The notes under the pieces were generated by a model. That model ran no database searches. It was not told where the DNA came from and saw nothing but the letters and a program-made list of their open reading frames with translations. 51,168 bases of DNA from Opitutia bacterium (GTDB lineage: Bacteria > Verrucomicrobiota > Verrucomicrobiia > Opitutales > Opitutaceae), in contig CANFSZ010000012.1 in assembly GCA_947449835.1 (NCBI GenBank), positions 1-51,168 on the forward strand, written 5' to 3'. Of the stretch, positions 1-51,168 are shown piece by piece (the first letter of the stretch is position 1; each line of letters starts with the position of its first letter). Position numbers and translations under genes: made by a program.

Positions 1-533
1 ATGACCGTGAGGTGGTCGGCGATTTTTGCGGTCCAAGGATAGAGCTCAGAGACCCAGTGGCCGGCGCGACCGTGTTGGGCGAATTTGTAAAAACTCGGGG
101 CCACGGGCAGCCGCGCTTGGCTGGCGGTCATGCCGGTGAGAACTTGGCCGCCGCGAACAGATTCAGGAAGGTCGGTGTTGAAGAGCGATTGGAGGCCGGG
201 CTTGTAATCCCAGGTCTCGAGCTGCGACGGTGCGCCGGCCATGAAGAGATAAATGGCGCGCTTGGCTTTGGGCGCAAAGTGCGGGACTTGCGCGGCGAGG
301 GCGGCGCCGTCGGCGGGATGACTCGCGGCGCGAGCGGATGAAGCGCCGCGGCCTAAAATGCTCGCGAGACCGGCCCAAGCGAGGGCTTTGCCGGAGCGGC
401 CGAGAAAGTGGCGGCGCGTCTCGAGGCGCAGCCATTCGTCCTTGAGCGATTGAGGCACGGGGAGGTGCCAGATCGTGGGGTTTTCGCCGCCGTGGTCGGA
501 GCAGAGGTCGTGGGAATCGTGGGGAGCGGACAT
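1..533 (-). CDS. DUF1501 domain protein, Tat-exported (3' part cut by window edge)
   Basis: Reading down the minus strand from ATG at 533 gives about 177 codons with no stop before base 1, so only the N-terminal third is present. Residues 40-45 (RRHFLG) followed by an Ala/Leu-rich stretch look like a Tat signal. The segment near residues 96-112 (FMAGAPSQLETWDYKP) is the usual start of the DUF1501 domain, a sulfatase/phosphatase-like alpha/beta fold of unknown reaction that is abundant in Planctomycetes and Verrucomicrobia. The start lies 11 bases after the stop of the DUF1549/DUF1553 cytochrome at 545-3946, the standard partner of this family, so the two are almost certainly one operon. Membership of DUF1501 is confident. 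The function is unknown; an exported, folded periplasmic protein acting with its cytochrome partner is inferred. Confidence 0.88.
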   Translation of the reverse strand, partial: MSAPHDSHDLCSDHGGENPTIWHLPVPQSLKDEWLRLETRRHFLGRSGKALAWAGLASILGRGASSARAASHPADGAALAAQVPHFAPKAKRAIYLFMAGAPSQLETWDYKPGLQSLFNTDLPESVRGGQVLTGMTASQARLPVAPSFYKFAQHGRAGHWVSELYPWTAKIADHLTV

Positions 534-544
534 GGCGCGGGCGG

Positions 545-3500
545 TTACTTGGTGAGAAATTCGTCGAGGTTAAAGAACTGACTGGAGACGAGTGTCCATT
601 GCGCTAGTTCGACCGGATCGAGGTTTTTTCCGACGGGCGTTTCGCCGACGGTGAGGAGGGCGCGGGCTTCGGTGGGATTTTTTTCGTAGTAAGTGGCGAA
701 GGTGGCGCGCGTGCGTTCGAGGGCGGTGCGTTCGGCGGGTTTGAGCGCGCGGCCGAGCGTGAGCTGCGCGAGGGTGTCGAGGCGGGCGGTGGCGTCGGGC
801 GAGCTGGCGACGGCGCGCTCGGCGAGCTTGCGGGCGGCTTCGACGAATTGCGGGTCGTTCATCGTGACGAACGCCTGCAGCGGCGTGTTGGTGCGGGCGC
901 GGCGGACGCACACAAATTCACGCGAGGTGGCGTCGAATGTCTCTAGGCTCGGCGGAGGGGAGGCGCGTTTCCAAAACGTGTACACGCTGCGGCGGTGGAG
1001 ATCTGCGCCGGTGCCGGGGATGTATTTCTTGGTGTTGGATTCGGGCATCGCGACTTCTTCCCAGAGGCCGGGTGGTTGGTAAGGTTTGACGGGGGCGCCG
1101 CCGATTTTTTCGACGAGGAGGCCCGAGGTGGCGAGGGCGGCGTCGCGTAGCATCTCGCCGTCCATGCGGAAGCGCGGGCCGCGGGCGAGGAACTTGTTGC
1201 CGGGGTCGGCGGCGAGGAGGGCGGGCGTCACCGTGCCGGATTGGCGGTAAGTCGCCGACGTGACGAGGGTGCGGTAAAGCTTTTTCACATCCCAGCCGCT
1301 CTCGCGGAACTCGACGGCGAGCCAATCGAGCAGCGCCGCGTGCGACGGCCGAGCGCCCATGATGCCGAAATCGCCGGCGGTCTCGACGAGGCCGCGGCCA
1401 AAAACTTCCTGCCACATGCGGTTGACGGTGACGCGGGTGAGCAGCGGTTGCTCAGGGGTGAGGAGCCACTCGGCGAGGGCGCGGCGATCGGGGCGCACGC
1501 CGGCCGGCAGCGGCGGAAGAAAGTGCGGGGTGCCCGGCGCGACGCGTTCGACGCGGGCGTAATAATCGCCGCGTTTGAGGAGATCGGCGTAGGCGGGTTG
1601 GGCGCGTTCGCGGGCGACGAGCGTGGGAGCGCCGCCGCGCGTGAGGATTTCGATGCGGTTGTCGAGGACGGCGAGCTCGGCGGTGATTTTTTTCGCTTCG
1701 GCGTCTATCTGGCCAAGGAAGAATTTCTCGGCGACGACGAAGGCCTCGTCCGTGGTCCAGCGGCTGGGATCGGGCTGACGCGCGATGATTTCGGCGGCGA
1801 CGTCTTCGAAGGGCAGGCGGGCGACTTCATCGGCGGCGAGGGCGCGGCGGTAGAAGCGGATGTCTTGGAAACGGCCTTCGCGGAGTGGATCGGAATCGTC
1901 GCGGCGTCCTAGATACGTGGTCGCGGCGGTGCGAATCGTGGTGAGGCTGGAGAGTTGGGATTCGAGCGCGGCGCGGCGGAAGAGGCGGATGTCGGGCGCG
2001 CTGCCTTTGCGGAGCGGTTCGCTGTCGGTGTAACGCAGCGGGGCGGCGGGGGTGAGTAACGGGCGACGCGGGTCGAGGTTGTCGCTGCGGACGGTGCGGC
2101 GGATCGCTTTGCCGTTGAGATAAACCTGGAGACCGGCGGCGCGGCGGGAACCGTCGTAGGTGAAGAACACGTGTTGCCAATCGCCGTTGGGGAGGACGTC
2201 GCGGGAGACGACGGTGAGGGCGCGACCGGCGGGGCCGTCGGCGAGGTTGATGACGAGGCGATTTTTATCGAAGAAGATTTCCCAGCCGCGGCCCGGGCCT
2301 TTTTCCGGCGAGTGATAACGCGAGAGCAGCGAGCCGTCGCCGGTGCCGCCGCCGCCGGGTTTGGCGCGGGGCATGAACCAGCCGCCGGCGGAAAAAGCCT
2401 CTTGGGCGTCGACATCACCGGTGCGGCCGAGGGGTAGTCGGGTGAAAATATCGAAGCGAGCGCTAGGCCAGAACCACGAAGATTCGCCCCAGACGAGGGG
2501 ATTGGTGTCGGCCTTGAACGTGGCGGGAAGGGCGGTGCCGGCGAGCGGCGCGGCATTGGTTACGATATCGCCTTTGGCTTCGTCGAAGCGGAGGCGCAGT
2601 TCGAGACCGGCGGGAGAAACCGGTTGTGGGCGAGCGCCGTTGGCGAGCCACGTCTTGATCTTGGCGGGGGAATTTTGCCTGAGCTCATTGAGGCGCGTTT
2701 CGAGGGCGGCGCGTTCGGCGAGGGCGGCGTTGACGGCAGGCAGGGCGGCTTCGGTGGGGACGCGGAGGACCGGTAGCGGCGCCTCGATGTTAAAATCCCA
2801 GGGTTTGTCGGCGGTGTTGTTCAGAAACGCGGCGAGCTGGTAGTGATCTTTTTGAGAGATAGGATCGAATTTGTGATCGTGGCAGGCGGCGCAACCGGTG
2901 GTCAGACCGAGAAACGTCGCTCCGAAGGCTTCCACGCGGTCGCGTGTGAGGTTCATCGCTACTTCTTCGGTGACGGTGCCGCCTTCGTTGGTGGTGACGC
3001 TGCAGCGCACGAAGCCGGTGGCGGCGAGTTCGTCGATATTCTTGGCGGGAAGGAGGTCGCCGGCGAGTTGTTCGCGGACGAAGCGGTCGAAGGGTTTGTT
3101 GGCGTTGAACGCGCGGATGACGTAATCGCGGTACGGCCAGATCGCCCGGTAGTTGTCGAAATGCAGACCGTGGGTGTCGCCGTAGCGGGCGTAGTCGAGC
3201 CAGTAACGCGCCCGGTGTTCGCCGTAGCGCGGGCTGGCGAGGAGACGGTCCACGGCGCGTTCGTAAGCATCGGGCGCGGTGTCGGCGAGGAAAGTGGCTA
3301 CTTCGGCCGGAGTGGGCGGGAGGCCAGTGAGATCGAAGGTGACGCGGCGGATCAACGTGGCGCGGTCGGCTGCGGGCGAGGGCGCGAGGTTTTCTTTTTC
3401 GAGCCGAGCAAAAATAAAGGCGTCAACGGGGTTCTGAATTTTAAGCTGTTGCTGTGCGAGCGTCGGCACGGCTGGGCGTCGCGGCGCGATGAAGGCCCAG

Positions 3501-3946
3501 TGGTCTTCGTAGACGGCGCCTTCGCTGATCCATTGGCGGAGCAGGGCGATTTCTTCGGGCTTGAGCGTCTTGTGCGCCTCGGGGGGCGGCATGACGACTT
3601 CGGGGTCTTTCGAAAACAGGCGTGTCACAACCGCGCTTTTCTCGGGCTGGCCTTTGACGATGGCGGGGCCGTTTTTGCGCTGGGCGAAGGCGTCCGTGGC
3701 GACGTCGAGGCGGAGTTCGGCTTTGCGGGTATTTTTATCCGGACCGTGGCAGTGGTAGCAGTATTCGGAGAGGATCGGTTGAATGTGTTCGTTGAAAGAG
3801 ACTTTCGCGGCGGCGGCTCTAGGGGTGGCCGCGGCGACCGCTTGGGCCGCAGAAGACTGCGAACGACCCCAGCCCACTTGCGCGAGCAACAGCAGCGAGC
3901 TGGCGGTGATCAGACTAAAAAGGGTAACGAAACGAAGGCGGAGCAT
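545..3946 (-). CDS. DUF1549/LamG/DUF1553 secreted c-type cytochrome (planctomycete type)
   Basis: A 1133-residue exported protein. Residues 1-30 form a signal peptide. A PSCyt1-type heme site CYHCH lies at 63-67 within the typical NEHIQPILSEYC context. DUF1549 (PSCyt2) follows at roughly 170-385 and ends in GCAACHDHKFDPI, a second CxxCH. A LamG/concanavalin-like domain occupies about 460-730, and DUF1553 (PSD1) runs from about 830 to the C terminus, with NRMWQEVFGRGLVE and SATYRQSG blocks. The family is thought to be periplasmic and perhaps linked to oxidation of complex carbohydrates, but no reaction is established. The LamG part carries an internal near-duplication (DSEPLRKGS..DIRLFRRA, then DSDPLREGR..DIRFYRRA). 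It heads an operon with the DUF1501 gene 11 bases downstream and is divergent from the symporter at 4247. Confidence 0.93.
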   Translation of the reverse strand: MLRLRFVTLFSLITASSLLLLAQVGWGRSQSSAAQAVAAATPRAAAAKVSFNEHIQPILSEYCYHCHGPDKNTRKAELRLDVATDAFAQRKNGPAIVKGQPEKSAVVTRLFSKDPEVVMPPPEAHKTLKPEEIALLRQWISEGAVYEDHWAFIAPRRPAVPTLAQQQLKIQNPVDAFIFARLEKENLAPSPAADRATLIRRVTFDLTGLPPTPAEVATFLADTAPDAYERAVDRLLASPRYGEHRARYWLDYARYGDTHGLHFDNYRAIWPYRDYVIRAFNANKPFDRFVREQLAGDLLPAKNIDELAATGFVRCSVTTNEGGTVTEEVAMNLTRDRVEAFGATFLGLTTGCAACHDHKFDPISQKDHYQLAAFLNNTADKPWDFNIEAPLPVLRVPTEAALPAVNAALAERAALETRLNELRQNSPAKIKTWLANGARPQPVSPAGLELRLRFDEAKGDIVTNAAPLAGTALPATFKADTNPLVWGESSWFWPSARFDIFTRLPLGRTGDVDAQEAFSAGGWFMPRAKPGGGGTGDGSLLSRYHSPEKGPGRGWEIFFDKNRLVINLADGPAGRALTVVSRDVLPNGDWQHVFFTYDGSRRAAGLQVYLNGKAIRRTVRSDNLDPRRPLLTPAAPLRYTDSEPLRKGSAPDIRLFRRAALESQLSSLTTIRTAATTYLGRRDDSDPLREGRFQDIRFYRRALAADEVARLPFEDVAAEIIARQPDPSRWTTDEAFVVAEKFFLGQIDAEAKKITAELAVLDNRIEILTRGGAPTLVARERAQPAYADLLKRGDYYARVERVAPGTPHFLPPLPAGVRPDRRALAEWLLTPEQPLLTRVTVNRMWQEVFGRGLVETAGDFGIMGARPSHAALLDWLAVEFRESGWDVKKLYRTLVTSATYRQSGTVTPALLAADPGNKFLARGPRFRMDGEMLRDAALATSGLLVEKIGGAPVKPYQPPGLWEEVAMPESNTKKYIPGTGADLHRRSVYTFWKRASPPPSLETFDATSREFVCVRRARTNTPLQAFVTMNDPQFVEAARKLAERAVASSPDATARLDTLAQLTLGRALKPAERTALERTRATFATYYEKNPTEARALLTVGETPVGKNLDPVELAQWTLVSSQFFNLDEFLTK

Positions 3947-4008
3947 GGTCGATGACGCAGAGGAAATGGCCGGGGATTTTTGAGTTAAACCGCGCCAGCG
4001 CGCGTGAT

Positions 4009-4018
4009 TGAAATTTCA
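4009..4018. promoter_or_regulatory. Candidate operator, copy 1 (TGAAATTTCA)
   Basis: Perfect 10-bp palindrome. With the following GA it forms a 12-base direct match to the copy at 4135. It lies 63 bases before the start of the minus-strand cytochrome gene. Confidence 0.4.
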
Positions 4019-4133
4019 GAAATAAAAAGAAGACGGAGCGTTTGGGGTCAGCGAGGCGCGAGGTGTGACTAAAAAGCAAATTCCCTATCGCAACGACTGC
4101 AAGGGCTGAGCCTCACGATTTCAAAAAATTATA

Positions 4134-4145
4134 CTGAAATTTCAG
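4134..4145. promoter_or_regulatory. Candidate operator, copy 2 (CTGAAATTTCAG)
   Basis: Perfect 12-bp palindrome that overlaps the end of a TATACT box (4130-4135), about 100 bases before the symporter start. A protein bound here would sit on the -10 region, as repressors often do. Confidence 0.42.
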
Positions 4146-4246
4146 AGCGATATTAAGCCGTGAGGGTGGGTCGAGCGCGGGAAACTTGGCTTAAGGGCTG
4201 CTCTTAAAGCTTGGCGCGCGCGTCGCTCGCTGAATCACTACAAATC

Positions 4247-5569
4247 ATGGTTACCCCGCATTCGTCTAGCGCCGCCGAGGCGCCCAAGCCTTGGTATTAT
4301 CTCAGCCTCACCAAGCAGATCATGCTTGGCCTCGTGCTCGGTGTTTTGATCGGCGTGGTCCTCTCGGGGTTGACCCCGGCCTCACGGGCGGTTTGGGATT
4401 CTTGGCTGGTGTTGGTGCGCGATATTTTTCTGCACCTGATCAAAGTCATGATCGCGCCGCTCGTCTTCGCCAGCGTCGTGCAAGGCATCGCCGGCACCGG
4501 CGATATGAAAAAAGTCGGCCGCATCGGCGCGAAGGCGCTGCTCTATTTTGAAATTGTGACCACGGCGGCGCTCGCCGTCGGGTTGTTGGTTGTAAACTTC
4601 GCCAAGCCCGGCGTGGGCTTGAAACTCGCTGGTAGCGCGGCGGCACTCGGCTCGGCGGCGCAGAATAAACCGCTCACGTTGATCGAGACGATTTTGCACT
4701 CGTTCCCGACGAGCTTGATCGACGCCATGGCGCGCAACGACGTGTTGCAGGTCGTGGTGTTTGCGGTGTTTTTCGCGATGGCGGTGATTGCCGCCGGCGA
4801 AGCGGGTAAACCGGTGTTGATCTGGTGCGACAGCGTCACGCAGGTCATGTTTAAGTTCGCCGGTATCATCATGAAATTCGCGCCGTTTGGCGTGGGTGCG
4901 GCGATCGCGGTCACGGTGAGCCACCAAGGCGTCGATGTGCTGTTTAATCTCGGGAAACTGGTGCTCACGCTCTACTTCGCGCTCGTGTTGTTTGTGGTCG
5001 TGATTTTCGGCGTGGTGGTTGCAATCGCGAAGGTTCCGTTGAAGGCATTTTTCCGCGCCGTGCGGGAGCCGTTCACGATCGCATTTACGACGGCAAACAG
5101 CGAAGCGGCGTTGCCCAAGGCCTTCGACAACATGGAAAAACTCGGCGTGCCGCGCGGCATCGTCGGCTTCGTGTTGCCGGCCGGTTATACGTTTAACCTC
5201 GACGGTTCCACGCTGCACTTGGCCGTGGCCTCGGTGTTCATCGCGCAGGTCGCGGAATCGACGACGGGTATCCATTTTGGCATCGGCCAGCAAATCACGA
5301 TGATGTTAACCTTGATGATCACTTCCAAGGGCGTGGCCGCAGTGCCGCGGGCCTCGATGGTGGTGTTGATCGCGGCGCTCCAATCTTTCGGTCTGCCGCT
5401 CGAAGGTGCGGCGATGATTCTCGGCGTGGACGCGCTCCTCGATATGGCGCGCACATCGGTGAACGTCCTCGGCAACTGTCTCGCCAGCGTCGTGGTCGCC
5501 CGTTGGGAAGGTGAATTCGACGACAAGAAGGCGGCCGAAGGTTTCGGCGCGGCTGATTTCAAAGCCTGA
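4247..5569 (+). CDS. Dicarboxylate/amino acid:cation symporter (DAACS family)
   Basis: A 440-residue inner-membrane transporter of the GltP/DctA family, which imports glutamate, aspartate or C4-dicarboxylates with protons or sodium. The family hallmarks are all present: the hairpin-1 motif TANSEAALPKAF, the TM7 motif FNLDGS and the TM8 motif DMARTSVNVLGN, which carries the Asp, Arg and Asn that bind substrate and cation. Family members commonly have a Ser-rich hairpin and NMDGT; here these are NSEAA and NLDGS, a mild variation. I chose ATG 4247 (MVTPHSS) over an in-frame TTG at 4211 because the family N terminus is short. Substrate cannot be read: the conserved TM8 Arg suggests an acidic side chain. 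The gene stands alone and is divergent from the cytochrome operon, with a possible operator upstream. Confidence 0.92.
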   Translation: MVTPHSSSAAEAPKPWYYLSLTKQIMLGLVLGVLIGVVLSGLTPASRAVWDSWLVLVRDIFLHLIKVMIAPLVFASVVQGIAGTGDMKKVGRIGAKALLYFEIVTTAALAVGLLVVNFAKPGVGLKLAGSAAALGSAAQNKPLTLIETILHSFPTSLIDAMARNDVLQVVVFAVFFAMAVIAAGEAGKPVLIWCDSVTQVMFKFAGIIMKFAPFGVGAAIAVTVSHQGVDVLFNLGKLVLTLYFALVLFVVVIFGVVVAIAKVPLKAFFRAVREPFTIAFTTANSEAALPKAFDNMEKLGVPRGIVGFVLPAGYTFNLDGSTLHLAVASVFIAQVAESTTGIHFGIGQQITMMLTLMITSKGVAAVPRASMVVLIAALQSFGLPLEGAAMILGVDALLDMARTSVNVLGNCLASVVVARWEGEFDDKKAAEGFGAADFKA

Positions 5570-5624
5570 TTTGCTGCGCCCACGGCGCGGCCGCACGTCT
5601 ATCAACGCGCGGCCGTCGCGCGGT

Positions 5625-6266
5625 TCAGGCGTAGCGGTCTTCGGTCCAAGGATCGGCGCCGTTGGAGTAGCCGCGCACTTCCCAGAAGCCGAGTTTGTCA
5701 TCGGCGAGAAAAGTGATGCTTTTGACGAACTTCGCGCCTTTCCACGCGTAAAGTTTCGGCACAATCACGCGGGCCAAGCCACCGTGTTCGCGCGCCAGTG
5801 GAGCGCCGTCAAACAACGTCGCGACGAGCACATCGTCGTCCAAACATGCCGCGAGAGGTAGATTCGTCGAGTAGCCGTCGTAACTCGTGAAATACACGAA
5901 TTGCGCCTCAGGTTTTGGCTGCGCGAGTTCGTACAACGTCGTGAACGCGACGCCGCCCCAGCGGCAGTCGTATTTGCTCCATGTCGTGACGCAGTGGAAG
6001 TCGCTCACGTCCTCAACGTGCGGGAGGGCGTGGAAATTCTCCCAGTTCAGCGTGACCGGTTTTTCGACCAGGCCGTCGAGCGTGAGGGACCAATCGGCGG
6101 TCGTGATCGCGGGTTGTACCCCGAGATCGAGCACCGGAAAACCATCGGTGAGTTTCTGGCCGGGCGGCAGGCGCTCGGGCGAAGGCACCGCGCGCGCCGT
6201 GACCCCGCGGGCTTTTTGTTTCTCGGCCCATTTTTGTTTCGCTTCGATGTAGCGTGCCTTGGACAT
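5625..6266 (-). CDS. Sulfite oxidase-like molybdopterin oxidoreductase
   Basis: A 213-residue protein of the sulfite-oxidase fold (oxidoreductase, molybdopterin-binding domain), close in size to the catalytic core of MsrP/YedY. Cys92 in DFHCVTTWS is the expected molybdenum ligand. The following WGGV, FTSYDGYSTNLP and YAWKGAKFVKSI blocks are typical of the cofactor pocket. No signal peptide or heme domain is seen, so this is probably a cytoplasmic member rather than periplasmic MsrP, and no MsrQ-like heme partner is adjacent. The substrate is unknown. It lies 41 bases downstream of the membrane-protein gene at 6308-6835 on the same strand and may be co-transcribed with it. Confidence 0.88.
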   Translation of the reverse strand: MSKARYIEAKQKWAEKQKARGVTARAVPSPERLPPGQKLTDGFPVLDLGVQPAITTADWSLTLDGLVEKPVTLNWENFHALPHVEDVSDFHCVTTWSKYDCRWGGVAFTTLYELAQPKPEAQFVYFTSYDGYSTNLPLAACLDDDVLVATLFDGAPLAREHGGLARVIVPKLYAWKGAKFVKSITFLADDKLGFWEVRGYSNGADPWTEDRYA

Positions 6267-6307
6267 GGCTGAAAACGTGATACGTGCGGCCGGTTTCGCA
6301 AGTCCGT

Positions 6308-6835
6308 CTACGTGGCGTCGGCCTCGTCGACGTGATCCAGCTCAAGCGCCGCTTCAATGGGCACGCGGCGCCGATGATAATACAGCGCCATCCCGCCCTG
6401 ATAAAGCAATGTGATCACGCCAAAAATCGCGTTGGAGATATTCGCGATGATCCGCAGAAATTCGTTTTCGTCTACGCCGGCGGCGGCGATCGTCTCGCGT
6501 TGTTCTGTAGACATGACCATGCGCACGGATTCGAGGTCGAGGTGCTGCGAGCGATAGGTCACGTAGGCCAGCACGATGACGAGAAGATACAACTGACTGC
6601 CGATGAGCCACGAGATGCCGCGTTTGTCGCCGTGGCGCAATAAGCCCACGCCGTGTAACTCCAACGCGCCTGCTCCAGCCACCAGCACGCCGATTGCCGC
6701 GCCCGGGACGTCTTTGCTCGCCGCGCAGATCAGACTGAAAACGCCCGCGATCGCGAGTTCGCTGATGCCATTGAAGCGGGCGAACCGGATCACGCGGAAT
6801 AAAGTCTCTTCGGGAAGCAAGGGCGGCGCACGCAT
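6308..6835 (-). CDS. Four-helix membrane protein of unknown function
   Basis: A 175-residue protein I do not recognise. It has about four hydrophobic segments (near residues 25-40, 43-65, 73-95 and 128-150) and an acidic tail ending EADAT. Between helices 3 and 4 is a soluble, charged stretch (about 96-125). It precedes the sulfite-oxidase-like gene by 41 bases on the same strand, and an electron-transfer or anchoring role for that enzyme is possible. However, no heme-ligating histidine pairs typical of MsrQ are obvious, so this is speculation. It is divergent from hrpA, with only 47 bases between the two starts. Confidence 0.72.
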   Translation of the reverse strand: MRAPPLLPEETLFRVIRFARFNGISELAIAGVFSLICAASKDVPGAAIGVLVAGAGALELHGVGLLRHGDKRGISWLIGSQLYLLVIVLAYVTYRSQHLDLESVRMVMSTEQRETIAAAGVDENEFLRIIANISNAIFGVITLLYQGGMALYYHRRRVPIEAALELDHVDEADAT

Positions 6836-6882
6836 GGAGAGTTGTCATTCCCGCGCCGAGCCTGAATCTCAAGCCTCTTTCC

Positions 6883-9800
6883 TTGGCCGCCTCTGAATCA
6901 CAACGTCCATTTCCCTTTCGCATCGAGTTCCCGCCCGAGCTTCCGATCAGCGCGCGCGCGGACGAAATCACGGCGGCCATCGCCGAAAATCAGGTCGTGA
7001 TTCTCGCCGGCGAAACGGGTTCCGGTAAGACGACGCAGATTCCGAAAATGTGTCTCGCCGCCGGCCGCGGCCAGCGCGGACGGATCGCCTGCACGCAACC
7101 ACGCCGCGTTGCCGCGCTGTCGATTTCGCGCCGCGTCGCGGAGGAGTTAAACGTCGAATGGGGCCGCGAGGTCGGCTGCAAAATCCGTTTCAACGACCAG
7201 ACCACACCGGCGACCGTGATCAAATTTCTCACCGATGGTATGTTGCTCGCCGAGGTTCAGGGTGATCCGTTGCTGCGCGACTACGACACGGTCATCATCG
7301 ACGAAGCCCACGAGCGCTCGCTCAACATCGATTTTCTCCTCGGCCATCTGCGCACGCTGCGTTTCAAGCGACCCGAGCTTAAAATCATCATCACCTCCGC
7401 GACGATCGACACCGAAGCATTTAGCGCGGCCTTCGACGGCGCGCCCATCATCAAGGTCGAAGGTCGCACGTATCCAGTCGAAGTCATCTACGCGCCACTC
7501 GACGGACTCGGCTCCGATTACGACGAAAACGACGAGAACGAAGAAAAATCCGACGCTGCCGCCGTCGCCTCCGCCAAGGCTGAGGCGCTGCACTACATCG
7601 ACGGCGCCGTCGAAGCCGTGGAACGCATCGCGCACGAAAGCGAGCGCGGTGACGTGTTGGTGTTTTTGCCGAGCGAGCGCGACATCCGCGAAGTCGGCGA
7701 TCTGCTCGAAGGCCGGCGCTTGCGCGACTGCGAGATCGTTCCGCTCTTCGGCCGGCTATCCAACGTCGAACAACAGCGCGTCTTCGCTCCAACGCAGCGC
7801 CGCAAAGTCGTGCTCGCGACCAACATCGCGGAAACATCACTCACGATCCCCGGCATCCGTTTTGTGGTCGATACCGGGCTGGCGCGCGTGAGCCGCTACA
7901 CGGCCGCCGCGCGCACGCGGCGTTTGCCCATCGAGCCGATTTCCCAGTCCAGCGCCGATCAACGCAAAGGCCGCAGCGGCCGTGTCGCCGAGGGCGTGTG
8001 TATTCGGCTCTATTCGGAAAAAGATTTTCTCGAACGCCCGCGCTTCACCGAGCCGGAAATTCGGCGCGCGAACTTGGCGGACGTCATTTTGCGACTAAAG
8101 GCCTTTGGGCTCGGCGACATCGAGCGCTTTCCCTTTATCAACCCGCCGGCGCCGAAGGCGATTCGCTCGGGCTACGTGCTGCTCGAAGAAATCGGCGCGC
8201 TGGCCACGGAAGAAACCGGCGACCTCGTGCGACCGCTGACGCCCGTCGGGCGCGAACTCGCGCGGTTGCCAGTCGACCCGACCGTCGGGCGCATGATCTT
8301 ACAGGCGCGCACGGAAAAAGCGCTGCGCGAAGTCCTCGTCATCGCCGCCGGCCTCAGCATCCAAGACCCGCGTGACCGGCCGATGGATAAACAGCAAGCT
8401 GCCGATGCCGCACACCGACGTTTTGCGCATCCGGATTCCGATTTTATTACGCTCCTTAACATCTGGGAGGCGTTTCATGATGAGTTTGAGCGGCTGACGC
8501 AGGCGAAGCTGCGGCGGTTTTGCCGTGATCATTTTTTGAGTTACACGCGCTTGCGCGAGTGGCGCGACGTTCACGCGCAATTGCTCGATACCTTGCGTGA
8601 GCGTGAGGCGTTTCGGATGTCGTCGATTTACGACGGCACCCGCGAACACGCGGAGCGTAATCCAGATCAGCCGCTGGCGTTTGGTACGCCCGGATATCGG
8701 GCGATTCACCGCAGTATTCTCTCCGGCTTGCTCGGCAACATCGCGCAACTCGACGAAGATAACGGCGGTTATAAAGCCACCAACGACCGGCGCGTGGGCC
8801 TGTTTCCCGGCTCGGTTTTATTTCGGCGCGAAGAACCGAAGCGCGGTAAACCCGATCCCGCCGCGGCGCCCAAGAAAGGCCCGAAGACTCCACGCTGGAT
8901 CATGGCCGCGGAGATGATGGAGACGACGCGGCTCTACGCGCGCACCTGCGCCCGCCTCGATCCGCTGTGGGCGCTCGACCTCGGCGCGCACGTGGTGCGC
9001 GTGGCGCACAGCGAACCGTTTTGGAACGAAGAGGCGGGACGCGTCATGGTGAAGCAACGCACACGCCTCTACGGCCTCGAACTCGAAAGCCGCGCCGTGG
9101 GCTACGGGAAAATCAATCCCGTGCACGCGACGGAAATTTTTATCCGCGAAGCGCTCGTGAATGATACCGTCGTTTTCCCGCTCGATTGTCTGCTGCACAA
9201 CCGCGCCGTGCGGGCGAAAATCGAAAACGCACTCACGCGCACACGCGACACCGGTTACCTCAATCTCGACGAGGCGATTTACCGTTTCTACGCGGCGCGC
9301 CTCGTGACGGAGGAAAATCCACAGCATATTTCCTCGGTCGCAGAATTGGTCGACCTCGTCCGCGAACGGCGTGGCGCGGAACCGGATTTCCTCATGCTCG
9401 AGCCCGAGAATTTGCGCGATCCTGAGACGCTGCAGCACGACGCGGTGGCGTTTCCTGAGGCGCTGCCCCTGGCGAATTCAGCCTTGCCGCTCGCGTACTC
9501 GTATAAACCCGGACAGGCGGATGACGGTGTGACGCTCGACGTCAACGTGCGTGATGCGGCTACGCTCACGGTGGCCGCGCTCGACTGGGCCGTGCCGGGG
9601 CATCTCGAGGCAAAAGTGGAACACTACCTGCGGGCGCTACCGAAGGAATTGCGCCGCGCTTTTGTGCCGTTGAATGAGAACGCGAAAAAATTTGTGGGCT
9701 GGGTCGCAGCGCGCGACCGGCTCACGGACCGCCGCGAGACGTTGACCGAGGCCTTGGCGGCAGAGTTGCGCGAACGCTTCCGGCTCGGGGTGCAGGCGAA

Positions 9801-10971
9801 AATCTGGGACGACAAACCGTTGCCTGATCATTTCCGCGTGCGCGTGCGCGTCGTGAATGATAATGGCGTCGAGCTCTGCGCGAGCCGCGAGCTTGCGGAG
9901 ATTCATGCCGCGCTCCAGCAGCGCGGCCGCGAAGCGACGGTGGCGGTGGCGAAGGCCGAGCCCGAAGTATGGCGCCGCGCCCGCGCTCAGTGGGAAAAAT
10001 CGCCGCAGACGACGTGGACCTTTGGTGACATTCCGCCGCGTGTGCGCGTGAGCGAGCAGGCGGGCGTACCCGTCGAGGCGATTCCGGCGCTCGTGGTGGA
10101 AAATGGCGGGGTGGCGTTGCGGCTCGCGCGCACGCCGGAAGAAGCGCAGGCGGCAACGGCGCGCGGACTGTCGGCGTTATTGGAATCTCAGGTGCGCTAT
10201 GAATTGGGCTGGCTGGAGCGCGATTTGAAGGCGTTGCGCGAACTCGGCGCGTTGCTCGCGACGTTGGTGCCGCTGGTGGATTTGCAAGTGCACGCGCTGG
10301 GTTCGATTCGGACGTGGGTGTGCGATGCGAAACGCGTGGACGCGCTCACGACGACGGCGTTTGGCGCGGCGGTGGATCGTGCGAAAGCGGATCTGCGTGG
10401 GCTTGTGCCGCGGTATGTCGAACAGTTGCGGGAGATGTTGACGTTGCGGCTGGCGCTCGAAGTGCACGCGACACCTTACGCCGGACTGGCGGCGGATTTG
10501 GCGGCGTTGTTGCCGGCGGATTTTGTGCGGACGACGCCTTATGCCCAGCTCGCGCATTTTCCGCGATATCTCAAAGCGATGAAGCAACGCGCGGATCGTT
10601 GGCGACAAAATCCGGTTAAAGACACCGAGCGGGCGCGTCAGTTGGCGCCTTATGTGGCCGCGGCGGTGAAGCTGCGAGACCGTGAGGAGGGCGGAGCGTT
10701 TCGGTGGTGGGTGGAGGAATTTCGGGTGAGTCTTTTTGCGCAGGAATTGGGGACAGCGGAACCGGTGTCGGCGGTGAAACTGGATCGCTGGCTGGCCAGT
10801 TTTGGAAAAGTCGGCAGCGTGGAAACAAAGTCCGAGGCACCGCCAAAACCGGTGGCGGTAAAAACCCCTGCGCCTGCGCCGGTTGCGCCGTTGGCGACGG
10901 TAAAAATGCCGGACAAGAAAAGCGGACCGCTCAAAAACTTCGGCGCGTTGGATAAATTTATCCAGCGTTAG
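6883..10971 (+). CDS. hrpA: ATP-dependent RNA helicase HrpA (DEAH box)
   Basis: A 1362-residue DEAH-box helicase, slightly longer than the ~1300 residues of E. coli HrpA. The Walker A motif GETGSGKTT is at 43-51, DEAH at 140-143, the SAT motif follows, and motif VI (QRKGRSGR) is near 363. Helicase-associated and OB-fold segments come next, then a long DUF3418 C-terminal region specific to HrpA. The family unwinds RNA; in E. coli it has roles in mRNA processing and in rescue of stalled ribosomes. The start is a TTG at 6883: no ATG exists before residue 56 in this frame. An acidic insertion (YDENDENEEKSD, about 209-220) interrupts the RecA-like region. The C-terminal ~40 residues are Pro/Ala/Lys-rich and end in LDKFIQR. 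Confidence 0.95.
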   Translation: MAASESQRPFPFRIEFPPELPISARADEITAAIAENQVVILAGETGSGKTTQIPKMCLAAGRGQRGRIACTQPRRVAALSISRRVAEELNVEWGREVGCKIRFNDQTTPATVIKFLTDGMLLAEVQGDPLLRDYDTVIIDEAHERSLNIDFLLGHLRTLRFKRPELKIIITSATIDTEAFSAAFDGAPIIKVEGRTYPVEVIYAPLDGLGSDYDENDENEEKSDAAAVASAKAEALHYIDGAVEAVERIAHESERGDVLVFLPSERDIREVGDLLEGRRLRDCEIVPLFGRLSNVEQQRVFAPTQRRKVVLATNIAETSLTIPGIRFVVDTGLARVSRYTAAARTRRLPIEPISQSSADQRKGRSGRVAEGVCIRLYSEKDFLERPRFTEPEIRRANLADVILRLKAFGLGDIERFPFINPPAPKAIRSGYVLLEEIGALATEETGDLVRPLTPVGRELARLPVDPTVGRMILQARTEKALREVLVIAAGLSIQDPRDRPMDKQQAADAAHRRFAHPDSDFITLLNIWEAFHDEFERLTQAKLRRFCRDHFLSYTRLREWRDVHAQLLDTLREREAFRMSSIYDGTREHAERNPDQPLAFGTPGYRAIHRSILSGLLGNIAQLDEDNGGYKATNDRRVGLFPGSVLFRREEPKRGKPDPAAAPKKGPKTPRWIMAAEMMETTRLYARTCARLDPLWALDLGAHVVRVAHSEPFWNEEAGRVMVKQRTRLYGLELESRAVGYGKINPVHATEIFIREALVNDTVVFPLDCLLHNRAVRAKIENALTRTRDTGYLNLDEAIYRFYAARLVTEENPQHISSVAELVDLVRERRGAEPDFLMLEPENLRDPETLQHDAVAFPEALPLANSALPLAYSYKPGQADDGVTLDVNVRDAATLTVAALDWAVPGHLEAKVEHYLRALPKELRRAFVPLNENAKKFVGWVAARDRLTDRRETLTEALAAELRERFRLGVQAKIWDDKPLPDHFRVRVRVVNDNGVELCASRELAEIHAALQQRGREATVAVAKAEPEVWRRARAQWEKSPQTTWTFGDIPPRVRVSEQAGVPVEAIPALVVENGGVALRLARTPEEAQAATARGLSALLESQVRYELGWLERDLKALRELGALLATLVPLVDLQVHALGSIRTWVCDAKRVDALTTTAFGAAVDRAKADLRGLVPRYVEQLREMLTLRLALEVHATPYAGLAADLAALLPADFVRTTPYAQLAHFPRYLKAMKQRADRWRQNPVKDTERARQLAPYVAAAVKLRDREEGGAFRWWVEEFRVSLFAQELGTAEPVSAVKLDRWLASFGKVGSVETKSEAPPKPVAVKTPAPAPVAPLATVKMPDKKSGPLKNFGALDKFIQR

Positions 10972-11032
10972 CATCCCGACGTTGCGATTTTCTGCCGGTT
11001 TAGTTTATTCAGTTACGATCTTTATCCGCCAG

Positions 11033-13522
11033 ATGTTTCACCCCTTTTCCGCTCCGCTAGGCGCTGCTACCGCCATTTTTTTCTGCACCCTAAGTGTGTC
11101 CACGCCTTTAGCCGCCGCTGAGCCGGTGGAATTCACTCGCGACATCCAGCCGATTTTTGAGGCGAGCTGCGTGCAATGCCACGCGCGGGGCAAAGAAAAA
11201 GGTGGTTTTAGCCTAGAAACGCGGGCCGATTTTCTCGACGGCGGCGAAAATGGCATTGCGGCGGTGGTCGGCCGCAGCGCGGAAAGCCCGGTGATGAAAC
11301 TCATCACGAGTCTGGATGCGGAGACGGTGATGCCGAAAAAAGGTAAAAAACTCACGTCGCAACAAGTGGCGATTTTTCGCGCTTGGATCGATCAAGGCAT
11401 GGTGTGGCCGCAGGAAATTAATTTCGCCAAGCACGAGCCGGCGAATCTACGGCCGCGGGAGTTGACGACTTTGGCGGTACCAGCGGCGGCGAATCCCGTG
11501 GATGGTTTTGTCGGGACGAGCATGGCGCAACAGGGCGTGACGTGGCCGCAGCGGGTCGATGATCGCGTCTATGCGCGGCGCGTGTGGCTCGATACGATCG
11601 GTCTCTTGCCGCCACCGTCGGAGTTGGAGGCCTTTGTCGCCGATGGGGCGGCGGACAAACGCGAACGTCTCGTGGCGCGGCTCCTCGAAAATCGCCAGGC
11701 TTACGCGGAGCATTGGCTGACGTTTTGGAATGATCTTCTGCGCAATGACTACAAAGGCACCGGCTACATCGACGGCGGGCGCAAGCCGATCACCTCGTGG
11801 CTTTATAGCGCGCTCGCGCGGAATCTGCCGTACGATCAATTCGTCGCGCAGCTCATTAATCCCGGCGCCGAAGCCGAGGGCTTTACCAACGGCATTCTTT
11901 GGCGCGGCGCGGTCAACGCCAGCATGGTGCCGCCGATGCAGGCCGCGCAGGGCGTCGCGCAGGTGTTTCTCGGCGTGAATCTCAAGTGCGCTTCCTGCCA
12001 CGATAGTTTTATCAACGAATACACACTCAAAGACGCTTACGGTCTCGCGAGCGTGTACGCGGATGGACCGCTCGAAATCGCCGAGTGCGACAAACCTACG
12101 GGCCACATCGCACAGGTGAAATTTCTCTACGGCGAACTCGGATTGATCGACGGCAAAGCCGACTCAGTTACGCGCAAACGCCAACTCGCGGAGATCATCA
12201 CCGGTCGCTCAAACGGTCGCCTGCCGCGCACGATCGTGAACCGCCTTTGGCAACGTTTCATGGGCTACGGCCTCGTCGAGCCCGTCGATGAGATGGATAA
12301 ACCGGCTTGGTCGCCCGAGCTCATCGATTGGCTCGCGGAGGATCTCGTCGCGCACGGCTACGATCTCAAGCACACCATCACGCGCATCCTGACGTCGCGT
12401 GCGTATCAGCTGCCCGTGGTCAACGTCGGCGAGACGGAGGAGCATTACGTGTTTCGCGGTCCCGGCGTGCGTCGCCTGAGCGCCGAGCAATTTTCCGATG
12501 CGCTGCTCACACTAAGTGGTTCCGAGCACGCGGCCAAAGCCGATGCGCGTTTGAACCGTGCAGTCGCGTTGCAGGACACGGCGGCGGCGCCAGTGTTACC
12601 GCTCCAGCCCAAATGGATTTGGACGAACGCCCACGCTGCCACCAAGACGAAGCCCGCGGCGGTGGTGTTCAAACGCGAAGTGACGCTCGCGACGCTGCCG
12701 ACGGATGCGTTTATCGCGATCGCGGCGGACAACAGTTACACGATCACGATCAACGGCCAAGCCTACGGCGCCTCCTCGAAACGCACGAGCGCCGGTCCGG
12801 ACCTGATCGACATGCGGGGAAAATTTAAAGTCGGCGTGAACACCCTCAGTATCATGGCGGTCAATCTCACGCCCGAAGGTGTGACGCCGATTCCACCCGC
12901 AGTCATCGGGCCCAACGGCAAAGCCTTGCCCTTTGATCCCAAGGCGCCGCAGCTGGAATTTCCACCCGAGGCCAACACCTCGGCGGGGCTCATCCTCTAC
13001 GCCCGCGTGCGGGCCGAAGGGCAGGTCATGGATTTTGTCTCCGATGCAACGTGGAGGACGGATGTGGGGCCGGTCTTTGAACTCGGCGGCGTGGAACTCG
13101 CGCCCTGGAAACACGGGACCAGTTTCATGGAGCTCGCGGCGGCGATGCCGGAAAAATTACCCGTGTTGCGCGCGTCGTTGTTGGCGGCGGATCCTTTGAT
13201 GTCGGCGCTGGGTCGGCCCAACCGCGAGCAAGTCGTGACCGTGCGCCAAGGCACCGCGACGACCTTGCAAGCGCTCGAATTGACCAATGGCGCGACGCTC
13301 GCTGCGTCTCTAAAAACGGCTGCCGAAAAAATCCTGGCGTCCGCCCCGAAAGACTCCGCGCTGCTCGCGACGACACTGTATCGCCAAGCTCTCAGCCGCG
13401 GACCAACTTCGGCAGAACTCGCGTCCGCGACGCAGCTCTTGGGTTCACCGGTTCAAGCCGAAGGCGTCCAAGATCTGCTCTGGGCGCTGGCGATGTTACC
13501 TGAATTTCAACTGATCTACTGA
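11033..13522 (+). CDS. DUF1549/DUF1553 secreted c-type cytochrome (second copy)
   Basis: 829 residues from ATG 11033. An in-frame TTG at 10982 would only add residues ahead of a clear signal peptide, so I prefer the ATG. The first heme site CVQCH lies in FTRDIQPIFEASC, and a second, CASCH, lies at the end of DUF1549. DUF1553 follows in two parts (NRLWQRFMGYGLVEP and the C-terminal block). Between them is an insertion of about 150 residues (around 525-680) with an AADNSYTITING jelly-roll-like stretch that may bind carbohydrate. The architecture lacks the LamG domain of the copy at 545-3946. The DUF1501 gene starts 27 bases downstream, giving the same two-gene module. Confidence 0.92.
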   Translation: MFHPFSAPLGAATAIFFCTLSVSTPLAAAEPVEFTRDIQPIFEASCVQCHARGKEKGGFSLETRADFLDGGENGIAAVVGRSAESPVMKLITSLDAETVMPKKGKKLTSQQVAIFRAWIDQGMVWPQEINFAKHEPANLRPRELTTLAVPAAANPVDGFVGTSMAQQGVTWPQRVDDRVYARRVWLDTIGLLPPPSELEAFVADGAADKRERLVARLLENRQAYAEHWLTFWNDLLRNDYKGTGYIDGGRKPITSWLYSALARNLPYDQFVAQLINPGAEAEGFTNGILWRGAVNASMVPPMQAAQGVAQVFLGVNLKCASCHDSFINEYTLKDAYGLASVYADGPLEIAECDKPTGHIAQVKFLYGELGLIDGKADSVTRKRQLAEIITGRSNGRLPRTIVNRLWQRFMGYGLVEPVDEMDKPAWSPELIDWLAEDLVAHGYDLKHTITRILTSRAYQLPVVNVGETEEHYVFRGPGVRRLSAEQFSDALLTLSGSEHAAKADARLNRAVALQDTAAAPVLPLQPKWIWTNAHAATKTKPAAVVFKREVTLATLPTDAFIAIAADNSYTITINGQAYGASSKRTSAGPDLIDMRGKFKVGVNTLSIMAVNLTPEGVTPIPPAVIGPNGKALPFDPKAPQLEFPPEANTSAGLILYARVRAEGQVMDFVSDATWRTDVGPVFELGGVELAPWKHGTSFMELAAAMPEKLPVLRASLLAADPLMSALGRPNREQVVTVRQGTATTLQALELTNGATLAASLKTAAEKILASAPKDSALLATTLYRQALSRGPTSAELASATQLLGSPVQAEGVQDLLWALAMLPEFQLIY

Positions 13523-13549
13523 GTCCCGATTTCACCCGCGCACCCAGAC

Positions 13550-15094
13550 ATGAATCTCTCCCGTCTCATCGCCCAACACACCGCTCGTCAGGCTCGGCCC
13601 GATTTATGGTCGCGCCGTGATTTTCTAAAAACGGCGTCAACCGCTACGCTCGCGGCCCTCGCGGCCGGTGCGCCGCGTCCGCTCTTCGCCGCGGGGGAAT
13701 TGGAAAAAATCGCGCCGACGGCCGATCGCGTGATCGTGCTCTGGATGGGCGGCGGGATGGCGCACACGGAGACCTTTGATCCGAAGCGCTACACGCCTTA
13801 CGCGCCCGGACTCGACCCGAATGAAGTGTTGAGCACGTTTCCCTCGATTCCGACGAACGTCGATGGCGTGCGTTTCTCGGCAGGGCTGGAACATCTCGCG
13901 CAAGTGATGGATCGCGGGACTTTGATCCGCGGCATGCAGGCGGCGGACCTCGGATTTATTCTGCACTCGCGGCACCAGTTTAATTGGCACACGGGCTACG
14001 TGCCGCCGCAGACGGTCTCGGCGCCGCACATCGGCGCGTGGATGGCCCGCACGCTCGGGCCGCTGGATCCGGCGATGCCGGCGTTTATTAACATCGGCCA
14101 GCGTTTCGACCTCGGTGAAGGCGAAGAGTTGAAGGCGTTCACGACGGCGGGATTTCTCGGGAGCGAATACGGTCCTTTCAACGTCGCTTTTCCTGAGCAA
14201 GCGGCGGATGCGGTGCGGCCGCCGGCGGGAATGAGCCCGGGCCGTTTTGCTAATCGGGAAAAATTTTACCGCGAATTGCTCGCCGCTAGCCCGATCGGAC
14301 GTGAAGGCAGCGGCTATCAAAAAGATTCGCTCCTGCGTTCGATGGACAACGCGCACCGCCTGCTCAGTTCGCCGGCGGCGAAGGCGTTTGATCTCACGCT
14401 TGAGCCGCTGGAGCGCACGCGAAAATATTTTCCAACCTTTGAGCCCGGCATGCGCTTCGACGCGCCGCGCGATCGCTTCGGCGCCAAATACGAGGAGAGT
14501 ATGATCGGGCGATTTGGTCTGGGCTGTTTGCTTGCGCGGCGCCTTTGCGAAGCGGGGGCGCGTTTCATCGAAGTGACGACGGAGTATATTCCCTTTCTGA
14601 ATTGGGACACGCACGAGAACGGACACGCGCGGCTCGTCGGCATGAAGCAGATGATCGACACGCCCATCGCACAACTCGTGCTCGATCTCGAGGAACGCGG
14701 GATGCTCGATCGCACGTTGATCGTGATCGCTAGCGAGTTTAGCCGCGACATGATGCTTGAGGGCAAACCGGAGAAAACCGTGAAAGACCAAGTGCCCGTG
14801 CCCGCGGTGCTCAACGACGCGAAATTCTACGGCATGCACCGGCATTTCACGGCGGCGGGCAGCGTGTTGATGTTTGGCGGCGGGATGAAGCGCGGCTATG
14901 TCCACGGCGTGACCGCCGACGAGCGTCCGTGCAAGACGATCAAAGATCCCGTCACGATCAGTGATTTACACGCGTCGATGTATCGCGCCGTCGGGATCCC
15001 GGCGAATCACGGTTACGACGTGGAGAAGCGGCCGTTTTACGTGACCGCCGATGGCAAAGGCCGAGCGGTTCGGCCCTTATTCGCCCGAGGCTGA
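13550..15094 (+). CDS. DUF1501 domain protein, Tat-exported
   Basis: 514 residues, full length for DUF1501. The N terminus has a Tat motif (SRRDFLK, about 21-27) followed by an Ala/Leu-rich segment, so a folded, perhaps metal-bound, protein is exported. The fold's opening block VIVLWMGGGMAHTETFDPK is near 63-81. Later conserved blocks include NWDTHENGH and VIASEFSR, which in sulfatase/alkaline-phosphatase-like folds hold metal ligands. The catalytic activity of DUF1501 proteins is not known. It is the second gene of an operon with the cytochrome at 11033-13522. A partial homologue with the same gene order lies at 1-533. Confidence 0.92.
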   Translation: MNLSRLIAQHTARQARPDLWSRRDFLKTASTATLAALAAGAPRPLFAAGELEKIAPTADRVIVLWMGGGMAHTETFDPKRYTPYAPGLDPNEVLSTFPSIPTNVDGVRFSAGLEHLAQVMDRGTLIRGMQAADLGFILHSRHQFNWHTGYVPPQTVSAPHIGAWMARTLGPLDPAMPAFINIGQRFDLGEGEELKAFTTAGFLGSEYGPFNVAFPEQAADAVRPPAGMSPGRFANREKFYRELLAASPIGREGSGYQKDSLLRSMDNAHRLLSSPAAKAFDLTLEPLERTRKYFPTFEPGMRFDAPRDRFGAKYEESMIGRFGLGCLLARRLCEAGARFIEVTTEYIPFLNWDTHENGHARLVGMKQMIDTPIAQLVLDLEERGMLDRTLIVIASEFSRDMMLEGKPEKTVKDQVPVPAVLNDAKFYGMHRHFTAAGSVLMFGGGMKRGYVHGVTADERPCKTIKDPVTISDLHASMYRAVGIPANHGYDVEKRPFYVTADGKGRAVRPLFARG

Positions 15095-15157
15095 ACGGCG
15101 TTTATTTTGTGCCGAACCCATTGTTAGACTTTTTTCAACCGACGCTCCATCTACTTT

Positions 15158-15967
15158 ATGAACCTCCTCCTTCTCCTCACAACTTTGCTGGTCACAGCTA
15201 CGGTTTCCTCCGCCAAGGTCATCACTCGCGGCATCGCCTACGAGCACGCCGGTGTAAAACTCGAAGGTTATTTGGCCTACGACGACGCCAAGGTCTCCGC
15301 CCAAAATCCTGCGCCCGGCGTGCTCGTGGTGCCGGAGTGGTGGGGTTTGAACGACTACGCGAAAGGTCGCGCGGTTCAGCTAGCCGAGCTCGGTTATGTG
15401 GCGTTCGCGACGGATATGTATGGCGCGGGTGTCGTCACCGTTGATCCCCAAAAAGCCGGTGAACTGGCCGGACAATTTTACGGAAAACCGCTGATGGCGC
15501 AGCGCGCGCGGGCGGGACTCGATCAGTTGCTCGTTTCTCCGCTAGTGGATAAAGCGCGGGTGGCTGCGATCGGATATTGCTTCGGCGGCGCGGTGAGTCA
15601 GGCGCTGGCTTTCAGTGGCGCGCCGCTGGTGGGCATCGTGAGCTTTCATGGTTCGTTGATTCCGGCTTCGCCCGAAGCAGCGGCGGCGAACCAGGCCAAA
15701 TTTCTCGTGTGTCACGGGGCCGTCGATCCGTTTATCAAACCGGAGGAACTCGTGGCGTTCTTGAAATCCATGAATGACGGTAAATTTGATTATCAATTTG
15801 TAAGCTACGCCGGCGCGATCCACGCCTTTACGAATCCGAAGGCGGATGAAGTAGCGAAGGCGACCGGGCTCGTCGGCGGCATCGGCTATAATGCGGCGGC
15901 GGATCGTCGCTCCTGGGCGCACCTGCGGGTGTTTTTAGAGGAGATTTTCGCGGTGAAAAAAGGATGA
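15158..15967 (+). CDS. Exported dienelactone hydrolase family protein
   Basis: 269 residues with a signal peptide (1-19, ending VSSA), then an alpha/beta-hydrolase of the dienelactone hydrolase family. The catalytic triad can be placed: Cys141 in GYCFGG, Asp190 in HGAVDPF and His222 in GAIHAFTNP. The family includes carboxymethylenebutenolidase and many uncharacterised esterases; exported members like this one are usually of unknown substrate. Its last codons overlap the start of the lipoprotein at 15964 (ATGA), so the two are translationally coupled. Confidence 0.9.
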   Translation: MNLLLLLTTLLVTATVSSAKVITRGIAYEHAGVKLEGYLAYDDAKVSAQNPAPGVLVVPEWWGLNDYAKGRAVQLAELGYVAFATDMYGAGVVTVDPQKAGELAGQFYGKPLMAQRARAGLDQLLVSPLVDKARVAAIGYCFGGAVSQALAFSGAPLVGIVSFHGSLIPASPEAAAANQAKFLVCHGAVDPFIKPEELVAFLKSMNDGKFDYQFVSYAGAIHAFTNPKADEVAKATGLVGGIGYNAAADRRSWAHLRVFLEEIFAVKKG

Positions 15968-16443
15968 AGATTTTTGCTGCTCCCCTCGCTCGGATATTCG
16001 GGCCAGCGCTTGCGGGATTTGCGCTGGGGTGTAGCAGCGGTTGTCTCGCCACAAAATTAGTCACAGCGCCGCTGAATCTCGCGGGTGCGGCGGTGGGAGT
16101 GGCGGGCGACACGGCGAGTGCGGTGGTCAAGACGTCGGGAAAAGTCGTCGTCGGGGCCGTGCGGGCGACGGGTTCGGTCGCTGATGGCGGAATCGCGGTG
16201 GCGGCTAAATTGGCGCGAGCGGGGATGGTGACGTTTGTCGATGCGGCGAACGGTGCGGTGGTGCGCGTACCGTGGGCGCAAGGGATGGATTTACTGAGTG
16301 GCGCGCAGGCGGCGAAGGTTCAATTCGCGTCGCGGGCGATCCAAGTCATCCGCGCCGGTAAACTCGTGCAGCATGGGGCGCAGCCCAACGTTTCTTTGCC
16401 GCTCGCCGCAGGTGATGTCGTGCGCGTAGGCGCGGGCAGCTAA
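15964..16443 (+). CDS. Putative small lipoprotein, unknown function
   Basis: 159 residues. The N terminus (MKIFAAPLARIFGPALAGFALGCSSGC) fits a lipoprotein signal with the lipobox Cys at residue 23. The middle is Ala/Val/Gly-rich with repeating hydrophobic stretches. The C-terminal ~50 residues (AIQVIRAGK...LPLAAGDVVRVG) resemble the tail of an SLBB-type beta-grasp domain, as found in polysaccharide export proteins; this similarity is by eye only. It overlaps the dienelactone hydrolase stop by four bases (ATGA) and ends four bases from the convergent ABC ATPase gene. Confidence 0.7.
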   Translation: MKIFAAPLARIFGPALAGFALGCSSGCLATKLVTAPLNLAGAAVGVAGDTASAVVKTSGKVVVGAVRATGSVADGGIAVAAKLARAGMVTFVDAANGAVVRVPWAQGMDLLSGAQAAKVQFASRAIQVIRAGKLVQHGAQPNVSLPLAAGDVVRVGAGS

Positions 16444-16447
16444 AAGA

Positions 16448-17236
16448 TTAGCCGCGCTGGCCGACGCGCAAGACGTAGCGGCCCGAGCGTCGGGTTAGAC
16501 GGAGCGGCGCGGCGAACGTGGCGGAGAGTTGCGGCGCGGTGAGCGTGCGGGCGCGGGCGCCGGCGGCGACGACCCGGCCGGCGCGCATCAGTAGCGCGTG
16601 GGTGAAACACGGAAGGATTTCCTCGACGTGGTGCGTGACGAGGACGAGGGCGGGGGTGTTTTTTTGGCGCGCGAGCCGATCGAGAAAACGTAGAAAATCT
16701 TCGCGAGCGACGGGATCGAGGCCGGCGCACGGCTCGTCGAGAATCAAAAGGCGCGGGCGGGCCATTAGGGCGCGCGCGATGAGCACGCGTTGACGTTCAC
16801 CTTGGGAGAGGAATTGCCACTCGCGGTTGACGAGACGGGAGGCGCCGAGCGAGCGGAGAATTTTTTTCGCCGCGACGATGTCGGCGCGCGTGGGCGTGAG
16901 CCAGAGATCGAGTTGGGCGTAGCGGCCGCTGATGACCGTTTCGAGGGCGGGTTCGGCGGCGGGCACGCTGGCTTGAAGGGCGCTGGTGACGATGCCGATC
17001 TGGAGGCGGAGCTCGCGCCAATCGGCTTCGCCATAGCGCTGGCCGAGGAGCGCGATGTCGCCGGAACTGGGCGAGAGGTAGCCGAGGAGCGCTTTGAGGA
17101 GCGTGGTCTTGCCGCAGCCATTGCCGCCGAGAATCACCCAGTGTTCGCCGCGTCGGACGCACCAATCGAGGCCATGGAGAATGACGTTGTCGCCGCGGGT
17201 GACGCGGAGGCGGGAGACTGCGAGAATCGGGGCCAT
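16448..17236 (-). CDS. ABC transporter ATP-binding protein, orphan
   Basis: 262 residues from ATG 17236 (MAPILAV); the reading frame stays open upstream but looks non-coding. Walker A GGNGCGKTT is at 37-45, the signature is LSQGERQRVLIARAL, Walker B is RLLILDEPCAG, and the switch His is in LVTHHVEE. The sequence resembles the B. subtilis YlmA and ModF-like group, single-domain ATPases often without a cognate permease. No permease or binding protein is adjacent: the neighbours are a lipoprotein (convergent) and an ArsC-like gene (divergent). The transported substrate, if any, cannot be inferred. Confidence 0.88.
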   Translation of the reverse strand: MAPILAVSRLRVTRGDNVILHGLDWCVRRGEHWVILGGNGCGKTTLLKALLGYLSPSSGDIALLGQRYGEADWRELRLQIGIVTSALQASVPAAEPALETVISGRYAQLDLWLTPTRADIVAAKKILRSLGASRLVNREWQFLSQGERQRVLIARALMARPRLLILDEPCAGLDPVAREDFLRFLDRLARQKNTPALVLVTHHVEEILPCFTHALLMRAGRVVAAGARARTLTAPQLSATFAAPLRLTRRSGRYVLRVGQRG

Positions 17237-17365
17237 GGGCGGGTAACTTGAAATCCGGCACCGCGTGGCGTCAATCGTCGCAGCGGAGGCTAGGGTTGCG
17301 TGGCGGCGTCGGACGGTGCACGGTTCAAGTACGCGAGCTGTTCGCGTTTCAACGCGCATCGCATC

Positions 17366-17737
17366 ATGAGCACCATCACTGTTTATACCTACGCGAACTG
17401 CGACAGTTGCCGCCGAGCGGTAAAATGGTTGCGGGCCCAAGGCTTGGCGTTTGTGGAAAAACCGATCCGCGAAACGCCGCCGAGGGCGGTGGAGTTGAAG
17501 GCGATGTTGGCGGCGCAGGGCGGGGAGTTGCGGAAACTTTTTAATACCTCGGGCCTAGATTATCGCGCGCAGGGACTCGGGGCGAAGTTGCCGACGATGA
17601 ACGAGGCGGCGGCGCTGGCGTTGCTCGCGGGCAACGGGAATCTCGTGAAACGCCCGTTCCTGTGGCGTGCGCCGGATACGGTGGGGCTGGTGGGTTTTGA
17701 CGCGGCGCGTTGGAGCGCGGCGTTGCTTAAACCATGA
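17366..17737 (+). CDS. ArsC/Spx-family thioredoxin-fold protein
   Basis: 123 residues from ATG 17366. Residues 5-15 (TVYTYANCDSC) carry a CxxC pair (Cys12, Cys15) at the thioredoxin-fold active site, and NLVKRPFLW near 94-102 is the conserved LxKRP block of ArsC/Spx/YffB proteins. The three Arg residues needed for true arsenate reduction are not clearly present, and no ars genes are nearby, so arsenate reductase activity should not be assumed. The YffB-like branch is of unknown function. It overlaps the next gene by ATGA at 17734, the first link in a coupled three-gene chain. Confidence 0.86.
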   Translation: MSTITVYTYANCDSCRRAVKWLRAQGLAFVEKPIRETPPRAVELKAMLAAQGGELRKLFNTSGLDYRAQGLGAKLPTMNEAAALALLAGNGNLVKRPFLWRAPDTVGLVGFDAARWSAALLKP

Positions 17738-18273
17738 TCACAACCGAGCCCAAGGTGATCGAATTGCGCATGCGTGAGATCGCGCAGCTGTTTAATTCGC
17801 TGGATCCTTCGCCGTTTTTGGAGCGCGACTTGGATGCCAATGCGGAGGAATTTATTGTCAGCTGGGCGGCGGAAATACCGATGCATTACGAGCTAAAGCT
17901 GGTGATCCACTTGGCGACGGCGCCGGCCTCGACAGTCGATGTGCGCGAGGCGGTGCGTAGTTATTTTCAACATCGCGCGGAGCACAAACAGCGGGAGTTT
18001 TCGCAGCTGTTGTGGCGCGGGCGGTTGAGTTTGTTGGTGGGCGTGTTGTTTATGGCGGCGTGTTTGGCGGGATCGGAGCTCGTGCAATTTATTTCGATGG
18101 GCGCGGTGGAGCGGGTCGTGCGCGAGGGGTTGCTGATTATGGGTTGGGTCGCGATGTGGCGGCCTTTGGAGATTTATTTGTACGATTGGTGGCCGTTGCG
18201 GACGGAGCGGAGGAATTTGCAGCGGCTTGCGCGGATGGAAGTAACTGTCATAGTCCCGAATCAATCGTTATGA
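17734..18273 (+). CDS. Two-helix membrane protein of unknown function
   Basis: 179 residues. The N-terminal ~95 residues are soluble and acidic (PSPFLERDLDANAEEFIVSWA). Two hydrophobic helices follow (about 102-122 and 133-150), then a charged tail with EIYLYDWWPLRTERR. I have the impression that YDWWP-containing proteins recur as conserved hypotheticals in bacteria, but I cannot name a family. It starts inside the last codons of the ArsC-like gene and its stop overlaps the ATG of the 82-residue gene at 18270, so all three are probably made from one message. Confidence 0.78.
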   Translation: MITTEPKVIELRMREIAQLFNSLDPSPFLERDLDANAEEFIVSWAAEIPMHYELKLVIHLATAPASTVDVREAVRSYFQHRAEHKQREFSQLLWRGRLSLLVGVLFMAACLAGSELVQFISMGAVERVVREGLLIMGWVAMWRPLEIYLYDWWPLRTERRNLQRLARMEVTVIVPNQSL

Positions 18274-18518
18274 ATCCGCTGCAATCCACCGTTCGCTGGC
18301 TCGCCACGCACACGTTATTTCCCGTGAGTCGGCTTGATGCGCGCGCGGAGGCCATGATCTGCGTCTCGGCGCTCGCGGCTGCCGAAGAGGCAGCGGCCAT
18401 GGCGGCCACGCGGCACCTTGTGAAGTCACGCGATACCGCCAAGGACGCGGCGCTGCGCTCGTACAATCACCGGCGCAACATGGTCCACTACGTCTGCGAT
18501 AACGCGGCGAAAGTCTGA
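18270..18518 (+). CDS. Small 82-residue protein, hypothetical
   Basis: An open frame of 82 codons beginning at ATG 18270, which overlaps the upstream TGA as ATGA. It is rich in Ala (AALAAAEEAAAMAATRH), with a basic C-terminal part (RSYNHRRNMVHYVCDNAAKV), and could form one amphipathic helix. I recognise no family. The main support is the four-base overlap and the 91-base gap that follows before tatD; without those it could be chance in high-GC DNA. Confidence 0.42.
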   Translation: MNPLQSTVRWLATHTLFPVSRLDARAEAMICVSALAAAEEAAAMAATRHLVKSRDTAKDAALRSYNHRRNMVHYVCDNAAKV

Positions 18519-18609
18519 GCTCGCGTAAGCCTGGTTCTGGCTGCGCGGCGGGCGGTGGCGAGGTCGGGCATGAGTTGCGGGGACGACGGGAGTTTTTCTT
18601 TTTTATAAC

Positions 18610-19416
18610 ATGACGTTGATCGACACGCACACGCATCTGGAATCGTTTGCCGAACGCGGCGAAGTTGCGGCGGTGCTGGAACGGGCGGCGGCGGCTGGGG
18701 TTGCGGAGATGATCGCGATCGGGACGTCGCCGGAGGATTGGGCGCTTTATCGGAAATTGGCGGCGGATCACGCCGGCCGCGTGCATTACACAGTGGGGCT
18801 GCATCCGTGTTCGGTGGACGTGAATTGGGCCGATGCGGTGGCGCAGATCGACGCGTTTTGGACGGAGGGTGCGGCGTCGTCGCGCCCCGTTGGGCTGGGT
18901 GAGTGCGGGTTGGACCGTTTTCATCTGCCGAAGGACGATCCGGCGAAAGCTGCGGAGGTTTTTGCGTGGCAGCGGGCGGCCTTTATCGCGCAGCTGGAGA
19001 TCGCGCGGGCGCGGAGTTGTCCGCTGGTGGTGCATTCGCGCGGGGCGTTCCAAGAGTGCGTGGAGTTGATCGACGCGAGTGGCGTCGCGTGGGAACGCGT
19101 GGTGTTTCACTGCTTCACGGAAGGAGTCGCGGAGATGACGGAGTTGCATCGGCGCGGTGGCTTTGGGTCGTTTACGGGGGTCTTAACTTACAAGTCGGCG
19201 GACAATGTGCGGGCGGCGGCGCGGGCGCAGGGTTTGGGGCGCTTGATGCTTGAGACGGATGCGCCGTACCTGACGCCGATGCCGCATCGCGGCAAGCCTA
19301 ACGAGCCGGCGTTGCTGCGCCATACGGCGGAGTTTGCGGCCGGCGTTTTTGGCGTGAGCATCGAGGAAATCGAGACGAAGACGACGGCGACGGCGCGGCG
19401 TTTTTTCGGGCTTTGA
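18610..19416 (+). CDS. TatD family metal-dependent hydrolase (DNase)
   Basis: 268 residues, the usual length for TatD/YcfH/YjjV enzymes. Metal ligands are visible in order: DTHTHLE at 5-11 (HxH), the GECGLD block near 97-102 (Glu), the VVHSRGAF His, the FHCFTEG His and the final ETDAPYLTP Asp. The family cleaves DNA, including 3'-5' exonuclease activity in repair, and some members act on D-aminoacyl-tRNA. The paralogue group cannot be decided, so no gene symbol is given. It stands alone on the plus strand and converges with the HPr gene. Confidence 0.92.
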   Translation: MTLIDTHTHLESFAERGEVAAVLERAAAAGVAEMIAIGTSPEDWALYRKLAADHAGRVHYTVGLHPCSVDVNWADAVAQIDAFWTEGAASSRPVGLGECGLDRFHLPKDDPAKAAEVFAWQRAAFIAQLEIARARSCPLVVHSRGAFQECVELIDASGVAWERVVFHCFTEGVAEMTELHRRGGFGSFTGVLTYKSADNVRAAARAQGLGRLMLETDAPYLTPMPHRGKPNEPALLRHTAEFAAGVFGVSIEEIETKTTATARRFFGL

Positions 19417-19461
19417 CGGCGGGCGCTCGCGGAATCCGTTCCGCTGCGCCGCGCGCGGACA

Positions 19462-19488
19462 TAAAAAAGGCGGCCGTTGGGGGCCGCC
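19462..19488 (-). terminator. Intrinsic terminator of the HPr gene
   Basis: On the minus strand GGCGGCC (19488-19482) pairs with GGCCGCC (19475-19469) across a six-base loop and is followed by TTTTTT. It lies 50 bases past the HPr stop. On the plus strand the A-tract precedes the hairpin, so it serves mainly the minus strand. Confidence 0.8.
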
Positions 19489-19537
19489 GAAAGGCAAGGG
19501 CCGGGAAGCGAGCGCGAATCGCAGCGAGCGGAGGCGC

Positions 19538-19840
19538 TTAGGCTTCGTCGAATTTTTTGGCGAAGAGCGCGTCGAGTTCGGCGAGCATCTGGGCGGCGTC
19601 GTCGCCGGTGGCGAGGAACTTGACCTTGGAGCCGTTGCACGCGGCGAGCATCATGAGGCCCATGATGCTCTTGCCGTTGACCTGTTCCTCGTCCTTTTCG
19701 ACGAAGACGTCGGCTTTGAACTTGTTGGTGATGCGGACGATCATCGCGGCCGGACGGGCGTGGATGCCCATCTTGTTCTGCACGATTAACTCCTTGGTGA
19801 GGGGTTGGGTGGCAGTGGGTGTGGCGTCGCTTTTGTTCAT
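19538..19840 (-). CDS. ptsH: HPr-family phosphocarrier protein
   Basis: 100 residues from ATG 19840. His27 in MGIHARPAAMIV is the residue phosphorylated by Enzyme I, and Ser58 in NGKSIMGLMML matches the regulatory Ser46 of HPr used by HPr kinase. The N-terminal ~15 residues (MNKSDATPTATQPLT) are an extension before the usual fold; longer in-frame starts up to 19900 add poorly conserved sequence. No Enzyme I, HPr kinase or PTS permease is nearby, so it may serve a regulatory rather than sugar-transport PTS. It is divergent from kdsB, with 85 bases between starts, and ends at an intrinsic terminator. Confidence 0.92.
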   Translation of the reverse strand: MNKSDATPTATQPLTKELIVQNKMGIHARPAAMIVRITNKFKADVFVEKDEEQVNGKSIMGLMMLAACNGSKVKFLATGDDAAQMLAELDALFAKKFDEA

Positions 19841-19925
19841 GCTGGAGTGGCGGGACTGAGGGACCAACATCGAGATGCTGGCCTCGGCTTGCAACCTCAA
19901 AGCCGGACGCTACGGTGGCGGGGCG

Positions 19926-20672
19926 ATGTCGAAACTAGCGCTTGTCGTTCCCTGCCGCCTCGAATCTACCCGCTTCCCGCGCAAGCTCTTGCACGTGATT
20001 AAGGGCAAGCCGCTGCTGCTTTGGGTGGCGGAACAGATCGCGCGTGAGGCGCCGGAGATTCCTTTGTATTTCGCTGTGGATCACGAGCTTTTGCGTGATT
20101 GCGTGGAGTCGCGGGGGTTTCGGGCGATTTTGACCCGCGCGGACCATGCGAGCGGCACGGATCGCTTGGCGGAGGCGAATACCGTCATCGGCGCCGATCA
20201 CGTGATCAACGTGCAGGCGGATGAGCCGTTGGTCTCGGCGCGGCAGATCCGGGCGTTGGCGGAGCTGATTGCGGGGCCGGCGGATATGGCGACGTTGGCG
20301 ACGCCGTTCACGACGGCGGCGGACTTTGCGAATCCGAATCAGGTGAAAGTCGTCTTGGCGTCGAGCGCTCAGCAGGCGTTGTATTTTTCGCGTTCACCGA
20401 TCCCGTATGCGCGAGATTTGGGCGGGCGGGTAGACGATGCGTGGGTGCGGGCGAATCCGTGTTTCCGGCACCTCGGGCTTTACGCGTACAAGGCGGCGCT
20501 GTTGCAGAAATTCGCGAGCTTACCGGTCGGTCGTTTGGAGCAAATCGAGAAACTGGAGCAACTCCGCGTGCTCGAAAACGGCTACACGATCGCGTGTGGG
20601 CTGACCGAAGATCCGACGATCGGCGTTGATACGCCGGAAGACGCGGAGAAATTCGAGCGTTGGCTCGGCTGA
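19926..20672 (+). CDS. kdsB: 3-deoxy-manno-octulosonate cytidylyltransferase
   Basis: 248 residues from ATG 19926, the normal size for KdsB. It activates Kdo with CTP to CMP-Kdo for lipopolysaccharide core synthesis in the cytoplasm, so the host has a Gram-negative outer membrane. Signature blocks are present: [16 protein letters not shown] at the N terminus (nucleotide binding), [18 protein letters not shown] (metal-binding Asp), [17 protein letters not shown] and [12 protein letters not shown] at the end. A longer in-frame ATG at 19875 is less likely. A GC-rich hairpin follows at 20718. Confidence 0.94.
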
Positions 20673-20717
20673 ACGCCGAGCGGACGCGATTTAGCGTGCG
20701 CGTTTTTTTTAATCGAA

Positions 20718-20739
20718 CGGGCCGGCTAGGGCCGGCCCG
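20718..20739. other. Perfect 9-bp hairpin between convergent kdsB and carA
   Basis: CGGGCCGGC (20718-20726), loop TAGG, GCCGGCCCG (20731-20739). It sits midway between two converging genes but lacks a T-tract directly after the stem on either strand: on the plus strand the nearest T-run is ten bases on, and on the minus strand the tract is A. It may halt or stabilise transcripts from both sides without being a classic intrinsic terminator. Confidence 0.5.
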
Positions 20740-20744
20740 AACAA

Positions 20745-21917
20745 TTAGATTTTCCCGGCTTTGCGGGCGGCTACCATATTGTAGAAGTCGACGAAGAGCG
20801 GGTCGGCGTCGTTCGGGCCGGGGGCTGCTTCGGGGTGGTATTGGACGCTGAAGACCGGGAGCTTGATGTGGCGCAGGCCTTCGACGGTGTGGTCGTTGAG
20901 GTTGATCTCGGTGACCTTGGCGCCGTTTTTCTCGAGGCTGGCGGGGTCGGTGGCGAAACCGTGGTTTTGGGCGGTGATGGAGACTTTACCGGTCTCGAGG
21001 TTTTTCACCGGTTGGTTGCCGCCGCGGTGACCGAATTTGAGTTTAAACGTCGTGCCGCCGAGGGCGTGCGTGAGCATTTGGTGGCCGAGGCAGATGCCGA
21101 AAATGGGGTAATCGGGAATCAGTTTCGTCACGGTCTGGTGAACGTAGCTCAGGGCGGCGGGATCGCCGGGGCCGTTGGAGAGGAACACCGCGTCGACTTT
21201 ATGCTCGCGGATTTCTTCGGCGCGGGTCGTGGCGGGGAACACGTGGACGTCGAAACCGTGGCGCACGAGTTTGCGAAAAATGGTGTGTTTCGCGCCGAAA
21301 TCGAAGGCGGCGACCTTGAAGCGCTTCGCCGGTGGCGGCGGGGTCTTAAACGTGGTGCCGACGGGGAGGTAAGCGGCGTTGTAGTTTGAGGCGTCGCTGG
21401 CGGACCAGAGGTAGGGGGCTTTGCAGGTGACGTCTTTGACGTAGTCGGAGCCGGCCATGTCGCGCCACGCGCGGGCGAGCTTCACAGCTTCTTCGTCGGA
21501 GAGGGGCAACGTGCTGAGGCAGCTCTTCATCGCTCCGTCGACGCGGAGTTTTTTGGTGAGGGCGCGGGTGTCGATCTCGGCGAGGCCGGGAATGCCGTTT
21601 TTCGCGAGGTAGGCGTCGAGGGAGATTTCGCTGCGCCAGTTGGAGACGACCGGTGAAAGTTCGCGGACGACGAAGCCGGCGCATTTCGGGCCGGAGGATT
21701 CTTCGTCGGCGGGCGTGAGACCATAGTTGCCGACTTGGACGGCGGTCATGGTGACGATCTGGCCGAAGTACGACGGGTCGGTGATGATCTCCTGATAACC
21801 GGTCATCGAGGTGTTGAAAACGCATTCGCCGGCGATGGTGGCGGCGGCGCCAAACGCACGGCCGCGAAACACGCTGCCATCTTCAAGGGCTAGGACTCCG
21901 GGTTTGAACGTGGACAT
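20745..21917 (-). CDS. carA: Carbamoyl-phosphate synthase small (glutaminase) subunit
   Basis: 390 residues from ATG 21917 (MSTFKPGVLALEDGS). It hydrolyses glutamine and passes ammonia to the large subunit CarB, for pyrimidine and arginine synthesis. The N-terminal CarA domain has NTSMTGYQEIITDPSY and EIDTRALTKKLR. The C-terminal class I glutamine amidotransferase has the nucleophile Cys in FGICLGHQM and the His-Glu pair in VQYHPEAAPGP. The frame is open upstream to 22421, but that part matches nothing. carB is not in the window. It is divergent from the radical SAM gene at 22089. Confidence 0.95.
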   Translation of the reverse strand: MSTFKPGVLALEDGSVFRGRAFGAAATIAGECVFNTSMTGYQEIITDPSYFGQIVTMTAVQVGNYGLTPADEESSGPKCAGFVVRELSPVVSNWRSEISLDAYLAKNGIPGLAEIDTRALTKKLRVDGAMKSCLSTLPLSDEEAVKLARAWRDMAGSDYVKDVTCKAPYLWSASDASNYNAAYLPVGTTFKTPPPPAKRFKVAAFDFGAKHTIFRKLVRHGFDVHVFPATTRAEEIREHKVDAVFLSNGPGDPAALSYVHQTVTKLIPDYPIFGICLGHQMLTHALGGTTFKLKFGHRGGNQPVKNLETGKVSITAQNHGFATDPASLEKNGAKVTEINLNDHTVEGLRHIKLPVFSVQYHPEAAPGPNDADPLFVDFYNMVAARKAGKI

Positions 21918-22041
21918 TAAAGCCGAACGAAAAGACGTCGTGTGCCCCGTGCCAAGGGTTTTGTGTGCCGACGTGTCACTTGCCGCAGAAAATTTCGACC
22001 GCGCGAGTCGTTGATGAATTTCGCGGAATCGCTTTGGCCAT

Positions 22042-22047
22042 TTGACA
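22042..22047 (+). promoter_or_regulatory. Possible -35 box (TTGACA) ahead of the radical SAM gene
   Basis: A perfect TTGACA hexamer 41 bases before the ATG at 22089. No strong -10 hexamer lies at 16-18 bases; CCTAAT at 22062 is the nearest and is spaced short. Weak evidence only. Confidence 0.25.
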
Positions 22048-22088
22048 GCGATGGTTAGGCGCCTAATCGTCTCTTTTCTCCACCATCG

Positions 22089-23312
22089 ATGCCCTACACC
22101 GAAGACCGCTCCGCCTGGTATGAAGGCCAAGGCCTCTGGCAACATGTCCCCGCGAGCGACTGGAACGACTGGGTTTGGCAGCTCAAGAACCGCCTCACGA
22201 GCGTCGCTCAGCTCGAAGAGCACATGACGCTGACACCTGACGAGAAGGCCGGTTGCCTCTTCGCCAGCCACAAACTTGCGCTGGCGATCACGCCGTACTT
22301 TTTCAACCTCATCGATCGCAACGATCCGCAGTGTCCGATCCGCCAACAGGTGATTCCCCGGGGCGGCGAAGCGATTCTCAGCGATGAAGAGACGCTCGAT
22401 TCGCTCGGTGAAGACGAACATTCACCGGTCCCAGGCTTGGTCCACCGTTATCCGGACCGCGTGTTGTTTTTGGTGACGGATCGGTGCGCCGCATATTGCC
22501 GCTATTGCACGCGCAGCCGTCTGGTTTCCAACGCCCAGGATTACAATTTTCACGCTGAGCTTGAGCAAGGGCTGCGCTACATCGAAAACCATCCGGAAGT
22601 TCGAGATGTGCTGATTTCGGGCGGTGATCCATTGCTGCTCTCGGATAAAAAACTCGATCACTTGTTCGGGCGGTTGCGCGCAATCAAGCACGTGGAATTT
22701 ATCCGGATCGGCTCGCGCATCCCGGTGTTTTTGCCGCAGCGCATCACGCCGGAATTGTGCGAGATTTTCAAGAAACACGGGCCGATCTGGATGAGCATCC
22801 ACACCAATCACCCGAAGGAAGCCACCGCGGAGCTACGGGCCGCTTGCGAGCGCTTGTCGTTCGCTGGCGTACCGCTCGGCAACCAGACGGTTTTGCTCAA
22901 AGGCATCAACGACGACGTCGATGTCATGAAGGCGCTCATGCACCGCTTGTTGCGGATGCGGGTGCGGCCTTATTATATCTACCAGATGGATCTGATCACG
23001 GGCGGCGCGCACTTCAAAGTCGATGTGCGCAAAGGCATCGAAATCATCCGGGCCTTGCGCGGCCACACGACGGGTTACGCCGTGCCGCAGTACGTGATCG
23101 ATGCCCCGGGCGGCGGGGGCAAGGTTCCCATCAATCCCGACTACGTCGAAAAAATCACCGACACCGAGGTCGTGTTTCGTAATTACGAGGGCCAGCAATT
23201 TAGTTATCCGCTCACTCACACGCCGCGGCCGGCGGGAAATGAGGGCGAATTATCCGTCGTCGGTGCGCCTGAGTCATCCGCACCGCTCGCTCAGCCGATG
23301 TTTAAAGACTGA
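22089..23312 (+). CDS. KamA-family radical SAM aminomutase (lysine 2,3-aminomutase-like)
   Basis: 407 residues. The radical SAM cluster motif CAAYCRYC (Cys133, 137, 140) is intact, and DAPGGGGKVPI holds the Lys that binds pyridoxal phosphate. Compared with clostridial lysine 2,3-aminomutase, the substrate-binding Asp residues are kept (YQMDL and IDAPGG), which favours lysine over glutamate as substrate. The C-terminal cysteines that bind zinc in the clostridial enzyme are absent. KamA makes beta-lysine; the shorter EpmB relative makes beta-lysine for EF-P. No epmA or efp is in the window, and length and motifs fit KamA better. Beta-lysine could serve as an osmolyte or for EF-P. The tandem small RNAs begin shortly after the stop. 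Confidence 0.9.
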   Translation: MPYTEDRSAWYEGQGLWQHVPASDWNDWVWQLKNRLTSVAQLEEHMTLTPDEKAGCLFASHKLALAITPYFFNLIDRNDPQCPIRQQVIPRGGEAILSDEETLDSLGEDEHSPVPGLVHRYPDRVLFLVTDRCAAYCRYCTRSRLVSNAQDYNFHAELEQGLRYIENHPEVRDVLISGGDPLLLSDKKLDHLFGRLRAIKHVEFIRIGSRIPVFLPQRITPELCEIFKKHGPIWMSIHTNHPKEATAELRAACERLSFAGVPLGNQTVLLKGINDDVDVMKALMHRLLRMRVRPYYIYQMDLITGGAHFKVDVRKGIEIIRALRGHTTGYAVPQYVIDAPGGGGKVPINPDYVEKITDTEVVFRNYEGQQFSYPLTHTPRPAGNEGELSVVGAPESSAPLAQPMFKD

Positions 23313-23354
23313 AGGCTAGCGGGTTAAGTCTTTTGGTTTTTTCGGGGGATTTTT

Positions 23355-23384
23355 TTGAGCGTTTTGCTCCGACCCGCATCTATC
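23355..23384 (+). promoter_or_regulatory. Promoter of small RNA 1
   Basis: TTGAGC (23355-23360), an 18-base spacer, then TCTATC (23379-23384). The same two boxes at the same spacing precede small RNA 2 although the spacer middle differs, which points to selection on the boxes. Start expected near 23391. Confidence 0.62.
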
Positions 23385-23390
23385 TCTTCG

Positions 23391-23496
23391 CAGTGAGCCA
23401 CGTCCTGGTAAGACGCTGGTGTTAGTAAGTTCTTAAGGTTTGCTTGGTGTTAGGTCACAAGAGCCGCCCCTTCATCGGGGCGGCTTTCGTGTTTTT
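23391..23496 (+). ncRNA. Putative small RNA, tandem copy 1
   Basis: About 106 nt between promoter-like boxes and an intrinsic terminator, with no credible reading frame. A 5' hairpin pairs CCACGTC (23398-23404) with GACGCTGG (23412-23419, one bulged C) around the loop CTGGTAA. A linker follows, then a 19-nt block identical to copy 2 (23437-23455, containing TTGCTTGGTGTTAGG), which is probably single-stranded. The 3' end is a 9-bp stem, loop TTCATC, then a T-tract. Compared with copy 2, loop and block are unchanged while stems and linker vary, as expected for a functional RNA. I do not recognise a known family. The ends are estimates from sequence. Confidence 0.68.
23462..23495 (+). terminator. 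Intrinsic terminator of small RNA 1
   Basis: AGCCGCCCC (23462-23470), loop TTCATC, GGGGCGGCT (23477-23485): a perfect 9-bp stem. TTCGTG and then TTTTT (to 23496) follow. Confidence 0.82.
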
Positions 23497-23547
23497 CAGA
23501 GGGCGATTTGGCGTAAAATAACGGCGCTCAATTTATTTTAGATTTTT

Positions 23548-23577
23548 TTGAGCGTTTTGATTTTTGGCGCATCTATC
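23548..23577 (+). promoter_or_regulatory. Promoter of small RNA 2
   Basis: TTGAGC (23548-23553), an 18-base spacer, TCTATC (23572-23577), identical boxes to promoter 1. An AT-rich stretch (AATTTATTTTAGATTTTTT) directly upstream could act as an UP element. Start expected near 23584. Confidence 0.62.
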
Positions 23578-23583
23578 TCCGCG

Positions 23584-23691
23584 TAGTCACCATCGTCCTG
23601 GTAAGACGATGCAGGTTAGTTGTTCTAAACGGTTTGCTTGGTGTTAGGTTACACGAGCCGCTCCTTCATCGGGGGCGGCTCTTGTGTTTTT
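23584..23691 (+). ncRNA. Putative small RNA, tandem copy 2
   Basis: About 108 nt, homologous to copy 1. The 5' hairpin is cleaner here: CATCGTC (23591-23597), loop CTGGTAA, GACGATG (23605-23611), seven perfect pairs that differ in sequence from copy 1 while keeping the fold and loop. A small TTAG/CTAA stem may form in the linker (23616-23628). The 19-nt conserved block is at 23631-23649. The terminator stem has a T where copy 1 has C, paired to G in both, so pairing is kept. Function and targets are unknown; a trans-acting antisense role through the conserved block is an inference. Confidence 0.68.
23655..23691 (+). terminator. Intrinsic terminator of small RNA 2
   Basis: GAGCCGCTCC (23655-23664) pairs with GGGGCGGCTC (23672-23681), including one T-G pair, across a seven-base loop. 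CTTGTG-type sequence and TTTTT to 23691 follow. Confidence 0.8.
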
Positions 23692-23758
23692 AGGTGGCTG
23701 GACGTGTTTTAAAGTTTTTCTTGCCAGCTGGCGCGGGACGCCGCTTTTTCCGCTTCGC

Positions 23759-23853
23759 CTGTAGGGGTGTCTTCCGCGGAAGACTGAGATTGCGGCGCGA
23801 TTCGGCCGCTGGACCCTTCGAACCTGAACGGATCATGCCGACGAAGGAAACAG
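23759..23853 (+). promoter_or_regulatory. TPP riboswitch aptamer (THI element)
   Basis: The thiamine-pyrophosphate aptamer consensus is readable throughout. P1 can form from CTGT (23759-23762) and ACAG (23850-23853). AGGGGTG opens P2, GTCTTCC/GGAAGAC forms P3, and the invariant CTGAGA is at 23784-23789. An optional GCGGC/GCCGC hairpin (23792-23809) follows, then ACCC closing P2, and the pyrophosphate-binding half AACCTGAACGGATCATGCCG with ACGAAGG. It senses TPP in the nascent message. A terminator begins three bases after P1, so repression is probably by premature termination when thiamine is plentiful. The regulated gene is the TonB-dependent receptor at 23936. Confidence 0.95.
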
Positions 23854-23854
23854 C

Positions 23855-23877
23855 AGGCGCGGATTGCGCCTTTTTTT
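23855..23877 (+). terminator. Riboswitch-controlled intrinsic terminator
   Basis: AGGCGC (23855-23860), loop GGATT, GCGCCT (23866-23871), then a run of T to 23877. It is directly downstream of the TPP aptamer and 59 bases before the receptor start, so it is the likely expression platform. Confidence 0.85.
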
Positions 23878-23935
23878 AAGGCCGCGACTCGCGCCCCTTT
23901 TTTCGGGAGTCAGTTCAGGACGGGCCTCATCCTCC

Positions 23936-26074
23936 ATGAAACGTCCTGCCCGAATCCTCCTATCAATCATCGCAGCCTTGTCGGTGAGTGCTCTCGTCCA
24001 CGCGCAAGCGAACTCGCCCGCGGCTCCCGCGCCGACGGTCAAACTCGCTCCGGTGCTCGTCACCGCCGATCTCTGGGCCTCGCCGCTGGCAAAGTTGCCC
24101 GCGAGCGTCACGGTGTTTGACGATGCCACGCTGCAGGCCGGCGGCGTGCGGCACTTCGGCGATTTGGTGGATCAAATCTCTAACCTCACGTGGACGGGCG
24201 GCACTTCGCGGCCCCGTTATTTCCAAATCCGCGGCATCGGCGAAAATTCCCAATACGAAGGCGAAACTCCCGATTCCGCCGTGCGCTTCATGGTCGACGA
24301 CATGGATTTCACCGGTCTCGGCACGCTCGGCGGCACGTTCGATGTGAGCCAAGTCGAGGTGTTGCGTGGGCCGCAGGCCGGGGCCTTTGGCGCCAACGCC
24401 GCGGGCGGCGTCGTCCGCCTCGTGACCAACGCCCCGACTCCGTTCTGGACAGGCCGCGTCGAGACCAACGCCGGCCAAGACGCCTTGCGCGAAGGCGGTT
24501 TCGCCCTCGGCGGGCCGCTCGTCGCCGCCAACCCCGAGCGCTTCATGTTGCGTCTCGCCGTGCACCAAAGCCGCAGCGACGGCTTTCGCCACAACGTCAC
24601 CCTCAACCGCGACACCAACGCCCGCGACGAATTCACCGCGCGCCTGCGCTTCACCGCCGTGCTCTCGCCCGCCTGGCGCTGGGAAGGAGCCGTTTTGTTT
24701 TCGGATGTGAACAACGGGTTCGATGAATTTGCGCTCGATAACAACGGCCGCCGCACCTTTAGTGACCAACCCGGCCGCGATCAGCAACGTTCCACCGCCG
24801 CCAGCCTTCGTGGCACCTACGCAGGTCTGGCCGGCGCGCGTCTCACATCGATCACCGGCGGCAGTCGCGTGAAATCCGTTTACTCCTACGACGACGATTG
24901 GACTGCCGCTTCGTATGAGGGCTTCAGCGATCTCCGGCGTACGCGCTCGGTCTTCAACCAAGAACTTCGCCTCGATTCTACCGCCACGCGCGCCGCGCTC
25001 GGCTGGATCGATCGTTGGACGCTCGGCGCATTTTTTTCCAACACCGATGAAAATAGCTCCTATATTAATAAAGATCCCTATGACGTCCGCGGTCTCAGAA
25101 CCCGTTACAACGCCGACAATTTCGCGCTCTTCGGTCAGATCGCGCACGATCTCGCGGCGCACACACGCTTGCTCGTCGGTCTCCGCACCGAGCGTGTGAA
25201 CCTCGACGGTCGCGGCACCAAGACCCGCTATCGCGCCGCGCGCAACTCTTACGATCCGGAAGTCACGTTCCGTCCTGCTTTTGACGACACGCTCCTCGGC
25301 GGCAAGATGACCCTCGAGCACGATCTCACGTCCGCCGTGCTCACGTTTGCCTCGGTCACGCGCGGCTACAAGGCCGGCGGCATCAACATCGACGCTCGCA
25401 TCAGCCCGCCCGCCGATCCGCTCACTTACGGCACCGAGCAACTCTGGAACTACGAAGCCGGCTTCCGCGGCAATGCGCTCGACCACCGGCTCACGGGGGA
25501 AATCACCGCGTTTTATCTCGATCGGGCCGACACGCAGGTGCGCGACTCCGCCGGCTTCGGCGGCAACTATCGCTTTTTCACCGCCAACGGCCGTAGCGCT
25601 CATGTCACCGGTTACGAGGCTGCCGCGAGCTACGCGGTCACGCCGGCGTGGTCGTTCCGCGGCACGCTCGCGCAGATGAGTTCGCAGCTCGATCCGTTTA
25701 AACTCACCAACGGCAACACCGGCGGCGGCCGCAGCCTCGCGAATACCCCGCGCTACGGCTACACGCTCGGCACGGATTTCCGCCGCGCAGCTACGGCTGG
25801 AGTTTTTGCCCACGCTGAGATCGTGGGTCGCGCCACGCAGTTCGACTCCAATAACCAGAACGAGGCTCGTCGCGCCTTCCATCTCTACAACGCCAGCTTC
25901 GGCTACGCGTGGCAGCAATGGACGTTTACCGTGTGGGGCAAAAATCTGCTCAACACGCGCTACGAGAAACGCGTGTTCTTCTTCGGCAACGCCGATCCCG
26001 ATTACATCGAGACGCGCTACGAAGACCGCGCCGATCCACGCCAACTCGGCGTGAGCGCTTCGTATCGCTTCTGA
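23936..26074 (+). CDS. TonB-dependent receptor, probable thiamine transporter
   Basis: 712 residues from ATG 23936 (an upstream in-frame ATG at 23864 lies inside the terminator and is unlikely). The signal peptide ends near ALVHA (23). A TonB-box-like segment (LAPVLVTA) follows. The plug domain includes YFQIRGIGENSQYEG and VEVLRGPQAGAFGANAAGGVVRLVT. The rest is the 22-strand barrel, ending GVSASYRF with the terminal Phe needed for outer-membrane insertion. The barrel cannot show the ligand; the assignment rests on the TPP riboswitch and terminator in its leader. THI-regulated TonB receptors are known from Bacteroidetes and some proteobacteria. No inner-membrane thiamine permease or thi gene is adjacent. 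Confidence 0.9.
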   Translation: MKRPARILLSIIAALSVSALVHAQANSPAAPAPTVKLAPVLVTADLWASPLAKLPASVTVFDDATLQAGGVRHFGDLVDQISNLTWTGGTSRPRYFQIRGIGENSQYEGETPDSAVRFMVDDMDFTGLGTLGGTFDVSQVEVLRGPQAGAFGANAAGGVVRLVTNAPTPFWTGRVETNAGQDALREGGFALGGPLVAANPERFMLRLAVHQSRSDGFRHNVTLNRDTNARDEFTARLRFTAVLSPAWRWEGAVLFSDVNNGFDEFALDNNGRRTFSDQPGRDQQRSTAASLRGTYAGLAGARLTSITGGSRVKSVYSYDDDWTAASYEGFSDLRRTRSVFNQELRLDSTATRAALGWIDRWTLGAFFSNTDENSSYINKDPYDVRGLRTRYNADNFALFGQIAHDLAAHTRLLVGLRTERVNLDGRGTKTRYRAARNSYDPEVTFRPAFDDTLLGGKMTLEHDLTSAVLTFASVTRGYKAGGINIDARISPPADPLTYGTEQLWNYEAGFRGNALDHRLTGEITAFYLDRADTQVRDSAGFGGNYRFFTANGRSAHVTGYEAAASYAVTPAWSFRGTLAQMSSQLDPFKLTNGNTGGGRSLANTPRYGYTLGTDFRRAATAGVFAHAEIVGRATQFDSNNQNEARRAFHLYNASFGYAWQQWTFTVWGKNLLNTRYEKRVFFFGNADPDYIETRYEDRADPRQLGVSASYRF

Positions 26075-26169
26075 GTTGAGCCGCCACGCGCGTCTCGGTG
26101 CGTGAAAAGCGCACGGGACGCTGCGTGTTCAGCGTTGAGCGGCGGCGATTCCGCCCTCACGTTTGCCGC

Positions 26170-26766
26170 ATGATCGGACTCCAAGACGGCGCGGGAGCGC
26201 TCGCCAAAAAGAAAAAAGCGGAACGAGTTTTTCCTCTTCATCTAACCGTGCTCGGCACGGAGCCGCGCGTCGGGCGGGTCTTGCTCGTGCGCGAGTCGAT
26301 GTGGTTGTCCCGGCTGCATGACAGCATCCAAGTGGCGTTCGACTGGTTCGATTATCAGACGCACGTTTTTAATTTTGAGGACCTGCGTTTCGGCAATCCG
26401 CTCAAACGGCAGGAGGTGCTGATCGAGGATGATCGCGACATTTCGTTGGCGGATCTCGATCTGGAAAACCGCGCTTCGTTTACCTACGGCTATAATTTCT
26501 CCGAGGGCTGGGTGGTGGATATCCGCGTCGATAAACCGATCGCGATGGAGAAGGGCCTGCGTTATCCGCATTGCGTCTCAGGCGAACGCGCGGGCCCGCC
26601 GGAGGATTGCGGCGGCATCGAGGCGTTTCACGACATGCTCGCGTGTCTGCGCGAACCGGAAACGGAGCTTGGCCGCGAGTGGCGTGAGTGGATCGGCCCC
26701 GACTATAATCCCGAGGTGTGCGACCTCGTGAAAATCAACGCGGCGCTCCGGCGTCTGACGAAGTAA
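26170..26766 (+). CDS. pRiA4b ORF-3-like family protein
   Basis: 198 residues from ATG 26170; an in-frame GTG at 26098 would add a poorly supported leader. The core has the family's features: a beta-strand LHLTVLGTEPRVGRVLLV, then LSRLHDSIQVAFDWFDYQTHVFNF, and YPHCVSGERAGPPEDCGGIEAFHDML with its two cysteines near the C-terminal part. The family was named from an ORF on plasmid pRiA4b and appears as a passenger on some mobile elements and in ordinary chromosomes. The function is unknown. It follows the thiamine receptor by 95 bases; no transposase or repeat flanks it. Confidence 0.85.
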   Translation: MIGLQDGAGALAKKKKAERVFPLHLTVLGTEPRVGRVLLVRESMWLSRLHDSIQVAFDWFDYQTHVFNFEDLRFGNPLKRQEVLIEDDRDISLADLDLENRASFTYGYNFSEGWVVDIRVDKPIAMEKGLRYPHCVSGERAGPPEDCGGIEAFHDMLACLREPETELGREWREWIGPDYNPEVCDLVKINAALRRLTK

Positions 26767-26797
26767 AGCCGGCGCGCGCGTTTTTAATATCGGTGCC

Positions 26798-28243
26798 TCA
26801 AGGTGCCGGAGTGATCCGAGCGATGCGGTTGGGCAAGAGCACGTAGAGTGCACCGTCGGGGCCGCCGATCACGTGGCGGATGCGGCCGATGCTTTTGAAG
26901 ATGATTTCTTGGGCGACGACTTTGCCTCCGACGATTTCGACGCGGCGGAGTTCTTCGGCGGCGAGCGAGGCGACGAAGAGTTGGTTTTTCCATTTGGGAA
27001 AAAGATCGCCGGTGTAAAAGTTGGCGCCGCACGGGGCGATGGAAGGCACCCAGTAAGTGAGCGGTTGTTCCATGCCGGCTTTGGCGGTGATGTCGACCAT
27101 CGCGGTGCCGTCGTAATTCATGCCGTAGGTGATGACGGGCCAGCCGTAGTTGAGGCCTTTTTTAACGAGGTTGAGTTCATCGCCACCGCGGGGGCCGTGC
27201 TCGGCGTCGAAGAGTTCGCCGGTTATTGGGTGGAAGGCGAGGCCTTGCGGGTTACGGTGGCCGTAGCTCCAGATGGTGGTGTCGGTTTTGGCGTCACCGA
27301 CGAAGGGATTATCGGTGGGGATGCGGCCGTCGTCGTGGAGGCGATGGACTTTGCCGTTGGGGCGCGCGATATCTTGAGCGTGCGGGCCTTGGCCGCGTTC
27401 GCCGATGGTGAAAAAGAGATAGCCTTGGCGATCGAAGGCGATGCGGCCGCCGAAGTGGACGCCGCCGGCTTTGATGTAGTGCTCTAGTTTGCCTTGGTAA
27501 ATTGTCTGCTGGTCGATGAGGGCGCCGTCTTTGATTTTACCGCGGATGATGCGCGTGAGGCTGACTTTGGCGCCGTCGGCGTTTTGCTGGGGATCGCTGA
27601 AGGCGAGATAGAGCCAGCCGTTTTTCGCGTAATCCGGATGGGGAACGACGTCGAAAAGACCGGCTTGGCCGCCGGTGTCGACGGCGGGCACGCCGCTCAG
27701 AGGGCGATCCGCGAGTTTGCCGTTTTCGATGAGGTAGAGGTAGCCACGTTTTTCGGTGACCACGGCTTGGGTGGGCGAGAGGAAGGCGAGGGACCAAGGC
27801 TCTTTGAGTCCGCCGACCCAGGTGTTGAGCTGGTAGGCGTGGAGCTCACTTTGCGCCGTCATGGAATCGGCGGGTTTGACGAATTGGGTTTTTTCGCGGG
27901 CGGCCTTGGCGCGGAGTTCGCGGATGTAGATGACCATCGCGCGGATTTCTTTATCGGGAATTGCGGCGCCCCACGCGGGCATGCCTTTATCGGGAAAGCC
28001 GGTGCGGATGCTTTTGGCGAGGCTCTCGTCGTCGCCACCGTTGGTCCAGACGTCGTCGAGCATTGAGGGGGCCATGGCGCCCTCGAGGTTTTTGCCGTGG
28101 CAGTTGGCGCAGAGGAGTTGGAAGCGCTCGGCTACGGTGCCGGTGCGGACGGCTTGAGCGGCGAGGCGAGGGGACGTCAACGCGAAGGCGCCGGCGGCGA
28201 GAGCAAGGAACGGGCGAAGGAGGTGGGGGCGGGGGAGAAGCAT
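26798..28243 (-). CDS. PQQ-dependent sugar dehydrogenase with N-terminal cytochrome c domain
   Basis: 481 residues, exported (signal peptide ending about 29). An N-terminal class I cytochrome c has CANCH at 45-49 and the distal Met in GFPDKGMPAWG. A six-bladed soluble aldose dehydrogenase (YliI/GDH-B type) propeller follows. Its blocks include GLFDVVPHPDY, VHFGGRIAFD, YGHRNPQGLAFHP, EHGPRGGDELN and NYGWPVITYG, which line the PQQ and calcium site. It would oxidise sugars in the periplasm and pass electrons to its own heme. The cytochrome is fused at the N terminus. No pqq biosynthesis genes are in the window. It faces the pRiA4b-like gene tail to tail. Confidence 0.92.
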   Translation of the reverse strand: MLLPRPHLLRPFLALAAGAFALTSPRLAAQAVRTGTVAERFQLLCANCHGKNLEGAMAPSMLDDVWTNGGDDESLAKSIRTGFPDKGMPAWGAAIPDKEIRAMVIYIRELRAKAAREKTQFVKPADSMTAQSELHAYQLNTWVGGLKEPWSLAFLSPTQAVVTEKRGYLYLIENGKLADRPLSGVPAVDTGGQAGLFDVVPHPDYAKNGWLYLAFSDPQQNADGAKVSLTRIIRGKIKDGALIDQQTIYQGKLEHYIKAGGVHFGGRIAFDRQGYLFFTIGERGQGPHAQDIARPNGKVHRLHDDGRIPTDNPFVGDAKTDTTIWSYGHRNPQGLAFHPITGELFDAEHGPRGGDELNLVKKGLNYGWPVITYGMNYDGTAMVDITAKAGMEQPLTYWVPSIAPCGANFYTGDLFPKWKNQLFVASLAAEELRRVEIVGGKVVAQEIIFKSIGRIRHVIGGPDGALYVLLPNRIARITPAP

Positions 28244-28387
28244 GCGCCGCTCAAGAAAGCCAGTGCGCGGCTCGGCGCAAGGTTCAGAATGCGCGGGCCA
28301 TAAAAAATATTAGCGACCGTGGAAAGCTAGGCGGTCTTGCGAACGACGCTGACGGCTCCGCGCTTGCGGCGATTCCGGTTTTAAGGG

Positions 28388-29962
28388 CTAGGGGTTTAAC
28401 CGGCTAATGCGGAGCGCGAGATACGGTTTGCCCGGAAGTGGGATGGATTGGCCGGCGGCGTCTTCGAAGATATAGTCGTCTTTTTTCTTGGTGACGAAGG
28501 TGCCCGGGACGGGCGTGACGGTCATCGCCCACGTATCGAGAATCTCGATCTTAAACCTGAGGCCGTCGGAAAGTTTATTTTTGTTGAGCTCGAATCGCCA
28601 GGCAGTGGGGCGCTCTTTGCCGAAATAGAGCAGGTAGTATTCGCCGGGTTGGCCGCCGAAGCGAGGGTCCTGCCATTTGTCGATGGGGTTGATGCCTTCG
28701 GTGGGACCCTCGGCCATGACTTGGCGGAGAAATGCGAGGCGCGCGGGACTTTCTCCGCGGAGGCTGCCGCCTTTGGCCCACCATATGATGTCGTCGGCCG
28801 GGCTGAGGTACGTTTCACCATGGCCGACGTAGGTGCCGGCGATGTGGCCGTTCCAAAAACGAAACACCATTTCCTCGGCGGAGAGGTTGCCCCAGCGGCG
28901 GGGGAGATCGCCTTCGTATTTTACCTCATCGTAAACGACGGGTTTCCGGTAGGCGTCGCGGTAAAGCTCGGCGCGGCCCGGTTCCTCGACGGCGGAGCCA
29001 TTTTGAATACTGGCGTGGGTGACCCAGGTTTGGTTGTGGTTATAAATCAGCGTGCCGTTGTGGATCGAGCGCAGGTGCGCGTACGGATCGCTCTCTTGGA
29101 CGATGAGGCCGAAGCGGTTCCAGTCCGATTCGGTCTTTTCTTTCATGAAATCGTATTCGTTGGCGAGGGACCACCAGATGTTGCGATAGGCGGCGAGTCG
29201 GGCGACGACGTAGCGCAGGTAGCGATCATCGCTCGCGGCATCCATGCGATCAAATCCCCATCGACCTTTGTCATAGGGGTGAAACAAAATGATATCGGCC
29301 TCGATCCCCAGCTCACTCAACTGCGCGATCCGCTTCTCGAGGTGGTTAAAGTACGCGGGGTTGAAGCGCGTGAAATCCCACGACGACGGTGGCGTGCCGA
29401 CGAAGGGATAAGTCGGCGGCTCGTTCTTGTTCCAGTCGTAGTTTTTGGGAAACACGCAGAAACGGATTTTGTTAAACGGGGCGGCGGCGAGCGTACGCAA
29501 CGTCTGTTCCTCGAGCGCGTTCCCTTGGTGCGTCCACACATAGGCCGTGGTACCGAGCTGGCGGTACGGCGTGCCGTCGGCGTAGGCGAAATGATACGTG
29601 TGGGCCACGCGCACGGGGCCGTGGTTTTGGGCGCCGGGCGGCGTGACGATCAGGGTGCCGGTTTTTCCGTCGAGCGCGGGTCGATTGCTGCGTGTGATAT
29701 AACGCCATTCGCCGGTTTTCTCGGGCATGAAGCGCACGCGGTATTGCCCCTCGCCGTCATAGAAACCGGTGACGTTGATCGTGGTGTTTCCCTGCGTGAA
29801 GCGTGCGTTCAGCTCGACCTCGAGAAACGGGTTTCCGCTGGCGGGGCCGGTGAGGTTGAGCTCGAAACGGCCCCATTGCTCGACCTGCGGCGGCTCTGCG
29901 GCCACGACGAAAACAGGAGCGAGACTAAAGGTCAAAAACGCGAGGAGCACACGGGGGTTCAT
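28388..29962 (-). CDS. Exported DUF5060/DUF4038-type glycoside hydrolase-like protein
   Basis: 524 residues from ATG 29962, with a signal peptide ending near residue 22. Residues about 25-105 form a DUF5060 beta-sandwich ([11 protein letters not shown] ... EKTGEWRY). The next ~330 residues are a TIM-barrel of the DUF4038/apiosidase-like type. Candidate catalytic acids are Glu269 in WWSLANEYD and Glu346 in [11 protein letters not shown]. The last ~70 residues ([17 protein letters not shown] ... [11 protein letters not shown]) are a DUF5605-like C-terminal sandwich. Related proteins occur in pectin and hemicellulose utilisation loci; the substrate is not deducible. It is downstream of the methyltransferase gene (47-base gap) on the same strand, a probable operon. 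Confidence 0.85.
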
Positions 29963-30009
29963 GCTTCGCCAGCGTGGACAAAAGTCGCGCAGTGTCGAGC
30001 GGCCGCGTG

Positions 30010-30771
30010 TCACAGGGCGGCGCGTTTGCGGAAAATAATCACGTGTTGGCGCGGGAGCCCGCGAAACGTTTCCACGTAGTCGAGCGGTTGCGCGGTCATC
30101 TCGAGCTTCACCTGCGCCTCGGTCATTTTGTGGAGGGCTTTGATCGGCACCGTGGGATCTTCGCCGCGATATTCGATAAACACGACGCGTCCGCCGGGTT
30201 TCAGGCTGCGGCAGACGGCGGCGATGAATTCCGCCGGCCGGCTGCATTCGTGGTAAACATCGATCATGATCGCCAGATCGACGGGCTGGGGAAGTTTCGG
30301 ATCTTTGACGGTGCTGACCACGCCCGTGACGTTGGCCACGCCGCGCTCTTTCATTTTCTCGGCGAGCAACTCGATCATCTCGGGCTGAATATCGACGCCA
30401 TACACCACGCCGCGCGGCCCCACCGCCTGCGCCATGCGCCAGCTAAAATAACCCGTGCCGCAGCCCAGATCTGCGACGACGTCGCCGGGTTTCAGCGCGA
30501 GCGCTTTTAACACCAGATCGGGTCGCTCCTCGGTGTCACGCTCCGGCCGCTCGAGCCAAGGTGCCGCTAAATGCGTCATGTAGTGCGCGATCTCGCGGCC
30601 AAAATAATACACGCCGAGCCCATCGCGCGTTTTTTTACCCTGCGTATAAGGCGTCGCCTCGCGCGGAGTTTCCGCCGCTGTAATCCACGCGGACGAGCTA
30701 GCTCCGAGGACTAAGACCATGATCCACGCACGGGTACGGGAGCTGGGGCTGCGCCAGAGTGGGGTGCTCAT
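30010..30771 (-). CDS. Exported class I SAM-dependent methyltransferase-like protein
   Basis: 253 residues. Residues 1-33 have a basic start and a hydrophobic stretch ending SAWITAAE, consistent with a signal peptide. The conserved [25 protein letters not shown] block precedes motif [22 protein letters not shown], the acidic IMIDVYHEC motif and [14 protein letters not shown]. The SAM site looks intact, yet SAM is not expected outside the cytoplasm, so the apparent export is odd. Homologues with the same leader are, to my knowledge, common in Planctomycetes and proteobacteria. The substrate is unknown. It is the first gene of a probable pair with the glycosidase at 28388. Confidence 0.85.
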
Positions 30772-30872
30772 GCGCGAACCGTCCGGCTCGGGCCCCGGGT
30801 TGACAAGGGAAAATCCGGCAACGTTTCGGAGTTGAGACTTTTCCGCCGTCGTCTCGTCTTACTCGCTTCCGT

Positions 30873-33440
30873 ATGCTGCTTCGCCCCACTTTGCTCGCCC
30901 TCTTCGTCTCTCTTTGTGCCGCTCCGCTCCACGCCCAACGCGGCGACCGCGCGGGCGAAGTGCAACTGCCGCCCGCCGCGCATATCAAGGTCCCACCCGC
31001 GCCCGTGCTCGCGCCTAGCGACGCGTTAAAAGCGTTCAAGATTGCCCCAGGTTTCCGCATCGAACTCGTCGCCGCCGAACCCTTGGTGCACGATCCGATC
31101 GCACTCACGTTTGCCCCCGACGGCCGTCTCTGGGTCGTCGAGATGCGCGGCTACATGCCCAACGTCGACGGCAAAGGCGAGGACGCGCCCATCGGTTCCA
31201 TTGCCGTGCTCGAAGACACCGACGGCGACGGTCGCATGGACAAGCGCACCGTGTTTCTCGACGGCCTCGTGATGCCGCGCGCGTTTGCGCTCGTGGACGG
31301 CGGCGTCTTAGTCGCCGCGCCGCCGCACCTGTGGTTTGCCCGCGATAAAAACGGCGACGGCATCGCCGATGAAAAAATCGAGATCGCCTCCGACTACGGC
31401 CAGACCGTGAACCCCGAGCACACCGCCAACGGCCTCATGTGGGCGCTCGACAACTGGATCTACAGCGCGAACCACACCGCTCGCTTCCGCTACGCCGGCG
31501 CCGGGAAATTCACGCGCGAGTCCACCATCACGCGCGGCCAATGGGGCATTTCTCAAGACGACACCGGCCGCATTTATTATAACAGCAACAGCGATCCGCT
31601 CCGCGTCGACGCGCTCCCCTCGGCCTACTTGCGCCGCAACCCGGCGTTCATCGCCGAAGGCAACAACGTCGCCGTCGTCCCCGAAAACCTGCGCGTCTGG
31701 CCCGGCCGCGTCACCACCGGCATCAACCGCGGCTACAAATCCCTCGACGACGACGGCAAGATGTTCGCCGTCACCGCCGCCTGTGGCCCGGTCATTTACC
31801 GCGGTTCATTATTTCCCAAAGAATTTTCCGGCGACGCCTTCATCTGCGAACCCGCCGGTAATCTCATCAAGCGCATCGCGATCACATCCACCGACGGCAC
31901 CGTGAAAGGTCGCAACGCCTACGAAGACACGGAGTTCATCACCTCGACCGACGAACGCTTCCGTCCGGTTAATCTCATCAACGGCCCCGATGGCGCGCTC
32001 TACGTCGCCGACCTCTACCGCGGCCTCATTCAGCATCGCACTTACGTCACCAGCTACCTGCGCGCCCAAGTCGAATCGCGTAATCTGGAACAACCCGTTT
32101 CGCTAGGCCGTATTTATCGCATTGTCCCCGAAGGCGCGCCTAAGGCCGTTTATAATTCCGGCCTCGCGACGGCGAACACCGCCGCCCTCGTCGCCCGCCT
32201 CGCCGATGCCAACGGCTGGGTGCGCGACACCGCACAACGTCTCCTCGTAGAGCGCCGCGACCCCGCCGCTGCGCCCGCCTTGCGCGCAGTCGCCACCACC
32301 TCGCCCGCGCCGCTCGCCCGCCTGCATGCGCTCTGGACGCTCGAAGGTCTCGGCGCGCTCGACGTTCCCACCGTCCAACGTGCCCTCGATGATACCGATG
32401 CCCGCGTGCTCGCGGCCGCCGCGCGCGTCGCGGAAAATTTCTTTAAACCTGCGCCGCCCGCCGAACTCCTCACTCGCCTGACCGCGCTGGCTCAATCGCC
32501 CGTCGCCACCGTGCGGCTACAAGTCGCTCTCACGCTCGGCGAACTGCATACGCCCGCCGCCGATGCCACGCTCCGTGCGCTCGTCCGCGCGCAACCCGCG
32601 CAACCTTACTTGATGGACGCCGTGCTTTCCGGCCTCGGCGGCCGTGAAGAAACTTTCGTCGCCGGCCTCGTCGCCGAAGACGTCATCGCCGCGAAGCCAC
32701 CCGCAAACGCCGTCGCACTCGGCACCGCCGCGGTGTTGAGCTCCGGAGCCGCGCCCCGCATCGAGCGCGTGTTGGCGCTCCTCGGCGATCCCGCGACACC
32801 GGCTTGGGCGCGTGGTGCGCTTTTGGCGGGGGTGGAGCAATTTCTCCCCGTCGCGCCCGATGGCCGTGTGTTGCCCGGTCGCTTACCGATCGAGCCCAAA
32901 CCGATTCTGGCCTTGGCCGCGCAGAAAGACGCGGCCGACGCCGCGCGCGCCACCAAGCTACTCACTTCGCTCACCTGGCCCGGCAAACCCGGCCAAACCA
33001 CCGCCGTTGCCGTCGCGCTCACGCCCGCCGAAGAAGCGTTGTTTGAAAAAGGCCGCGTGCAATTCGCCACCGTATGCGCCGCGTGCCACCAACCGACCGG
33101 CCTCGGTCTCGCCGGCCTCGCGCCACCGCTTGTAAATTCGGCATGGGCGCTCGGCGACGAACGTATCCTCGCCCGCATCGTTCTGCTAGGTAAGGCGCAA
33201 CAAAACATGATCATGCCACCGATGCGCGCCTTCGACGACGAAACGCTCGCCGGCGTGCTCACTTACGTCCGCCGTTCTTGGGGCCATACCGCCGCGCCCG
33301 TGAGTCCCAAGACCCTCGCCGCCGCCCGCGCCGCCGTGGCGACTCGCGATGAACCGTGGAGCGATAAAGACCTCGCCGAACTTCAACGCACCTTCGCGCC
33401 GCCGCGCCGCGCCAAACGCCGCGAAGCAGGCGGACAGTGA
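30873..33440 (+). CDS. PVC-type heme-binding membrane-bound dehydrogenase-like protein
   Basis: 855 residues. A signal peptide ends at APLHA (about 21). Residues about 45-420 form a six-bladed propeller of the 'putative membrane-bound dehydrogenase' type (FRIELVAAEPLVHDPIALTFAPDGRLWVVEMRGY ... INGPDGALYVADLYRGLIQHR). It contains calcium-loop-like DTDGDGRMD and DKNGDGIADE segments. HEAT-like repeats cover about 430-600, and the C-terminal cytochrome c has CAACH at about 735-739 with a distal Met in MIMPPM. Such proteins are highly expanded in Planctomycetes and Verrucomicrobia, and are believed to oxidise sugars or alcohols in the periplasm. TTGACA at 30800-30805 is a possible -35 box, but no good -10 is visible. 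Confidence 0.92.
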   Translation: MLLRPTLLALFVSLCAAPLHAQRGDRAGEVQLPPAAHIKVPPAPVLAPSDALKAFKIAPGFRIELVAAEPLVHDPIALTFAPDGRLWVVEMRGYMPNVDGKGEDAPIGSIAVLEDTDGDGRMDKRTVFLDGLVMPRAFALVDGGVLVAAPPHLWFARDKNGDGIADEKIEIASDYGQTVNPEHTANGLMWALDNWIYSANHTARFRYAGAGKFTRESTITRGQWGISQDDTGRIYYNSNSDPLRVDALPSAYLRRNPAFIAEGNNVAVVPENLRVWPGRVTTGINRGYKSLDDDGKMFAVTAACGPVIYRGSLFPKEFSGDAFICEPAGNLIKRIAITSTDGTVKGRNAYEDTEFITSTDERFRPVNLINGPDGALYVADLYRGLIQHRTYVTSYLRAQVESRNLEQPVSLGRIYRIVPEGAPKAVYNSGLATANTAALVARLADANGWVRDTAQRLLVERRDPAAAPALRAVATTSPAPLARLHALWTLEGLGALDVPTVQRALDDTDARVLAAAARVAENFFKPAPPAELLTRLTALAQSPVATVRLQVALTLGELHTPAADATLRALVRAQPAQPYLMDAVLSGLGGREETFVAGLVAEDVIAAKPPANAVALGTAAVLSSGAAPRIERVLALLGDPATPAWARGALLAGVEQFLPVAPDGRVLPGRLPIEPKPILALAAQKDAADAARATKLLTSLTWPGKPGQTTAVAVALTPAEEALFEKGRVQFATVCAACHQPTGLGLAGLAPPLVNSAWALGDERILARIVLLGKAQQNMIMPPMRAFDDETLAGVLTYVRRSWGHTAAPVSPKTLAAARAAVATRDEPWSDKDLAELQRTFAPPRRAKRREAGGQ

Positions 33441-33504
33441 CGCCGATAAAAATTACGGAACGGCTTGCGCCCGGCTCCTCCGCCGGTAGTCAAACGCAAG
33501 CCCT

Positions 33505-35001
33505 ATGACTTCCGCCCCTCGCTCAATTTTTCTCCGCCTCGTTTTGTGGCTTGGTGTTTTCTCGCCGCTGTGTGCCCACGCGGCCACGCCCGCCAAGCGT
33601 CTGTTGCTCGACAACGACGGCAACAGCACGTTCAGCACGCTCTCGCCGGATTTTAAACGCGACATCAACGAAGTCGTCGCGTCGTGCCCGCCCAATATCA
33701 CGACTTACCTGCTTTGTCCGGGCGCGGGGCGTTATTATTATCCGACCCAAGTCGGCGAGACCGATCCACGTTGCACGCAGCTCGCGCTCGAGCACGCGCA
33801 AGGCCGCGATCCCTTCGGCTATTTTCTCCAGCGTCTAAAAGCCGCGGGCAAAGAAACATTCGTCACCATCCGCACCAACGACGTGCACGAGCCCACCGCG
33901 GCCAACGAGTGGAACTTGCCGCGCGTGCGCCGCGAACATCCCGACGTCATCGTCGACCCGGCGGCCGTCGCACGCGGCGATCTTGATTGGCGCAACTGGT
34001 GCCTCGATTACAGTCGGCCCGAGGTGCGTAAGTTCATGTTGGCGATCATCGCCGAGCTGTTGGAAAAATATGAATTTGATGGCGTGCAACTCGATTGGAT
34101 GCGTTTCCCGCGTCACCTCTCGGGCACGCGCGATGAGGTCTGGGCGAAACGCGTTCATATCACTGGTTTCGTCGCCGACGTGCGCGCGTTGTGCCGCGCG
34201 AAAAAACGTCAGTTGATCGTGCGCGTGCCGACTTCGGTCGCCGGCTGCCGCGAGCTCGGTCTCGATGTCGTCACGTGGACGCAGCGTGGCCTCGTCGATG
34301 CGATTTCAACGTCGCATTTTTTGAACACCGATTTTTTCCAACCGCTCGCCGAGATGCGTGCGGCCCTCGGACAAGCGGCCGTGCCGATTTACGGCGGGTT
34401 TGATCTCGAGCACGGCGCCCAACGCCACAGCCCTGAATCGCTCCGCGCGGCCGTCTCCGGGCTCTACGACTCGGGTGCCGATGGGATTAACATTTTCAAC
34501 TTTCCGTGCTGGATCGAAAAAATCGGCGCGGTGCCTTACGATTGGTTGCTCGGTCTGGAATCGCCCGCGACGGCCGCGCGCAAACCGCTGCTGTATTCTG
34601 TCCCCACGGTTCGTTTTCGGCGGGCGTATGAGCTGCCGGGATTGTTGCCGGCCAAACTTCCCGCCGGCGCCACGGTGACGTTTCCGTTGCCGTTGCCCGT
34701 CGCGGCGATGCCCGTCGCGCGCGCTCGGATTCTCGTGACTGGCGTGCCGCACGCCGTGAAAGAACTCACGGTTAAACTCAACGGCCAGCCGCTAGAATGG
34801 CTGCCGCTGCAAAAAAGCCCCGAGCTGTTCGTCGAGTTCTCCGGTCCCGGCGATCTGCCGGGTCGCCGGCCCGCGCCCGAGGCCAGCCGCACGTATCGTT
34901 TCGATCCCGCGCTACTGCGCGCCGGCGCCAACGTCCTCGAAATCACCAACGCTTCCGCAACTGCCGCCGAAGTGCTCACGGTGAATCTCGGCGTTTGGTA
35001 A
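33505..35001 (+). CDS. Exported family-10-like glycosidase (GHL10/YddW type barrel)
   Basis: 498 residues with a signal peptide (ending CAHAA, about 27). The central ~330 residues read as a TIM barrel: [69 protein letters not shown], and [10 protein letters not shown]. The [11 protein letters not shown] block corresponds to the strand-4 acidic site of the GHL10 group. The C-terminal ~130 residues are a beta-sandwich ([11 protein letters not shown] ... [20 protein letters not shown]), perhaps carbohydrate-binding. The reaction is unknown. It begins 64 bases after the PVC cytochrome gene and is followed at 67 bases by the SDR, so the four genes to 37242 could share a message. Confidence 0.8.
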
Positions 35002-35068
35002 CAAACGCGCCGCGGGGTCAGGCCTGCGGGCTTGCCACGTTCGAGGTCATGGCTTCGCTCGCATCCGC

Positions 35069-35851
35069 ATGACCCCGAAAACAGCTCTCGTCACTGGCGC
35101 ATCGCGCGGCATTGGCCGCGGTATTGCCATCGAACTCGCCCGCGCGGGCACCCGCGTGGCTATCAATTACGCCGGCAACGCCGAAGCCGCCGCCGAGGCT
35201 CTCGCGCTCGTCAAAGCCGCCGGCGGGGACGGTTTTATCGTGCAAGGCGACGTCGCCGTCGCCGCTGATCGTGAGCGCCTCGTCGCCGAGACCGTCGCCA
35301 AATTTGGCCGCATCGATCTCCTCGTGAACAACGCTGGCGTCGCCCCTAAAGTCCGCGCCGATGTGCTCGATGCGGGCGAAGAAAGTTTCGACCGGCTCTT
35401 TGCGATCAACCTCAAAGGCCCGTATTTCCTCACGCAACTCGTCGCCAAGCAGATGCTCAAGCAGGCACCCGACGCCGAAGGTTTCCGCGGCCGCATCGTC
35501 AACATCACGTCGATCTCCGTCTACACCGCGTCGATCAACCGCGGCGATTATTGCATGGTGAAAGCCGGCCTCGCGATGATGACGAAACTTTTTGCCGACC
35601 GCCTCGCCAACGACGGTATCAACGTCTACGAAATTCGTCCCGGCGTGATCGCCACCGACATGACCGGCGGGGTGAAAGAAAAATACGACAAGCTCATCAT
35701 CCAAGACGAGCGCGGCATCACGCCGATCCGCCGCTGGGGCAAGCCCGAGGACATCGGCCGCGCCGTGCGCGCGATCGCGGAAGATCGTTTTCCGTTTTCG
35801 ACGGGTGCGACCTTCGACGTCGACGGCGGTTTCCACCTCCATCGCCTGTGA
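35069..35851 (+). CDS. SDR-family NAD(P)-dependent oxidoreductase
   Basis: 260 residues, a classical short-chain dehydrogenase. The cofactor motif TGASRGIG is at 9-16, NNAG at 87-90, the catalytic Ser near 148-150, and YCMVK at 161-165 supplies Tyr161 and Lys165. It resembles FabG/3-ketoacyl-ACP-reductase-like proteins, but members of this subgroup often sit in sugar-catabolic clusters and probably act on sugar acids or ketoses. The stop codon overlaps the GTG start of the BNR_4 gene (GTGA at 35848), implying linked roles. Confidence 0.92.
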
Positions 35852-37242
35852 ACGTACGCGCGGTCATTTTCGCGTTCGCGCTTTTTGGCCGCGTTTTTGC
35901 GACTGAAGCGGTGCCGGTCGGTATTCCCGTCGGTTCCGTGTGGTCGGGTAGTCCGGTCAGTTTCGCGTTGCTCACACACGCCGGTCGTCAGTTCGTCGCT
36001 TACTACGACGGCGAGCGTCGCCTCACCGTCGCCGCGCGCGTGCTCCCGAGCGCGCAATGGACCACGGTGCATCCTGAAGGCGTGTGGAACGATGTGCGCC
36101 ATCGTCCCTCCAACGTCACCGGCTGGGACAGTCACAATTTTCTGCGCCTCGCCGTGGATCGCGACGGTTGCCTGCATCTCTCAGGCAACATGCATGTGGA
36201 CCCGCTCGTTTATTACCGCACGAAAAAGCCCTTCGATATCACGACGCTTGAGCGCCTCGATCGCATGACTGGCGAACGCGAAATGCGGTGCACGTATCCC
36301 GTTTTTTTCAAAAACGCCGACGGTGATCTTCTCTTTCGTTATCGCGATGGCGCCAGCGGCAATGGCAGTGATCTCTACAATATTTACGATACCGCGACCC
36401 GCGCGTGGCGGCGCGTGTTGGATCAGCCCGTCTTGGAAGGCGAAGGCCAACGCAACGCCTACGCGCTCGATCCGGTGCTTGGGCCCGATGGACGTTTCCA
36501 TCTTGTTTGGATGTGGCGCGACACGCCCGACTGCGCGACCAACAACACCCTTTCGTATGCGCGTAGCCGCGATTTTCTCCACTGGGAAAACAGCCACGGT
36601 GAACCCATCGCGTTGCCCATCACGATCACGCGTGCCGAAATCATCGACGCGGCCAAACCGCACGAAGGCTTGATCAACATGACCTTCAATCTCGGTTTCG
36701 ACGCCACGCAAAAACCCGTCGTGGTTTATCATCGCTACGACGCCGCCGGCCATTCGCAGGCTTACATCGCGCGGCCTGCGAGCGACGCCAAAACGGCATC
36801 CGCCGGTTGGCCGGTGCAGGCGTTGAGCGCGTGGAAATTTAAATGGGCGTTTTCCGGTGGTGGCTCGATTCCCGCCGAAGTTGCGCTCGGTGCGCCACGC
36901 TTGGGGGCGGACGGAATTTTTACCGTCGATTTTAGCACGACGCACGCCGGTGCGGGCGCGGGGCGATGGCGCGTGCGGGCGGATACGCTGGAGCGCGTCA
37001 CCGAAGAACCGCCGTTGCCGCCGGCGTTGCCCGTGAGTTTACAGCGCGTCGAATCCGCTTATCCCGGCCTCGAAGTCCAATCGCTCGTCTCGCGCTACGA
37101 AGGCCGCCGCTACGTGTTGCGCTGGGAAACGATGCCGCGCAATCGCGACCTCCCGCGTGAGGCGGCCCCGCCGCCGACACCGCTCCGCATGTATGAATTG
37201 CCCGATGCCGAGGAGTCGTCGGCGACGCGCGTGGGTTCCTAA
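35848..37242 (+). CDS. BNR_4-type seven-bladed propeller protein (possible polysaccharide lyase)
   Basis: 464 residues from GTG 35848, which shares bases with the SDR stop (GTGA). The signal peptide ends near FA/TEAV (about 15-17). Repeated blades include [45 protein letters not shown], read in two parts by position, typical of BNR_4 (PF15892). This fold is used by some ulvan-lyase and related families, and also by proteins of unknown role. Conserved His residues (SHNF, NMHVD) sit where such enzymes place their active site, but no catalytic assignment is possible here. The frame is open well upstream inside the SDR gene; that part is a shadow. Confidence 0.82.
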
Positions 37243-37315
37243 GCGCGCGGGGCTGCGTTTTTGAATTTCCGTTTTGGCTCGCGGCGAGGGTGGGGCGGCG
37301 GGCACGTTGGCGGGT

Positions 37316-38323
37316 ATGTTACAGACGTGTCAGGCCGGTTTTGAATCAGTGCTCGTGCGTGAACTCACGGACGCGGGGCTCGCCGTGGCGGAGTCCGGGC
37401 CGGGTTGGGCCGTGGCGCCGGATCGCGCGGCGGTGGCGGGGCTGGCGTTTCCGCACGTGACGATGCGGGGCGCGGTTGAGTTCAAAGGCGAGTCGGTCAA
37501 CGCGCTGGCGAATCAGATCGTAGAATTTTTTCTAACGAGCCTGCGCGGCGAACGCGTCGAGGCGGCGTGGCCGTGCGTGTTTGGCGGGCCGGCAGAATTG
37601 GTTGGGCTCGGGCGCCGGATGAGCGGCGTGGAAAAAGCGTTTCACGAGCAGTTGAAAAAACGGCTGGCCCGCGTCGCGAAGCTCGCGGTGGCGGATCTGC
37701 CACGCGGGCTGGGGGAGGCGCGCGGGCTGTTTGTGTGGTTCACGGATTTCGGGCGCGTGTATGTCGCGCGGGATGCGTTTATCCACGGGCAACGCCGCAT
37801 GGCCGATGATGACGCGGCGCCGTCGCGGAGTTATTTAAAAGTCGAAGAAGCGTTCGTGGTGCTCGGGATCGAGCCGCAGGCGGGTGAAACGGTCGTCGAT
37901 CTCGGTGCGGCGCCGGGCGGTTGGAGTTACAGCGCGGCCAAACGCGGCGCGCGCGTGATTGCGGTGGACAACGGCCCGCTCAAGGGCGGGGCGCTTGGGC
38001 ATCCGCTGATTGAGCACCGCCTGGGCGATGCGTTTCATTTCAACTTCGTTGAAAACGTGGCGTACGACTGGATGTTTTGTGATCTACTCGAAGAGCCGCA
38101 CCACGTGATGAAAAACCTCGTCGAACCCTGGCTCGCGCGCGGCTGGTGCCGGCGGTTTGTGTTTAATCTGAAGTTCGGGCACGTGGATTCGGTGGCGTTG
38201 TTACGGGAGTTGCACGCGGCGGATTCGCCCTTGTCGCGCTATGCGCCGGGTTTCCTCGTGCGGCATCTTTATCATGATCGGGAGGAATTCACCGTGGTCG
38301 GCGTGGTGCAGGCGCGGGCCTGA
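37316..38323 (+). CDS. rlmM: 23S rRNA C2498 2'-O-methyltransferase RlmM-like
   Basis: 335 residues from ATG 37316; a TTG at 37274 is less likely. The N-terminal half is a THUMP-like region (GFESVLVRELTDAGLAV). The C-terminal RrmJ/FtsJ-type Rossmann fold has SRSYLKVEEAF (catalytic Lys), VVDLGAAPGGWSYSAAKRGARVIAVDNGPL (SAM binding, read by position), WMFCDLLEEP (Asp) and FNLKFGH (second Lys). This is the K-D-K arrangement of RlmM, which in E. coli (366 residues) modifies C2498. It is a housekeeping gene between carbohydrate genes. Confidence 0.9.
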   Translation: MLQTCQAGFESVLVRELTDAGLAVAESGPGWAVAPDRAAVAGLAFPHVTMRGAVEFKGESVNALANQIVEFFLTSLRGERVEAAWPCVFGGPAELVGLGRRMSGVEKAFHEQLKKRLARVAKLAVADLPRGLGEARGLFVWFTDFGRVYVARDAFIHGQRRMADDDAAPSRSYLKVEEAFVVLGIEPQAGETVVDLGAAPGGWSYSAAKRGARVIAVDNGPLKGGALGHPLIEHRLGDAFHFNFVENVAYDWMFCDLLEEPHHVMKNLVEPWLARGWCRRFVFNLKFGHVDSVALLRELHAADSPLSRYAPGFLVRHLYHDREEFTVVGVVQARA

Positions 38324-38388
38324 TTTTTTAATTTTCAGATACTTTCACCTAGTCATTCGGGGCTGGGGCGGTGTTGATGGGGTCAGCC

Positions 38389-38913
38389 ATGAAATTCACA
38401 TTTTGGAAAGCGCTGGGGTTGTTGTTGGTGCTGCCGCTAGCGGCGTGGGCGGCTAATCCGGCTTTGGCCGGACGTTGGCGGCTCGATCCGAAGCGCAGCA
38501 CGGCGCTCGATGGCTGGACGGCTTGGGACCTCGTCGTCTCGCTCGAGGGTACGCGCGTCGATCTGCGGCATGATATGCAATGGCGCGCGACAAAACTTAC
38601 GGCGACTAACGCCGTGGATACGGCGAAGCCCACGACGGTGCCGGATTTTTTCCGCGTCGAGCAACGCCACATGGCGTTGTACGCGGTGCGGGGCGCGCTG
38701 ACGCCGGTGCGCGCGGAGTGGCTCGATGGCGAGCGCACGCTGCGTGTGGAGGCGACGCCGCAGATTGAGAGTTCGCAGGGCACGGGGCCGATGCGGATTT
38801 ACCAAGAGTTGCGCCTGATCGAGGGCGACCAAGAATTATTGCTCATCGAGCTCCATAGCACGCGGGGTAAGCCTCTCGTGTATCGTTTCACCAAAGTCAC
38901 CGGGGAGAAATAA
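38389..38913 (+). CDS. Small secreted beta-barrel-like protein, unknown function
   Basis: 174 residues from ATG 38389; an in-frame GTG at 38371 lies upstream. A clear signal peptide (MKFTFWKALGLLLVLPLAAWA) precedes GRWRLDPKRSTALDGW, a lipocalin/DUF-like opening, then alternating strands (LVVSLEGTRVDLRHDMQW ... RIYQELRLIEGDQELLLIELHS). I do not recognise a named family. It ends three bases before the GxGYxYP gene, so the two are surely co-transcribed and may work on the same ligand. Confidence 0.78.
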   Translation: MKFTFWKALGLLLVLPLAAWAANPALAGRWRLDPKRSTALDGWTAWDLVVSLEGTRVDLRHDMQWRATKLTATNAVDTAKPTTVPDFFRVEQRHMALYAVRGALTPVRAEWLDGERTLRVEATPQIESSQGTGPMRIYQELRLIEGDQELLLIELHSTRGKPLVYRFTKVTGEK

Positions 38914-38916
38914 GCC

Positions 38917-40572
38917 ATGCATCGCTTCATCATTGCTCTGGTTTGCGTCGTGTTTTCCTCGGCCGGCTTGCGGGCCGCTGGGACTGACGCCGCTCCGGTT
39001 AAGCCGGCTGCACGCGCGTCTTGGGTCATGAATTTCGACAGTGACTGGCTCGTGGCCAAGGGCCTGCCGGAAAAAATCATGCTCTTGAGCCTGCAAGGCC
39101 TCGCGAATCGCGCGGCGCCGCAGCTCTACGTCGTCCACCCGAAAGAGTTTCAATGGGAGATCACCGGACCGCTGTTTGAGTTTTATCAACGCAAGCACGG
39201 CGTCGTTTTTACGGAGGTAAAAACCGCCGACGCCGCGCTCACGCTGTTCGGTCGTCACGCCAAGGGCTACGTGATTTGGGAACCCGCGGTGCCGGCGACG
39301 ATGAATGTTGCTTTCACGATTGCCGGCCTCGAGGACGCGTTGGTTGTCACGGCCGAGCAGGTCGCGCTGGTAGAGAAATTCGGACTGAAACGGATCGACG
39401 ATTTGCGCGGTCGCTACACCGGGCAGACGGATGCGCAGATTTATCGCGACGCCTACGCGCGCTACTGGGCGCGTTGCACGCACGACGCGATCATGCTCAT
39501 GGGCGGCCAGTTTGGCGCGGTGCGGATGCCGGCGATGGCGGATTGGGGCGTGCGCCAAAAAATGTTTTTCCACGATCTCTCGGCCAATCCGATTCACGCC
39601 GAAGAATTGGCGCTGGAGAAAAAATTGTTCTCCGAACTCACGCCCGGTTCGACCGTCTTCGGCTGGCATTCCTACGCCAAGGACACCGAGGAGCAACACA
39701 CCACGCTGCTCTCCGGCTACGGCTTGCGCATGGAGGGGCTGCACAACTTGCCCAACCTCAGTTTCAACTGTCAGTTCACGTTCACCCCGGGCTTTAAGTT
39801 CACCAACAACCACCAGGTCGCCCTCGACGCGAAACTCACGGCGCAGCAAAAAGTCTACATTTCCTTCGTCCAATCCGACAGCATCGGCATCGGCGTGTGG
39901 ACGAAGCCCGGCCGCGGCAAGTTGCCCTTCGGCTGGCAAGTGACCGTCAACTGGACAAAATTTTCGCCGGCGGCGCTGGAATATTTCCACGAGAGCGCGA
40001 CCAAGAACGACTACTTCATCGGCGGCCTATCGGGTCCCGGCTACATGTATCCTAACCACATCCCGGCGGATAAATTTGAACTCTTGATGGCCGATGCGCG
40101 CCAGCTCATGGCGACGCTCGACGAACACATCATGGAGATCATGGACAACTCCGCGGCCGACGGAAATGTCGGCAACGCCGATCTCACCAAGGAAACCGTC
40201 GATCGTTACTACAAAGCATTTCCCGACGTGATCGGCTTCATCAACGGCTACGGCCCCGCGCGCACGCGTGACCTGCGCGACACGCGCGCGATGATTTCCT
40301 ACGATTACTACATCGACCCGCGCCGCCCGCGCGAAGAAGTCGCCGCCGATCTCAACGAACTCATCGCGCTCAACGCCAAGCGTCCGTATTTCCTGCTCGT
40401 CCACGTGCGCGAATCCAACGACGTCAACAGCCTCGTCGAAATCACGAAGCAACTCGATGGTCCCGTGGAAATCGTGCCCATCGATGCGTTCTTGAAACTC
40501 GCCGCGAGCAACAAGACTTACACGACGCGTTACCAAGACCCCGCCGACCCGAAACATTTCAAAGGTTTCTAA
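38917..40572 (+). CDS. Exported GxGYxYP-family putative glycoside hydrolase
   Basis: 551 residues with a signal peptide (ending GLRAA, about 21). The family's defining motif is at residues 373-379 (GPGYMYP), in the stretch NDYFIGGLSGPGYMYPNHIP. N-terminal barrel-like segments (KIMLLSLQGLANRAAPQLYV) and C-terminal PYFLLVHVRESND also fit. Family members are found in polysaccharide-utilisation loci of Bacteroidetes and Verrucomicrobia and are suspected glycosidases; no reaction is established to my knowledge. It follows the 174-residue secreted protein with a three-base gap. Confidence 0.88.
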   Translation: MHRFIIALVCVVFSSAGLRAAGTDAAPVKPAARASWVMNFDSDWLVAKGLPEKIMLLSLQGLANRAAPQLYVVHPKEFQWEITGPLFEFYQRKHGVVFTEVKTADAALTLFGRHAKGYVIWEPAVPATMNVAFTIAGLEDALVVTAEQVALVEKFGLKRIDDLRGRYTGQTDAQIYRDAYARYWARCTHDAIMLMGGQFGAVRMPAMADWGVRQKMFFHDLSANPIHAEELALEKKLFSELTPGSTVFGWHSYAKDTEEQHTTLLSGYGLRMEGLHNLPNLSFNCQFTFTPGFKFTNNHQVALDAKLTAQQKVYISFVQSDSIGIGVWTKPGRGKLPFGWQVTVNWTKFSPAALEYFHESATKNDYFIGGLSGPGYMYPNHIPADKFELLMADARQLMATLDEHIMEIMDNSAADGNVGNADLTKETVDRYYKAFPDVIGFINGYGPARTRDLRDTRAMISYDYYIDPRRPREEVAADLNELIALNAKRPYFLLVHVRESNDVNSLVEITKQLDGPVEIVPIDAFLKLAASNKTYTTRYQDPADPKHFKGF

Positions 40573-40625
40573 GGCGGAGAAAGTTTTGTTTGGTTTTACC
40601 CGCGGGCGCGGGTCAATCTGCGCAC

Positions 40626-41525
40626 ATGGCCCATCATCAACGTCCCGAATCTCAGCGCCGGCCCGCGGCTCAGGCGCGACCGTTGACGGATTTTGTGGGC
40701 CGGCCCGGAGCGCTGGCCGCCGCGCCGGCGGTGGCGAAACGTGAACCGCGCGCGGGCGGGCCGTCGCCGCGGGAAGAGCTCAAAATCTGCGGCCTCGCGG
40801 CGGTGAAGGCGCGGTTTGAACGCGATCCGGCTTCGATTTTGCGGCTCTTTTTCGACGAGCCTACGAGCCGGAAAGTCGGCGCCATGAGCCAAGTACTCGC
40901 GGCGGCCAAAAAAGTTTACCGCTGCGTCCCACCAGCGGAGTTAGAGAAAATCTCGGGCTCGATTCACCACGGTGGCATTGTGGCGATCGTGCAGATGCCG
41001 GCGTTGCGTGCGCCGACGGCGGATGAAATCCGCGCTTGGGCGCAGGCGCGGGCGACCGTGTTGGTGCTCGATCGTATCGGCAACGCGCACAACCTCGGCG
41101 CGATCGCGCGGACGGCGGCGTTTTTCGGCGTCGAACGGATCGTGCTCGCGGAAGCAGCTTCGGCGGCTCGGCCCACGGAGGCCGCGCATCGCGTGGCGGA
41201 AGGCGGCCTCGAACACGTCGAGTTGTGGCAGGTGAAAAACATCGCGGCGCTGGCCAAGGAGCTGGCGGCGGCAGGTTACGAGGTGATCGGCGCGGCGACG
41301 CGCGGCGGTCGGCCTGAAGCGGCCTCGGGTGCGAAGAAGCCGGTGGCGTTGGTGATGGGCAACGAGGAGGAAGGGCTCGCGCCCGCGGTGGTCGCGGCGT
41401 GTACGCGGCTGGTGACGATCCCCGGCACGGGCAAAGTCGAATCTTTAAACGTCTCGGTCGCGGCGGCGGTCTTGCTTTGGGAATGTTGCGCGCGGCGGAC
41501 GGGCGGCGGCAGCGCCGGGAGCTGA
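40626..41525 (+). CDS. TrmH/SpoU-family RNA 2'-O-methyltransferase
   Basis: 299 residues from ATG 40626 (MAHHQRPESQ). About 60 basic, Ala/Pro-rich residues precede an L30e-like substrate-binding domain (AVKARFERDPASILRLFFDE). The SpoU domain then has motif 1 IGNAHNLGAIARTAAFFG, motif 2 VALVMGNEEEGL and motif 3 IPGTGKVESLNVSVAAAVLLWE, which together form the knotted SAM site. The family methylates ribose in rRNA or tRNA; sequence alone does not distinguish RlmB, TrmH or TsnR-type targets. Ends five bases from the convergent small membrane-protein gene. Confidence 0.92.
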   Translation: MAHHQRPESQRRPAAQARPLTDFVGRPGALAAAPAVAKREPRAGGPSPREELKICGLAAVKARFERDPASILRLFFDEPTSRKVGAMSQVLAAAKKVYRCVPPAELEKISGSIHHGGIVAIVQMPALRAPTADEIRAWAQARATVLVLDRIGNAHNLGAIARTAAFFGVERIVLAEAASAARPTEAAHRVAEGGLEHVELWQVKNIAALAKELAAAGYEVIGAATRGGRPEAASGAKKPVALVMGNEEEGLAPAVVAACTRLVTIPGTGKVESLNVSVAAAVLLWECCARRTGGGSAGS

Positions 41526-41530
41526 TCCGG

Positions 41531-41719
41531 TCAGTCGGTGTTGAGAAACCAGTTTTTCCAGGTCCAGCTGGCGGTAAAGTAGCCGATCCCCGCGATGGAA
41601 CAGACAAAGGGGATAGCGTATTTGGGCCCGATCCACCACGCGAAGAGGCCGAGCGGAACGTCGACGAGCGCGAGGCCGATCCCATACGCCCAAGGACGGA
41701 TTCGTTTTTTCGTATCCAT
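41531..41719 (-). CDS. Small membrane protein (62 residues), hypothetical
   Basis: From ATG 41719. The sequence has a basic start (MDTKKRIRPW) and two hydrophobic segments (about 11-28 and 33-50) joined by a short turn with IGPKY, ending TWKNWFLNTD. The composition is that of a genuine small inner-membrane protein, and its positive-inside pattern is consistent. I recognise no family. It is convergent with the SpoU methyltransferase. Confidence 0.62.
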   Translation of the reverse strand: MDTKKRIRPWAYGIGLALVDVPLGLFAWWIGPKYAIPFVCSIAGIGYFTASWTWKNWFLNTD

Positions 41720-42161
41720 GTCGTTGGGGCGGTTGATGGGTCGATGCGCGCCGAGGACGGGGGCGCCGCCGGTGGCGATTTGGCTCAGGGTCTAGGTGGA
41801 GATGGGCTCGTGGGTGTGGGCGACGACGCCGGGGTCGGCTGCGACTGCTGGCGGTTGGAGCGCGGGCGGTATGAGAGGAATACTGAGGGCTTCAAACTCC
41901 CTCGTTTTCAGCGTGTAATGGGGACGAGGAGTCTCGTCGGGGTTTTCGGACGGGGCGGGGGGTTGCGGGCATGTTTTTATTATAAAGTGGCGAAAGGCCG
42001 GTAGGGCGACGTCGTTTATCGGATAAAAAGGTTTCAAATTTTTTTAAATAAACTTGCGCCGCATTCCGGTTGTTTTTTTACATCCGATTGCGGTCTTACC
42101 CCTTTGCCGCACTGCCTGCGATCTACCCTCGTCGGCTTTATACCCTTAACACCCTACCTGT
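41720..42161. other. 442-base intergenic leader ahead of the large TonB receptor
   Basis: I find no convincing gene here. An open frame of about 80 codons on the minus strand (to 42037, TTG start) is Pro-rich and unconvincing. Bases 42030-42090 are AT-rich with T-runs, suitable for a promoter of the receptor, but no clear -35/-10 pair stands out. Just before the ATG at 42162, CTTAACACC (42145-42153) can pair with the conserved block of the small RNAs at 23391-23691. Confidence 0.5.
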
Positions 42162-45100
42162 ATGTCTCAGTCTGGAATGCTTCGTCGTCGTCTGTTCTCA
42201 TTGGTGGTTTTAACCTGCGGCTGGCTATTCGCCGCGGCTTTGGCTCACGGCCAAACGGCCACGGGCTCCGTGCAAGGCCGGGTTTTTAATCCGGTCTCTA
42301 AGGAATACGTGGGCAACGCTCAGATCCGCTTGGACGGCACGAGCAAAATCACCTACTCCGAGAGCGATGGTTCATTCTCGTTTGCCGACGTGCCCGCGGG
42401 CCCGGCTGCGATCTCGGTTTCCTACTCGGGTTACGTCACCGTCAACGACTCGTTCACCGTCACCGCCGGCATGCCCGCCGTGCGCGAGATCAACCTCGTC
42501 AGCACGGCCGCCACGCCACCCGTCGCTAAAGACGGCGTGATCCAGCTCGCGGCCTTCTCCGTCGCTTCCGAGCGCGAGGGCAACTCCAAGGCCATCATGG
42601 CGCAGCGCCGCAACATGAACATCACCACGTCGGTTTCCTCCGACATCTTCGGTGACGTCGCCGACGGTAACGTCGGTGAATTCCTCAAATATCTCCCCGG
42701 CGTCGACCTCGATTACGTTGAATCCGAACCCCGCGGCCCGCGCCTCGGCGGCATGGATGGTCAATACGTGGGCGTCTCCTTCGACGGCATGCGCACTGCC
42801 AGCGCCGACGCCAACCGCGGTGGTGGCGCCTCGTCCCGCGCGACAAGCTTCGAAGGTTTCTCCATTACCAGTATCGACTCCATCGAGATCAACCGCACGG
42901 CCAGCCCCGAAAACGACGCCGATGCGCCCGCGGGCACCGTCAACATGAAAACCAAGCGCGCCTTTGATCGTAAAGGCCGGCGCATCGCCTACAACGTGGG
43001 CTATAACCTCAACGGTGAAGAATTCACCCTCTCGCAGACCCCTGGCCCCGCCGATTACAAAGAAGAAAAGTGGAAGCCCAACTATCAGTTTGAATACGCC
43101 GAATCGTTCTTCAACCAACGCTTCGGGGTGTTGCTCAGCGCCAGCCAGTCGAATTCCTACACCGAGCAGCTCTTGATGACCAACGGCTACAATCGCACGG
43201 CTAATCCCACCCAAGGCGACAATCGCCCCATGTCTATTCGCCAAATCGACTTTAAGGACGGCCCTAAATTAATCCGCAAAGACGCGCTGTTGTTGACCGC
43301 CGACTGGAAGGCCAGCGCCCGACTCACGCTCTCGCTTAACCTCGTTTACAGTTATTTCGACGGCGAGTTCTTCAACCGCAACTTCACTTTCGTCGCCGCC
43401 AACGACAACGCCAACGTCAACAACGGCCGCTCCACCGTCGGTGGCGATGGCATCACCAACGTCGTAGCCACCCGTGCGGCTACGGGCAGCGTGAACAACG
43501 TCGCCACCCTCAACAACGGCGGCGGTTCCTCCGCCAAGCTCACCTACACCCGTCAGTTTGCCCCGCGTTTCGAATACAAGATCGGTGGCTGGATCGTCGA
43601 CGGTGCGCTCGCCATGTCGCGTTCGGTTAATAATTACGAATCCCTCGAACGCGGCTTCGCCAACGCCGAGGGCGGCGGTGTCGCCAGCAGTTGGACGGCC
43701 ACCCGCGCCAACCCTCGTTCCGCTGAATGGACCATCCGCCAAACCAGTGGTGCTGATTGGCTCAATTTGGCCAATTTCACCAGCACCGACAGCCGCGCTG
43801 GCGGTACGCGCATCTCCACCGACGATCGCACCTGGATCACCGAAAAATGGACCGGCACGGTCAACGCCAAGTGGGTGTTGCCCTTCATGCAGCGCTTTCC
43901 GACCTCGATCAAATTTGGCGCCAAATGGGATGAAGAAACCCGCGACAATAACGATTTCAGCGCATGGAATATCTGGTCCTACAACGGGCCCGGCGGTAAC
44001 ACCACCACGGTCAGCCCTACCACGGGCGCCAACGTCATCTCGACCTTCGGCAATTGGGCCAACCTCGGGTCGGCCTACGTGTCGCCGAATCCTTTCGAAT
44101 CGGGTCATTTGAATTCCTTCAATCTATTTAACATCAATGGCGTTCAAGGCGTTCCCCCTCGCGTCAATCGTAACCAGATGGGCAGGCTTTTCCGCGAACA
44201 CCCCGAGTGGTTCGTCTCCACGGCCACACCGGAAAATTACTACACCTGCTTTATCGCGAACCCGCGCGACTTCCAACAAACCGTCACCGCGGGCTATCTC
44301 CAAGCCGACATGCGGATCAACGCCAAGTTGCAGTTCCGCTACGGTGTGCGGCTCGAGGAAACCCAAAACACCTTCGACGAGCTCAATCCGCTCTCGCGGG
44401 CCGACGTCATCGCGGCCGGCTACTCGGTCAACGCCGTCGGCACCAATTCCGGCCGCCCGCTCACCATCGCCGGCATGAAGTATCAATACGAGAGCCAGCC
44501 GCTCAAGCATCGCACCTCAAATTATCAAAACTGGTTTCCGTCGCTGCTGATGAAATACCAGATTTTGCCCAACTTCGAATTCCAAGCCGGCGCCAATAAA
44601 GGCATCGCTCGTGCACCGATTAACGACCTTACCGGCCCATGGAACATCGACGAAACCAACCAGCGCGTTTCCACGCCTAATGCTAAGTTGCTGCCCGAGT
44701 TCCACACGGTATTCCAGACCCGCCTCGCCTATTACTTCGAAGGTCGTTCGCCGGGTCAGGCCTCGATCTCCTTCTCGCAGGATAAGGCGCGTAACTTCAT
44801 CCAGGATTTCGATTATTCCGCCTCGCAGTTCGGCATCGATGATCCGGATTTCGCGGCCTACACGTTCCGCGTGCGTACCAACAATCCCAACGAAGAGCAG
44901 CTGCGCAACATGGACATCAGCTACAACCAGACGCTCGGTTTCTTGCCCGGTCCATATCTGCGCGGTATCAACGTCGGACTCACTTACGGCCGTACTTACG
45001 CCAATGTCCGCCGTCAACAGCTCGCTCCGCACCGCGTCACCTCGCGCCTCGGTTATTCCTACGGTCGCTTCAATGCCTCGTTCGGCATGATCTGGGTCGA

Positions 45101-45341
45101 TGATAAACCTGAGAGCAGCACCTACGGCCGTTACGTCGGACAGTTAACAAAATTCGACGCCTCGCTCACGGTTCGCCTCACGAAATACGTTTCGCTCTAC
45201 GTCCAAGGCCGCAACATCACCAACATGCCTGATCGTTGGTACGAGTCGCCCACGGGCACGCAGGAAGGCAAAAACGGCTACCTACGCCAAATCGAATCCT
45301 ACGGCTCCAACTGGGTCTTCGGTGTCAAAGGCCAGTTCTAA
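42162..45341 (+). CDS. TonB-dependent receptor with carboxypeptidase-like regulatory domain
   Basis: 1059 residues. A signal peptide ends near HGQ (about 30). A carboxypeptidase-regulatory-like (SusC-type) domain spans about 33-115 (GSVQGRVFNPVSKEYVGNAQI ... YSGYVTVNDSF, read in parts). The plug has DVADGNVGEFLKYLPGVDLDY and IDSIEINRTASPENDADAPAGTVNMKTK. The rest is a large barrel ending NWVFGVKGQF with a terminal Phe. No SusD partner is adjacent, a pattern I associate with Opitutaceae receptors, which take up oligosaccharides or other large ligands. Its position beside polysaccharide-type genes suggests a glycan ligand, by inference. A strong terminator follows. Confidence 0.93.
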   Translation: MSQSGMLRRRLFSLVVLTCGWLFAAALAHGQTATGSVQGRVFNPVSKEYVGNAQIRLDGTSKITYSESDGSFSFADVPAGPAAISVSYSGYVTVNDSFTVTAGMPAVREINLVSTAATPPVAKDGVIQLAAFSVASEREGNSKAIMAQRRNMNITTSVSSDIFGDVADGNVGEFLKYLPGVDLDYVESEPRGPRLGGMDGQYVGVSFDGMRTASADANRGGGASSRATSFEGFSITSIDSIEINRTASPENDADAPAGTVNMKTKRAFDRKGRRIAYNVGYNLNGEEFTLSQTPGPADYKEEKWKPNYQFEYAESFFNQRFGVLLSASQSNSYTEQLLMTNGYNRTANPTQGDNRPMSIRQIDFKDGPKLIRKDALLLTADWKASARLTLSLNLVYSYFDGEFFNRNFTFVAANDNANVNNGRSTVGGDGITNVVATRAATGSVNNVATLNNGGGSSAKLTYTRQFAPRFEYKIGGWIVDGALAMSRSVNNYESLERGFANAEGGGVASSWTATRANPRSAEWTIRQTSGADWLNLANFTSTDSRAGGTRISTDDRTWITEKWTGTVNAKWVLPFMQRFPTSIKFGAKWDEETRDNNDFSAWNIWSYNGPGGNTTTVSPTTGANVISTFGNWANLGSAYVSPNPFESGHLNSFNLFNINGVQGVPPRVNRNQMGRLFREHPEWFVSTATPENYYTCFIANPRDFQQTVTAGYLQADMRINAKLQFRYGVRLEETQNTFDELNPLSRADVIAAGYSVNAVGTNSGRPLTIAGMKYQYESQPLKHRTSNYQNWFPSLLMKYQILPNFEFQAGANKGIARAPINDLTGPWNIDETNQRVSTPNAKLLPEFHTVFQTRLAYYFEGRSPGQASISFSQDKARNFIQDFDYSASQFGIDDPDFAAYTFRVRTNNPNEEQLRNMDISYNQTLGFLPGPYLRGINVGLTYGRTYANVRRQQLAPHRVTSRLGYSYGRFNASFGMIWVDDKPESSTYGRYVGQLTKFDASLTVRLTKYVSLYVQGRNITNMPDRWYESPTGTQEGKNGYLRQIESYGSNWVFGVKGQF

Positions 45342-45371
45342 TCTCCGCGTTTAAGTTTTTTATCCGCGTGA

Positions 45372-45400
45372 AAACGCCAGCCTCCGGGCTGGCGTTTTTT
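45372..45400 (+). terminator. Intrinsic terminator of the large TonB receptor
   Basis: AAACGCCAGCC (45372-45382), loop TCCG, GGCTGGCGTTT (45387-45397), followed by further T to 45400. The 11-bp perfect stem begins 31 bases after the receptor stop. Confidence 0.9.
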
Positions 45401-45478
45401 GTGTCCGCGCCGCGGGCCCGCGAGACGTCGCGGCGTTGACCTTACCCCGCTTCATCCCTGCGCTTCTTTTTACCCCGC

Positions 45479-47833
45479 ATGCGCCCGCCGAACTCACCCG
45501 CGCCGATTCGCCCGACCGTCTCGGATCGTTCCCTGCTTTGGGGTATCGCCCTCGTGGCGGCCGTAATTTTGGCGTACCTCGGCGTGTTGCCCGGCGAATT
45601 CCTTTGGGACGACGATCTTCACGTCACCGCCAATCCCACCATCGTCGGCCCGCTCGGTCTCCGGGAAATCTGGACCACGGCCGCCGCGAATTACTTTCCC
45701 CTCGTTCTGACAAATTTCTGGGTGCAACACGCACTCTGGGGCGTGGAACCACTCGGGTATCATCTGGTCACGCTCGCCTGCCACGCGCTTTCCGCCGTGC
45801 TGCTTTGGCGGGTGCTGCGCCAACTGCAGGTGCGCGGCGCTTGGCTCGGGGCCGCGCTCTGGGCGTTGCATCCTGTCCAAGTCGAATCCGTCGCCTGGAT
45901 CTGCGAACTCAAAAACACCCAGTCCGCCGTTTTTTTCCTCCTCGCGATGGGTTGTTACCTGCGATGGTTAAAAACACAGGAGGTTTCGGCTCCGTCTTCC
46001 ACGGCATGTAATACCGCCAAGGGTGGGGCGACGGCGCGCCTCACCAAGACTCACGGCTACGCCTATGCGCTCGCGCTGCTGTGCGCGCTACTCGCGATCT
46101 TGAGCAAACCCTCGACGGTGACTTTGCCCGTCGTGCTGGCGTTGAGTCTGTGGTGGTTGCGCCGCCGCCTCAGCTGGCGCGATCTTTTGCCGCTCGTGCC
46201 TTTCTTCGCGTTGTCGCTTGGTGCCGCTGGTTGGACGATCTGGGAGCAACGCGTCCACTCAGGCGCAGAAGGCGCTGCTTGGGCGCAGACGTGGCCCGAA
46301 CGTTGCGCCATCGCCGGCCACGTCGTTTGGTTTTACCTCGGTAAACTCGCCTGGCCCGCCGACCTGATTTTCATTTACCCCCGCTGGCAGATCGACGGCG
46401 CCGATCTACGAGTTTATGGCCCGCTCGCGGCGATGCTCGTTGTGCTCGGTTTGCTTTGGTGGCGGCGCGACGGTGCGCTTCGACCCGTCTTTGCCGCGGC
46501 GATTTTTTTTGGCGCGTTGCTGTTCCCCGTGCTCGGATTTTTTAACATCTATTTTTTCCGCTATTCCTTCGTCGGAGATCATTTTCAATACCTCGCCAGC
46601 ATGGGCCCGCTCGCGCTCGCCGGCGCTGGCCTCACCGTCGCCCTCGATCGCTTGCCTGTCGCGTGGGCTCGTCTCCGCGTGATCGGCCCCGCGGCGTTGC
46701 TGGCGGTTTTGGGCGTACTCACGTGGCGCGAGAGCCTCGAATACCTCAGTCACGAATCCCTCTGGCGCGCCACGCTCGCGCGCAATCCCAGCGCCGCGAT
46801 GGCGTGGTTTAATCTCGGCGATACCCTCGCCAAAAAAGGTCGCCACGACGAAGCCATCGCCAGCTTCCGCCGCGCCCTCGAGTTACGCCCCAACGACGCC
46901 GCCGGCCACAACGACCTCGCCTGCGAACTCGTTGTCATCGGCCAACCGCTCGCGGCGATTCCGCTCTTCGAACGCGCCCTCGTCCTGCGCCCCGGTTACG
47001 CCGAAGTACACAACAATCTCGGTAACGCTTTCCGCAGCCTCGGCCGCATCGCCGAAGCCACCGCGCAGTACGAAAAAGCCCTCGCCGCGAAGCCCGACTA
47101 TCCCGAAGCGCACAACAACCTCGCCTGCGAACTCAGCGCGCAGGGCCGACTCGCCGACGCACTCACGCATTTTGAAACCGCGATTCGCCTACAACCCGAT
47201 CACGCCACCGCCCACGGCAACCGCGCCAACGTCCTGCGTGACGTCGGTCGCTGGCCCGAGGCCTTTGCCAGCTACGAACGCGCGCTTCAGCTCAACCCTA
47301 AATCCGCCGAAACGCTCGCCAACTACGCGCTCGCCCTCGCCACCGCTGGTCGCACGGGCGACGCCCTCGCGCGTTTCGCCGCGGCCGCGCAACTCAACCC
47401 CGCCTCGCCCAAAATCCACCGCGATTGGGGTACGACGCTCGCTCGCTCCGGTCGCCAAGCCGAGGCCATCACGCAGTTTGAAGCCCTCGTCCGTCTCGAT
47501 CCGCGCGCTCCGGCCGCGTATGCGACTTTGGGTAACGCCTTCGCGCAAGCCGAGCGCTGGGCCGACGCCGCCCGCACGTTTCGCGCGGGCCTGCAGGCCG
47601 CGCCCGCCGACGCCGACTTGCATTGCAACCTCGCCGTCGCTCTCGCCAGCGCAGGCCAGTTGACCGAAGCCGTGGTGGAATTTCGTCACGCGCTCCGGCT
47701 CCGCCCCGCCTTCATTGAAGCTCACGAAAATCTCGCGCAAATCCTTCGCCAACTCGGTCGTTCGCTCGAAGCCGTCGATCATTACGACGAGGCCGAACGT
47801 CTCAAACTCCAGGCCGCGCGATCACGTCGATAA
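45479..47833 (+). CDS. TMTC-like multi-membrane protein with ten TPR repeats
   Basis: 784 residues. The N-terminal ~430 residues hold about ten membrane helices. They carry motifs of GT-C-type glycosyltransferases resembling animal TMTC proteins: GEFLWDDDLHVTANP (acidic pair in the first loop), WALHPVQVESVAWICELKN, and RYSFVGDHFQYLAS. From about 440 to 779 there are ten consecutive 34-residue TPR units (for example AMAWFNLGDTLAKKGRHDEA). TMTCs are protein O-mannosyltransferases in eukaryotes; the bacterial relatives are uncharacterised. The C-terminal TPRs would dock an acceptor protein. It is a single gene after a terminator. Confidence 0.85.
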   Translation: MRPPNSPAPIRPTVSDRSLLWGIALVAAVILAYLGVLPGEFLWDDDLHVTANPTIVGPLGLREIWTTAAANYFPLVLTNFWVQHALWGVEPLGYHLVTLACHALSAVLLWRVLRQLQVRGAWLGAALWALHPVQVESVAWICELKNTQSAVFFLLAMGCYLRWLKTQEVSAPSSTACNTAKGGATARLTKTHGYAYALALLCALLAILSKPSTVTLPVVLALSLWWLRRRLSWRDLLPLVPFFALSLGAAGWTIWEQRVHSGAEGAAWAQTWPERCAIAGHVVWFYLGKLAWPADLIFIYPRWQIDGADLRVYGPLAAMLVVLGLLWWRRDGALRPVFAAAIFFGALLFPVLGFFNIYFFRYSFVGDHFQYLASMGPLALAGAGLTVALDRLPVAWARLRVIGPAALLAVLGVLTWRESLEYLSHESLWRATLARNPSAAMAWFNLGDTLAKKGRHDEAIASFRRALELRPNDAAGHNDLACELVVIGQPLAAIPLFERALVLRPGYAEVHNNLGNAFRSLGRIAEATAQYEKALAAKPDYPEAHNNLACELSAQGRLADALTHFETAIRLQPDHATAHGNRANVLRDVGRWPEAFASYERALQLNPKSAETLANYALALATAGRTGDALARFAAAAQLNPASPKIHRDWGTTLARSGRQAEAITQFEALVRLDPRAPAAYATLGNAFAQAERWADAARTFRAGLQAAPADADLHCNLAVALASAGQLTEAVVEFRHALRLRPAFIEAHENLAQILRQLGRSLEAVDHYDEAERLKLQAARSRR

Positions 47834-47903
47834 GGACTCAAAACCTTAGGCTCGCCCGCCCGTCTGGCCGCCGTTCTCCTTATCTCACGCCTCACCGTTG
47901 CCC

Positions 47904-50596
47904 ATGCCTCGCCTCGCGCTCTTCACGTTTTCCGAAAAAATCGCCGCGCCGCCTGCTTCGAATGGCGCGCGGACTCTGGCAGGGTTGGTTGCCTCATTTG
48001 TGCTCGCGGCGGTTTTTGCTCAGGGCGCGGCGCTCCCCGAGCCGGTCATGAGCATGATCGATAACCGCTGCTCAAGTTGCCACAACGACGAGGATAAAAA
48101 AGGTGGCCTCGATCTCACTTCGCCCGCGCTGCTTTCGCTCTCTGAGGAACCCAAAAACTTCGCGCTCTGGGTCAACGTTTTCGACCGCGTAAACTCGGGC
48201 GAGATGCCGCCCAAGCCAAAGCCGCGCCCAACCTCTTCCGAATTGTCGGCGTTCACCGCGACACTCGCCGCCGCGCTCACTCAGATCGACCGGGCGCGGA
48301 TTGCCGTCGAGGGCCGCGCGAGCCGGCGCCGGCTCAATCGCTACGAATACGAAAACGCCCTGCGCGATCTGCTGCATGCGCCGTGGCTCCAAGTGCGCGA
48401 TGCGTTGCCCGAAGACGGCGAAGCTTTTCGTTTCAACAAAGTCGGCGAACGTCTCGATGTTTCCCACGTGCAGATGGCGCGCTACCTCAGCGCCGCCGAT
48501 TACGCGCTCCGTCAAGTGATCGCCCCGCAAGTCGCGCCGTTGCCCACGACGATCAAGCGCTACTACGCGCGGGATCAACGCAGCTACACCGGCCCGATGA
48601 AATTCTCGGTGTTCAACAACGCCCCGGAGCGCGCGACTTTTCCCGTGCTCGGGTTTCAGGCTCAACCCGACGTCCGCCGCGAGGCCGCGCCCATCACCGT
48701 CGGCGCCGCTGATCCGGTAAAGCGCGAGCTCGAAGGCGTCGGCGTCGTCGCGGGTAGTTACGAGCCGATTGAGCCAAAATTTAATCAATTCCGTGCGCCC
48801 GTCGCGGGACATTATCGGCTGCGTTTCAGCGGCCACACCGTTTGGGTCGGCCCGGGTAAACCGGATCCCGTCAAAGCGCCCGAGCCCGGCAAAAAAGCCG
48901 CTGCGCCGAAGCCCACGCGTTGGTGGATTCCGGATCTCGACGACGTCGCGCCCGGTCGGCGGGGCGAAGCGATCACGATTTACTCGGAGTTGCCCCCGCG
49001 CCAGTTGCGCCGACTGGGGACGTTTGATCTCACGCCGGAGCCGAGCGTGCGTGAACTCGACGTGTGGCTCTTGGAAAAAGAAACGATCCGCCCCGACGCG
49101 GGCCGACTCTTCCGCTCGCGGCCCGGCGCGGGTCGTTTCCAAAATCCACTCGCCGAGCCCGACGGTCAGCCCGGCGTCGTGTTTCGCTGGCTCGAGGTCG
49201 AAGGCCCGATCTATGACGAGCGCGGGCCGGGCGCGGGGCACCGGTTGCTCTTTGGCGATTTACCGCTCAAAGCCCCCGCAAAAAAAGGCGGCCCGATTGA
49301 AATCATCTCCGAGCAGCCCGCGCACGATGCGGCGCGGCTCCTGCGCAATTTCGCCCAACACGCGTATCGGCGTCCGGTGACTGACGCCGAGGCGACCCGT
49401 TTCCTGCCCGTGATCGAGGGCGCGTTGCAGACCGGCAGCTCCTTTGCCGACGCCATGATCGCCGGTTACACGGCGGTGTTGTGTTCTGCGGAATTTATCA
49501 GCCTCGATGAAAAAACTGGGCCACTCGACGATTACGCGCTGGCTTCGCGGCTCGCGTTTTTTCTCTGGAATTCGCCGCCCGACGATGCGTTGCGCGACCT
49601 CGCGGCGCGCGGAGAATTGCATCGGCGCGAGGTGTTGCGCGCGCAGACGGAGCGCTTGCTCAACGACCCGAAATCACAGCGCTTCACGGAAGCCTTTTTG
49701 GATTACTGGCTCGACCTGCGCAAAATCACCGCGACCGCGCCTGACTCCACGCTCTATCCGGATTACTACCTCGACGATCACCTCGAAGAATCGGCGCTAG
49801 AGGAGACGCGGATGTTTTTTGCGGAGCTGTTGCGCGGCGATTTACCGGCGCGCGATGTGGCTGTCGGTGATTACGTTTACGTCAACGAACGTCTCGCCGC
49901 GCATTATGGTTTGCCTCGCGCCGAGGGCGTCGCGTTGCGGCGCGTGGAGTTGCCCTACGACAGCCCGCGCGGAGGCCTCCTGACGCAAGCTGCCGTGCTC
50001 AAAATCACGGCGAATGGCACCACAACTTCGCCTGTGCTGCGCGGTGCTTGGATCATGGAACGGGTGCTCGGTCTGCCCCCCCACCTCCGCCGCCGAGCGT
50101 GCCGGCCGTCGATCCTGACACGCGCGGAGCGACGACAATCCGCCAACAACTCGAGAAACACCGCACCCAAGAAAGTTGCGCGGCGTGTCACACGAAAATC
50201 GATCCGGCCGGTTTTGCTTTGGAAAGTTTCGACGTGATGGGCGGGTGGCGCGACCGTTACCGCGCCGCGAGCGACACCAAGCCCGACCCGGGTATCGGCA
50301 AGGGCGGGCAGAAATTTTTGTTTCATACGGCGTTGCCCGTCGACCCGAGTGGCGTGTTGCCCGATGGGCGGGCGTTCGGTGACATCCGCGATTTCAAGCG
50401 TCTCCTGCTCGCCGATGAAGTTCAACTTGCCCGCAACCTCGTGCGCCAACTCGCGATTTACTCCACCGGTGCGCCGATCAGTTTCTCGGATCGCGCCACC
50501 ATCGAGCAGATTTTGAAACGCGCCCGCTCGCGCCAGTACGGCGTGCGCACGCTCGTGCATGAGCTCGTACAAAGCCCGCTTTTCCTCAATAAGTAG
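47904..50596 (+). pseudogene. DUF1587/1595/1592/1588/1585 secreted cytochrome, frameshifted
   Basis: From ATG 47904 (in-frame TTG at 47898) the frame reads to 50237. From the C7 run at 50076-50082 onward it no longer matches the family; the matching sequence continues in the next frame to 50596. Adding one C gives an 897-residue protein with a Pro-rich linker ([14 protein letters not shown]). Order: signal peptide, CSSCH heme site near 53-57, DUF1587 ([15 protein letters not shown]), an insert, DUF1595, DUF1592, DUF1588 with a second heme site CAACH after the break, and DUF1585. As written, the product loses that heme and DUF1585. A sequencing error, a real mutation or slippage could explain it. 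The DUF1552 partner follows 15 bases on. Confidence 0.85.
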
Positions 50597-50611
50597 CCGT
50601 TACCCCGCCGC

Positions 50612-51168
50612 ATGAAAAATTCCCCCGATTCCCGTTCTTCGCTCGGCTCCTACGTCTCGACGCGGCGCGCGCTCTCGCGGCGTCAGTTTTTGCGCGGGGC
50701 CGGCATCGTGCTTTCCTTACCGCTGTTGGATTCGATGTTGCCGACTTTCGCGCGGGCGCAGGCAGCGAAAGAGGCCGCGGCCAAACCGCGCCGGATGCTC
50801 GCCATCTGCAACAACCTCGGGCTCGTGCCTGATCAATTTTTCCCCACGACGACGGGTCGGGATTACACGCTCTCGCCGTACCTTGAGCTGTTAAAGGAAC
50901 ACCGGGATGATTTCACGGTGTTCAGTGGCGTGTCGCATCCCGATGTCGATGGCGGCCACCCGGCGGATATTTGTTTTCTCACGGCGGCGCCGCACCCTGG
51001 CAGCGGCGGATTTCGCAACACGATCTCGCTCGATCAATACATCGCCGAGCGCATCGGCTACCAGACGCGCTTCCCGTCGCTGACGCTGGGCGTCAACGTC
51101 GCGCAGGGTTCGCGCAGTCTTTCCTGGACGGGTTCGGGTGTGCTCATTCCTTGTGAAGAAAAAGCGTC
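50612..51168 (+). CDS. DUF1552 domain protein, Tat-exported (3' part cut by window end)
   Basis: From ATG 50612 the frame is open to the last base (185 codons seen). A Tat signal is visible ([10 protein letters not shown] about 23-32, then a hydrophobic run ending ARA). The DUF1552 opening follows: [19 protein letters not shown] and [31 protein letters not shown], read in parts. DUF1552 proteins are relatives of DUF1501 and almost always sit next to DUF1592-type cytochromes, as here with a 15-base gap. The function is unknown. Confidence 0.9.

Follow-up and report, generated by a model that had tools for sequence, protein, structure and literature searches.

A tandem pair of sRNA-like units downstream of kamA

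The window analysed here is a 51,168 nt stretch of an Opitutaceae contig (CANFSZ010000012.1). Between a lysine 2,3-aminomutase-like radical SAM gene (kamA) and the gene for a TonB-dependent receptor it carries two similar units, and the question is whether these are genes for a functional family of small RNAs (sRNAs) and, if so, what might transcribe them and what they might act on. A preliminary description had read them as a tandem pair of sRNAs repeated with a period of 193 bases, each with its own promoter and terminator. Most of the elements it named are present as described: TTGAGC-N18-TCTATC occurs twice, the measured period is 193 nt (194 nt at the conserved block), and both copies contain the loop CTGGTAA, the identical 19-mer GGTTTGCTTGGTGTTAGGT and a GC stem followed by a T-tract. 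The C-to-T change in the second terminator keeps its pairing, as a G-U pair (Table 1). The two copies are 81% identical over 147–149 nt and, with an E-value of 1.7e-31 in a search within the genome, this likeness is not due to chance. Both fold better than shuffled sequences (z −2.54 for copy 1 and −3.22 for copy 2). The 5' hairpin that had been claimed for both copies holds as a covarying helix of the family, but the stem of copy 1 is bulged and the minimum-energy fold of that copy lacks the hairpin, which in copy 1 therefore rests on family covariation. The TPP riboswitch before the TonB-dependent receptor suggests that this receptor serves thiamine-related uptake across the outer membrane.

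Table 1. Features of the sRNA locus, in positions of the window
Feature	Position	Strand	Basis or remark
kamA, lysine 2,3-aminomutase-like radical SAM gene, 5' neighbour	22089..23312	+	frequent upstream neighbour of the sRNA family
Putative promoter, copy 1: TTGAGCG-N14-GCATCTATC (GAGC-N16-CATC)	23355..23384	+	same layout by regular expression in 138 of 156 distinct copies
Predicted sRNA copy 1, long form	23389..23496 (ends approximate)	+	covariance-model match 23422-23494, E 1.4e-18; start placed from the promoter
5' hairpin, copy 1: loop CTGGTAA at 23405-23411, one bulge	23398..23419	+	sequence; family covariation (alignment A2)
Nearly invariant block GGTTTGCTTGGTGTTAGGT, copy 1; proposed pairing region	23437..23455	+	family comparison
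Intrinsic terminator, copy 1: stem 23460-23487, then T-tract	23460..23496	+	terminator scan; covarying helix 2
Putative promoter, copy 2: TTGAGCG-N14-GCATCTATC	23548..23577	+	promoter-pattern match
Predicted sRNA copy 2, long form	23582..23691 (ends approximate)	+	covariance-model match 23616-23689, E 6.6e-16; fold z −3.22
5' hairpin, copy 2: loop CTGGTAA at 23598-23604	23591..23611	+	predicted fold; family covariation
Nearly invariant block GGTTTGCTTGGTGTTAGGT, copy 2	23631..23649	+	family comparison
Intrinsic terminator, copy 2: stem 23655-23681, then T-tract; T-G pair in place of C-G	23655..23691	+	
TPP riboswitch of the next gene	23753..23866	+	RF00059, 61.9 bits, cut-off 54.3
TonB-dependent receptor, 3' neighbour	23936..26074	+	

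The units belong to a family conserved in Opitutaceae

With copy 2 as the query, blastn found homologues in 30 of 57 genomes. Each of these is one of the 37 genomes of the window's family (its own included), and there was no homologue among 20 genomes from other families of the order. An exact scan of the GTDB collection for GGTTTGYTTGGTGTTAGGT gave at least 117 stretches. Among the matches listed, 79 of 80 titles name Verrucomicrobia, Opitutia, Opitutales, Opitutaceae or a genus of Opitutaceae (Ereboglobus was checked as such; Opitutus, Lacunisphaera, Rariglobus and Synoicihabitans we take to be others), and the remaining title is a Zixiibacteriota contig in which the match has no promoter.

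The preliminary description had proposed a covariance-model search for homologues. We built such a model from the block and the terminator (R1; the model and its alignment, A4, were built from 44 of 47 sequences), and at E ≤0.001 it matches 192 of 250 sampled genomes from the window's family, about three quarters, with 1–5 matches in each matching genome listed. Among 387 genomes of the phylum there are matches in 42, of which 30 belong to the family and 12 do not. The 12 are weak (E 1.7e-5 or weaker); seven of them were read, and six have no such promoter. Only G420, from another family of the same order, has the promoter, and there it precedes a tandem pair.

In the window's family the unit is mostly not paired. 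The description as a tandem pair is right for this locus, but a third, shorter copy is found elsewhere in the same genome (G000:C25:7255-7333), convergent with a tRNA gene, and only 26 of 129 arrays hold two tandem copies (the Zixiibacteriota match, L106, was left out of this count). There are two forms. The long form, of about 105 nt, has the hairpin between GUAGUC and GUAGUUC. The short form, with a predicted length of about 65 nt, is seen in 15 of the 29 non-redundant copies whose leader is shorter (alignment A3): these have no more than 21 nt between the −10 element and the block, no hairpin and, in all 15, a terminator loop AGGGG, which is possibly a second functional site. Examples of the shortest form are L003:1454-1535 (minus strand), L060, L051 and L078.

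Comparison of the copies shows that the predicted sRNAs share a promoter motif, a covarying 5' hairpin (in the long form), the block GGUUUGCUUGGUGUUAGGU, which is nearly invariant across the family over 18–19 nt, and a covarying terminator. As judged from these alignments, the units appear to form an undescribed, strongly conserved sRNA family of Opitutaceae, of a kind that is known, in which the lineage, the promoter and the block are new. The earlier reading of a functional RNA family maintained after duplication thus has the support, at the sequence level, of homologues with covarying stems.

Covariation of the two helices

The covariation was measured on 53 of the 56 non-redundant long copies (alignment A2). 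Two-sided changes occur at all seven pairs of the 5' helix and at seven of the ten terminator pairs; 87.4% of cells are paired compared with 78.0% in shuffled alignments, none of 500 of which reached the observed value. The covariation score is 0.419, compared with 0.253 after shuffling and 0.098–0.192 for slid versions of the structure, and kinship among the copies inflates such scores. RNAalifold run on this alignment did not itself recover the 5' helix, which was named from copy 2. The block is only partly unpaired in the predicted folds of the long form (unpaired probability 0.28–0.69).

No Rfam family reached its gathering threshold at the sRNA copies or at related sRNAs in 12 loci, in agreement with the earlier statement that the units match no known family. 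Six sub-threshold matches seen at a permissive E-value were taken as chance. The one with the lowest E, RF02634 (EF3314_EF3315), scored 21.8 bits where the cut-off is 100 (E 0.007 for 446 bases searched); it resembles the units in that a U-rich stretch comes after a stem, and it too was taken as chance.

A promoter of ECF-like layout precedes several sRNA-like units

The promoter that had been assigned to each copy is a conserved motif, but it does not read as a sigma-70-like promoter. Its consensus over the family is TTGARCG-N14-GCRTCTATC, with the layout GARC-N16-CRTC. A regular expression called it in 138 of 156 distinct copies, with a spacer of 14 in 130 of the 138, and left 18 of the 156 without a call. 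The two elements, TT(G/C)A(A/G)C(G/A) and (G/C)C(G/A)TCT(A/T)TC, are nearly invariant, some of their positions being fixed by the expression itself. Promoters of ECF sigma factors have a GAAC-like −35 element and a CGTC-like −10 element about 16 nt apart. Set against this general consensus, the putative sRNA promoter reads as ECF-type by its layout, and would place the start of the sRNA about 5–8 nt 3' of CGTCTATC.

We searched 16 genomes for the promoter pattern at fixed spacing. With up to three mismatches there were 49 rows, compared with 17 for the reversed control. Each of the 17 rows with no more than two mismatches stands before an sRNA gene; 13 of these genes belong to this family, which supplied the pattern, and four do not (three are of a second sRNA family and one, in G017, is without the block). 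At least four of the 32 rows at three mismatches are sRNAs; the others are coding or were not placed. Another search with the promoter pattern gave 38 rows, of which 26 are sRNA genes or sRNA-like; the other 12, four of which were read, are unassigned. Among 33 genomes from outside the family there were ten rows at zero or one mismatch; nine were read and four are sRNA-like (one each in G047 and G412, two in G420), and there is a further sRNA-like unit with the promoter in G039. Short terminator-ended units following this promoter in other families can be seen at L175 (the unit in G039), L406, L408 and L409/L431, in G420 as a tandem pair. One type of promoter thus stands before a number of unrelated sRNA-like units, both in the window's family and in four further families of its order.

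The second family, GUUAGUUACCCGUUCUUUUU...AAGUCGGCAAGGGCGC, sits before a gene for an rsmE-like RNA methyltransferase, an identity that Pfam confirms for both of the two proteins tested. As judged by eye from the N-terminus, the gene is 3' of the unit in eight of the 11 new loci listed and in L185-L189. As a blastn query the second family matched 26 of 80 genomes of the window's family at E 0.01, and weaker matches cover terminator-sized stretches only. It could be an sRNA or a leader of rsmE. Its loci include L186:2330-2465 (minus strand), L188, L189 and L391-L402, mostly directly before the rsmE-like gene.

None of the promoter matches read, which are a subset of all matches, precedes an ECF sigma factor gene, so that the assignment to an ECF sigma factor is a guess. 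We tentatively consider, as a possibility that is on balance doubtful, that Opitutales have an ECF-type regulon made up almost wholly of sRNAs, in which GARC-N16-CRTC would drive several unrelated sRNA families and few or no protein genes. This regulon would cover the long and short forms of the window's family, the rsmE-linked family and the sRNA-like units of four further families in the order. An ECF promoter used chiefly for sRNAs would, if that is what this one is, add a separate example of the 'non-coding arm' of a stress response.

Candidate targets of the conserved block

Hfq was found in none of 29 genomes, the window's own included; 20 of the 29 are at least 90% complete and no more than 5% contaminated, and the control search was positive in five of 14 named genomes. 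In the same 29 genomes, the complement of the block gave 73 rows with up to three mismatches, 39 of which are sRNA genes (two of these, in G007 and G010, were assigned by sequence alone). Nine or ten rows come from a repeat in G013, at sites with ACCTACCACCGA(C/T)CAAAC, which carries a near-complement of the block and is probably unrelated. The only non-sRNA row with no more than two mismatches is a site at a gene for a DUF11 protein; about 0.004 such matches would be expected in all 29 genomes (an estimate that takes the bases as uniform). There is no mRNA site with two mismatches or fewer in the window's genus.

The site, TCCTAACACCAAGTAAAC, is 16–33 nt before the ATG of the DUF11 gene in G014 and in G082, both of one genus. 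The protein of G014 has 560 aa, DUF11 domains and a sub-threshold similarity to Chlamydia OMP6; that of G082 is 94% identical, and the site is kept. The predicted duplex has 23 pairs, one of them a wobble, and a bulge of 3 nt; its energy is −37.1 kcal/mol for the block, and none of 1000 mononucleotide shuffles was as good. Homologues with 54–55% identity in G077 and G107, which also bear the sRNA, have TAACACCAA across the start codon, a weaker site in a different genus; the duplex in G077 is unexceptional (53 of 1000 shuffles as good). The site is missing in six matches from G017 and G084, where R1 finds no sRNA and where two start codons are uncertain, and in four paralogues in sRNA-bearing genomes (L338-L341); L335 was left out of this comparison of start regions. 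The DUF11 protein is itself rare, with a match at E 1e-40 in only seven of 80 genomes, and the window's genome is not among them. On this evidence from base pairing and conservation, the DUF11 gene, which is of envelope type, is the best candidate for a predicted target. The site could instead be a leftover piece of an sRNA gene in antisense orientation.

Further sites in start regions are at genes for ExbD/TolR, HSP90, two TonB receptors, a Band-7 protein, a vWA protein, one unknown protein and a possible outer-membrane barrel below the Pfam cut-off, and, as recognised by eye, at those for ribosomal proteins S13 and L18. Words complementary to the block are not enriched in 790 start regions when these are compared with shuffles (6-mers, 80 vs 78.7; 7-mers, 13 vs 18.9; 8-mers, 2 vs 4.7). 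The pattern TAACACCAAN{0,30}ATG gave 48 rows in 11 genomes and its reverse 13, a difference that we do not use as evidence of enrichment because many of the rows read fall inside ORFs. The neighbouring gene kamA was rejected as a target, since the best match among the start regions listed has six mismatches in 18.

A model of sRNA action and its relation to known systems

We give about even chances to a model in which the units encode sRNAs that act in trans, independently of Hfq, within an alternative-sigma regulon, with transcription, sigma factor and targets all as predicted. An alternative sigma factor of ECF type would transcribe these sRNAs, together with the other sRNAs that have the same promoter, in response to stress or to a signal from the envelope. 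The block would then act as the seed that pairs with the start regions of certain mRNAs, those of envelope proteins among them, and blocks their translation, and it would do so without Hfq. Several copies per genome would supply dosage or differing expression of the same seed. In this way the sRNAs may fine-tune the synthesis of cell-envelope proteins.

There are experimental systems with which this model can be compared. RybB and MicA are sigma-E-dependent sRNAs of enterobacteria (PMC1804206). The likeness is that several sRNAs appear to share one ECF-type promoter and that candidate envelope targets are met at the start region; the differences are that the seed proposed here is internal and precedes the terminator, that Hfq was not found in the 29 genomes, that there is no Rfam match and that the targets are predicted. 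FoxI and FoxJ of Fusobacterium nucleatum, a species said to lack both Hfq and ProQ, are sigma-E-dependent sRNAs that repress an abundant envelope protein, and their promoter boxes have been aligned with the rpoE promoter (PMC11005410). Their seeds are C-rich, in contrast with the block GGUUUGCUUGGUGUUAGGU, and they come from another phylum. They are known from experiments and the present family from its sequences, and here none of the promoter matches read belongs to an ECF gene. We propose that both pairs are functional analogues of the family rather than homologues. Among the papers listed in literature searches none deals with regulatory sRNAs in Opitutaceae or with this sRNA family, which offers a way into the study of post-transcriptional control in a lineage in which no Hfq was found.

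Alternative explanations

Rather than pairing with mRNAs, the block could be the binding site of a protein, and the sRNAs would titrate or scaffold an RNA-binding protein by a logic like that of CsrB or 6S, with mRNA pairing incidental. We regard this as the less probable reading, though one with real weight. It would fit a block of 18–19 nt that is kept throughout the family with no widespread mRNA complement seen, the presence of several copies per genome, and the finding of no Hfq in 29 genomes, which means that another protein may be the partner. The words GTTTG and TAGTT, which are common to other sRNAs with the same promoter, would fit it too, but GTTTG, found in six of seven sRNAs with none of 1000 shuffles as high, competes with up to 1024 words, and TAGTT is strong with the chosen sequences but not robust among all 5-mers (raw P 0.013). 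Against protein binding, no motif of a known sponge was recognised in the sRNAs, and the 23-pair site of G014 and G082, missing in relatives without the sRNA, points to pairing. The weights that we give to pairing and to protein binding reflect the lack of enrichment in the 790 start regions, the unremarkable duplex of G077 and the fact that the block is only partly unpaired.

Each unit ends in a terminator and the next gene of the window is on the same strand, so that the units might be read as cis-acting terminator or attenuator leaders of that gene; the separate second family, which precedes the rsmE-like gene in most loci read, makes such an arrangement conceivable. For the present family, this explanation is very improbable and largely refuted. 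Upstream, kamA is found in 61 of 129 arrays (52 directly and nine through an ORF antisense to kamA), and in these kamA arrays the next ORF may be on either strand (30 plus and 22 minus, or 26 and 20 where kamA was called directly, the strands being rough in GC-rich DNA), which speaks against a leader function for the sRNA. The flanking ORFs of the 129 arrays fall into 110 clusters, a TonB receptor is downstream in 27, and in the window the receptor has its own TPP riboswitch between it and the sRNAs. That tandem and dispersed copies with promoter-like and terminator-like ends are a mobile or repeat element is more improbable still: the matching genomes listed have no more than 1–5 matches each, their position by kamA is frequent, the helices covary, and collections of plasmids (72,556 records) and phages (50,697 records) contain no match to the sRNA. 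It is also improbable, but not to that degree, that these are ordinary sigma-70-driven sRNAs and that the likeness of their promoters is merely conserved upstream sequence. The TTGA of the −35 element agrees with TTGACA and the spacer is compatible, but base counts over the family promoters give no TATAAT-like box in the −10 region, and the motif recurs before unrelated sRNAs, those of other families included. A sigma-70 scan gave no sites, a result that is weak by itself because only 0.2 are expected in shuffles. TTGACA is kept in 69 of 70 distinct upstream regions of kamA and in none of the 138 called sRNA promoters at −35; it occurs anywhere within 115 nt 5' of the block in three of 156 copies. 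Many of the kamA upstream regions also have a near-palindrome, GGTTAGGCGCCTAA, after TTGACA (for example L002:150-240), and this may be an operator.
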